IMG/VR virus record: IMGVR_UViG_3300034198_013190 | Location: 1-34,574 of that record | Direction: 5' to 3' (one strand) | DNA length: 34,574 nucleotides | Source of the DNA: a virus | Shown: piece by piece, positions 1 through 34,574 of the stretch | How positions within the stretch are numbered: the stretch's first letter is position 1 | Layout of the letters: each line of letters opens with the position of its first letter | Program-made: the position numbers and the translations under genes | Notes under the pieces: generated by a model | The model's input: only the letters and a program-made list of their open reading frames with translations | Told to the model about the DNA's origin: nothing | Database searches by the model: none

Positions 1-87
1 TGCTCCATGTTGTTAATAATGCCGCGGAATCCATATTGAGCATCATCCGCCATACGTGAGATTGCCAGCCCGAAGCCGCCAAAGCCA
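1..87. repeat. Terminal direct repeat, left copy (circular contig)
   Basis: Bases 1-87 are identical to bases 34488-34574. The tape measure reading frame passes through the repeat without interruption, which is expected if this is the overlap of a circular assembly rather than a genuine long terminal repeat. The unique genome is therefore 34,487 bp. The physical virion could still be circularly permuted with terminal redundancy. Confidence 0.95.
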
Positions 88-251
88 CCACCCGCCGCCT
101 TGCCTGACGCAGACGATCCGGCCTGATTCAAGCTATTGCTGATCCGCTGGCCAGCCTGTTGAGCCTGTGCCATTGCCGACGCCAGCCCGGCGCGTAGCTG
201 ATCATCTGAGATGCCAAGCTCAACAGAGAGATTGCCAACAACTGTACTCAT
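1..251 (-). CDS. Tail tape measure protein, N-terminal part (continues at 34487 across the join)
   Basis: This is the 5' part of the tape measure gene. The ATG at 251 overlaps the stop of the preceding small gene as ATGA. It encodes MSTVVGNLSVELGISD and reads in frame through position 1 into 34487, continuing to the stop at 33500. The joined protein is 412 residues: a short N-terminal beta-like segment, Ala/Gln-rich helical stretches, one hydrophobic segment after MSAEKAMAF, then a long Glu/Gln-rich helical C-terminus. The tape measure sets tail length and is injected with DNA. The assignment rests on its place directly after the tail chaperone pair and on composition. It is short for this family, suggesting a short tail. 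Confidence 0.8.
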   Translation of the reverse strand, partial: MSTVVGNLSVELGISDDQLRAGLASAMAQAQQAGQRISNSLNQAGSSASGKAAGGGFGGFGLAISRMADDAQYGFRGIINNME

Positions 252-358
252 GTTCGGTCTGGCATTTCGTTATTTTTAGCGTGATGTGACATCAAGTCAA
301 ATGCCGTGACGACAGGCATTGAAACGGCCTGCTGGTAGCCGGTGTGCAGTTCAGCCAT
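248..358 (-). CDS. Small tail-assembly chaperone C-terminal module (T-like)
   Basis: A 36-residue open frame (MAELHTGYQQAVSMPVV...) has its ATG overlapping the stop of the upstream chaperone (TGATG) and its stop overlapping the tape measure start (ATGA). The same frame is open well upstream of this ATG and reads GDRITWGRIVAWLMAEL, which looks like coding sequence. The module is therefore probably made mainly as the tail of a -1 frameshift fusion with the 164-residue chaperone, as in lambda G-GT. The expected role is to coat the tape measure during tail assembly. Whether the internal ATG is also used cannot be seen. Confidence 0.65.
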   Translation of the reverse strand: MAELHTGYQQAVSMPVVTAFDLMSHHAKNNEMPDRT

Positions 359-852
359 CAGCCAAGCGACGATTCGGCCCCAGGTGATCCGGTCGCCACC
401 CCCGGCATCGGCAACTGGTCGCCTGCGGCTTGTGCTTTTGGGTCGTTCAGCCCCAGTGCAATCCGGTGAACGGTCATAAAATCGCCGTGGTTGGCTTTGG
501 CAGCGATTTCACGGGCTTCAGTCGATGATATGTGGCTGTTGTAAGCTGTAATCATGGCCACCAGAAACGCCATGCCGAATTTTGCCGATGTCAGGAATTG
601 CGAACTGGCCAGAGCGTTTAACGCATCAGGCGGCCAAAAATGAAGCTGTTGCAACTTCTCTTGAATCAGCCGCTCACGCATTTCGGGGTCGATATGCTGG
701 AGCGTCTTGCTGTTTTCCAGTGCCTCAAATGGCGTTGGCAGCGTTTGTAAATAGTCTTCAAGCTCAACTGCTGCCCCTAGCGTCAATCGGCCAAATCGGA
801 GCGTCTGGCCTGCAATTTCAACCGTTTCAATCGGTGTCGTTAATTTGCTCAT
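358..852 (-). CDS. Tail assembly chaperone (G-like)
   Basis: This 164-residue protein sits between the tail tube gene and the tape measure, the usual place for the tail assembly chaperone. It starts MSKLTTPIETVEIAGQTLRF, and the central region is helical with no enzymatic motif. A CCCAAAA heptamer in the correct phase lies at codons 138-139 (442-436). The -1 frame stays open from there to position 248, so a second product of about 201 residues (139 + 62) is predicted. Members of this family diverge strongly in sequence, so the call relies on order and on the frameshift arrangement. Confidence 0.7.
   Translation of the reverse strand: MSKLTTPIETVEIAGQTLRFGRLTLGAAVELEDYLQTLPTPFEALENSKTLQHIDPEMRERLIQEKLQQLHFWPPDALNALASSQFLTSAKFGMAFLVAMITAYNSHISSTEAREIAAKANHGDFMTVHRIALGLNDPKAQAAGDQLPMPGVATGSPGAESSLG
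436..442 (-). other. Programmed -1 ribosomal frameshift site CCCAAAA
   Basis: On the minus strand the zero-frame codons GAC CCA AAA GCA contain the heptamer C CCA AAA, which fits X XXY YYZ. After a -1 slip the new frame has no stop until 248-250 and joins the small T-like module. Position and geometry match the G/GT frameshift of tailed phages. I have not identified a stimulating downstream pseudoknot. Confidence 0.65.
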
Positions 853-872
853 GAATTGCCCCTCAAAGCAGA

Positions 873-1211
873 TTAAGAACCGTTGCCGCGAAATGTAATC
901 GTGATAGGAATCGCGCCTTTAATGTCAGCATTGCCATATTGAATTGATTCAACGATGGCCGGGAATGTCGGTGCGCCGCTGCTCGTCCAGGTGAGATTCC
1001 CGGTTGCCCCGATGGTGGTCGGTGCGGAGCCGGTAGAATACAGCGTCGCGGTGGCCTGACGATCACGCAGGGCACGGATTCGCTGAACGTATTCACTGCC
1101 AGTGTCAGAAACGTCCGCCAGTTCTGCCGAGTCGGTAAGCGACACCGATGAAACAGAAATATTTGACCCGGCGAATGAAAGCGTCGTATTATAGAATGCG
1201 ATTTTTGGCAT
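873..1211 (-). CDS. Major tail (tube) protein, small form
   Basis: This 112-residue protein is rich in Ser, Thr and Gly with alternating hydrophobic residues (MPKIAFYNTTLSFAGSNISV), as expected of a beta-sandwich tube subunit. It lies between the tail terminator and the tail chaperone, where the tube gene is found in HK97/lambda-type phages. It has no catalytic motif. It is shorter than most tube proteins (about 150-250 residues), so it may be a minimal tube domain. A different tail completion role is possible. The assignment is by context. Confidence 0.55.
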   Translation of the reverse strand: MPKIAFYNTTLSFAGSNISVSSVSLTDSAELADVSDTGSEYVQRIRALRDRQATATLYSTGSAPTTIGATGNLTWTSSGAPTFPAIVESIQYGNADIKGAIPITITFRGNGS

Positions 1212-1230
1212 GATTAGCCCCTTTCAGTTG

Positions 1231-1605
1231 TTAGATAGTCCAGAAAAGCGAAACGGAAATAGAAGCTGACCAGACGGCCATCTGATCGCCGTAATTGAAA
1301 TCAACTTCAGCCGATTGAACGGTTGAACTGTAGAACCCGCTGATATTGCCACGTTCAAACAGATTCACAATCGAATCATTCAGCGACAAAATGGCGGTGT
1401 CGGTTGTCTCGTAGGCCACAATCGTTGCGGTGGCTTCCCAATCTTTATTGGTTATATCCTGCTCGCCGGGAGTGACCGGGCCGATACGCAGAACGGCAAA
1501 CGGGCAGACGGTGTTTTCAGGTGCCAGTTGATAATACAGCGGCACGGTGGGGATGGCTGCCGCCCATGCGGTTTTAATGGCAGTAATGCGGTTTGATAAT
1601 TGCAT
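1231..1605 (-). CDS. Tail terminator / tail completion protein
   Basis: This 124-residue protein overlaps the upstream 107-residue gene by one base. It opens with an amphipathic helix (MQLSNRITAIKTAWAAAI) and continues with beta-strand-like segments such as ATATIVAYETTD. Lambda gpU and HK97 gp10-type terminators have similar size and helix-then-beta layout, and lie just before the tube gene. The protein is expected to cap the tail tube. No diagnostic motif exists for this family, so the call rests on size, pattern and order. Confidence 0.5.
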   Translation of the reverse strand: MQLSNRITAIKTAWAAAIPTVPLYYQLAPENTVCPFAVLRIGPVTPGEQDITNKDWEATATIVAYETTDTAILSLNDSIVNLFERGNISGFYSSTVQSAEVDFNYGDQMAVWSASISVSLFWTI

Positions 1606-1928
1606 TATTTCTGTGATAACTCCACGGCCATTATTCTTAAATGATGATTGCCGCGAGGCGTGTATTGTGGCATCACGCCGGTTATTTCAAACTGATTACC
1701 GTTGAAATTGAATCTGTCATACGTCGCAGCCGGACAGGCTGAATCGGCATAGACCACTACGCCAGTCGATACACCGCCCGTGTTGTTAATGACCTGTAAT
1801 GACTCTGACCGATGTTGTACATATGCCCGATAGCTTTCACCAGTTGCCGGATAGCTATAGCCAAAGCCTGCAATGTTGCTCGTCACTGTCGACTTGGTCA
1901 GAAGCTCGATTAAATGCGGGAACGTCAT
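1605..1928 (-). CDS. Head-tail joining / stopper-like protein
   Basis: This 107-residue protein is encoded between the HK97-gp10-like protein and the tail terminator, with short overlaps on both sides. It begins MTFPHLIELLTKSTVTSN and has a Tyr/Gly-rich beta-like body (NTGGVSTGVVVYADSA). Stopper or head-closure proteins of siphoviruses are small beta-barrels at this position. I see no specific motif. Its order within the neck genes is unusual enough that it could instead be a second tail completion protein. Confidence 0.4.
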   Translation of the reverse strand: MTFPHLIELLTKSTVTSNIAGFGYSYPATGESYRAYVQHRSESLQVINNTGGVSTGVVVYADSACPAATYDRFNFNGNQFEITGVMPQYTPRGNHHLRIMAVELSQK

Positions 1929-2563
1929 TTTGCGGCCTTCTGAACGGCAAGTGCGAATAGAAATAGAATGGCCTGCTGATTCTGTTCAAATGCGGGCCGC
2001 ATGTATGGGCGGGCGGGGAGGATGCCCCAGCCTGTTTTTCCGCCAAGCTCCTGTACTCTGGCATAAATCAAGCCTTGTTTCGGCCCAACTTTGGCCCTGA
2101 GACCGCCATTAATCTTTTCAACCACGACGCGGGCAAGATTTCCAGTCTGCTTGTGTGGTGGCGTGCCAGGCTGCGAGGCTTGCACCCATCGATGCAGCGG
2201 CTCGCCATACCAATAAACGCGGTTGACTGTCACGATATTTGTATGGGCAACCAATTTACCGAGCTTGACGTTCTTTGTGTATTTCAGCGTCCTGCCGGTA
2301 ATCTTTGCCATCTGGCCATTGCGTTCAATTCCCTCTCGGCCCTGCCGCTTTCTGGTCGTAACCGGCATTAGTTTATTGGCGGCACCTATGACGGTATTAA
2401 TGCCAGACTTTGCCACAGAGCCTTTACCACTCACTGACAGCGATTTGACAGCCGTTCGCTGTACCATCTCGCCAGACTTCTGAACGGCTTTCACAAGCTC
2501 GCGGTGGAGCCTGACAGAATATTCACCGCCAGACCAATTCAGCGTGTAGGATGCTTTAATCAT
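1925..2563 (-). CDS. HK97 gp10-like neck/tail completion protein
   Basis: This is a 212-residue basic protein. The C-terminal half has the pattern 'GTPPHKQTGNL...V' followed by 'YARVQELGG' and 'ILPARPYMRPAF', which is the signature of the HK97 gp10 / phage virion morphogenesis family. These proteins join head and tail or set up the tail tube. The gene overlaps the connector upstream and the 107-residue gene downstream by four bases each, consistent with translational coupling. The N-terminal half (lysine-rich, about residues 20-110) may contact DNA or neighbouring neck proteins. Confidence 0.7.
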   Translation of the reverse strand: MIKASYTLNWSGGEYSVRLHRELVKAVQKSGEMVQRTAVKSLSVSGKGSVAKSGINTVIGAANKLMPVTTRKRQGREGIERNGQMAKITGRTLKYTKNVKLGKLVAHTNIVTVNRVYWYGEPLHRWVQASQPGTPPHKQTGNLARVVVEKINGGLRAKVGPKQGLIYARVQELGGKTGWGILPARPYMRPAFEQNQQAILFLFALAVQKAAK

Positions 2564-2895
2564 CCTACTGCCACAATCTTATAAGGTGCCCACAACATCT
2601 GAATGGCAACCGGAATTGAACCAGCTTCAGGCGTGGCATAACTGACGTCGTAGTCGCCGATTTTTTCTTTGATAATCGTGCCACCTGCCGGGTTTGACGT
2701 GGCCATCCATTCGGCACACATGGCAATACCTGCTTTCACGCTGTCGGTTAGTTCAGCACCTGTAAAAGTCCGCCCTGTGAACTGGTCTAACATGGTCGAT
2801 GCGGCAGTGAGTAAAACAGTGGCACGCATGGCCGATACACTGCCAAGCGTTTCAGCAAATAGGGCCGCTTCATTCTGTGTGATGTATGCAGGCAT
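2560..2895 (-). CDS. Head-tail connector (gp6-like)
   Basis: This 111-residue, mostly helical protein (MPAYITQNEAALFAETLG, then a helix LLTAASTMLDQFTGR) carries a later segment TPEAGSIPVAIQMLWAPYK. That is the typical shape of gp6/gp15-like connectors that form a ring under the portal, where 'I...L..a...' helices follow a disordered linker. It is the first gene after the capsid protein and its stop overlaps the next neck gene (ATGA). No clear ribosome binding site precedes the ATG. Confidence 0.65.
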   Translation of the reverse strand: MPAYITQNEAALFAETLGSVSAMRATVLLTAASTMLDQFTGRTFTGAELTDSVKAGIAMCAEWMATSNPAGGTIIKEKIGDYDVSYATPEAGSIPVAIQMLWAPYKIVAVG

Positions 2896-2936
2896 AGTAC
2901 AGCAGTCTTATTTCAGTTGGATAAGTAAAGTAAGGT

Positions 2937-2983
2937 AAAAACCGCCCCCGGCTGCCGAAGCATCTGACAGACCGGGAACGGCG
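2937..2983 (-). terminator. Hairpin terminator after the capsid gene
   Basis: On the minus strand, CGCC-GTT-CCCGG pairs with CCGGGGGCG across about 20 nt. The right arm is followed after one G by five T residues. The stem is nine base pairs with a three-base bulge. It lies in the 107-bp gap between the capsid gene and the connector, so it probably lets most transcripts end after capsid while some read on. Confidence 0.6.
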
Positions 2984-3002
2984 AGGGGCACGCCCTCAAA
3001 AA

Positions 3003-4427
3003 TTACACGAGTTCCTGAATAATCTGGAAGGCTCGTGAGTCTCTCACAGCACCACCGAAGCGGTATTTCACCGCAATTCGGACACGGTTAGCGTAGGCCA
3101 GCGACACCTCATCAATTGCAACCGTGAATCCCTGCCGCAAGAGCAGGATGTACTCGTTGAAATCGCCCAGCACAATCGACTTAGGCGTTGATGCACCCGA
3201 TGCAGGCACAAAGCCGTTGAAATAGATCGGCTGCCCCATCAATGCCGGGGTGATACCCTGAGTATAACCAGAGTCAGCAGAGCCTAAGAACAGGCTTCTG
3301 TTGGTTGAATCATTCAGGGCAACCAGCTTGCCATGAGTTGCGCGACGCATGACCCATGAAAGGTTGGTGGCATACTGATCGGCCAAAGCGTAAAAACCGT
3401 CGATCACCTTGGATGCGACAAGCGTATTGTTGCTGCCGGTCTTGGTGATGCCGACTGAGCTGTTGGAAATAACACCTTCGGCCTCGGTCGATGCGGTCAC
3501 ACCGTTAATGACCTGATTATCAACCACAGCAGCGAAAGCCTTGCTGGCCTCTGTCTGGATGTAGTTACTGAGGCCTGCCACGTCAGCGAAGAAGTCAGCC
3601 GAAACGTCGGTGTACATCGTGCCTGTGTTTACTGGAATGGTTAGCTGGGTGAACGGGCCGGTATCGATCTTTGACAGCGTGGTATTGACTGTTTCACCCA
3701 TGAACGGGCGGAACGTCGTACCATACTGCGGTGACGTGGTGATATTGTTCGTGTTTGAGTCACGAGGGAACGTCACCTGATTGACATTTGTATTGATCAC
3801 GCGGCAGATGCGTGTCATTACAGGGGCAACCGTTCTGCCGACAACGACATCAAAGCGGAAATCAGGCGTTACGGTGTTGGTACCGTTGGTGGTGGTGCCG
3901 AGTGTCATATCCTTGCTAAAAGGCATATAAAACTCGTTTGAAGGCAAGCCGAAGTCGCCGCCCTTGCCGTAGACCTCAAGCATATTCCGCAGGCTTGAAC
4001 TCTTGACCAGTTCAATGCGACCGCGTGCCTGGATCAGTGCCTTGAATGCCTGATGATATTCAGGCGATGCAAGAGCCGACTTGTCAGACGGATCGGCAAG
4101 CCCGCCATTATCCAGCACCCGGCCATCGTACGAGACGCGAGCCGGTTGATATTGGACAGTAGCCCCGTAAACAGTCGGCTCAGGCCGATTCGGTTGACGG
4201 CTCATCTTTTCAATCATCTGGTTCGCCCGCTCAAGCGATGCGGCCAACTGATATTCACCGTCACAACGTTCGAGCTGGTCCATCAGGCTCGACAAGTCGG
4301 CTGATTTCTCAGCACGCACTTCATCGGGAGCTGATACAAGTTCATCACGCAAGCCCTGAACCTGCGCAGCCAAGCGAAGACGGTCTTCAGCAATCGCCGA
4401 AGCCGTGCGAGTCTCTGTCAAAGCCAT
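3003..4427 (-). CDS. Major capsid protein, HK97 fold
   Basis: This 474-residue protein follows the prohead protease by 13 bases. The start is the ATG at 4427 (MALTETRTASAIAEDRL), with a strong site (AAGGAGG) eight bases upstream; an in-frame ATG at 4484 would overlap the protease. Residues 1 to about 110 form a charged coiled coil typical of the delta/scaffold domain removed by the protease. The rest matches phage capsid family patterns, with 'VMTRICRVINTN', a central 'MYTDVSADFFADVAGL' helix and a C-terminal 'IAVKYRFGGAVRD'. It forms the icosahedral shell. A terminator-like hairpin follows. Confidence 0.9.
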   Translation of the reverse strand: MALTETRTASAIAEDRLRLAAQVQGLRDELVSAPDEVRAEKSADLSSLMDQLERCDGEYQLAASLERANQMIEKMSRQPNRPEPTVYGATVQYQPARVSYDGRVLDNGGLADPSDKSALASPEYHQAFKALIQARGRIELVKSSSLRNMLEVYGKGGDFGLPSNEFYMPFSKDMTLGTTTNGTNTVTPDFRFDVVVGRTVAPVMTRICRVINTNVNQVTFPRDSNTNNITTSPQYGTTFRPFMGETVNTTLSKIDTGPFTQLTIPVNTGTMYTDVSADFFADVAGLSNYIQTEASKAFAAVVDNQVINGVTASTEAEGVISNSSVGITKTGSNNTLVASKVIDGFYALADQYATNLSWVMRRATHGKLVALNDSTNRSLFLGSADSGYTQGITPALMGQPIYFNGFVPASGASTPKSIVLGDFNEYILLLRQGFTVAIDEVSLAYANRVRIAVKYRFGGAVRDSRAFQIIQELV

Positions 4428-4440
4428 TTGAGTGGCCTCC

Positions 4441-5124
4441 TTACTTATGTCGCCGGTTTGGCGATTGATACTCAGAAATGACACGGTCTGACAGCTCGCA
4501 CCGCTTGACTAAAGCGGTGAAATCGAGCAGCTTTCCGGCCACTTGCACGAAGCCAGTGGGTGGTAATGCCGGCGTATCACAGTCATCGTGAGACTTGACT
4601 GCGATCACTTCCGCGCCAGGATTGGCGGGGATCGGCACAATGGAGACTTCCAAGACCTCTGCCACCTCACTGATCAGGTTTGCACCTGACTTTGCAAGTT
4701 GCTTCTGGGCTTCGCTTGGCTTGTAGTTGTATTTCTGCCAGATCTCGCGGATTGCTGAATCTGGAATGCGGGTCGGACGTTTGGCATAAAAACTAATCGA
4801 CATTTTGCGTAATGCCTTTTCTTTCAGTAATTGGCGTACTTCCTGACCGGATTTCGTGGCAGATAAGGCGACATCGACCATTAAGCCGCTTCGATCCTCG
4901 TGAGCATCGATCAGTGTGCCGATCACAGCAGATGTCTTGTTTTCATGGTCGGCAAGCACCATGCCGCCATCGTCCATAAATGTCTGAATGGCACCGGAGA
5001 ATGCACCGGGCAGGATGATGTCGCCCTGCCGGTCAATGTTGAGAAAGCGGGCGGCATAGCCCTTGAACGAGCCTGCACCGCCGCCATTGACAGTCGTTTC
5101 GACTGCCTTCACGAGTTTTTCCAT
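4441..5124 (-). CDS. Prohead maturation protease (HK97 type)
   Basis: This 227-residue serine protease removes the capsid delta domain during head maturation. It has the family motifs: 'GYAARFLNIDRQGD' (about 22-35), the catalytic His60 in 'LADHENKT' and the serine in 'KMSISFY' (109/111). The 'VEVLEVSIVPIPANPGA' type strand (here EVLEVSIVPIPANPGA) closes the fold. It lies between the Mu-F-like head protein and the capsid protein, the classic order. The last 50 residues after the core are Pro/Cys-containing and less typical. Confidence 0.9.
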   Translation of the reverse strand: MEKLVKAVETTVNGGGAGSFKGYAARFLNIDRQGDIILPGAFSGAIQTFMDDGGMVLADHENKTSAVIGTLIDAHEDRSGLMVDVALSATKSGQEVRQLLKEKALRKMSISFYAKRPTRIPDSAIREIWQKYNYKPSEAQKQLAKSGANLISEVAEVLEVSIVPIPANPGAEVIAVKSHDDCDTPALPPTGFVQVAGKLLDFTALVKRCELSDRVISEYQSPNRRHK

Positions 5125-5137
5125 TTGTCAGGCCCTG

Positions 5138-6400
5138 TTATTCAGTCAAAATAAATGCGTTGATTGATTTGGCGTTGCCGATGGCGACTGACTCATAACC
5201 GCCTTCAATGGCATTCGCAAAGTCGGCATCGGATGGCAGGATGTAGCCGTTATCCGCTGGCTTGACAGGCTTCGGCCATTCCTTCGGCACCTCATCATCG
5301 AAAACGACTACTGTCGTGCATCGGCAACCCGGATGAAATGGCGGAAACTTCAGATTTTTATAGGTTTCATTCTTCCCGTTTTGACCGAATGTGCCATCTT
5401 TGGGAATCACCGGGCATTGACGTTTGATCGCATGGCAGAGTGGGCAGGCGTCGGCTGATAACACCAACTCATAACCGGCGACAAAATCCAGGCCCCTTGT
5501 GGCCTCATATCGGCCTTGGTTGTAGGCTCTGGCTGATTCAGTGACAGCAATGCGACGGGCACGCCAGCGGGCGTTCTCTTTCACCCACCGATCAACCCGG
5601 TCCACCGTATCGCCAAGCGTTTCGCCAGTTTGAATCGATTCGGCAATGTCTTCGCGGATTCCGTCAAGTGTCGTGTTCAGATCGAAAATGAACTGGTTTG
5701 TCGTTTCTTGGCAGAGTTTCAGGGCTGCCGTTCGTGCCGCATCAATGACATGCGGAGCTTTCACCAGCCAATTATCTGCGTCCTGCTGGTCAAGCTCTAC
5801 CAATGCCGCCCGGCCTGATTCGTCGATATACGCGGTGATCGTCGGAATGAACCGATTGCCCATTTCGATGGCACCCGCAAAGGGGTCAAGCGGGTTGAAC
5901 TCTTTGGCCTTTGGTGGCTCGATAAACCGCCGCCAAGTTTCAATCTGTTGTTTGCCGATCGATAGCAGAATTGAACGGGCCGCACGATAGAGCGGCTCCC
6001 CGTCCGGCATCGCGTCCAGCAGTTGTCTGGGTGTCTGGCGTGCCTTGACAGCCTCACCACGGGCACGCTTAATCGTTTTAGCCTTAGCGTCTGCCCATGT
6101 CTGGCCAGCGTCGCCGCCCCATGCAGCCCATGCCACTCTGCCGGGGCTTGGATAGCCCGCTTCACCAGGTCGAAAGCCCGTGGCTTTTTTATCGACCTCA
6201 TGACGCGCGAACCATGCCGACATGGTGATGACCACATCTGGCGACAGTTCGCCTGCTGACAGAATCTGGGAGGCCCGTCGCCGTGCGGTGTCGGTTCCAC
6301 CACGGCGGCCGGCGGCCTTCCATTTCCGGTATCGTTCAGCCTCGGCCCGCATCCCTTCAGTGGGTGTCAGGTCGATTGTTTTGTCGTTTACAGTTGCCAA
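5138..6400 (-). CDS. Mu gpF-like minor head protein with N-terminal phage head domain
   Basis: This 420-residue protein has two parts. Residues about 10-115 carry a conserved block (RYRKWKAAGRRGGTDTARRR, then FARHEVDKKATGF and GRVAWAAWGGDAG) that I have seen attached to various phage head proteins. The C-terminal half is the Mu gpF / SPP1 gp7 head morphogenesis domain, with CPLC at 319-322 and HPGCRC at 356-361, likely binding zinc. gpF-like proteins are minor head components ejected with or guarding the DNA. It is 13 bases upstream of the prohead protease. In most phages it directly follows portal; here a fibre/lysis block lies between. Confidence 0.85.
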   Translation of the reverse strand: MATVNDKTIDLTPTEGMRAEAERYRKWKAAGRRGGTDTARRRASQILSAGELSPDVVITMSAWFARHEVDKKATGFRPGEAGYPSPGRVAWAAWGGDAGQTWADAKAKTIKRARGEAVKARQTPRQLLDAMPDGEPLYRAARSILLSIGKQQIETWRRFIEPPKAKEFNPLDPFAGAIEMGNRFIPTITAYIDESGRAALVELDQQDADNWLVKAPHVIDAARTAALKLCQETTNQFIFDLNTTLDGIREDIAESIQTGETLGDTVDRVDRWVKENARWRARRIAVTESARAYNQGRYEATRGLDFVAGYELVLSADACPLCHAIKRQCPVIPKDGTFGQNGKNETYKNLKFPPFHPGCRCTTVVVFDDEVPKEWPKPVKPADNGYILPSDADFANAIEGGYESVAIGNAKSINAFILTE

Positions 6401-6793
6401 CTAATTTTTGATCGATTCAATTTGCCTGACAACATCGTCAATCGTGGTCACTTTTGCGAGCCGCTGAATCAAGCCATCGGCCCCCTGAAAAATCAGACAA
6501 GGCGTGCCGACCGCTTGAACCATCGGCCTCAGATGCAGCTTTTCAAGGGCCGCATCGTCGGCATTGATAAAGCTGACCTTCTGGCCACGGCTGGTGGCTG
6601 CGGCCATGATCTTTTCGTCACCGATCCAGTCAATGGAGCGTGAGCCATAGACCAGCGTTAGCCAAGCCGGTTTGATCGGCTCTGGTGCCGTTTGCGTGGC
6701 TTCGCCAAGCGTGCCGATCTTCTGACTCCCAAAGTACAAAGACAGGCATGCAGCAAGTGACAAGATGGCCTTAGACAGGCAATCCGAAGGCAC
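6401..6793 (-). CDS. Thioredoxin-fold protein, probable lipoprotein, no CxxC
   Basis: This 130-residue protein starts with GTG at 6793, overlapping the upstream coiled-coil gene. The N-terminus has a charged start, a short hydrophobic run and a lipobox-like LAAC (Cys16), so it may be a lipoprotein or membrane anchored. Residues about 45-128 look like a thioredoxin fold: WLTLVYGSR strand, KVSFINADD strand, then VGTPCLIF with the cis-proline before a strand, and a final helix. The active-site CxxC is replaced by 'SRSIDW', so redox activity is unlikely. It may act as an exported scaffold, or in lysis or superinfection exclusion. The role is inferred only. Confidence 0.5.
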   Translation of the reverse strand: MPSDCLSKAILSLAACLSLYFGSQKIGTLGEATQTAPEPIKPAWLTLVYGSRSIDWIGDEKIMAAATSRGQKVSFINADDAALEKLHLRPMVQAVGTPCLIFQGADGLIQRLAKVTTIDDVVRQIESIKN

Positions 6794-6998
6794 TTTTTAA
6801 GGTGAGCAAAAGTTCGCTCTGTCCCTCCTTTTTGGCTGCCGCAATCGCGGCATCGGCTTCCGCCTTGACAGTCGCAATGGCGGCGTCGGCTTCAATCTTA
6901 GCAGCATCGAGGGCCGCTTGGTTTTCAGCAGTGAATTTGCTTTTCACTTCCGCCACCAGCGTGTCAAGCTGGGTCTGGATCTCTGGATCAAGTGGCAT
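6771..6998 (-). CDS. Small Ala-rich coiled-coil protein
   Basis: This 75-residue protein is almost entirely helical with near-tandem heptads: 'AKIEADAAIATVKAEADAAIAAAKKEG' in pieces shows a repeated EADAAIA unit. It begins MPLDPEIQTQLDTLVAEVKS. Its start overlaps the end of the 71-residue gene by one base and its end overlaps the thioredoxin-fold gene. I do not recognise a family. Its place beside membrane proteins suggests a lysis or virion accessory role, perhaps spanin-like, but it has no signal peptide or membrane segment. Confidence 0.55.
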   Translation of the reverse strand: MPLDPEIQTQLDTLVAEVKSKFTAENQAALDAAKIEADAAIATVKAEADAAIAAAKKEGQSELLLTLKSAFGLPV

Positions 6999-7213
6999 TA
7001 TTTCGCCTCGTCTTTCTTGGTTTCGGATGGAAGGATCAGAACAGGAACGGCATAAACCGGCCCACGTTTGCGCAGGATGCGTTGCAGTGGGTTCGGTCGA
7101 TAGATTTCACCTATTACCACCGGCGACGCAACTACGGGCGAAATTTGGACGTTTTTTGGGCAATCGCCCGTTTGACATTGCAGACCATAAAGAATCACTA
7201 GCTCGCCTACCAC
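6998..7213 (-). CDS. Hypothetical 71-residue protein
   Basis: The frame starts at GTG 7213 with an AGGTGAT site upstream. It is hydrophobic at the start (MVGELVILYGLQCQ) and again near the end (YAVPVLILP), with a basic middle (RPNPLQRILRKRG) and an acidic-basic tail. It ends one base into the next gene start. I do not recognise it. It belongs by spacing to the small-gene group between fibre and head genes. Confidence 0.45.
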   Translation of the reverse strand: MVGELVILYGLQCQTGDCPKNVQISPVVASPVVIGEIYRPNPLQRILRKRGPVYAVPVLILPSETKKDEAK

Positions 7214-7252
7214 GGATCACCTGACCTTTCCGGGAATGAGGATCGAACAGAA

Positions 7253-7483
7253 TTACTTGGCTTTTTCGGCCTGTTGCATCTTGCGGTATGCAATAACCGC
7301 CTGGATCACTGCGGCAATGCCGATCAGGATGTTTGGTATGAGTCTGACAAATAGGTGCATGATAGATTCCTCTTGTGGGTGATTGACAACATAAGCAGCC
7401 CCCCACACGGAACCTACACCATAAAGAGCCGATTGCAGAAGTGACATCCCCGGCCCTGTGTCGTCCACTGTTGCATCTTGCAT
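7253..7483 (-). CDS. Small two-helix membrane protein (lysis candidate)
   Basis: This 76-residue protein has two hydrophobic segments: roughly residues 12-34 (MSLLQSALYGVGSVWGAAYVV) in part, and 44-66 (VRLIPNILIGIAAVIQAVIAY). It ends in a charged tail KMQQAEKAK. The ATG at 7483 is preceded by AAGG. An internal ATG at 7360, with AGAGGA in front, could give a 35-residue form carrying only the second segment, resembling holin/antiholin dual starts. Together with the next membrane gene it is a reasonable holin candidate, but no homology is visible. Confidence 0.5.
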   Translation of the reverse strand: MQDATVDDTGPGMSLLQSALYGVGSVWGAAYVVNHPQEESIMHLFVRLIPNILIGIAAVIQAVIAYRKMQQAEKAK

Positions 7484-7487
7484 TAGC

Positions 7488-7697
7488 TTAAACCTTTATT
7501 TCTTTGCCAGATTTCAGAAACGAAATCGCTTGACTGATCACAATGGCCAGCACCACGCCTGCCGGGGTCGAGGCTTCCACGATGGCGGGTAGATCGGCCT
7601 CAATCACGATTAGAATTGCCAGCAGGCCAGCAAGGGCGGCCCGCTTGACTGTCTTTGTGATCTGCTGTTTATTGATCTGCCCTACGATGTCTGTCAT
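7488..7697 (-). CDS. Holin-like small membrane protein
   Basis: This 69-residue protein has a basic N-terminus (NKQQITKTVKRA), then two hydrophobic helices (about 20-36 ALAGLLAILIVIEA and 45-61 AGVVLAIVISQAISFL) and a short charged end. The size and layout fit a class II holin or a phage membrane accessory protein. Its ATG overlaps the stop of the 41-residue gene upstream (ATGA). Five bases separate it from the next membrane gene. The function is inferred from topology only. Confidence 0.5.
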   Translation of the reverse strand: MTDIVGQINKQQITKTVKRAALAGLLAILIVIEADLPAIVEASTPAGVVLAIVISQAISFLKSGKEIKV

Positions 7698-7819
7698 TTC
7701 TGGCCTCCCAGCTTAATGCCACGTCTCTTCAGTTCGGCCACGATCTGTTCAAATGTCAGGCCCTGAGCTTTCAATTGTTCGACCAGTTCGCGAAGTGGTT
7801 GGCTTGGTTGATCGCTCAT
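7694..7819 (-). CDS. 41-residue helical microprotein
   Basis: A small open frame begins MSDQPSQPLRELVEQLKAQG and continues with 'LTFEQIVAELKRRG', a helix-turn-helix-like amphipathic pair, ending KLGGQK. Its start overlaps the end of the 185-residue gene (ATGA) and its stop overlaps the start of the holin-like gene (ATGA). The exact coupling on both sides makes it very likely a translated gene. The function is unknown. Confidence 0.65.
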   Translation of the reverse strand: MSDQPSQPLRELVEQLKAQGLTFEQIVAELKRRGIKLGGQK

Positions 7820-8373
7820 GATGGCCACACAAGAATGGGAAGTTCACTGATCACTTGTTCCGGCGTTGGCACGGGTCGTAAGCCAGCCGCAACATCGGCC
7901 TGAATCTGGTAAGCAATCAGCCAGCACTGATCACGCCAAGCGAAGAATACTTCGTGTTCTGCGGCCCATTGCGGTACATTCGAGCCTTTATAGGTATCAA
8001 CTGTGAGCAGACTATCATACTGCCGCTGTCGGGCAATCGTGTCGAAATGAGCTTTGACAACTTCGGGCACAATATTAAAAGTGCCCTCTGGCGTCAGCTT
8101 CCAGCGGCATGTATGCTGGTCAAGCGTGTAATATTCATCAGGCCCCGGCTTGGGCGGAATAAAAGCGTCAAGGGCTGCACTGTATTTATAGCCGATCCCC
8201 GCGTAATTCTTGCGGAATGATCCGTCAAGTGCCGTTCGCTTGCAGGGCAGGTTGCGGACACCGCTATAGTATGTTTCCCAGTTTATATCAGAACCGGCCT
8301 GTTTAACGCCCGCAATGACTTCAATCACGGTGTTTGACTGGTCAAGGAATGCGTAATAATCTACTTTGTTCAT
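7816..8373 (-). CDS. Tail-fibre-associated structural protein
   Basis: This 185-residue protein has a central 'FRKNYAGIGYKYSAALDAFI' block followed by PPKP. That pattern is common in phage tail or virion proteins encoded next to fibre genes. The C-terminal part (ARQRQYDSLLTVDTY, EVFFAWRDQCWLIAYQIQADV, ISELPILVWPS) resembles the short chaperone-like C-terminal domains of such proteins. It is the last of five coupled genes after portal, overlapping the Gly-rich fibre gene by four bases. It is probably a fibre tip component or fibre assembly protein. Confidence 0.55.
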   Translation of the reverse strand: MNKVDYYAFLDQSNTVIEVIAGVKQAGSDINWETYYSGVRNLPCKRTALDGSFRKNYAGIGYKYSAALDAFIPPKPGPDEYYTLDQHTCRWKLTPEGTFNIVPEVVKAHFDTIARQRQYDSLLTVDTYKGSNVPQWAAEHEVFFAWRDQCWLIAYQIQADVAAGLRPVPTPEQVISELPILVWPS

Positions 8374-9392
8374 GAAAAACTGATATTCCCTGTTCCTGCT
8401 GTAAATGAAACGACTTTGTTTGCCCCGACAGTTGTATTGCTGTGAGTCAATCCGGCTGCAATCGTGATGTTATTCGTTGACGGGAATCTGACGATCACAA
8501 TGCCACTGCCACCGCTGCCGCCTGACGAAAACGGGCCTGATGGGTCACTGGTTCGACCGCCACCACCGCCGCCGCCCGTGTTTATCGTGCCGTTAGCACC
8601 CGCTAGGCCACTGGTTGCCGAGCCGTTCCCGCCCCCACCGGCTCCGCCAGTTCCAGCCGTTGCCGAGCCGCCCCCGTACACATAAACCCCGCCGCCGCCG
8701 CCGCCTGCGTAGGTTGTCGGTGTGCCAGTCAGGTTAGAGCTTGTCCCGTCGCCACCGTTGCCAGATCTTGTAGCGTTTGCAGTTGCACCTGCGGCAGACG
8801 CGCCGCCACCACCGCCTCCGCCATATGGACTTGAGCCTGTGCCGTTGCCGCCCGCGTTGCCTTGCCCGCTTGTGCCAGCACCACTATCACCGCCACCAAA
8901 TCCGCCCTGACCACCGCCACCAGAGCCACCTGCCGATCCGTTTGTTTTTGCCGCGCTGGTCGCCGACGCGCCTCGGCCACCGCCAACCGCTGTCAGGTTC
9001 GAGAAGGTTGAATTAGACCCGTTGGCCCCGGCGTTACCAGTTGCAGGCCCGGCACCTCCCGCACCGATGGTGACTGTAAGATTGGTGTTCAGTGCGACCG
9101 ACTGTGAGCCGGTCAGTAAGCCGCCCGCACCACCGCCACCACCACCACCGACCCCCACATAGCCTGCACCGCCGCTACCACCACCGGCGACCACCAGATA
9201 ATCGACCAAAACGGTTGATGGCGTAATAGCGCCCGTCCATTTAACAATCAGGCCGGTGTCACTGGTTTTACTGTAAATTATCCCGTCTTTGGTGTTGATC
9301 GCAATTTCGCCGTTAGAAAGGCTTGTATTGGCTGGAATTGCCCCGGCAGTTGAATTGCTTTTCAGCACGATTGTGCCGTTAAACGTGGGCAT
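8370..9392 (-). CDS. Glycine-rich tail fibre protein
   Basis: This is a 340-residue protein. Residues 1-75 form an attachment-like domain (NGTIVLKSNSTAGAIP, 'NGEIAINTKDGIIY'). Then comes 'VDYLVVAGGGSGG' and about 200 residues of glycine-rich repeats, as in receptor-binding fibre tips that form polyglycine-II bundles, ending 'GGSGIVIVRFP' and a short C-terminal domain. It is coupled to its neighbours by one-base and four-base overlaps. Gly tracts make this region prone to recombination and host-range change. Fibre identity is well supported by the LVVAGGGGGG-type architecture. Confidence 0.75.
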   Translation of the reverse strand: MPTFNGTIVLKSNSTAGAIPANTSLSNGEIAINTKDGIIYSKTSDTGLIVKWTGAITPSTVLVDYLVVAGGGSGGAGYVGVGGGGGGGAGGLLTGSQSVALNTNLTVTIGAGGAGPATGNAGANGSNSTFSNLTAVGGGRGASATSAAKTNGSAGGSGGGGQGGFGGGDSGAGTSGQGNAGGNGTGSSPYGGGGGGGASAAGATANATRSGNGGDGTSSNLTGTPTTYAGGGGGGVYVYGGGSATAGTGGAGGGGNGSATSGLAGANGTINTGGGGGGGRTSDPSGPFSSGGSGGSGIVIVRFPSTNNITIAAGLTHSNTTVGANKVVSFTAGTGNISFS

Positions 9393-10012
9393 TAATAACT
9401 ACCCCCGTTCAAGGTATCACCATTAGTAAAACCAGCCGCCGGAATGCTTGCCGATAGTGTGCCGTTGGATATGGTCAAGTTTGATCCTACTTTGATCGCT
9501 CCGAGCGTTGTATTTGTTGCCGTAGGGATTGTTCCGCCGATATTAGCATAGGTAAAGTTGGCACTTGGCAGATAGCTTGCAAGGCTGCTGATCGTGGCAT
9601 AGGTGCTGGCGGCATTGGCTGTCGTCAGATAGATTGATAAATCAGGCGTGCCTGTAATGTTTGTATAGGTTAAACATGATGGTGTTGCATAGCGTCCATC
9701 GCCTCGACCTTGCGTCAGGATCGAATCACTGCCCCAGACTGTGACATTTGAGAGCGTGGCGTTATTGGCAATGATTGCCAGGCTGCCTTTATCCAGAACG
9801 CATTCAGAGTAGAGCGTGCCGTTGTCGTTGCTGCTATAGAGGCCGACTTTCTGCCCGATTTCATAGGCTTCTAGTGCGCCGTTTGCGCCGGTGGGAAAGC
9901 ACGCAAGGAAGTATTCAAGGCCGCCATAACAGTGAATGCCGTTGCCGGTGAAATTGGCGTCGCTGGTCGCGTCAAAAATCAGACCTTTGTGTTTTAATGC
10001 GGAAAATGGCAT
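9392..10012 (-). CDS. Tail fibre-like protein
   Basis: This 206-residue protein has an N-terminal globular part ('KGLIFDATSDANFTGNGIH', 'YFLACFPTGANGALEAYEIG'). Its C-terminal half holds Ser/Thr/Ala repeats ending in 'TTLGAIKVGSNLTISNGTLSA', a module that also occurs in the next upstream gene as 'NTLGGIIVGDNLTINANGLLSA'. That module is common in phage fibres and trimeric adhesin-like stalks. It has a one-base overlap on both sides (TAATG). It is part of a multi-subunit fibre assembly. Confidence 0.65.
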   Translation of the reverse strand: MPFSALKHKGLIFDATSDANFTGNGIHCYGGLEYFLACFPTGANGALEAYEIGQKVGLYSSNDNGTLYSECVLDKGSLAIIANNATLSNVTVWGSDSILTQGRGDGRYATPSCLTYTNITGTPDLSIYLTTANAASTYATISSLASYLPSANFTYANIGGTIPTATNTTLGAIKVGSNLTISNGTLSASIPAAGFTNGDTLNGGSY

Positions 10013-10830
10013 TAGTTACGCCTCGTTATCGGCTCGTAACGCTGGTCGCAGGTTGATCGTGTCATTAGCTCATTTGGCCCGGGTGGCGAATTGTTTACCC
10101 CAAATGTAACGCCAAAGAAAGAGATGCCGGTAACATTAACCTCCATAAATGAGACAGTTGTCTGATCTTCGTAGTACAGGGTTGAACCGCTGGGCGCCGC
10201 TCCAAATATTGATTGACTTACCAGCGTTCCGTTTGCATGTTTGTTCGTAGAAATAAGCTGCGCAGAAACAGGACTTAGGTCGATCTCTGATTGACTTAGA
10301 CCCCTACTTACCGTGGTATCGAACGAACGAGATAAAAAGACGCTGCCAGCGGCTGGATATCCGTAAGTCATGCCGATTGCAAACTGATATTCAGCGTTAC
10401 CAATATTGTTAGTTTTACTGATGCCATAGATTGCCCGTTTATTAAGTGTTCCATTGCCACTTGCAAGCTGATAAACCTGTCCCGCTATCGTCGCGTTGCC
10501 GCTTACAATATTGGCATTCAGCGGGAAGTAGAGTGAACTGCCGACCGCCGAAACATCATTCGCCGTTAGCGTCACGTTCCCTGTTCGATTATTGAACGTA
10601 CTGACACCGCCCGCCTGAGCCGACAGAAGCCCATTGGCGTTGATGGTCAGGTTGTCGCCAACGATGATGCCGCCCAATGTGTTTGCGGTGGCAGGTGGCA
10701 GAACGTAGCTGTTGCCGGTCGTCTGTACGACAACCGTATTATTCGGCTGTTGCCGCACCAGCACCTGATTACTTGACGACTGAACCGTCAGGCTGGTGCT
10801 GTTGGCTTGTCTGACAATAATATCAGCCAT
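10012..10830 (-). CDS. Tail fibre-like protein
   Basis: This 272-residue protein begins MADIIVRQANSTSLTVQSSS, a repetitive beta-like N-terminus. It then has 'TLGGIIVGDNLTINANGLLS' and 'NNRTGNVTLTANDVSAVG', both typical modules of phage tail fibres. The C-terminal region is a mixed domain that ends 'MTRSTCDQRYEPITRRN', the common 'T.a..D.rY' end that in many fibres precedes the next subunit. One-base overlaps at both ends suggest fixed stoichiometry by translational coupling. It is rich in Asn-X-Ser/Thr sequons. Confidence 0.65.
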   Translation of the reverse strand: MADIIVRQANSTSLTVQSSSNQVLVRQQPNNTVVVQTTGNSYVLPPATANTLGGIIVGDNLTINANGLLSAQAGGVSTFNNRTGNVTLTANDVSAVGSSLYFPLNANIVSGNATIAGQVYQLASGNGTLNKRAIYGISKTNNIGNAEYQFAIGMTYGYPAAGSVFLSRSFDTTVSRGLSQSEIDLSPVSAQLISTNKHANGTLVSQSIFGAAPSGSTLYYEDQTTVSFMEVNVTGISFFGVTFGVNNSPPGPNELMTRSTCDQRYEPITRRN

Positions 10831-11180
10831 TAGCGGGTGACTTCCGGCGTGACTGTGAGCGTGCCATATAGCAGCCGATCGACTGTTGTATCAGGCTTGA
10901 CAAGCTCAAGATCGTAAACATAACTGCCCGCTGTCAGATTGGCCGTTTGGGCGGCTGTCTGCTGGAGCGTGAAAGTGCCGTTAGCGGCTGACGTGATCGT
11001 GATGTTACCGTTGGTTGTTGACAGGTCAAGTGTCGTATTGGCGGTATAGGCCGCTCTGGCCTGCATGCGGATCGTATAGCCTGAAAGGCTGATATTCGTG
11101 CCATTGGCAGTTTGATACTGGATCGACTGTGACCACGTGGCCCCTTGCTCTATTGTCAGATTGCAATTCCCGGCAGGCAT
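10830..11180 (-). CDS. Fibre/baseplate attachment domain protein
   Basis: This 116-residue beta-rich protein carries 'NLTIEQGATWSQSIQYQ' and 'LSGYTIRMQARAAY'. This is the 'i.qGdt....v.....G....LtGyt.rmqvR' pattern of a domain found in many tail fibre operons and baseplate upper proteins. It immediately follows portal with a TGATG overlap, and is coupled to the first fibre gene. It probably forms the collar or base of the fibre. The specific partner is unknown. Confidence 0.55.
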   Translation of the reverse strand: MPAGNCNLTIEQGATWSQSIQYQTANGTNISLSGYTIRMQARAAYTANTTLDLSTTNGNITITSAANGTFTLQQTAAQTANLTAGSYVYDLELVKPDTTVDRLLYGTLTVTPEVTR

Positions 11181-12478
11181 CAGGAAGCCTCACCTTCTGC
11201 GGCATCTTCAGCCGCTTCGGCTGGCGTATCCTGCGACTCGATTTCAGCATAGCCCATGATCTGCCGGGCCTCATTCAGCGACAGTAAACCAGACTGATAC
11301 AAGGCTACCGCCCTGTCTGACAAGGCTTTCGTGTCTGCTGCCAGTTCTTCGATCTGGCTTGTGTCAAACCTGACTGTGAGCATGCTATCAGGCTGGGCGA
11401 TCGCGCCGTCATAGCCGGTCGGCAGCGTTCGCACCAGTCGCGTAAGCTGCATTGCCAGCAGTTCGAGGAATGGGATGATCGCATCTCGCCAGCTTGCCCG
11501 ATTGGCTTCAATCAAGTTGCTGTAGGTCTTACCGGTGTCCGGTTGTTTTAATGACATTGGCGACCAGCCAAGCACACCGCAGACACGGGCCACCGCGATT
11601 TCGGTCATTTCTTGAACTGATAAATCTTTCGGGCTGAATCCCGGCGTTTTGATGTCAAGCTCGCCGCCTTTAAAGATCAATGGCCTGCCGACACCCTTGC
11701 CAGACACAGCACGCTTGATGTCGGACTGAAGTACAGCGATGTTATCGCTCGTCATCATCTGCGCCCCCGTGCCGGTCAGACTGACCAGCCATGAGGGTAC
11801 ACCGGATCGGCTCAGGATCGTTGTTTCGTAGATCGCTGTCAGCTTGATCAGTGCCAGTTCTGCCCGCACTGCCTCAAGCGGTGAACGGCCCTTGGCGGCT
11901 GTTGTCGATGATTTGCCGACCCTGAAATGCAACATTCGTTCGCGCGGGGTGGTGAATTGGAAGCCCCTGCCACCATCAAAGCCGACAAACGGATATTCAG
12001 TTATTTCGCCGATGGCCTGTCCGTAGGTCGGCACTTGCAGCCAACTGTAGGGGATTGGCTGAAGCTCGCGAATCGTGCCGCCCGTCTGCGTGTCCCGGTC
12101 AGAGATGGCGGGAATATAGGCGTTCCCATCCTCTAAAAGTTGTTGATAAATGAACTCGACCAGCGTGCTTTCGGTTTCACCTGGTGCCGGTTCTTTCCAG
12201 ATTTGCAGCAGCGGATGGTCGACCGGCTCGAATCCGCCTTCCTCATCAAGGTAGCCGACTTGCAAGGTGGCCTTGCAGACGTTCCGCCTCATGGCCTCAA
12301 TCGCGGCCCTGATGACCGGATTATCGCAATAAGGCCGGGCAAGATTGGCGTAATCATCGCTCAGGGAGTTGATGACATCGACCGACCATGCCGACACGTC
12401 GATCTCGGTGGTGTCAGCAGTAACGCCCGTGCGAAGTGCTTTTGAGCGGAACCAGTTGAGGGGGTTGTAGTCAGGCAT
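11180..12478 (-). CDS. Portal protein, HK97 family
   Basis: This 432-residue portal forms the dodecameric DNA gate at one capsid vertex and docks the terminase. Family features seen are an early 'NPVIRAAIEAMRRNV', 'WLQVP' and 'MLHFR' strands, 'LIFKGGELDIKTPGFSPKDLSVQEM', the 'IARVCGVLGWSPMSL' helix (here AVARVCGVLGWSPMSL) and 'YSNLIEANRASWRDAIIPFLELLAMQL'. The acidic C-terminal tail is EAAEDAAEGEAS. Its start overlaps the methyltransferase end by eight bases. Fibre genes follow directly instead of head maturation genes. Confidence 0.9.
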   Translation of the reverse strand: MPDYNPLNWFRSKALRTGVTADTTEIDVSAWSVDVINSLSDDYANLARPYCDNPVIRAAIEAMRRNVCKATLQVGYLDEEGGFEPVDHPLLQIWKEPAPGETESTLVEFIYQQLLEDGNAYIPAISDRDTQTGGTIRELQPIPYSWLQVPTYGQAIGEITEYPFVGFDGGRGFQFTTPRERMLHFRVGKSSTTAAKGRSPLEAVRAELALIKLTAIYETTILSRSGVPSWLVSLTGTGAQMMTSDNIAVLQSDIKRAVSGKGVGRPLIFKGGELDIKTPGFSPKDLSVQEMTEIAVARVCGVLGWSPMSLKQPDTGKTYSNLIEANRASWRDAIIPFLELLAMQLTRLVRTLPTGYDGAIAQPDSMLTVRFDTSQIEELAADTKALSDRAVALYQSGLLSLNEARQIMGYAEIESQDTPAEAAEDAAEGEAS

Positions 12479-13658
12479 TTGTAAATAGCGATGCTTTATT
12501 TAATTCGTTTTCGATGCGTTTTCTGGCGATTTCAGCGTATTCAGCGTTCAATTCAATGCCGACAAATTTGAATCCTTCACGCAATGCCGCTACGCCTGTT
12601 GAGCCTGAGCCACAAAAGGGGTCTAGGATGGTGCCGCTTGGCGGTGTAATCAGTCGGCAAAGATAGGCCATTAAATCGATAGGTTTAACGGTCGGGTGGT
12701 GGTTCGTTCGTGGACCTGATTCAGATGTTGGTGGCCGCTCGCCATTTTTTATCCGATAATCTTGATCAGTCCATTTGTTGCCATTAACACGATGGATTGA
12801 TTCCATCCCTTCCAGCCCCGCTTCCCGCTCTGCCTTACTTGCTTTCGGGCAGTAGAAGAAACGGGCGGCGGAACCTACTAAATCTGTCACCTCATCGCTG
12901 CCGTCGTGAATGAGATTGGCAGGCCAGCGGCCGGTATACTCGACCGGGTCGCACTGCGTTCCCCTACGGGCCTCTGCGGTGCCTGCCTGTCCAAGTTTGT
13001 TTCCGTGATAAGGCGCAAGCGATGTATAGGAAGCAACCCGAACCTCATCCCCCACCCTGCACCCATCAACATTCATCGCCCCGGTGCCGTGCTCTAGCAC
13101 GTTCGCTGCCACGGTGCCGGTCAGCGGCTTGCGGGCCACGGTGATCGGCTCCAGCGCGGGCTTGAGGGCGGTTCCCCAACCGGACCAGCGACGGGCGTCG
13201 TCGGTGGCGGGGGCGGTGATGTCTGGGACTATCGGTGACAGTTCATAAGATGAACCGGCACCTAAGATGCCCCCACCGTGTCTTTTAGATTTACCGATCA
13301 CTTCCCGCTCTGCACCCACCGCCTTGTCGATCGCCTTGCTGACGTCGTGCGACTTCGGGAACCCGCTCCCATAAACCCATGCGATCATGTCGCGGATCTC
13401 AAAGCCTGCATCTTCGATTCGGCAGGCCATCCGATGTTGTGTCCGCGTACCTGCGAAAGCCAGTAAATGCCCGCCCGGTTTCAGTACCCGCAAACACTCC
13501 TGCCAGATGTCGGTTGAAGGGACATCGTAATCCCATTTCTTGCCCATGAACGCCAGCCCATACGGCGGATCTGTCACAATCGCGTCGATTGATTCAGCGT
13601 CCAGCGTCTTGAGCACTTCCAGACAGTTGCCGGTGTGCAGGCTGTAGGGTTGCGTCAT
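12471..13658 (-). CDS. DNA methyltransferase, beta-class N6-adenine/N4-cytosine
   Basis: This 395-residue SAM-dependent methyltransferase has the catalytic DPPY at residues 30-33 and the SAM-binding motif 'ILDPFCGSGSTG' near 346. That order, catalytic motif before SAM motif, is class beta. The middle (about 110-300) should hold the target-recognition domain. I chose the ATG at 13658, which overlaps the terminase stop as ATGA; a GTG at 13667 is possible. No restriction endonuclease is next to it, so it is probably an orphan enzyme that protects phage DNA or marks it for packaging or regulation. The target sequence cannot be read from the protein. Confidence 0.9.
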   Translation of the reverse strand: MTQPYSLHTGNCLEVLKTLDAESIDAIVTDPPYGLAFMGKKWDYDVPSTDIWQECLRVLKPGGHLLAFAGTRTQHRMACRIEDAGFEIRDMIAWVYGSGFPKSHDVSKAIDKAVGAEREVIGKSKRHGGGILGAGSSYELSPIVPDITAPATDDARRWSGWGTALKPALEPITVARKPLTGTVAANVLEHGTGAMNVDGCRVGDEVRVASYTSLAPYHGNKLGQAGTAEARRGTQCDPVEYTGRWPANLIHDGSDEVTDLVGSAARFFYCPKASKAEREAGLEGMESIHRVNGNKWTDQDYRIKNGERPPTSESGPRTNHHPTVKPIDLMAYLCRLITPPSGTILDPFCGSGSTGVAALREGFKFVGIELNAEYAEIARKRIENELNKASLFTNA

Positions 13659-15016
13659 GAAAACCACTGAAAAGAGCCGTTTCTGCTCAGGTAGTTAAAA
13701 GCATCGGCTGCCGCATCCACCTGGTCATCATGCTGACCAGTGGGGAAGCTGCAAAGCTCATCGATGAAAGCCCTGTTCCAGTCGCCCCGCTCAAGCTCTA
13801 CAAGGCCAGCCTCACAGGCTGCCGCAAACGGCATGGCCCGCACTTCTTTTGAGCCTGTTGGCCGGGCGGATACAGTCGCGAACCCTGCCAGATTGATTTT
13901 GTCTTGCTCCACCTGATCAACCCCCGCCGCGCCGGGATCTTGAGCAAGGTGGACGATTGTCTGAAGCCCGTCTATCTCGGCTGTCTGTCGCTGGATGGTT
14001 CGCCGCTGGGCTGGTGACCATTGCCCTCTAACCACGTGGGTGATTCGGTATCGATCACCGATTCGGCACATTCTGACGCCTGCGGTGTAGTCACCCGCCC
14101 CCGGCGTTGCTGCTGTATCGTAAGCGCGGCAAGCCAGCCCTGAGCTATTGCCCCCGTCACTAATAGGCAGCCAATCGTGACGGAAGAAGCCACCAGATCT
14201 AGGACTAGGACGCTGCTGATAGAGGGCTGAGAATGCATAACTACCGATGGCCTTCTTAATTCGGTCGAAGTCTTGGACGTTGTAACGATCTGGCCAGAGT
14301 GCCGCCCCCGGCTGTCTGCCGAGCGTGTCGCCTTCTTCGGCGATGGCTGGCAGACTTACCACGTCCCACTTTTCGCCGCCGTTGTTCGCTTCTTCCAGTA
14401 ACTGGCCTGCAAGGTCGAGCGAGTGCCAGCGGGTCATGATCAGCACGATAGCCGCACCGGGGTGTAACCGCGTGTAGAGGTCGTTTTGATACCAGTCCAG
14501 AACGCGTGCCCGGTAGGTCGGTGATTCGGCCTCTTGGCGGCTTTTGACCGGATCGTCAATCACTACCAGGTCGGCACCGTAGCCCGTTACACCTGACCCG
14601 ACGCCCACGGCATACAGCCCACCACCATGAACTGACGACCACTGATTCTGTTTATTTGAATCGTTGGCAAACTGGAAGCCGAACCGACTAACGAGCCGCC
14701 TTGTCTGTCGGCTGAATGTGCAGGCAAGGCTATGGTTATAGGCCCCGACGATGATTCGTTGCGTCTGATCGACCAGCAGCCGATACGCTGGATAATGGAT
14801 CGTTGCCTGTTCGCTCTTCCCATGCCTGGGCGGCATGAAGAACATCAATCGGCTGACTTCGCCCTTAGTGACCGCATCCAGCGATAGCCGAGCCTTTGCC
14901 AGATGTCGCGGGTGCCATTGAAAGTTTGGCGTTGCGACATTGAGAAAGCGATTAAGCCCCCTCGGTATCAGTTGGGTCTGTGGTGTCGCCTTCGTTATCA
15001 AGATTTGACCAATCAA
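13655..15016 (-). CDS. terL: Terminase large subunit
   Basis: This 453-residue packaging motor and nuclease has Walker A PPRHGKS (62-68), Walker B VVIDDP (151-156), a coupling segment 'LIMTRWH', the first nuclease acidic motif 'AYDTAAT' and the last 'HDDQVDAAADAF'. It cuts concatemers and pumps DNA through the portal. The frame begins at TTG (15016, or 15001), within the small-subunit gene, overlapping it by about 65 bases. There is no ATG until well into the ATPase, so a non-ATG start is needed. Headful versus cos packaging cannot be decided here. Confidence 0.9.
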   Translation of the reverse strand: MIGQILITKATPQTQLIPRGLNRFLNVATPNFQWHPRHLAKARLSLDAVTKGEVSRLMFFMPPRHGKSEQATIHYPAYRLLVDQTQRIIVGAYNHSLACTFSRQTRRLVSRFGFQFANDSNKQNQWSSVHGGGLYAVGVGSGVTGYGADLVVIDDPVKSRQEAESPTYRARVLDWYQNDLYTRLHPGAAIVLIMTRWHSLDLAGQLLEEANNGGEKWDVVSLPAIAEEGDTLGRQPGAALWPDRYNVQDFDRIKKAIGSYAFSALYQQRPSPRSGGFFRHDWLPISDGGNSSGLACRAYDTAATPGAGDYTAGVRMCRIGDRYRITHVVRGQWSPAQRRTIQRQTAEIDGLQTIVHLAQDPGAAGVDQVEQDKINLAGFATVSARPTGSKEVRAMPFAAACEAGLVELERGDWNRAFIDELCSFPTGQHDDQVDAAADAFNYLSRNGSFQWFS

Positions 15017-15281
15017 CTACCGGCGAATCTACCTGCTCAATCGGGGTCGGCACCTTGCCATCAATCCGGTCAAACACTTCTTTGATGTGCTGAAAGCTGC
15101 CGCCCTTGGCTTCTCTGACTAATGCCTCGATGATTTCTCGCAGATCCCCGGTGCTTTCAAGGTGTTTCTGCAATTCGGCGGCCATTCTTCGGGCTTTACT
15201 GTGCCCGGCTGAATTACCAGATTGGCCCGGCTTCCATGGCCGGAGATTTTCCAGTCTTGGTGTCGGATTGGGGTTTGCCAT
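14952..15281 (-). CDS. terS: Probable terminase small subunit (DUF5681-like N-terminus)
   Basis: This 109-residue protein lies directly upstream of, and overlapping, the large terminase. It begins MANPNPTPRLENLRPWKPGQ and continues 'SGNSAGHSK', close to the 'KPGQSGNPkGrp' motif of DUF5681 proteins often found at this place. A helical, charged middle (ELQKHLESTGDLREIIEALV) is followed by an acidic C-terminal tail (NEGDTTDPTDTEGA). The role would be recognising phage DNA and delivering it to the motor. The position supports it; the family function is not proven. Confidence 0.6.
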   Translation of the reverse strand: MANPNPTPRLENLRPWKPGQSGNSAGHSKARRMAAELQKHLESTGDLREIIEALVREAKGGSFQHIKEVFDRIDGKVPTPIEQVDSPVVDWSNLDNEGDTTDPTDTEGA

Positions 15282-15328
15282 ATTTCAAACTTGTTTCCAC
15301 TGCGTAATCCGTTGTATTAGCGGATAGA

Positions 15329-15754
15329 TCACCAGTCCACCCGCCCCCGCAGATTAACCATCGATTCAATTGCACCGCGGCCCGGCTGTGCCCCCTTGTT
15401 TCGTCGCTTGTTGCCGGTCAATCGTTGCATTTCTGCATTGCGTTTAATGCGCGCCTCACTGATGACCTTTTGCAGTGCGTACTGGCGTTGCTCCCACTTC
15501 GCAGCAGCTTGCAGCACGGCGTCGAACTTCTTGTCGGCCCTGAGACATTTCAGGCAGATAGCGGGCTTGATCTTCTCAAGACCTTTGCCACTGTCGCAGA
15601 CCCCGCACGGTGCTTTCTGGCTTGACTCTCGCCAACCGTCAGGCGGCATCATGCCTACAAGTTCAACCGTCTGCCCGCCCAGGTACACTCGCACCTGCGC
15701 TTCGGCCCGTCGGTTAATTTGATCTTCAGATAATTCTTCTGACAACGAATCCAT
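15329..15754 (-). CDS. Small zinc-ribbon protein before terminase
   Basis: This 141-residue protein has paired CxxC motifs (APCGVCD and AICLKCL), likely a zinc ribbon, after an acidic N-terminal 30 residues. Its basic C-terminal half (RIKRNAEMQRLTGNKRRNKG) suggests nucleic-acid binding. It lies 47 bp upstream of the small terminase, where HNH endonucleases or DNA-binding packaging factors often sit. I see no HNH residues. It could be a late regulator or a packaging accessory protein. Confidence 0.55.
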   Translation of the reverse strand: MDSLSEELSEDQINRRAEAQVRVYLGGQTVELVGMMPPDGWRESSQKAPCGVCDSGKGLEKIKPAICLKCLRADKKFDAVLQAAAKWEQRQYALQKVISEARIKRNAEMQRLTGNKRRNKGAQPGRGAIESMVNLRGRVDW

Positions 15755-15795
15755 TAAATATTGACACTAAACGCTAAAAAAAATTACCGCAATCG

Positions 15796-15817
15796 CAAAT
15801 AAAAAAAGTTTTATTTG
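15796..15817. other. AT-rich inverted repeat over a stop codon
   Basis: CAAATAAAA and TTTTATTTG pair perfectly (nine bases) around a four-base loop. The TAA of the minus-strand gene ending at 15811 lies inside the right arm. It may be a weak transcription terminator or an mRNA 3' protection element between the early and late blocks. The stem has little G or C, so it is not a classical strong terminator. Confidence 0.4.
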
Positions 15818-16008
15818 TTTGGGAAATCAACGATAGTTGGCTCGTTAATTTCGCCCCATTTATGGAACCGCTTCAGCGGTGTTATTTCTTCTTCGTAAAT
15901 CTCGGAGATCCTAAAATTGCCATCGTCCTTACAAATAGCCGACACCACTCGCGTAACGAGTCGGTCTGGGTGTCGGTATTGGAAGTTGATGAATTTCTTG
16001 GTCGGCAT
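15811..16008 (-). CDS. Small hypothetical protein with its own promoter
   Basis: This 65-residue charged protein (MPTKKFINFQYRHPDRL..., ending TIVDFPNK) has many aromatic and charged residues and no family I recognise. The start is the ATG at 16008. An extended -10 box (TGCTATAAT) ends six bases upstream, so the transcript would begin at or next to the ATG and be leaderless. The gene lies just downstream of a duplicated rusA 3' end and a large hairpin, so it may be a recently acquired autonomous cargo gene. Confidence 0.6.
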   Translation of the reverse strand: MPTKKFINFQYRHPDRLVTRVVSAICKDDGNFRISEIYEEEITPLKRFHKWGEINEPTIVDFPNK

Positions 16009-16014
16009 GGTGCT

Positions 16015-16023
16015 ATTATAGCA
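16015..16023 (-). promoter_or_regulatory. Extended -10 promoter, probably leaderless transcript
   Basis: The minus strand reads TGC TATAAT, an exact extended -10 element, followed by AGCACC and then ATG. A weak TCGAAA lies 18 bases upstream as a possible -35. The start point would fall at the ATG. The box arises within the duplicated rusA end, where the second copy has TATAAT and the rusA copy has TATGAT. Confidence 0.5.
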
Positions 16024-16044
16024 CAACTTCCAGCGTGATTTCGA
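16015..16044. repeat. Direct repeat of rusA 3' end, copy 1
   Basis: This 30-bp segment matches 16203-16232 at 28 of 30 positions, offset 188 bp. In the minus-strand frame it still encodes EITLEVVL followed by a stop. The frame upstream of it is open for about 13 residues, then stops. It marks the left edge of the segment inserted or duplicated after rusA. Confidence 0.85.
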
Positions 16045-16109
16045 TTGTATCTTTTCTTTCAAACACCAGACATTCCTTTTCATGTCATACAGCAAAATTC
16101 GACGCCTTT

Positions 16110-16176
16110 TTACACCATTCTCACTTCTGCAAGATGACGAAAACTTATTCGTTGCAGTGACTTGTGAATGGTGTAA
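16110..16176. other. 67-nt imperfect hairpin element
   Basis: The outer arms TTACACCATTC and GAATGGTGTAA are an 11-bp perfect inverted repeat. Inside, TCAC/GTGA, TGCAA/TTGCA and CGAA/TTCG pair in nested order with small bulges around a six-base loop, about 24 pairs in all. The element occupies the non-coding space between rusA and the next gene and is flanked by the rusA-end repeats. It has no T-run, so it is unlikely to be a simple terminator. A small RNA, an mRNA stability element or a mobile palindromic element are alternatives. Confidence 0.6.
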
Positions 16177-16202
16177 TTATTGCCACTTCTAAAATCCTAC
16201 AC

Positions 16203-16232
16203 ATCATAGCACAACTTCCAGCGTAATTTCGA
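16203..16232. repeat. Direct repeat of rusA 3' end, copy 2 (within rusA)
   Basis: This is the original 3' end of rusA including its TGA. It matches 16015-16044 in 28 of 30 bases. The two copies flank 158 bp holding the hairpin element. Confidence 0.85.
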
Positions 16233-16656
16233 CGCCCGGAGCCTCGTTTACATTGCACCAATGTTTCTGACAGAATCGTTCTGTGACTTGACAATCGTCC
16301 TTATAAACAATCCCGGTCAGTGCATCTTCCGTGCATCTGATCAGTTTGGTGAGGTCTGGTTTTTGGATGTGGTGTTTCGGGGCGGTCTCTTTAATCCTGG
16401 CCGCATTCTTTCCGCTTCCATAGTGGGACTTCGGGCGGGGGAAATAGAAATCAATGGTCATCGCCACCGCTTCGGTCGTCAGCTTAGCCCCGGCGTCAAT
16501 CATGGCCTGCTGAGCGTGTAGCGATACAATCGACTGCCAGCTTGTTTTACGCTTGGCGGTGTCCATCACAATGATTCGGCCCGTTTTCGGATGGGCAAAG
16601 GCTTTCTTTGAGCCGGATGGTGACGCGATGCCTGGGACGAAGAAAGAAAGTTTCAA
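16204..16656 (-). CDS. rusA: RusA-family Holliday junction resolvase
   Basis: This is a 150-residue endonuclease that cuts four-way junctions in phage DNA before packaging. Features are an N-terminal strand 'SFFVPGIASPSGSKKAF', the strand 'AMTIDFYFPRP' and the acidic core 'KPDLTKLIRCTEDALTGIVYKDD', whose Asp residues are the metal ligands of RusA. I chose TTG at 16656, which overlaps the upstream stop (TTGA) and has GGAG eight bases before it; longer upstream frames are out of proportion. Its stop lies in a 30-bp segment that is duplicated 188 bp downstream. Confidence 0.85.
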   Translation of the reverse strand: MKLSFFVPGIASPSGSKKAFAHPKTGRIIVMDTAKRKTSWQSIVSLHAQQAMIDAGAKLTTEAVAMTIDFYFPRPKSHYGSGKNAARIKETAPKHHIQKPDLTKLIRCTEDALTGIVYKDDCQVTERFCQKHWCNVNEAPGVEITLEVVL

Positions 16657-16913
16657 GATTTCATCTCCGTGATCATCTTGGCCATTATTCCCAGTAACAT
16701 GCCGGTTACTATGGTGGTAGGAAACATCATGAGTTCGCCTGTCATGTCTGCGACTGATGCACCTAGCAATATCAAGCTCATAGGGCCGTAAATGAGATAC
16801 ATTGATTCGCTCGCAGAACATTCGTTTTGATTTTTGCGAGCCACACTAAGCCACAGAATGTAGCCAATAAGTCCTGTTATAAATGGGATCATATTAAACA
16901 CCGTGATATTCAA
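16653..16913 (-). CDS. Small membrane protein, three hydrophobic segments
   Basis: This 86-residue protein has hydrophobic stretches at about 7-23 (MIPFITGLIGYILWLSV), 38-55 (MYLIYGPMSLILLGASV) and 64-80 (FPTTIVTGMLLGIMAKM). The frame starts at TTG 16913, with GGGGGAG upstream, just before the previous stop; the first ATG is six codons in (16895). Its stop overlaps the rusA start. It could be a superinfection exclusion protein or a holin. I see no family signature. Confidence 0.5.
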   Translation of the reverse strand: MNITVFNMIPFITGLIGYILWLSVARKNQNECSASESMYLIYGPMSLILLGASVADMTGELMMFPTTIVTGMLLGIMAKMITEMKS

Positions 16914-16914
16914 T

Positions 16915-17022
16915 TCATCTCCCCCGTTTCATCGCTTGCAGATACATCATCACCAATGCCACCATTACGACTGACAACGTAAAACACGCCACAGCACCGA
17001 GGATTGATAGGGTTATAGTCAT
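16915..17022 (-). CDS. 35-residue single-pass membrane microprotein
   Basis: The frame reads MTITLSILGAVACFTL, then a hydrophobic run to MMYLQ and a basic end AMKRGR. One transmembrane helix fills most of it, with the positive end probably inside. The ATG overlaps the stop of the DUF3310 gene (ATGA) and the stop is one base before the next membrane gene. This tight coupling supports a real gene. The function is unknown. Confidence 0.6.
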   Translation of the reverse strand: MTITLSILGAVACFTLSVVMVALVMMYLQAMKRGR

Positions 17023-17237
17023 TTGTCGTATTCTCGCATTTTTTCAATCCGCTGAATCTCGCGATCAACGTACCATCGAGCCTTCCGCAGATCCTCAATC
17101 ACATCGCCTTTTTCACCAGCACGCCAAATGTATTTAATGGCGTTCCCCCGGCAGAAATTGAAGTGTTCAGTGATCTGAATGCACTCTATGCCGGAAGGGT
17201 GATTGTTGTAATGGTCAGGGTTGATTGGGTCGCTCAA
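17019..17237 (-). CDS. DUF3310 family protein
   Basis: This 72-residue protein matches the DUF3310 pattern almost throughout: 'INPDHYNNHPSGIECIQI', 'FNFCRGNAIKYIWRAGEKG' and 'DLRKARWYVDREI'. DUF3310 is common in phages, sometimes fused to or near nucleotide metabolism genes, with no settled biochemical role. It overlaps both neighbours by four bases in the early operon. Confidence 0.85.
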   Translation of the reverse strand: MSDPINPDHYNNHPSGIECIQITEHFNFCRGNAIKYIWRAGEKGDVIEDLRKARWYVDREIQRIEKMREYDK

Positions 17238-17479
17238 TTTGTCTGCCCTTTCTGCTCAACGACAATGCGATGCCAACGACTGTCAGGCATAAACACGAAG
17301 AAATGATTTAATCCTATTTCTACAGCAAATTCCGCTGCTTCCTGCGGGCTGTTGAACAGTTTACTTCTGCGTTCACCGTCAACCATGAAACGAACTTCGC
17401 AATCACCAATGCGGGCAATTCCGCCAAATTTTACGTTGAATGTGACTCGATACGGGCCGTTTGATTCAGGCTTGATCAT
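17234..17479 (-). CDS. Hypothetical 81-residue protein
   Basis: The start is the ATG at 17479, overlapping the upstream stop. It has a beta-rich layout (YRVTFNVKFGGIARIGDCEV, FMVDGERRSK) followed by a helix (PQEAAEFAVEIGLN) and a final strand 'WHRIVVEQKG'. It looks like a small alpha/beta single-domain protein. I recognise no family, and it carries no catalytic signature. Confidence 0.6.
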   Translation of the reverse strand: MIKPESNGPYRVTFNVKFGGIARIGDCEVRFMVDGERRSKLFNSPQEAAEFAVEIGLNHFFVFMPDSRWHRIVVEQKGQTN

Positions 17480-17769
17480 TCCGCTTGCCCCTTCCAAAAT
17501 TCGTATTCCCAGCCATTCACTAAAGGCTCTCTTTTGTCAGGAACCAAATCTTTAAGTCTAGTCATTGGGTGAGTTGCCAGTTTGCCTGTTTTGATGTTGC
17601 GAACTGCCCACACTGGCGGGCTGACGATACCGGCCTCGATCAGTACGTTGGCAATCTTTTCAACCGGGATTGCCGCGTAATCATTCAGGAACCGCCCAAA
17701 AACGGCGTCCATGAGTTCGGCGAATCGTTCGGCCTGCTCTTTTGTTATATCTTCAGACTTGATCGGCAT
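17476..17769 (-). CDS. Hypothetical 97-residue protein
   Basis: I chose ATG 17769 (MPIKSEDITKEQAERFAELM), with AAAGGGG upstream, over an earlier ATG that overlaps the previous gene heavily. The protein has two helices, then 'VWAVRNIKTGKLATHPMTRLKDLVPDKREPLVNGWEYEFWKGQ', a small beta-type domain. It overlaps the preceding Ead-like gene by 17 bases. I do not recognise the family. Confidence 0.6.
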   Translation of the reverse strand: MPIKSEDITKEQAERFAELMDAVFGRFLNDYAAIPVEKIANVLIEAGIVSPPVWAVRNIKTGKLATHPMTRLKDLVPDKREPLVNGWEYEFWKGQAE

Positions 17770-18151
17770 TATTAGCCCCTTTGCTCGCGAAATCGGTTTC
17801 ATTACCAGACAACGGTAAGACTTCACAGCTGCAAAATTTAGGCTGTTGGTCGCACCCTGAGCAGACAAGCTCGTCCAGCCTGTCCCTCAACCGCTCCACC
17901 TCCGCCACCAGTGCCAGTACCACGGCAGGATTCGCGGCGGCTATAAACTCGGCGTATGACTCAACGCAAATTTCATTCCCGCAAAAACGTGAGATAATGA
18001 CAGCGTAATCATCGTCAGCCACGGCCTGAAATGATCTCAACCGCTCCACCTCCGCCACCATCACCAGCACCACGGCAGGATCGCCCGGCGTCGCCGCCTC
18101 TGCGTTTTGTCGCAGATCATTCAACAGTTCGGGCGTTATTTCAATCGGCAT
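17753..18151 (-). CDS. Ead/Ea22-like protein, duplicated paralogue 2
   Basis: This 132-residue protein begins MPIEITPELLNDLRQNAEAATPGD and contains two copies of a 'PAVVL..VAEVERLR' unit (about 25-39 and 73-88), with 'FIAAANPAVVLALVAEVERL' as in lambda Ea22/Ead-like proteins. Its DNA shares a 123-bp block with the upstream paralogue. Relative to that copy, the stretch after TPG has been replaced by an extra 'PAVVL' unit. The C-terminus has Cys pairs (VCSGCDQQPKFCSCE). The Ead function in phages is not established. Confidence 0.7.
   Translation of the reverse strand: MPIEITPELLNDLRQNAEAATPGDPAVVLVMVAEVERLRSFQAVADDDYAVIISRFCGNEICVESYAEFIAAANPAVVLALVAEVERLRDRLDELVCSGCDQQPKFCSCEVLPLSGNETDFASKGANNADQV
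17888..18010. repeat. 123-bp direct repeat, copy 1 (in Ead-like paralogue 2)
   Basis: This block matches 18291-18413 with about four differences in 123 bp. It encodes the block from the DYAVIISRF strand to the AEVERLR helix. A further partial copy of the AEVERLR-encoding part lies at about 18018-18080. Such high DNA identity implies recent duplication or gene conversion. Confidence 0.9.
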
Positions 18152-18515
18152 TGCTGGCCTCCCTTTTTGCTTTGCTAATCAGTTCAATGCCAACATTGAT
18201 CTCTTCGCATGAACGGCACTGGTCGTCGCTGCATTCGTGGTAAACATTTAGCTTATCAATAACTTCTACAGCCACGGCCTGAAATGATCTTAACCGCTCC
18301 ACTTCCGCCACCAGTGCCAGCACCACGGCAGGATTCGCGGCGGCTATAAACTCGGCGTATGACTCAACGCAAATTTCATTCCCGCAAAAACGCGAGATAA
18401 TGACAGCGTAATCGCCATCCATTCCGCCGTACCCGATCAACCATTCGCCCGGCGTTGCTGCCCCTGCCTTCTGTCGCAGATCGCTCAAGAGGGCGGGCGT
18501 GATTTCAATGCTCAT
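18141..18515 (-). CDS. Ead/Ea22-like protein, paralogue 1
   Basis: This 124-residue protein begins MSIEITPALLSDLRQKAGAATPGEW, with 'GDYAVIISRFCGNEICVE', then 'FIAAANPAVVLALVAEVERL', the hallmark of Ead/Ea22-like phage proteins. The C-terminal part (YHECSDDQCRSCEEINVGIE) holds three Cys and a His that could bind zinc. It overlaps both neighbours by about 11 bases. The neighbouring gene is a rearranged copy. Confidence 0.7.
   Translation of the reverse strand: MSIEITPALLSDLRQKAGAATPGEWLIGYGGMDGDYAVIISRFCGNEICVESYAEFIAAANPAVVLALVAEVERLRSFQAVAVEVIDKLNVYHECSDDQCRSCEEINVGIELISKAKREASNAD
18291..18413. repeat. 123-bp direct repeat, copy 2 (in Ead-like paralogue 1)
   Basis: This is the partner of 17888-18010, 403 bp apart. 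The differences are all single C/T changes, and most fall at third codon positions. Confidence 0.9.
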
Positions 18516-18915
18516 TTGTTTTCCTTTTTGCTTCTATCTCTCGCCTTCTGTTCCGCCGTTTCATCGCACACGACAAACATCGGGTGCTGCCCTTCGCCAC
18601 AATGCACTTGCAGTCAAGGCACTTGCCTTTCTCGGCTCGCTCCCGGCAGATCTGACAAGTGCCCGTTTTGTTATAGTTGGAGATCGGCAAGCCGCAGACG
18701 CTGCACCCGTACAGACATTGCGTGCTTTTGGTGATCACGACCAGCTTTTCTTCAACCGTCTCATATCGGCCCGCCAAGGCATCCTCAAAGTATTTTCTTG
18801 CCGATTCTTCCGAGACGTTTAGCTCGCTGATTACTTCCGCAAATGCCCGGCGAATCGTATTGCGTCTGACTGCCGAGATGTCACGCTCATAAGGTTGCCA
18901 AGCCGCATCAGCCAT
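18505..18915 (-). CDS. Multi-cysteine zinc-binding protein
   Basis: This 136-residue protein has an N-terminal helical half (SAVRRNTIRRAFAEVISELN, 'EEKLVVITKSTQ') followed by four CxxC-type knuckles: CSVC, CQIC, CLDC and CLSC. The extreme C-terminus is strongly basic (MKRRNRRREIEAKRK). The pattern resembles phage zinc-ribbon or HNH-like accessory proteins without an HNH triad. It probably binds nucleic acid. One-base and 11-base overlaps place it inside the early operon. Confidence 0.6.
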   Translation of the reverse strand: MADAAWQPYERDISAVRRNTIRRAFAEVISELNVSEESARKYFEDALAGRYETVEEKLVVITKSTQCLYGCSVCGLPISNYNKTGTCQICRERAEKGKCLDCKCIVAKGSTRCLSCAMKRRNRRREIEAKRKTNEH

Positions 18916-19112
18916 TAAGGCACCTCAATGCTGATACCAAGATTCTTGCAATTCGTCTTCGCTTTTTGCTCAAGCTCAGTGACTTTGGAAACCATGAAAG
19001 AATCTTCGTAGTTCAGTCTGACGCATGGCTCTTGCTCTATTTTTTTAATCAGCAACACCAGCCTATTAACGGCATGGATTAATTGAACGTGTATTGATTC
19101 ATTAACACTCAT
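18915..19112 (-). CDS. Hypothetical 65-residue helical protein
   Basis: The sequence MSVNESIHVQLIHAVNRLVL continues into an amphipathic helix 'LIKKIEQEP' and a second helix 'VSKVTELEQKAKTNCKNLG'. It is coupled by one-base overlaps to the winged-helix gene upstream and the zinc protein downstream. I do not recognise it. Confidence 0.55.
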   Translation of the reverse strand: MSVNESIHVQLIHAVNRLVLLIKKIEQEPCVRLNYEDSFMVSKVTELEQKAKTNCKNLGISIEVP

Positions 19113-19369
19113 CAGATCGCCCTTCCACTTTCCAGAATCAAAGCCACCGGGAACACCCAGCCGCGTGTGGTGATTGACTTATCTCGGTTGATCAGAAAAT
19201 TATTAGACTTTCCGATTTTCTGGCACTCAATCAACCGGGCTGCTTTCAGTTCCTCAATCACACGCCTAACGGTGGTTGAAGTCTTATCGATCCGTACTGC
19301 CAGTTCTTCAATCGTCGCCGTTGAATCGCGATTAATCTCGCAGAGAACTTGCACATATAAGCTAATCAC
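19112..19369 (-). CDS. Winged helix-turn-helix DNA-binding protein
   Basis: This is an 85-residue protein. 'VLCEINRDSTATIEELAVRI' and 'DKTSTTVRRVIEELKAARLI' form the helix-turn-helix with recognition helix 'STTVRRVIEELK', followed by a wing 'ECQKIGKSNNFLI'. This is a MarR/GntR-like winged helix of minimal size. It probably acts as a transcription regulator within the early operon. Its start overlaps the upstream stop by four bases. Confidence 0.75.
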   Translation of the reverse strand: MISLYVQVLCEINRDSTATIEELAVRIDKTSTTVRRVIEELKAARLIECQKIGKSNNFLINRDKSITTRGWVFPVALILESGRAI

Positions 19370-19605
19370 GCTTCCACCCCCGTTTCTTTGGGGTGAATGC
19401 TCTTGGCTTCTTTGATCAGATAGATGCGGTCGAAGTCGGCAGGTTTGATCGTGAAATAGGCGTTATTGCGGAAAAGAACGTCGATGGCTGCGATGTCAAA
19501 CGCTTTGCCTTTGGCGTCGCGTTTGTACTCAATTTTCACAACCGTACCGACCATGATTGATTCTTTGGCTCGGATTGTGTCGCCCACCTGATAACGATTG
19601 ATCAT
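19366..19605 (-). CDS. Hypothetical small beta-barrel-like protein
   Basis: This 79-residue protein (MINRYQVGDTIRAKESIMVG, 'TVVKIEYKRDAKGKAFDIAAIDVLF') has the strand pattern of a small SH3-like or KOW-like barrel. It overlaps the csrA stop by four bases, so it is translated directly after CsrA. It could bind RNA or protein, but no family is recognised. Confidence 0.55.
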   Translation of the reverse strand: MINRYQVGDTIRAKESIMVGTVVKIEYKRDAKGKAFDIAAIDVLFRNNAYFTIKPADFDRIYLIKEAKSIHPKETGVEA

Positions 19606-19802
19606 GACACGCCATCCTTTTTTGCACTGTTGAGCTTCTTTTCCCTGATTTCTGGCCGATTGATCTGTACGTTCTTTGAGGCACTGAAGGCCAGTTTGAC
19701 CTTATCGCCACGAATCTCGGCGACGATGACTTCGATTGTTTCGTCACCAGCATCGATGACAACTGTTTGAAGTTTACCCCTTGTCAGTACCAGGACACCC
19801 AT
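19602..19802 (-). CDS. csrA: Phage-encoded CsrA/RsmE-family RNA-binding regulator
   Basis: This 66-residue protein starts at ATG 19802 after a strong site (GGAGG). It matches CsrA along its core: 'VLVLTRGK' (strand 1), 'ETIEVIVAEIRGDKVKLAF' (strands 2-4) and 'SASKNVQINRPEI' (strand 5 to helix). The strand-1 LVLTR and the strand-5 arginine (Arg49, equivalent to E. coli Arg44) that contact RNA are kept; the usual His before that arginine is Asn. CsrA dimers bind GGA motifs in mRNA leaders and change translation or stability. Here it could rewire host metabolism or time phage genes. Its own leader holds several ANGGA motifs, one in the ribosome binding site. Confidence 0.85.
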   Translation of the reverse strand: MGVLVLTRGKLQTVVIDAGDETIEVIVAEIRGDKVKLAFSASKNVQINRPEIREKKLNSAKKDGVS

Positions 19803-19962
19803 CGTTGCAACCTCCATGATGATTGACGGCCAGGCTAGCCGTCCGTGAGTTCCATGCCTGCCGCCTGAAAGTTCTAGCGCGATAACATCTCGTGCCGACT
19901 TCCACCGCCCAACCCCCGGACTGTGAGGGTTGAGAAACCACCTGCCGGGAGTCGAACCCGGC
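19803..19962 (-). promoter_or_regulatory. csrA leader with GGA motifs and hairpins
   Basis: This 160-bp non-coding segment lies between the ParB-like gene and csrA. On the minus strand it holds three ANGGA sites (at 19855-19851, 19846-19842 and 19817-19813, the last overlapping the Shine-Dalgarno), a further GGA near 19903, and a GACGGC/GCCGTC hairpin (19825-19843). This is how CsrA autoregulates in bacteria. It could also act as a sponge RNA for host CsrA. An open frame runs through it but has poor codon content. Confidence 0.5.
19944..19962 (-). other. tRNA T-arm-like hairpin after a stop codon
   Basis: GCCGGG-TTCGACT-CCCGGC has a six-pair stem and the canonical seven-base T-loop (TTCGANT). 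It begins directly after the TGA of the ParB-like gene. Flanking CACCT and AGGTG can pair like a short acceptor stem. No anticodon or D arm fits, so it is not a normal tRNA. Confidence 0.6.
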
Positions 19963-20772
19963 TCATGCCGATAGGTGATCATTGATAATTGATGCCGCAA
20001 TGCCCCATGCTGATCTTTCTTCATCTTCCGTTATTCTGAAAGACTTGAGGTTTGCATTCTTTTTGTTAAACACCTTCAATCCGATTGCCATAATTCTTTG
20101 TTGATATGGCCCAGTTGCGGCAATAATTTTTCCTCTTTTGATCATTTTTTCCAGTGCCAAAGAAATCGATGATTGCTCTTCAAAATTGCCAAGCGACAAA
20201 GCGCGATATTGATTAAACACATACGTTCTATCACCACCATCTAACACTGTGATAGCAGCCGACAATCTGAAATTTGCACTACAAATGATTTTGGTTTTTG
20301 TCCCACAAAAACTAATCATCTCAGCTATTATTTGCTGTAGTCCAGTTTCAGCAACCAGTCTGATCTGATTGACTGATGGGCGTTGATAACCAAAAGCAAG
20401 AAAAGCAGCCAGCCTTAAACCTTCAGCAACCGGAATTGACAGCCCTGTTCTGTCTGAATAGCTTCTACTCGCGCCGCAGTCGATTACCTCGTAAGCACTC
20501 ACCGGCATCCCAAATGTAACATTCGTCTGGATTGCTCTTTTTGATCTTACTACAGCCGTCAGCCTGTGATGGCCGTCTCTTAAATTGCCATTTACATCAA
20601 ATCCAACACCCTGATTAGTTAAACGCCATTCACCTCTTGTTATTGCATCTGCAAGCTCTTTTACATAACCTTTTCGAAGATTGCGATTGCCAATAGATGT
20701 TGCAAGCATCTCTTCTGCCATGGTGGGAGTGATTGCCATTACGATTGTTTGCGAAGGTCTTTTGAAATTCAT
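19963..20772 (-). CDS. ParB/sulfiredoxin-fold phage protein
   Basis: This 269-residue protein's N-terminal half has the pattern 'NRNLRKGYVKELADAITRG', 'GFDVNGNLRDGHHRLTAVV', 'VTFGMPVSAYEVIDCGASRS'. That is the ParB-N-like fold widespread in phages, with 'DGHHRL' at the nucleotide-binding box (usually DGQHRL). Residues about 110-265 are helical. Relatives are annotated only as hypothetical or as ParB-like nucleases. Base composition is more A/T-rich than its neighbours, hinting at separate acquisition. It overlaps the upstream gene by four bases. Confidence 0.7.
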   Translation of the reverse strand: MNFKRPSQTIVMAITPTMAEEMLATSIGNRNLRKGYVKELADAITRGEWRLTNQGVGFDVNGNLRDGHHRLTAVVRSKRAIQTNVTFGMPVSAYEVIDCGASRSYSDRTGLSIPVAEGLRLAAFLAFGYQRPSVNQIRLVAETGLQQIIAEMISFCGTKTKIICSANFRLSAAITVLDGGDRTYVFNQYRALSLGNFEEQSSISLALEKMIKRGKIIAATGPYQQRIMAIGLKVFNKKNANLKSFRITEDEERSAWGIAASIINDHLSA

Positions 20773-21131
20773 GTCTGTTCAAACTCCCTTTGCAATCGCT
20801 CCGCAAACTTGTCACCAGCTTTTGACCACCGCTGAACCTCGTGCTTGCTGGTGACCGTTACCCGCTGGCGTGCTGCGCTGCGGTTCCATTCCCTGACAAA
20901 TGCCTCGCCGATTGCTTTTGATGTGTTCGCGGCACTCTCTGGCGTTGCGCCTTTATTGAGTGCCATCACAAACGAGGCTGATACATGAGCCTCAAGCTCA
21001 AGGTTGAAATCAGCACCGCCCACAAGGCTTCTGCTTGGTGTGCGGATCTTGATAATCTCGTCCCAAAGCTGGCTGATGCGATGCTCAACCTGACGCATCT
21101 TGGCGATTGTCTGCGGTGATAGTGTGACCAT
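20769..21131 (-). CDS. Hypothetical 120-residue protein
   Basis: The sequence MVTLSPQTIAKMRQVEHRIS and long helices ('HVSASFVMALNKGATPESAA', 'AFVREWNRSAARQRV') make an all-helical, basic protein. It is coupled by four bases to the ParB-like gene. Upstream lies 340 bp of non-coding, structured DNA, so it may be the first gene of a sub-operon. I recognise no family. Confidence 0.6.
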   Translation of the reverse strand: MVTLSPQTIAKMRQVEHRISQLWDEIIKIRTPSRSLVGGADFNLELEAHVSASFVMALNKGATPESAANTSKAIGEAFVREWNRSAARQRVTVTSKHEVQRWSKAGDKFAERLQREFEQT

Positions 21132-21472
21132 GTTGTTGATCCTGAGTTAAAACCCACCCCGCCAACGCAGCGGGGCGAGTCGCAGAAGTTTCCGGCGTTT
21201 TGGACCACCGGCCAGCCGTGGCGAAAATCGAAGGACTCCACGACTGAAATGGGTGGCAGGGATCGAACCTGCCATGGGTCACGTCTGACACATCCGCCAA
21301 GGCCCCATAAACCGCCTTCCGTGGCGAAAGTCGCTTCCCTGCTTAGATTGCCCGCTGCATGACCCACAGGGGCCGCGTGCCCCCGTTTCGCTCGACCGTG
21401 GTGGCACTAGGAGACTGCCGCCAGATCATGCTGCCGCTATGTCACCAGCTTCCCGGCGGCACGGGCAACCGT
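21132..21472 (-). ncRNA. Structured non-coding region with T-arm mimic (possible RNA)
   Basis: No convincing gene lies here. On the minus strand, TGGGTCA (21366-21360) pairs with TGACCCA (21281-21275). Inside are CGCCACGGAAGG facing CCTTGGCG and a small GCGA/TCGC hairpin. Just after comes GGCAGG-TTCGATC-CCTGCC (21273-21255), a perfect T-arm with canonical T-loop. The 11-mer CCGTGGCGAAA occurs twice. Downstream, CCCCGC/GCGGGG forms another hairpin before TTTT. The total looks like a folded RNA of 110-200 nt, not a canonical tRNA. No promoter was identified. Confidence 0.45.
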
Positions 21473-21667
21473 TTACGATTCAATCGGTTCATCGACTACC
21501 GACTCCCGCAGCTTGCGAAGGCTGCGGATTGCATCGAGGGCATATCGCCTGATGTCGGCCTCGTCTTCGGCAGTGCTTGGCTCTGCCTCGTCTTCAAGAT
21601 GCCGCTCAGCCAATGTGGCAAAGCGGCTGCATTCTTCAATGGCTGTTTCGATGTCACGTTGTCGCAT
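21473..21667 (-). CDS. Hypothetical acidic 64-residue protein
   Basis: The sequence MRQRDIETAIEECSRFATLA with 'EDEADIRRYALDAIRSLRKL' makes an acidic, helical protein. AAGGA precedes the ATG by eight bases. It lies wholly under the 3' part of the preceding open frame, in a different phase, and its amino-acid composition is the more protein-like of the two. The function is unknown. Confidence 0.6.
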   Translation of the reverse strand: MRQRDIETAIEECSRFATLAERHLEDEAEPSTAEDEADIRRYALDAIRSLRKLRESVVDEPIES

Positions 21668-22005
21668 TGATTAGTTCCTTGGGTAACTCTGACGCCTTGC
21701 GGGTCAATATCGATTGATTGCGGCCAAAGGGTAAATTCCTGCAATGAAATGCTATTGGTTTCGCTTCTCTTGGTTTGACTAACCGGCTTGTTGGTAGCTA
21801 TTACTGATCTTGTTGTTCTTGTCAAACCGGCTTCGTCAATCCAACGAGCAACAAGTTTGGCATAAGATCCCCCGGTTTTCTTTGGGCCAAACAACGTGCG
21901 TTGAATTTCACTCAAATTTATTTTGCCTATGGTTGCCAACTGCCTTTTGGCCATCATGACGGCAAGCAACCTGTTTTCATTGGTGTCGTAATCTGCCATT
22001 ATCAT
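21496..22005 (-). CDS. Hypothetical protein with helical DNA-binding-like N-terminus
   Basis: The start is ATG 22005 (MIMADYDTNENRLLAVMMAK) with GGAGG eight bases upstream. Residues about 10-75 (LLAVMMAKRQLATIGKINLS, 'SYAKLVARWIDEAGLTRTTR') look like a helical, possibly helix-turn-helix, domain. The last 57 residues lie over the 64-residue gene in another frame and have shadow-like composition. Either the overlap is real or a frameshift hides the true end near 21668. Confidence 0.5.
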   Translation of the reverse strand: MIMADYDTNENRLLAVMMAKRQLATIGKINLSEIQRTLFGPKKTGGSYAKLVARWIDEAGLTRTTRSVIATNKPVSQTKRSETNSISLQEFTLWPQSIDIDPQGVRVTQGTNQCDNVTSKQPLKNAAALPHWLSGILKTRQSQALPKTRPTSGDMPSMQSAAFASCGSR

Positions 22006-22018
22006 TGATCCGCCCTCC

Positions 22019-22636
22019 TCAGAATGGTGCATCTTCAGCCGTTGGGTCGATCTTATGACCACCGGGGGCTGCTGCCCGATATTCCTTCACTGGTGCCGAC
22101 TGCCCTGTCAGCTCGTGGCATTGGGCAGCCTGCTTGACAATCCATTCAGGTACACCATCGCGAGGTGGGTCGTCATACGACCAGGCGAAGATGTCGCAGT
22201 TTGGGTCAAATGGTGCCATGCCTCTCGGCAGTCGGCCAAGGCTGGCGACGTTTGCATAGGTCTTGTCACCTTTGACGGTATGGGTGATCGTCACCATCAC
22301 ACGCAGATTCAGCAGCGTTTCAGGGTCAAGTTGACCACCTTCCGGCGGCCACCCACTGCCCAGAACTGGTTTGAACAGTTTGGTGAGGCCAGCCTTTTCG
22401 CCCAGGCTGAATCCGACCGTGGTTGTGATTGTGAAAAACTTATCGCTCTGCTCGCCTAATGGCTCATCCAGAATGAATCTGATCGCCAGCTTCTGACTTG
22501 GCTTGTAACTTGGGTTCAACGGCGTTTGAGTGCCAAGAAAAAACAGATTCTGCACAATACCCTGATAGGTGCCTTCAGGCACCGGGGTGTAGTCGCCAGA
22601 ACCGGCAGGATTGCTTTTGAGCATTGGAATAGGCAT
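22019..22636 (-). CDS. Probable phage ssDNA-binding / DUF669-like protein
   Basis: This 205-residue protein starts at ATG 22636 (MPIPMLKSN) with GAAAGG upstream. It has 'YTPVPEGTYQGIVQNLFF', 'SQKLAIRFILDEPLGE', 'GLTKLFKPVLGSGW' and 'LLNLRVMVTITHTVKGD', the order of strands of the DUF669/DUF2815-type single-strand binding proteins of phages ('p.G.Y.a.i......k....l.i.f.i'). The acidic C-terminal end 'DPTAEDAPF' resembles the SSB tail that recruits partners. It would coat DNA during replication or recombination. Confidence 0.65.
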   Translation of the reverse strand: MPIPMLKSNPAGSGDYTPVPEGTYQGIVQNLFFLGTQTPLNPSYKPSQKLAIRFILDEPLGEQSDKFFTITTTVGFSLGEKAGLTKLFKPVLGSGWPPEGGQLDPETLLNLRVMVTITHTVKGDKTYANVASLGRLPRGMAPFDPNCDIFAWSYDDPPRDGVPEWIVKQAAQCHELTGQSAPVKEYRAAAPGGHKIDPTAEDAPF

Positions 22637-22674
22637 GTTTATTGACCTTTCTTTGGTCGGATTGCCTGACAGAG

Positions 22675-22702
22675 AAAAACCGCCACCGGGCAACATGCCC
22701 GG
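22675..22702 (-). terminator. Attenuator-like hairpin before the SSB-like gene
   Basis: On the minus strand CCGGGC-ATGTT-GCCCGG forms a six-pair stem, followed seven bases later by TTTTT. The spacing from stem to T-run makes it weaker than a full terminator, so partial attenuation is likely. It separates the two small proximal genes from the SSB-like gene. Confidence 0.4.
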
Positions 22703-22722
22703 CAGCATCAACAAGGAGCAAC

Positions 22723-22947
22723 TTACGAAGTTGCAAGGGCTGCCCTGTCCAGATCAACGGACGGGACGAATAAGAGTTGTCTGCGTTCTGCCATCAATCG
22801 GGCGTGTTCTGCCCTGCTGCCGTTGAGCAGCTTTTCACAGGCATAAATCATGATTCCGGCATTGATGCAATCTTGAGCAAATTTTTGCTTAACACGAATT
22901 GAATCAAGCTCTTCATTGATCTGATCCCATCTTTCGGCTGCGCTCAT
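22723..22947 (-). CDS. Hypothetical helical 74-residue protein
   Basis: The sequence MSAAERWDQINEELDSIRVK plus a long helix 'QKFAQDCINAGIMIYACEKL' and 'ARLMAERRQLLFVP' makes a short coiled-coil-type protein. It overlaps the first gene of the operon by four bases. No family is recognised. Confidence 0.55.
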   Translation of the reverse strand: MSAAERWDQINEELDSIRVKQKFAQDCINAGIMIYACEKLLNGSRAEHARLMAERRQLLFVPSVDLDRAALATS

Positions 22948-23285
22948 CGTGTCACCTCTTCCATCACTGCGACAGCTTCCAGCATCCGAACGATTGCCTT
23001 GCAGATTTCGCCATATTGATGATCTCGTTGATCAATGTTTCTGGTCATGACCTGGAGCGAATTGATTGACGTTTGCAGGCCCTTGATGGCCCCTACGATC
23101 ACTTCGGCCTGCTGCTTCATATCTGCCTCATGCCGATCATCCAGCGATGATTCAACGTCCTGCTGTGCTTCCTGAATTGCGAAGCGATAGCCCGCCTGCC
23201 ATTCAGCGGCGAGGGCGTCTGTTAGCTGGTCTGGCCGCCAGCCAAGTTGTTGTAAAGATTGAACTGATGACGGGGCTGCTGACAT
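22944..23285 (-). CDS. Hypothetical 113-residue protein, first gene of the early operon
   Basis: I chose ATG 23285 (MSAAPSSVQSLQQLG) because AGGAGC lies upstream and the sigma-70 promoter at 23336-23364 overlaps any longer start. The protein is helical, with 'LTDALAAEWQAGYRFAIQEAQ' and a C-terminal coiled coil of heptads ('IVGAIKGLQTSINSLQVMT', 'IVRMLEAVAVMEEV'). The role is unknown. It is the leading gene of a long co-directional operon that begins at the origin. Confidence 0.6.
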   Translation of the reverse strand: MSAAPSSVQSLQQLGWRPDQLTDALAAEWQAGYRFAIQEAQQDVESSLDDRHEADMKQQAEVIVGAIKGLQTSINSLQVMTRNIDQRDHQYGEICKAIVRMLEAVAVMEEVTR

Positions 23286-23335
23286 GCTGATTGCTCCTGA
23301 ATAGTGGGTGGTGAAATTGCTTACCGAACATACGT

Positions 23336-23364
23336 ATGATACACCTATCACGAAAATACGTCAA
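23336..23364 (-). promoter_or_regulatory. Early operon promoter (TTGACG-17-TATCAT)
   Basis: The minus strand has TTGACG, a 17-base spacer and TATCAT, followed by a roughly 45-base leader and AGGAGC before ATG 23285. The -35 region sits in GGATTGACGTAT, a 12-mer also found inside the promoter at 27454-27482. Both promoters may therefore share a regulator. Confidence 0.75.
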
Positions 23365-23396
23365 TCCCGGATAACTATTTTTATAAAAAATTTTCA

Positions 23397-23504
23397 GTTA
23401 GGGGGCAAGTTAGGGGTCAGTTAGGGGGTATGTTAGGGGTCGATGCTTTCTACAAGTCATCTGTGGTCAATGGCTTGCATGAATCAAGTTAGGGGTGTTA
23501 GGGG
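23397..23504 (+). repeat. Left iteron arm, six GTTAGGGG
   Basis: Copies start at 23397, 23409, 23420, 23432, 23488 and 23497. The outer four are spaced 12, 11 and 12 bp, about one helical turn apart. The four G-runs of the outer group are separated by seven-base gaps, so the plus strand could form a G-quadruplex. Confidence 0.9.
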
Positions 23505-23526
23505 GCAAGTCGAATTTTAGTTTTGC

Positions 23527-23562
23527 TGTGTGTGTGTGTGCGTGCGTATGCGTGCGCGTATG
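23527..23562. repeat. Alternating pyrimidine-purine (Z-DNA-prone) tract
   Basis: Thirty-six consecutive bases alternate pyrimidine and purine: TG repeats followed by CGTGCGTATG-type steps. This is favourable for Z-DNA under negative supercoiling. It lies between the two iteron arms, close to the symmetry point. Confidence 0.85.
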
Positions 23563-23580
23563 AATACAAATATTGAAACA

Positions 23581-23665
23581 CCCCTAACTTTTTGAAAAAC
23601 CCCTAATTTTATAGCGTTTAACCCCTAACTTGACCCCTAACACCACCCCTAACATCACCCCTAAC
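23581..23665 (-). repeat. Right iteron arm, six CCCCTAAC-type
   Basis: Copies start at 23581, 23600 (last base T), 23622, 23634, 23646 and 23658. The outer four are spaced exactly 12 bp. The arm mirrors the left one: two loose inner copies and four phased outer copies. Confidence 0.9.
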
Positions 23666-23672
23666 ATTCAAT

Positions 23673-23695
23673 AAAAAAAAAGGGGATTTCTCCCC
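23673..23695 (-). terminator. Rho-independent terminator of the replication operon
   Basis: On the minus strand GGGGA-GAAA-TCCCC is followed immediately by nine T. It lies just after the primase-helicase stop (23715) and keeps transcription out of the origin. The outer ATTCAA/TTGAAT can extend the pairing. Confidence 0.9.
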
Positions 23696-23714
23696 GTTGA
23701 ATGAATAAAAACGA

Positions 23715-26120
23715 TTAAAAAGCTGATTCACTGCTGGCGTTTTTATTTTCATCAAGTTTTTTGTCGATCTCAGTATCATGATCGCTTTCATCTTTGGTTC
23801 TTACGCCGATGTACCACCTAACATTGCCGGGCTTGGGAGCTATAAGACCAAGATCCTCAACCCGTTTTGTAAATAGTGGTATGGCCTTGCTTGATGGCAA
23901 AACAACAATCCCATTAGCCGACGCCCATCGCTTATAAAGGTCATAAACCTGACTTGCACGAATGCGAGTGTTTTCTTCCAGATAGCCCGGCTTTGTTTCT
24001 GTGGTCAATGTTTCGCCCCAGAACTCTGACAGCCAATCACTTGAATCCTTCACCTTTTGGCTGGAGTCTTTAATCTTGTCAGGAATTGCCAAGCCCTGCT
24101 GTCGATATTTCTTCAGGCCCTCAATTAACCAATTCAAAATGCCGCTGGCCTCGTTATTGAAAAGATATTTTTCAAACTCTGGTTTGCGGTCTTTTTCAGG
24201 AATAGTGTAGTCCCACGGCACAAATGCCAGCCGCCGCCAAATGCCTGAATCCTGACCAACGATAGAAGGCATGTGATTGGCGGCAATTGCAAATTTATGC
24301 GTCGGTGTAAAGCTCCAGAAGTTCTCGTGCATACCTCTCGCCGTGATTGTTCCATCACCCAAAATCATTTTAATTTTGGCTTCGTCCATTGCATCCGAAA
24401 TATCCGTTTCAGATGCCAGTGCAAATCTTGCCCCGCAAAGGGTAATCAATTCGGCAGGGTGTCTCTCTGTTTTTGTCTTGGCTATAAATCCCCTGGGCAT
24501 TTTTGCAAAGTAGGTACCCATCACCAAGCCGACAGATTCAAGTATGGTTGACTTGCCGTTCGCACCATCTCCGTAATTTACGACCGACTCCGACAAAGTT
24601 TTGCCTGTTAAAATCGTGCCCAGCCATCGATGCAAAAACTCCCTGATTTCATTATCAGGTTGCACCATTTTCAACGTCTCTAAAAACTTCGGGCACGTTG
24701 CGTTTTTATCGTAGCAGACAGCGGCCTGTTTGGTTGCCATGAAAGCCGGGTCATGCTGCAATAATTCCATCGTGTTCAAATCAAGAACACCATTCTTTAA
24801 ATTGATGTAATCAGGATCTGAATCAAATGCGTTTGGTGTCGTCAATATCCGATAATCAGACATGCACAGGCTTGCCGCCGCTCTAATCTTTGAAGCCGAT
24901 CCCAGATATTCATCAGGGCCAATTGCAAAGCCCTTGAAAAACTCATGATGCCTTACGTTTGATCGTACCCACATGCCGTTCTGATGATCCCAGGCGGCCC
25001 ATTGTTTCCATTCTTCAACGTATCGAAATTTAGAGCCGTGCGTTTCAATGACAATATCGGCAAATTTCAAATCCGAATATTCATCTTCCGGTATTATTCC
25101 AGCCGCTTCATTTTCAACCGTCGCCTTGACTTTTGTTTTTAATGCCTGGGCCTGATTTGACTTTATTTTGCTTTTCTTGAAATTGCTGTCGGAATTTAGA
25201 TTTGCTGGCTTTCTTGGGTTTTCTCTTGCCCATCGATAAGCGCTTTTAATTGTTGCGTCGTACTCGTTTTTAGGCAGCCCAAGCCTTGCGGCAATAATTG
25301 CACACTCTTGCATAATTGGCGCAGAGTCAATTCCTTGGCTTGCGCAGAGACTTGTTATTTTTAATGCTGATTTATGAAGTCTTTTATTTCTTTCGCCGTC
25401 CTGAGCCTGTGATAAATATTCAAGCTCACCATCAATTCCAGCCTTGAGGTAAGGATGATCAAAATCAATACCACGCCAGATTATCTCTCTTTTTTCAATT
25501 TCATATTGTATCGTCTGCTCTTGGTTTCTTTGCTTTGCAAGATCGTTTAATAACTGCTGTATCACATTCTCAGGCAAATTTGAAATTTTAATATTGCCAT
25601 CAGACGGTAGCACCCAAGCCCTGTAAGTTTTAGTCTTTTTGTGCCACGATGGCGGAATAATACTTTGTGCCATCTTGCCGCAACCAAGCCTGATTTCGAT
25701 CTGTTCATTGACTGGCTTTTCTGCTGGCCAATGCTTAACGGCACTATCAATTGCCTGTAATCTTTCGTCCCAGTGATAAAGCCAGTGAAAACCTCGTGAT
25801 GCTTTAAATGAAAGCGTGTATTCAGGCCGTGGCCCGAAAAGTTCAGTCATTGCATTAATTGCACCATCTGAATCAAGATCAATGTCAATCAATGGCACAG
25901 ATGGGCCGGGGCCTAACACCAGGCCAATGCCTATCGCCTCGCGACTTTGAAAGCATGATTTGATTTCATCAATCTTCCACTCCCTCGCCCATCCTTCACC
26001 GATAGGCTTTTTGCCTTCACCAAGACGACTGATAGGAACCGGCCAAAAACCGCAATCAATTGCAATTCTTGCCGTCTCAAGTTCGTCGGTTGCAGTTACA
26101 AGTTTTTCAAGCAAATTCAT
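23715..26120 (-). CDS. Primase-polymerase / SF3 replicative helicase
   Basis: This 801-residue replication protein has three parts. Residues about 10-190 are the primase-polymerase (AEP) domain, with acidic metal site DIDLD (79-83) and 'SRGFHWLYH' (108-116). A helical linker follows. The D5-type N-terminal region has 'LKNGVLDLNT' near 441. The SF3 helicase has Walker A GDGANGKST (517-525), Walker B 'FALASETD' (566-573), sensor Asn in 'IAANHMP' (about 615) and arginine finger 'GIWRR'. It primes and unwinds phage DNA at an origin, as P4 alpha does. The gene is A/T-rich relative to the structural genes. Confidence 0.92.
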   Translation of the reverse strand: MNLLEKLVTATDELETARIAIDCGFWPVPISRLGEGKKPIGEGWAREWKIDEIKSCFQSREAIGIGLVLGPGPSVPLIDIDLDSDGAINAMTELFGPRPEYTLSFKASRGFHWLYHWDERLQAIDSAVKHWPAEKPVNEQIEIRLGCGKMAQSIIPPSWHKKTKTYRAWVLPSDGNIKISNLPENVIQQLLNDLAKQRNQEQTIQYEIEKREIIWRGIDFDHPYLKAGIDGELEYLSQAQDGERNKRLHKSALKITSLCASQGIDSAPIMQECAIIAARLGLPKNEYDATIKSAYRWARENPRKPANLNSDSNFKKSKIKSNQAQALKTKVKATVENEAAGIIPEDEYSDLKFADIVIETHGSKFRYVEEWKQWAAWDHQNGMWVRSNVRHHEFFKGFAIGPDEYLGSASKIRAAASLCMSDYRILTTPNAFDSDPDYINLKNGVLDLNTMELLQHDPAFMATKQAAVCYDKNATCPKFLETLKMVQPDNEIREFLHRWLGTILTGKTLSESVVNYGDGANGKSTILESVGLVMGTYFAKMPRGFIAKTKTERHPAELITLCGARFALASETDISDAMDEAKIKMILGDGTITARGMHENFWSFTPTHKFAIAANHMPSIVGQDSGIWRRLAFVPWDYTIPEKDRKPEFEKYLFNNEASGILNWLIEGLKKYRQQGLAIPDKIKDSSQKVKDSSDWLSEFWGETLTTETKPGYLEENTRIRASQVYDLYKRWASANGIVVLPSSKAIPLFTKRVEDLGLIAPKPGNVRWYIGVRTKDESDHDTEIDKKLDENKNASSESAF

Positions 26121-26124
26121 GATG

Positions 26125-26907
26125 TTATGCGCCTAGTTGCTTGCGATCAAAAACTTCAGAAAAGTGTCGTTGAAGCTCTGTCATTCCTTTGCTTAAAATT
26201 TGAAATTGAGGATAACAGATACCCTTTTTGTCTGGTGGCGCTATTCCGTTTACTACATAGCCTTTTCTAACAAACTTAATACATGCTTTTGTTTCCGGCT
26301 TCTGCATGTTTTCGTCTAATTTACCCCATCCAAGCACATCTCTTATATAAGAAGCAAACTCTCGTTCAGTTTTAAAATACTTTTGACCTATGTTTTGATA
26401 GGCTGCTCTAATTCCAAATCTATTATCAGTATCAAGAAAATCCTCAAGGTTGTGTGTTAATTTCTTTAAGGTCTGATTTTCTTGTGTTAGCCTTATGTTT
26501 TCCTCGTTCTTATCTTGTAGTAATTGCAAAAACTTTGGAATTGCGGCTATAAGGCTGTTGTTGTCAGTTGGATCAATTGAAATCTGATTTGAAGATGATC
26601 GCTGAAGTCTCTGAATGAGATATTGTGCAAAATCGTATTCTTCGGAATTTGGCTCAAATGGACATCCCAAAAGCCAAGTCGGAATGCCATCAAGTGTTAT
26701 CCACATTCCTTGACCGTCATTTGAAAACGTGTGCTTGCCTTTTAAATTGATGTTTCCATCAATTCGCATTCGTTCGTCATTTGCGTTTAAAAGAAGCTCG
26801 CGACATAAATCTTTGACATTGGCGTATCTGATTCCATTGAACATACCTTTTCTAATTGAACGCCCCTGAAATTCATCATTTGACTTCAACGCTATTTCGC
26901 TGCCCAT
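26125..26907 (-). CDS. P22 Ant-like phage antirepressor
   Basis: I chose ATG 26907 (MGSEIALKSNDEF) with AAAGGA upstream; an earlier ATG at 26940 exists. Residues about 20-100 match the P22 antirepressor N-terminal domain: 'YANVKDLCRELLLN', 'MWITLDGIPTWLLGC' and 'FAQYLIQRLQR'. A coiled coil (about 125-150) and a C-terminal domain ('EREFASYIRDVLGWGK', ending 'LSKGMTELQRHF') similar to KilA-C/Ant-C folds follow. Antirepressors bind and inactivate lysogeny repressors. Here it is coupled to replication. Confidence 0.75.
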   Translation of the reverse strand: MGSEIALKSNDEFQGRSIRKGMFNGIRYANVKDLCRELLLNANDERMRIDGNINLKGKHTFSNDGQGMWITLDGIPTWLLGCPFEPNSEEYDFAQYLIQRLQRSSSNQISIDPTDNNSLIAAIPKFLQLLQDKNEENIRLTQENQTLKKLTHNLEDFLDTDNRFGIRAAYQNIGQKYFKTEREFASYIRDVLGWGKLDENMQKPETKACIKFVRKGYVVNGIAPPDKKGICYPQFQILSKGMTELQRHFSEVFDRKQLGA

Positions 26908-27076
26908 TGCTTCTAATCCTTTCTTCTTCTTCTGCCTCAAGTTCCTGAATCGCTTTGCGCTCTTCTGCTTCGTATGGATCGATAAAACCCGGCTCTGGTT
27001 CGATGTAATAGCCTTTGATCCGTCCTAGCGGCAATTCAAAAGGCACGTATCTGCGAGTCTGGTTTGCCTGATGCAT
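26876..27076 (-). CDS. Hypothetical acidic 66-residue protein
   Basis: The sequence MHQANQTRRYVPFELPLGRI is followed by 'YYIEPEPGFIDPYEAEERKA' and a charged helix 'IQELEAEEEERIRSN'. AAGGAG lies 11 bases before the ATG. It overlaps the genes on both sides by 32 and 41 bases, more than its neighbours do. It is probably a real small gene; no family is recognised. Confidence 0.5.
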   Translation of the reverse strand: MHQANQTRRYVPFELPLGRIKGYYIEPEPGFIDPYEAEERKAIQELEAEEEERIRSNGQRNSVEVK

Positions 27077-27236
27077 CTTTTTTCAATCTCCTTGATGTAT
27101 TTGGCGGTTCTCCCTTTTGCCATTTGTCATCACCTTCATAACACCACCACTTAATGCAATCGCTTGTAGAAATGAGCGATAATTCGTTGACCTGTCCTCG
27201 GTCTGTGATCACCCAAATCTTTCTTGTGACAGTCAT
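27036..27236 (-). CDS. Hypothetical 66-residue protein
   Basis: The sequence MTVTRKIWVITDRGQVNELS continues 'IKWWCYEGDDKWQKGEPP' and a basic tail. The pattern looks like a small beta-sheet domain with conserved Trp residues. The ATG overlaps the RHH gene stop (ATGA). It is the second gene of the control-replication operon. Unknown. Confidence 0.55.
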   Translation of the reverse strand: MTVTRKIWVITDRGQVNELSLISTSDCIKWWCYEGDDKWQKGEPPNTSRRLKKDASGKPDSQIRAF

Positions 27237-27403
27237 GGCTTTTGTTGATTATTTTTAACATCATCAGATTTGATGAGTTTTTTCACCGCCGTGATAACCG
27301 CAAGCCGTAATGTCATGTCATTTTTTGCACAATAGACCCGCAAATCTCTTTTAAGGTCTTGAGGCAATGCAACTTCAGTTCGCTGCTTTGTGCCTTTGCT
27401 CAT
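27233..27403 (-). CDS. Ribbon-helix-helix DNA-binding protein (candidate lysogeny regulator)
   Basis: This 56-residue protein has a beta strand 'QRTEVALPQDLKRDLRVYC' running into helix A, a turn 'KNDMT', then helix B 'LRLAVITAVKKLI': a minimal CopG/Arc-type fold. It is the first gene behind a perfect-consensus promoter, with an inverted-repeat operator in the spacer, so it may repress its own operon. The stop overlaps the next start. It may pair functionally with the divergent regulator at 27559. Confidence 0.7.
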   Translation of the reverse strand: MSKGTKQRTEVALPQDLKRDLRVYCAKNDMTLRLAVITAVKKLIKSDDVKNNQQKP

Positions 27404-27449
27404 TTGTTTAAAATTCCCCCATAATTGATTGTACGTGATATTCCGACTA

Positions 27450-27470
27450 ACGGATTATACGTCAATCCGT
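27450..27470. promoter_or_regulatory. Operator-like inverted repeat ACGGATT-7-AATCCGT
   Basis: The seven-base arms are perfect and the spacer is seven bases. The repeat covers the -10 and part of the spacer of the leftward promoter, so a bound protein would block it. Its half-site sequence reappears at the early promoter (23356-23367), and CGGATAAC is shared between 27514-27521 and 23368-23375. Confidence 0.6.
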
Positions 27471-27482
27471 AATAATTGTCAA
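27454..27482 (-). promoter_or_regulatory. Perfect-consensus leftward promoter (TTGACA-17-TATAAT)
   Basis: The minus strand has TTGACA, exactly 17 bases, then TATAAT. It lies about 50 bases upstream of ATG 27403 and is the strongest-looking promoter in the genome. A palindrome overlaps it, implying tight repression in the lysogen. Confidence 0.85.
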
Positions 27483-27509
27483 TGTATCAAAAAATCGTGG
27501 TTGTCGTAT

Positions 27510-27538
27510 TTGACGGATAACCGGGACTAATCAATAAT
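27510..27538 (+). promoter_or_regulatory. Rightward promoter (TTGACG-17-AATAAT)
   Basis: The plus strand has TTGACG, 17 bases, then AATAAT, each box one mismatch from consensus. The start would be near 27545, followed by AAGGAGGT and ATG 27559. It drives the small regulator and perhaps the integrase. It is divergent from the leftward promoter, with 28 bases between the -35 boxes. Confidence 0.7.
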
Positions 27539-27558
27539 GGAGAAAGAAAGGAGGTAAC

Positions 27559-27825
27559 ATGAGCAAAGGCGACATTTTTACCGCACGGCTTGATTTGAAG
27601 GTCGATCCTCAGATCCTTGCCGACATGGATATTGAAGTATCAAGGTTGCGGTTGTCTAAACGAATGTTTGGCAACAGGCGGCCCCGCCATGCCGCTATTG
27701 TTATGGTGGCTGTTAAACACTTTTTGGGATTGTCTGCCGATCAAAGGGATGCGGTTTACTCTAAACTAATTCCCGAACTGATCTGTCAAGAAACGATTCC
27801 AAATACACCAACTGCCACCACCTGA
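27559..27825 (+). CDS. RHH-like regulator, divergent from the replication operon
   Basis: This 88-residue protein has a strand 'FTARLDLKVDPQILADMDIE', a basic turn 'RLSKRMFGNRRPR' and helix 'HAAIVMVAVKHFLGL', similar to ribbon-helix-helix proteins with an enlarged turn. The rest ('SADQRDAVYSKLIPEL') is a short helical tail. AAGGAGGT eight bases before the ATG gives efficient translation. Its position between the divergent promoters and attP/int suggests a lysogeny repressor or integration regulator. Confidence 0.6.
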   Translation: MSKGDIFTARLDLKVDPQILADMDIEVSRLRLSKRMFGNRRPRHAAIVMVAVKHFLGLSADQRDAVYSKLIPELICQETIPNTPTATT

Positions 27826-27877
27826 TTAAATGAGTACAACCTGTGACCGACGCGACAAAACAAGCCTTTCAACGCTT

Positions 27878-27918
27878 TTCTAATCCGTTTGTCGAAGGTT
27901 CGAGTCCTTCCGGGTGTA
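27878..27918 (+). other. Putative attP: 3' part of tRNA-Arg(TCT)
   Basis: The sequence holds the anticodon loop remainder with TCT, the 3' side of the anticodon stem (TCCGT), a five-base variable loop, a perfect T-arm (GAAGG-TTCGAGT-CCTTC), the acceptor 3' strand CGGGTGT and an A. The 5' half of a tRNA is absent. Such remnants next to int restore the host tRNA after integration. The integrase starts about 115 bases downstream. Confidence 0.8.
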
Positions 27919-28032
27919 TTTTGCCATCTCATTATTTTTGTGCTATTTTCCATTTGTCACCCGCCTATATGTCAACCAGCCAACTTTCAGAGTTTCTGAG
28001 TAATGTACCTATTTATTCCCAGTTCTGCTGAT

Positions 28033-29079
28033 ATGGGACGGCCCAAACATAAACTTCCAACGCTTCGCCATCATGCCGCTTCCGGGCAGGCGTTCATCTT
28101 GTTCAATGGCGTGACCATCTATCTAGGCCATGCCGGGTCGGCCGAGGCGGCTGCCACCTATCAATCAATTATTGCCAACATCACTTCCACCGGCGAGGCT
28201 GTGATTCTGCCGGTTGAGAGTCGGCCACAATTGACCGTAGGCGCGATAGTAAATGAGTATTTGAGTAGTTTACCTAAAAACTACCCGCAAGCGTCTGGCG
28301 AGCCAAAAATGATCAATCTCGCAATCCGTTGGTTATTGCGTCCAGAGTTCGCAGCTGGTCATGCTGAATCATTTACCCCAGCCAAGTTCCTAGAGTTGCG
28401 GCAGGCGTGGGTAGATGCAGGAAAAAGCATTTTGACCATTAACAAATGGCACAACTACATCTTGAATCTATTCAGATGGGCGGCGATGACTGACAGACTT
28501 CCCGCGGGGGTCTGGCATTCATTGCAGACGGTGCCGAAGCTCAGGCCGAACAGGTCTCCCGCCAAGTCGGCAAAGATAGTTCATCCTGTGCCGATTGCGG
28601 ATCTGGAAGCGGTCAAGGCGGTGGTGTCGGATGTGATCCGTGATTTGATCGACCTTCAGATATTTACCGGGATGAGGTCAGGGGAGGTGTTGAGCATGAC
28701 CACCCGGCAGATCGTTGATAACGTCTATCGACCAGACAGGCACAAAAATAAATGGCGTGGTCACAAGCGGGAGATTCACCTGGGGCCGCAGGCACGCGCG
28801 ATCGTTGCTCGCCGGTCGGCTGGATTGTCGCCAGATGATCGACTGTTTCAGATGCGGGTCGATAGTTACACGCTGGCCATTGATCGAGCCTGCAAGCGGG
28901 CAGGGGTGTCGCATTGGCATCCGCACCAGCTGCGGCATTTGGCCGGGTCGATGGTACGGGATAAATACGGGCTGGATGCCGCACAAGCGTTTCTCGGCCA
29001 TGCCACAGCTAAGACATCAGAGATCTATGCGAAGGTTAAGACCGATTTGAGTCGCCAAGCGGCTGAGGAGATTGGCTGA
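28033..29079 (+). CDS. int: Tyrosine recombinase / integrase
   Basis: This 348-residue integrase (or 358 from ATG 28003) inserts the phage genome at attB. From ATG 28003 numbering, the catalytic set is Arg225 (TGMRSGEV), a Lys near 250-255, His308-x-x-Arg311 (HPHQLRH), His333 (FLGHATA) and Tyr342 (IYAKV), all present. The N-terminal 'GRPKHKLPTLRHHAASGQAF' plus 'TIYLG' and the core-binding domain are of the kind I know from Planctomycetota integrases. I chose MGRP as start by that comparison; neither start has a clear ribosome binding site. Confidence 0.92.
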   Translation: MGRPKHKLPTLRHHAASGQAFILFNGVTIYLGHAGSAEAAATYQSIIANITSTGEAVILPVESRPQLTVGAIVNEYLSSLPKNYPQASGEPKMINLAIRWLLRPEFAAGHAESFTPAKFLELRQAWVDAGKSILTINKWHNYILNLFRWAAMTDRLPAGVWHSLQTVPKLRPNRSPAKSAKIVHPVPIADLEAVKAVVSDVIRDLIDLQIFTGMRSGEVLSMTTRQIVDNVYRPDRHKNKWRGHKREIHLGPQARAIVARRSAGLSPDDRLFQMRVDSYTLAIDRACKRAGVSHWHPHQLRHLAGSMVRDKYGLDAAQAFLGHATAKTSEIYAKVKTDLSRQAAEEIG

Positions 29080-29105
29080 ACTATCCGGCAACTCAAGATA
29101 GTTCA
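29077..29105. terminator. Inverted repeat between convergent genes
   Basis: TGAACTATC and GATAGTTCA are nine-base perfect arms around 11 bases. The TGA stops of the integrase (plus) and of the RHH gene (minus) are exactly the outer three bases of each arm. No T-run follows, so termination would be weak. It may protect the 3' ends of both mRNAs. Confidence 0.45.
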
Positions 29106-29414
29106 AGCCTCTGCCCGGTCAATTAGCCTTCTGACCACCTCGCCCCGCGTCACGCGCCACTTCGCAGCAATCGCCGCCAGCTTGGCCGCCGTGGTTTGCG
29201 ATAGCGCGACGGAGATCTGCGCCCGCTCGCCCAGGCTGGCGACCCGCTTTTCTCGCTCGCGTGGCTTGGGCTTGCGGCCCGGCTTGTTGGTGCCGGGCTT
29301 GTTGCGGGTGCCGACTGGTCGGCCTCGCTTGGGTTTGTCTGCTGATTCATCTGGCATTCTGGTGATTTGGCCAGCGTTACACTGGCCCCAAAAAAGGATA
29401 AGGTCAAGCTCCAT
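29103..29414 (-). CDS. Basic ribbon-helix-helix-like DNA-binding protein
   Basis: The C-terminal part 'RAQISVALSQTTAAKLAAIA' and 'WRVTRGEVVRRLIDRAEA' matches the CopG-type ribbon-helix-helix. Before it is a basic linker of 'KRGRPVG' and 'KPGRKPKPRERE', AT-hook-like. The start is uncertain: ATG 29414 gives 103 residues, while ATG 29357 (MPDESADKPKRGRP) omits an improbable N-terminus. An inverted repeat lies just upstream of the latter. A good AGGAGG site upstream fits an ATG in another frame. It may regulate integration or lysogeny. Confidence 0.6.
   Translation of the reverse strand: MELDLILFWGQCNAGQITRMPDESADKPKRGRPVGTRNKPGTNKPGRKPKPREREKRVASLGERAQISVALSQTTAAKLAAIAAKWRVTRGEVVRRLIDRAEA
29369..29387. 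promoter_or_regulatory. Palindromic candidate operator GGCCAG-7-CTGGCC
   Basis: The six-base arms (eight with one G-T pair) lie 12 bases upstream of ATG 29357 of the RHH gene. RHH proteins commonly bind such palindromes at their own promoters. No T-run is present, so it is not a terminator. Confidence 0.4.
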
Positions 29415-29453
29415 CCGGTCATTGTCGCGGCCTCCTGCCGTGGGGGTGGTTGT

Positions 29454-29467
29454 GACTAAGATTAGTC
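29454..29467. promoter_or_regulatory. Palindrome GACTAA-2-TTAGTC
   Basis: This is a 14-base palindrome overlapping the stop codon of the minus-strand gene at 29462. It lies upstream of the RHH gene and could be a protein-binding site. Confidence 0.35.
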
Positions 29468-29734
29468 GATGAATTTAATCGTCATCGGATCTACCTTCCA
29501 GCCTCTTACACCTTGGCCCTCGCCATTTTCCCAAGGCATCTCTGTAATACTTGCTTTCCAGATATTATCCCTGTTGCTGACAAGGCCGAGTTCACGATCA
29601 AGAGCGTTCAAGGCATCTTCTTTTGTCAGCCAAGTACCATACTGATCGCAGTGCTCCCCATTCTTATCGGTCCAAAACGCTGAAAAGAGCGTCCCGCAAA
29701 ACGTATCAAGGTTTTCTGTAAGAGGCTTACCCAT
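29462..29734 (-). CDS. Hypothetical 90-residue protein
   Basis: The sequence MGKPLTENLDTFCGTLFSAF is followed by 'TDKNGEHCDQYGTWLTKEDA' and 'WKASITEMPWENGEGQG', rich in Trp and Gly. AGGAG lies upstream of the ATG. It lies between small unknown genes of the accessory block. No family is recognised. Confidence 0.5.
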   Translation of the reverse strand: MGKPLTENLDTFCGTLFSAFWTDKNGEHCDQYGTWLTKEDALNALDRELGLVSNRDNIWKASITEMPWENGEGQGVRGWKVDPMTIKFID

Positions 29735-29760
29735 CTGTCTATCTCCTGTTCTGAGTGATT

Positions 29761-29778
29761 GCCCCGGCGAACCGGGGC
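29761..29778 (-). other. GC-rich hairpin in the accessory intergenic region
   Basis: On the minus strand GCCCCGG-TTCG-CCGGGGC forms a seven-pair stem with a stable UUCG tetraloop. It lies between the 101- and 90-residue genes and lacks a T-run. It probably stabilises an mRNA end or limits read-through. Confidence 0.5.
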
Positions 29779-29790
29779 GGGGTGGTGGGT

Positions 29791-30096
29791 TTAGTCGCCT
29801 ATTGAAAAAACTTCGCTCACTTGAATTTCGCCAAAAGTTTGACCTGTTCTAACAACTCCGTCAAGAGTCGCGCATTTTGCAACATATAATTTTTTGTATG
29901 GATAGTTCCCTCTGTTCTGGTTTCTGTACGAATAGAAAGCTGTTTCTATTCTTTTTGCCAGATCAGAGTCACTAACATTGCTTGAGCAGGTAAAAGGAAT
30001 GGTATAATAGTAGTTGTCAGTCCATGCACACTGTTCTTTCTTCACAAATTTTATTTTTGACATGTGAATTGTGTTTTCATTCGTTTCGTTGGTCAT
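29791..30096 (-). CDS. Hypothetical 101-residue protein behind cassette promoter 1
   Basis: The sequence MTNETNENTIHMSKIKFVKK is followed by 'YYYTIPFTCSSNVSDSDLAK' and 'YPYKKLYVAKCATLDGVV', a small Tyr-rich, A/T-rich gene. AAGGGG precedes the ATG. Its promoter and leader are nearly the same as those of the 63-residue gene. Independent expression from a strong promoter suggests a lysogenic conversion or takeover gene. Confidence 0.55.
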   Translation of the reverse strand: MTNETNENTIHMSKIKFVKKEQCAWTDNYYYTIPFTCSSNVSDSDLAKRIETAFYSYRNQNRGNYPYKKLYVAKCATLDGVVRTGQTFGEIQVSEVFSIGD

Positions 30097-30102
30097 CTGT
30101 CT

Positions 30103-30155
30103 GCCCCTTGCTGAGTTGTTTTGTTTGTCACTGCCTTACACTATTTAATATATCG
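30103..30155 (-). repeat. 53-bp identical promoter-leader repeat, copy 1
   Basis: This is identical to 30477-30529. It covers the -10 box through most of the 5' leader up to the ribosome binding site. The -35 box and flanking A/T-rich sequence are also similar. Confidence 0.95.
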
Positions 30156-30175
30156 ACTACTGGATACGAAGTCAA
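30147..30175 (-). promoter_or_regulatory. Cassette promoter 1 (TTGACT-17-TATATT)
   Basis: The minus strand has TTGACT, 17 bases, TATATT. A/T-rich tracts directly upstream of the -35 resemble an UP element. It drives the 101-residue gene at 30096. Confidence 0.8.
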
Positions 30176-30225
30176 TATAAAAAATAGAAAATATAAAAAA
30201 TATTTTTTCGCTACTCTGTAGAAAC

Positions 30226-30251
30226 AAAAAAGCCCGCCGCTGTGGGCGGGC
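30226..30251 (-). terminator. Terminator of the 63-residue gene
   Basis: On the minus strand GCCCGCC-CACAGC-GGCGGGC is followed by six T. It isolates the two cassettes from each other. Confidence 0.9.
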
Positions 30252-30278
30252 AGGGCTCGGTGGCGGGTGGTGGGTTAG

Positions 30279-30470
30279 TTAGCAGCCTTCTGATGGAAAT
30301 TCGATTGAGTCCATCACTCGGCAAAATTCATCATTCTCTTGCTTATCGGTGGCATTTGGAAGATTGCGGCGAAGATAGCTGCCCATTTCAATAATGCCTT
30401 GATTCTGAGCAATGTCGCAAGCCTTAGCAAACTGCTTGTCTGTCAATTTGGTTTTGATTGTCTTGGTCAT
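30279..30470 (-). CDS. Hypothetical 63-residue protein behind cassette promoter 2
   Basis: The sequence MTKTIKTKLTDKQFAKACDI is followed by 'AQNQGIIEMGSYLRRNLPNA' and an acidic end. It is a small charged helical protein of unknown function. AAGGGG lies upstream of the ATG. It is bounded by its own promoter and terminator, so it is an autonomous cargo unit. Confidence 0.6.
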   Translation of the reverse strand: MTKTIKTKLTDKQFAKACDIAQNQGIIEMGSYLRRNLPNATDKQENDEFCRVMDSIEFPSEGC

Positions 30471-30476
30471 CTTTTT

Positions 30477-30529
30477 GCCCCTTGCTGAGTTGTTTTGTTT
30501 GTCACTGCCTTACACTATTTAATATATCG
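30477..30529 (-). repeat. 53-bp identical promoter-leader repeat, copy 2
   Basis: This is identical to 30103-30155, 374 bp away. Conservation of an untranslated leader, while the genes behind it differ, points to a reusable expression cassette. Confidence 0.95.
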
Positions 30530-30549
30530 GGTTGATAGTACGAAGTCAA
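30521..30549 (-). promoter_or_regulatory. Cassette promoter 2 (TTGACT-17-TATATT)
   Basis: The minus strand has TTGACT, 17 bases, TATATT with the same A/T-rich upstream tract as copy 1. It drives the 63-residue gene at 30470. Confidence 0.8.
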
Positions 30550-30597
30550 CATAAAAAATAGAAAAATAAAAAATATTTTTTGCCAGCCTATTCAAAC

Positions 30598-30622
30598 AAA
30601 AAAACCCGCCGACGAGGGCGGG
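30598..30622 (-). terminator. Terminator of the late operon
   Basis: On the minus strand CCCGCC-CTCGTC-GGCGGG is followed by seven T. It lies after the last structural gene (ending 30655) and closes the packaging and structural transcript. Confidence 0.9.
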
Positions 30623-30654
30623 CGAGGAGCGGTAGCGGGTGGGTGGTGAGAGGG

Positions 30655-32127
30655 TTAGGTGCGCGTCAGATCCGTTTGAAGAGTAAATGTCTGTTGATAG
30701 GCTGTGCAGTTGCCAGCGTCGTCATAACCGAAGTTGACAGTGATCTGATGAATGCTGCCAAGATTGCTGGTCGAATTAGCTGACCATGTTTTGACAAGTG
30801 TACAATTGGCCGATTTGGTCATATCGGCTGTTCTGGTTGCGATTGGCACTGTGCCATTTGTCACATTAGACGCGACTTTAACAGTGCCGCCGCCATTGTG
30901 GGGGAATGAATACTTCAGTTCTGTGTTTACCCCAGCAGCATTGACGCGGGTTGAATTGGCAAAATAATAAGGGGCGGCCGCGCTGGTCTCGGTGCGGCTT
31001 TCAAGCCAGACGCGAATTTTAGTTGATCCGCATGTGTTTGATGTGATGTCAAACTCATGCGTCGCGTTGCCAGTCACTCGACCATGCGTGATTGTGTAGC
31101 CGCTGCAACTCTTCGTGGGTGTATTGACGCCCACTGAAAGGCTTTGCAGTTGCGCCGCGATAGCGTCTGACCAGTCGTTATAAGCAGTCTGGACGCCAGC
31201 AGGCCAGCCGGTGTTTGCGGGGGCATAGGTGACATTGAAATTGACTGTCACATCAGAAGGCCATGCAAGGTCATCTGTCGGATAGGTAAGCGCGGGCGTG
31301 AACGGGATTGCGAGGCTGATGTTGCTGCCGCTTGTGGCCACGCTCGTATTTGCATTCGTGTCGGCTGTAACCTGCTGAGAATAGGCATTAACGCATGAAT
31401 TGGCGTTGGTGTAGCTGCCGAACACGCTGCCATCGTAATAGACGCAATCCACGCCAATCTTGCCGGGGAATGTGACGTTGGCAGTATACCAGACATCAAT
31501 TGGGCTGTTGGCTGTGCCGTTGTTTTCAAATGTTGCGAGGTTTGACCTGGTGCCGTTGTTGTACTCGTAAAAAAAAGTGATGTTGTTGTATGTGGAGTTC
31601 TGCGATTGAACGGAATCACCCGACGGGCAAGTACCGTTGCCAGTCATTTCAGTTGTACGACCCCACCGTTTCTGGAATGAATAGACTGGCGAAAACAGAC
31701 TTGCATTGGCGGTGCCTGTAAATCGATAGTTGAGCGTTCCTGCGATTTCTCTGCTGCGCCTCAAAAAAAAAAGCCACTCGCCAGACTCTGGCGAGCGTTC
31801 CGCACGGTAAACATAATTGTCAGACGTGCTTAAATTTGAGTTGTTTAATTCTATCGCATAGTCGCCGGTGGTTGTGCCGTTATTGGTGGTGTTTGACCAT
31901 GTGCCGTTTGCGTTGCGATAGACTTCCGTCCATGCGTATTTGATCGGGCTGGTGCCGGTCTTGCTTGTCAGACGGATGTAAATGTTGCTGTAGCCATCTA
32001 CCCGAACAACGTCGCCATCGGCATCGTATGACGTTGCGGCATCGCCTGCCACTGTGAGCCGACGGCCTGATAAGGCATCGTTCAGCTTTTCAGCGGTGAG
32101 GATTTCGCCGCGAACAAATTTTTTCAT
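30655..32127 (-). CDS. Large distal tail / receptor-binding protein, Asn-Thr rich
   Basis: This 490-residue protein begins MKKFVRGEILTAEKLNDALS, an N-terminal motif common in phage tail proteins ('G..LTA..lN'), followed by beta-rich domains. It is extremely rich in Asn, Thr, Gly and Ser: I count about 21 Asn-X-Ser/Thr sequons, and 'NGT' is frequent. Ten or so Cys are scattered, suggesting disulfides in an extracellular protein. GAGGTGA precedes the ATG. It is the last gene of the late operon and is followed by a strong terminator. It is a good candidate for the adhesin. Confidence 0.6.
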   Translation of the reverse strand: MKKFVRGEILTAEKLNDALSGRRLTVAGDAATSYDADGDVVRVDGYSNIYIRLTSKTGTSPIKYAWTEVYRNANGTWSNTTNNGTTTGDYAIELNNSNLSTSDNYVYRAERSPESGEWLFFLRRSREIAGTLNYRFTGTANASLFSPVYSFQKRWGRTTEMTGNGTCPSGDSVQSQNSTYNNITFFYEYNNGTRSNLATFENNGTANSPIDVWYTANVTFPGKIGVDCVYYDGSVFGSYTNANSCVNAYSQQVTADTNANTSVATSGSNISLAIPFTPALTYPTDDLAWPSDVTVNFNVTYAPANTGWPAGVQTAYNDWSDAIAAQLQSLSVGVNTPTKSCSGYTITHGRVTGNATHEFDITSNTCGSTKIRVWLESRTETSAAAPYYFANSTRVNAAGVNTELKYSFPHNGGGTVKVASNVTNGTVPIATRTADMTKSANCTLVKTWSANSTSNLGSIHQITVNFGYDDAGNCTAYQQTFTLQTDLTRT

Positions 32128-32135
32128 GCGTCACC

Positions 32136-32588
32136 TCATGAGACAAACATTGTTAATACAAGGATATTGCCGTTCGTGCCGTTGGCAACTACGGTGGTGG
32201 CATTTGAGACGGTCAGGCCATTGGCGGAAGCCGAGCCAAACGCCATGAATGTACCAGGCGGTAGCGTCAGGCCATTTAGGCCGAGGGCGGCTGATGTGAC
32301 CGTGATATTGCCATTGATATCGGCATTATAGATCCGATAGCCTTTTAACTCGGTGAAATTCCATGCGGCCCCCTGTGTCGTTGTCAGGTTGCCGAATGTG
32401 ATGGTAGTGGAATTGGCAGAGATTGTGATATTCGGATCAACGATGGCCGTACATTGGTTTGCATCAGTGCCATTCGCGAAGTTGATCATATCCAGCTTAT
32501 TGATGCGGGTTTCCTGCGATGCCGAGCCGAAGACCTTAATGTCAACGGCAGCCGTTCCGGCCTTGATTGATCCGCTTTGAATTGCCAT
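32136..32588 (-). CDS. Distal tail protein, beta-rich
   Basis: This 150-residue protein (MAIQSGSIKAGTAAVDIKVF, then 'SANSTTITFGNLTTTQGAAW' and 'VTSAALGLNGLTLPPGTFMA') has beta-strand periodicity and few charges. GAGG lies upstream of the ATG. It sits between two tail proteins after the tape measure and is likely a baseplate or fibre-linking subunit. I do not recognise the family. Confidence 0.5.
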   Translation of the reverse strand: MAIQSGSIKAGTAAVDIKVFGSASQETRINKLDMINFANGTDANQCTAIVDPNITISANSTTITFGNLTTTQGAAWNFTELKGYRIYNADINGNITVTSAALGLNGLTLPPGTFMAFGSASANGLTVSNATTVVANGTNGNILVLTMFVS

Positions 32589-32597
32589 TGTTTAGCC

Positions 32598-33500
32598 TCA
32601 GAATGAAGTTGGCCGCCAGCGTTGGGAAGGCAGGATGACAGAAGCCGGGTTAATGTCGCCAGTGCTATAAACAGTCAATCCGTTTTGTTTAACGTATCGA
32701 TAGAGTTCACCATTTGAACTCATCGCAACATTCCAGCCGATTTTCTGCCATTTGTAATTTAGTGTTACATCCAGAATTACTATGCCGTTTGACAATGATC
32801 GTTGCGTTGAAGATACGCCATCAAGTAGCACGCTTTCCGGTTCACAGTTGCCCCACATGGTCGATTCGTTGACCCTGCCGACCTTATCCGCAAAGTTTCC
32901 AGCGTCGATATAAAGACAGTTGTGCAGCGTGATGTTCAAATTAAATGAAGGTTTGCGGATATATTCGCCGCCGGATAATGAAGGGTCTTTGACGGTTGAT
33001 GGAACCGTTTGCGCCGCCCCCGTTGCGGTTGCTGTTGCCCATTTCAAGGCACCGCCTGGAATACGAATCATCTGTGGCGAATACTGAATTGTAAATGAAC
33101 TCATTTCAACCGGGCTTGTCTGGTCAAATTGCAGGGCCGGTATCGTGTCCGAGCCGCTGACATCCATGCCGCCGACCTGCTGACTCTGGCTGTTGAACGT
33201 CACATCAATGTGAGCTTTTTCGAAGTATTCACCGGGAGCACTTCCAGTCGTACCATCGCCAGAGCCGCCAGATTTCACCCCTATTGGGTTGATTGTGGCT
33301 TCCGTGGCTTTCAGGTTAGGCGAGGCAGGGAAAGCCCACGGCGACCCATCTATTGCTCCCAGAACGTCATTGACAAACGTGAACGCATTCTCCCAGTCGA
33401 CTTTGTACCGAACTTGAGCCGACAGGCCATTTGCGCGGCTGCCGCTGTAGCGTGGCGGGCTGGTGTAGCTGATCTTGTAAGCAACAGAAGGGGCACCCAT
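32598..33500 (-). CDS. Tail tip / baseplate protein after the tape measure
   Basis: This 300-residue protein directly follows the tape measure with a TAATG overlap and GGAG. It begins MGAPSVAYKISYTSPPRYSG and continues with 'NPIGVKSGGSGDGTTGSAPG', then 'SFTIQYSPQMIRIPGGALKW' and 'GIVILDVTLNYKWQKIGWNV'. The position is that of the distal tail protein (Dit) or tail hub in siphoviruses. The sequence does not show Dit motifs clearly. It is probably a hub or baseplate component. Confidence 0.5.
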   Translation of the reverse strand: MGAPSVAYKISYTSPPRYSGSRANGLSAQVRYKVDWENAFTFVNDVLGAIDGSPWAFPASPNLKATEATINPIGVKSGGSGDGTTGSAPGEYFEKAHIDVTFNSQSQQVGGMDVSGSDTIPALQFDQTSPVEMSSFTIQYSPQMIRIPGGALKWATATATGAAQTVPSTVKDPSLSGGEYIRKPSFNLNITLHNCLYIDAGNFADKVGRVNESTMWGNCEPESVLLDGVSSTQRSLSNGIVILDVTLNYKWQKIGWNVAMSSNGELYRYVKQNGLTVYSTGDINPASVILPSQRWRPTSF

Positions 33501-34574
33501 TAATTAAGCTCCTTAATCTGCTGCATGATTTCTCGCAGATCTTCCGTCTGCTTTTCGATAGCCTTGACGGTCGGGTCTTCGCTGGTTCCAGCCATGAAAT
33601 TACGCTGGAATACGTCAGACGCGCCGATGATTTCGGTTCGCTGGTTTCTCAGTTCAAGGTCACTGATATTTCGCTCAATACCGGCGGCTTTAGCTTGCAG
33701 GCTCTGGCGTTCCAATTCATCTTTGACCATATTGTCAAACTCTTGACCGATATTCTTTTGTTCCATTGCGGCCTTGAGTTTTTCGGTCAGTTGCAATTCA
33801 GGAACACGGCGTGCAAGTTCTTCAAATGCTGACTTGACGCCCTTTGACGCTTGGCCGAGCATGGTGAGTGCATCCATTTCAGCCTGATTGCCTTGTACAC
33901 CTTCTGCCATTAACTGCCGCTCAATGGCCATTTTTGCAGTCTCTGCCTGCCCTTTAATTGCGTCGCCAAACATGGACGCCATTGTCTTATCAGTTTCAAA
34001 TGATGCTTTGTTTCGCTCTGCTGAAATCAATCCTCCGCCAGCCGCCAATGCCTCCTGCATTCGTGCCGCTTGTGGCTGGCTGATTGAGAGATCAATCTGG
34101 TTTCGCATAATCTGGCGGCCAGCGTCTTTATTGGCTTGAATCTGCTGCTGTTCGGTCATACCGAAGAATCGGCCAACCGCGTTATCACCAAAAAGGCCAG
34201 CCGCCTGACGCTGAAAGAACGCTTGCAGGCCAGACGTTTTATCCTGCTGCATTAGCTTTTCCGTCTCTGCCGCCAATGCTTTAACAGACGCTATGCCCAT
34301 ATTAACTGAGCCTGAAAAACCGGCTGCCGATGTTGCCAGTTTTTCAAAGCCGGTACGGGTGTCGAGCATCTTTTCAATTTCTGGGATTGCATTATTAACG
34401 GCAATGGCTGTCAAGGTGAGGACTGAGCCAAACGCCATCGCTTTTTCTGCCGACATGCCCAGCGAACCAGCAGCCGACGCCCCTAATTGCTCCATGTTGT
34501 TAATAATGCCGCGGAATCCATATTGAGCATCATCCGCCATACGTGAGATTGCCAGCCCGAAGCCGCCAAAGCCA
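33500..34574 (-). CDS. Tail tape measure protein, C-terminal part (joins 1-251)
   Basis: This is the main part of the tape measure. An ATG at 34540 exists, but the frame continues upstream past 34574 into 251 through the circular join, so the real start is ATG 251 and the full length 412 residues. Long helices dominate ('AASVKALAAETEKLMQQ'-like stretches, 'MVKDELERQSLQAKAAGI'), with one hydrophobic segment 'FGSVLTLTAIAVNNAIP'. The stop overlaps the next start. Family lengths are usually 600 or more residues, so this is a small tape measure. Confidence 0.8.
   Translation of the reverse strand, partial: GFGGFGLAISRMADDAQYGFRGIINNMEQLGASAAGSLGMSAEKAMAFGSVLTLTAIAVNNAIPEIEKMLDTRTGFEKLATSAAGFSGSVNMGIASVKALAAETEKLMQQDKTSGLQAFFQRQAAGLFGDNAVGRFFGMTEQQQIQANKDAGRQIMRNQIDLSISQPQAARMQEALAAGGGLISAERNKASFETDKTMASMFGDAIKGQAETAKMAIERQLMAEGVQGNQAEMDALTMLGQASKGVKSAFEELARRVPELQLTEKLKAAMEQKNIGQEFDNMVKDELERQSLQAKAAGIERNISDLELRNQRTEIIGASDVFQRNFMAGTSEDPTVKAIEKQTEDLREIMQQIKELN
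34488..34574. repeat. Terminal direct repeat, right copy
   Basis: This is identical to 1-87; see the left copy. Only one of the two should be counted in the genome length. Confidence 0.95.

Follow-up and report, generated by a model that had tools for sequence, protein, structure and literature searches.

In the window, the whole 34,574-nucleotide stretch of viral DNA analysed here, a mirrored array of octamers beside the gene of a primase-helicase is very probably a phage replication origin. The anatomy of the array, its recurrence with different octamers, its constant geometry and the correlation of the octamer with the C-terminal domain of the helicase are established. An initial annotation had read the site as an origin of a new type. 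The origin-like mirrored array with a Z-prone centre beside the primase-helicase stands, whereas the link to an AEP primase, the possible G-quadruplex and the uniqueness of the layout are not supported.

The array and its gene neighbourhood

The record is an IMG/VR virus assembly with a direct terminal repeat of 87 bp (positions 1-87 equal 34488-34574), a repeat that makes it probable that the assembly is circular and complete, at about 34.5 kb. The intergenic region with the putative origin (Table 1) lies directly 3′ of the stop of the primase-helicase, whose protein matches PHROG 1156, a DNA primase. The next gene after the array is also on the minus strand. Just upstream of the primase, at 26125-26940 (minus strand), is the gene of a 271-aa protein with no Pfam or PHROG match.

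Exact matching finds GTTAGGGG on the plus strand with starts at 23397, 23409, 23420, 23432, 23488 and 23497, and CCCCTAAC with starts at 23581, 23622, 23634, 23646 and 23658. The six-plus-six mirrored arrangement is confirmed at the positions first given for it, except that only five of the six right-arm octamers are exact; the sixth, CCCCTAAT, starts at 23600 and has one mismatch. Successive steps are 12, 11, 12, 56 and 9 bp in the left arm and 19, 22, 12, 12 and 12 bp in the right arm, in agreement with an earlier count of four outer copies per arm and two looser inner ones. The 12 octamers are thus phased in the outer arms at 11-12 bp, about one helical turn, and the inner gap between the mirrored arms is 76 bp. 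Beyond the array there is no exact copy of the octamer anywhere in the record. The top 8-mer of the 300-bp array region has 11 copies, compared with a maximum of 3 in 20 shuffled genomes (first-order Markov samples) and with 4 copies of one 8-mer at the next-best 300-bp site of the record outside the array. A scan of the intergenic region for DnaA boxes, IHF-like sites and GATC found none.

Table 1. Positions of the features in and around the array
Feature	Position	Strand	Basis
Intergenic region with putative origin	23352-23714 (363 bp)	none	No ORF of at least 70 aa; primase stop to next gene start
Left outer arm, four GTTAGGGG, steps 12, 11, 12	23397-23439	+	Exact matches
Left inner pair of GTTAGGGG, step 9	23488-23504	+	Exact matches
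Alternating pyrimidine-purine core, 36 nt, TG/CG-rich	23527-23562	none	Run scan; homologous position in relatives
Right inner copies, CCCCTAAC and CCCCTAAT	23581-23607	-	One exact match, one with a mismatch
Right outer arm, four CCCCTAAC, steps 12, 12, 12	23622-23665	-	Exact matches
Promoter-like site of next operon, TTGACG-17-TATCAT	23336-23364	-	10/12 matches
Terminator-like hairpin (23682-23695) with T tail, primase gene	23673-23695	-	Hairpin scan, sequence
Prim-Pol/D5_N/DUF5906 primase-helicase, 801 aa, presumed initiator	23715-26120	-	Pfam, PHROG
Predicted C-terminal winged-helix domain (about residues 719-775), presumed octamer binder	23796-23966	-	AlphaFold, Foldseek, correlation

The array had been placed after the terminator of the primase-helicase gene, and a terminator-like hairpin is indeed found there on the minus strand, from a scan that returns a mean of 0.7 in shuffles and is weak alone. 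The hairpin lies outside the right arm, and outside the left arm, at a distance of about 35 bp, is the promoter-like site. Both would suit an operator or enhancer, at which a repressor or the primase, bound to the octamers, regulates either the next operon's promoter or transcription that reads through from the primase gene. However, a mirrored array of about 270 bp with a central alternating core exceeds what an operator needs, and the layout follows helicase genes while the downstream gene varies, which makes regulation a quite improbable role for the array.

Cumulative GC skew had been put forward as a check on the replication start. It does not turn at the array and has its minimum near 26-28 kb; as an origin marker it is uninformative here.

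The alternating core

The 36-base alternating tract described near the centre of the array was recovered at its position, and the second-longest alternating run in the record is 11 nt. The tract has its midpoint at 23544.5 and the innermost octamers theirs at 23542.5, an offset within 2 nt. The flanks are A/T-rich, as had been noted, with 76% A+T at 23352-23396 and 83% at 23563-23580, compared with 42% inside the tract. An A/T-rich centre of the Sfi21 and SaPI kind is not what is found: the exact centre is the TG/CG tract, and only short flanks are A/T-rich.

The self-complementarity of the tract has no excess over chance and the core is not palindromic. A hairpin or cruciform in the tract is thus not supported. 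It also bears on the possibility that the array is a recombination, telomere-resolution or packaging site, used by a recombinase, a protelomerase or the terminase. Such sites typically have inverted elements on either side of a centre, but a non-palindromic centre speaks against a role of this kind here. The recombinase identified, an ordinary tyrosine integrase, has its gene 4 kb from the array, the large terminase gene is at 13.7-15.0 kb, and the layout follows replicative helicases across phages, so that a role of this kind is very improbable.

By a rough estimate, with energy parameters that are literature values and not fitted, the superhelical density needed for the B-Z transition would be about -0.035 in the tract of the window, with a median of -0.036 in the tracts of relatives and values of -0.047 to -0.059 in all other alternating runs of the record. 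These modelled values fit Z-DNA or the absorption of twist. TA steps in the tracts number 64 where 41 are expected, and the tract of a low-G+C locus (L323) is TA-rich. As TA steps show no depletion, it is alternation that is conserved, and strict selection for Z-DNA is not supported. Flexibility and weak pyrimidine-purine stacking explain these data equally well, and the core is at most a candidate for Z-DNA formation.

A shared layout with a changing octamer

A search of viral and genome contigs by peptide patterns found nothing closely related to the primase, so distant relatives were aligned instead; among those collected, the closest helicases are about 34% identical to the window protein. 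At least 80 viral and at least 80 named-genome loci were gathered by alignment search, and plasmid and phage records were added. Relatives were ranked by similarity to the window, the loci being among the matches listed, and helicase stops were taken from tblastn frames. The first set of 85 loci forms 65 clusters at 90% identity and 33 at 50%, and its loci are not all independent.

At 17 of the 85 loci, the 500 bp 3′ of the helicase contain at least five copies of one 8-mer; the upstream control has such a site at 0 of 78 and the shuffles have none. The octamer varies by locus (TGGGACGG, TGACGCAT, TGTGACGG, GGGAAGCT, TGACAGAT and TGGGACAC are examples), and the layout is often alike, with iterons in one orientation followed by their inverse. 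The octamer changes between phages and the geometry stays. Whether related phages lack the array had been raised as a test of the proposal; they have the same layout with other octamers. This variation also bears on a G-quadruplex, which had been suggested as possible from the plus-strand G-runs. The GGGG runs are regular, with gaps of 7-8 bases, and would place a G-quadruplex on one strand per arm. The iterons of relatives mostly have no G4 runs, however, and the layout is kept with TGACGCAT, TGACGGGT, GTGACC and the AGTTAC of Sfi21, in which such runs are few or absent. A G-quadruplex element is thus hardly credible.

Alternating runs of at least 20 nt occur in the 400 bp 3′ of D5 helicases at 52 of 165 loci, compared with 1 of 3,410 background tiles, although the tiles are mostly coding and may understate the alternating runs and repeats of intergenic DNA generally. 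This bias is partly answered by the upstream control and by the constant position of the tracts. The separate counts are 30 of 85 loci in the first set (0 of 1,745 tiles of the same loci) and 22 of 80 in the named-genome set (1 of 1,665 tiles). A genome sample of the Paracoccus versutus class, drawn by family and not by likeness to the window, has such runs at 9 of 30 loci, compared with 0 of 190. The actinobacterial class sample has them at 1 of 24; runs of at least 14 nt are present at 4 of 24, with a background of 0.6%. Counted by cluster in the first set, a long tract is present in 19 of 65 (90% identity) and 6 of 33 (50% identity). On a quick tree the trait needs 12 changes, at least seven of them forced by starred branches, which indicates that the tract has been gained or lost repeatedly.

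The inverted arms recur with the tracts. For 51 non-redundant tract loci, the two 90-bp flanks of the tract were compared. The longest inverted match between them has a mean length of 13.6 bp and reaches at least 8 bp in 47 of the 51; the mean is 6.6 bp for direct matches and 6.9 bp when the flanks come from different loci. The inner iteron mostly lies 15-20 nt ahead of the tract on one side and 19-28 nt past it on the other, and the window has 14 and 27. Inverted repeats of at least 11 bp with a gap of 40-130 bp are found at 44% of 170 loci and in 1.9% of background tiles, with a median gap of 66 bp. By sequence comparison, the array of the window is an enlarged (6+6) version of a compact layout, in relatives usually 2+2 and about 130 bp long.

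A 20-nt run is absent from most related loci, and mycobacteriophages have iterons 3′ of the primase-helicase without a tract; the family can therefore do without it. The mycobacteriophages are Nergal, Aminay and MacnCheese, in which iterons such as TCTGTGCT/AGCACAGA mark candidate origins in well-studied phages. The tract is not tied to the Prim-Pol primase either: several tract-bearing relatives have no Pfam Prim-Pol match, and the layout does not follow the AEP primase. Nor is it confined to Pseudomonadota, since the helicases of two tract-bearing loci (L313 and L265) fall among actinobacterial ones and the actinobacterial sample has the runs of at least 14 nt given above. BPP-1 was considered as a named tract-bearing phage and has no long tract.

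In a large proteobacterial group (L286, L294, L312, L329 and L333), the gene after the origin starts with a LALDLGTTTGWAL-like motif. It lies about 100 bp after the tract, forms a stable gene pair and possibly encodes a RuvC-like resolvase. The window has a different gene of 135 aa at the corresponding place.

The C-terminal domain as presumed octamer binder

An AlphaFold model of the last 170 residues of the window protein has a mean pLDDT of 79, with confidence highest at about residues 719-755 and an order of elements that is winged-helix-like. The top Foldseek matches, with a probability of 0.99 and weak E-values of at least 0.02, are to the DNA-binding domain of RFX1 and to the tail of C962R, a Prim-Pol/SF3 protein. 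The C-terminus of one relative, L472, has a Pfam match to Pox_D5 and one to the RFX DNA-binding domain below the cut-off. The C962R tail resembles RFX1 and the origin-binding domain of P4 alpha, and C962R forms a dodecamer of two hexamers (PMC10516667). The predicted fold supports, but is not proof of, binding of origin DNA by the window protein through its C-terminus.

Iteron similarity correlates with the similarity of the last 115 residues when the helicase core is removed (partial r 0.42, p 0.001), and among the same 24 loci it has no correlation with the core when the C-terminus is removed. Such a pattern is expected if the winged helix reads the iterons. The loci are non-redundant and few, and the correlation suggests that what iteron type tracks is the winged helix at the C-terminus and not the helicase core.

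These data have to be set against the pRN1 model, in which the origin is recognised as an extruded stem-loop or cruciform and its iterons are not read in the duplex. Many loci do have inverted arms of 10-29 bp, and pRN1 depends on a stem-loop on the 3′ side of its gene, as has been proposed for BIP-1 too (PMC4234260). However, the arms are made of repeated octamers at helical phasing, those of the window have unequal spacers and a perfect inner stem of at most 14 bp, and the core pairs with itself at chance level. An iteron type that follows the C-terminal domain also argues against extrusion, which is unlikely to be how the origin is recognised.

Other helicases and other settings

A gene-blind scan of viral contigs for YRYR(CG)7YRYR gives 87 loci. 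Only 6 of the 87 tracts have a recognisable D5 helicase in reach, and five of these six lie within 350 nt of its 3′ end. Some of the intergenic tracts follow a Prim-Pol/DUF5906 gene (L440) or the genes of VapE-type helicases (L453, L457, L491). Inverted arms of at least 10 bp flank 22 of 81 gene-blind tracts, and a few of the matches are alternating sequence itself. Because the tracts follow genes of these two kinds, some with inverted arms, the layout probably extends beyond D5 helicases. Long CG tracts occur in other settings too. The layout may be present in VapE replicons, in a small sample: the genome sample has only nine usable VapE loci, two of them with runs of at least 14 nt, which is too few. 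At L453, L457, L491, L496, L544 and L559 a tract lies close to where a VapE-like helicase gene ends, and mirrored arms accompany several of these tracts.

The exact octamer fails as a mark of the family. Arrays of GTTAGGGG are present in many unrelated viral contigs, some of them coding or simple repeats, and the octamer is not the conserved part. It occurs three-fold and on two strands more often than a reversed-octamer control (53/119 against 24/128, and 12 against 3). Mirrored arms of GTTAGGGG/CCCCTAAC with A/T-rich centres are found at L044 (4307-4598) and L007 (542-638). The former array is at the 3′ end of a VapE-type helicase gene, the latter a few kb from a putative replication gene of 917 aa. 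That another helicase type has the octamer in common suggests convergence or an exchange of the DNA-binding domain. Two further arrays were noted. At L087 a mirrored array of GCGTTAGGGG (6070-6141) falls within the 3′-terminal part of a 498-aa DUF3631 gene. At L040 (14127-14308), and also at L054, L021 and L092, four copies of CCCCTAACC with conserved spacing directly follow a tyrosine integrase gene; these may be integrase arm sites rather than an origin.

How the probable origin may open

The reading that joins these observations is an origin where a winged helix binds the octamers, opposed helicase rings load, the core untwists and bidirectional forks result, and it is held with high confidence. 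The primase-helicase would bind the octamers via its C-terminal winged-helix domain. Since each arm mirrors the other, one helicase ring could load at each, the two being opposed, an arrangement suggested by SF3 double hexamers. The core would untwist first, as pyrimidine-purine steps stack weakly, and negative supercoiling could flip it toward Z-DNA or let it take up twist. Either change would ease the opening of the core and its A/T-rich flanks. The primase part would then prime both strands and the forks would depart both ways.

A wider proposal can be made only tentatively and has the odds somewhat against it: that in widespread phage and plasmid origins a Z-DNA-forming or strained alternating core replaces the A/T-rich element where opposed rings of the D5 or VapE type open DNA. 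The question posed is how DNA opens where the centre of an origin is often G+C-rich and alternating and not A/T-rich. Whether non-B DNA plays a part at origins is a long-standing debate, and this natural, recurrent and compact system makes the matter testable by swapping one tract. The layout also gives a sequence rule for finding origins, namely a helicase gene followed by iterons, an alternating core and inverted iterons. It applies to uncharacterised prophages and plasmids with D5-type helicases and covers the culturable hosts Paracoccus versutus, Tepidimonas ignava and Ruegeria intermedia. Prophages with a tract are present in P. versutus DSM 582 (L412) and T. ignava DSM 12034 (L350).

Comparison with known systems

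The annotated origin of the Streptococcus phage Sfi21 (NC_000872) is, like the array, a non-coding region (302 bp) directly 3′ of a putative primase gene. Its inverted 18-bp iteron arms, CTTTAGTTACTTAGTTAC and the inverse, are 71 bp apart and mirrored as in the window. The repeat differs, there are about two copies per arm rather than six, and unlike the window the centre is A/T-rich with an alternating run of at most 9 nt.

The SaPI origin has an A/T-rich centre flanked by iterons. SaPI and SCCmec helicases have iterons directly downstream of the gene that are bound by the C-terminal domain, and the placement of the iterons at SaPI and putative SCCmec Cch2 origins, for which two hexamers are proposed, is like that of the window (PMC7581432). 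They differ from the window in their iterons and in a primase that is a separate protein, and no alternating core is reported in that work (PMC7581432).

Replication of pRN1 requires a stem-loop 3′ of a Prim-Pol/SF3/winged-helix gene, and a stem-loop origin is proposed for the Bordetella phage BIP-1 (PMC4234260). The likeness lies in a 3′ element with inverted arms, at which two rings and bidirectional forks are proposed (PMC4234260). The difference is that this element is read as a stem-loop without iterons and has no alternating tract.

The P4 primase is of the Toprim type; the window protein has D5_N and DUF5906 but a Prim-Pol primase, and so is not P4-type. We know of no mirrored arms around an alternating core at the P4 origin. 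P4 alpha is described in two papers as a primase-helicase with a C-terminal winged-helix origin-binding domain that acts on repeats (PMC4234260, PMC10516667).

The Acidithiobacillus phage AcaML1 has the geometry of the window 3′ of gp17, with GACGGGT-type iterons, a CGTACACGCGCGCGCGCGTA tract and inverted ACCCGTCAGATCCGTCAG. It differs in having two to three iterons per arm and a primase without a Pfam Prim-Pol match, and the site is not annotated as an origin.

The initial annotation knew of no similar layout. This does not hold in view of the inverted arms 3′ of the primase in Sfi21 and of SaPI origins that are close in kind. Such mirrored iterons, placed 3′ of the initiator gene, belong to a kind of origin already known, because Sfi21, SaPI/SCCmec and pRN1 have origin elements in the same place. 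Literature searches, largely confined to work outside subscription journals, brought up no alternating core at origins of this kind, and the recurrent alternating core appears to be new.
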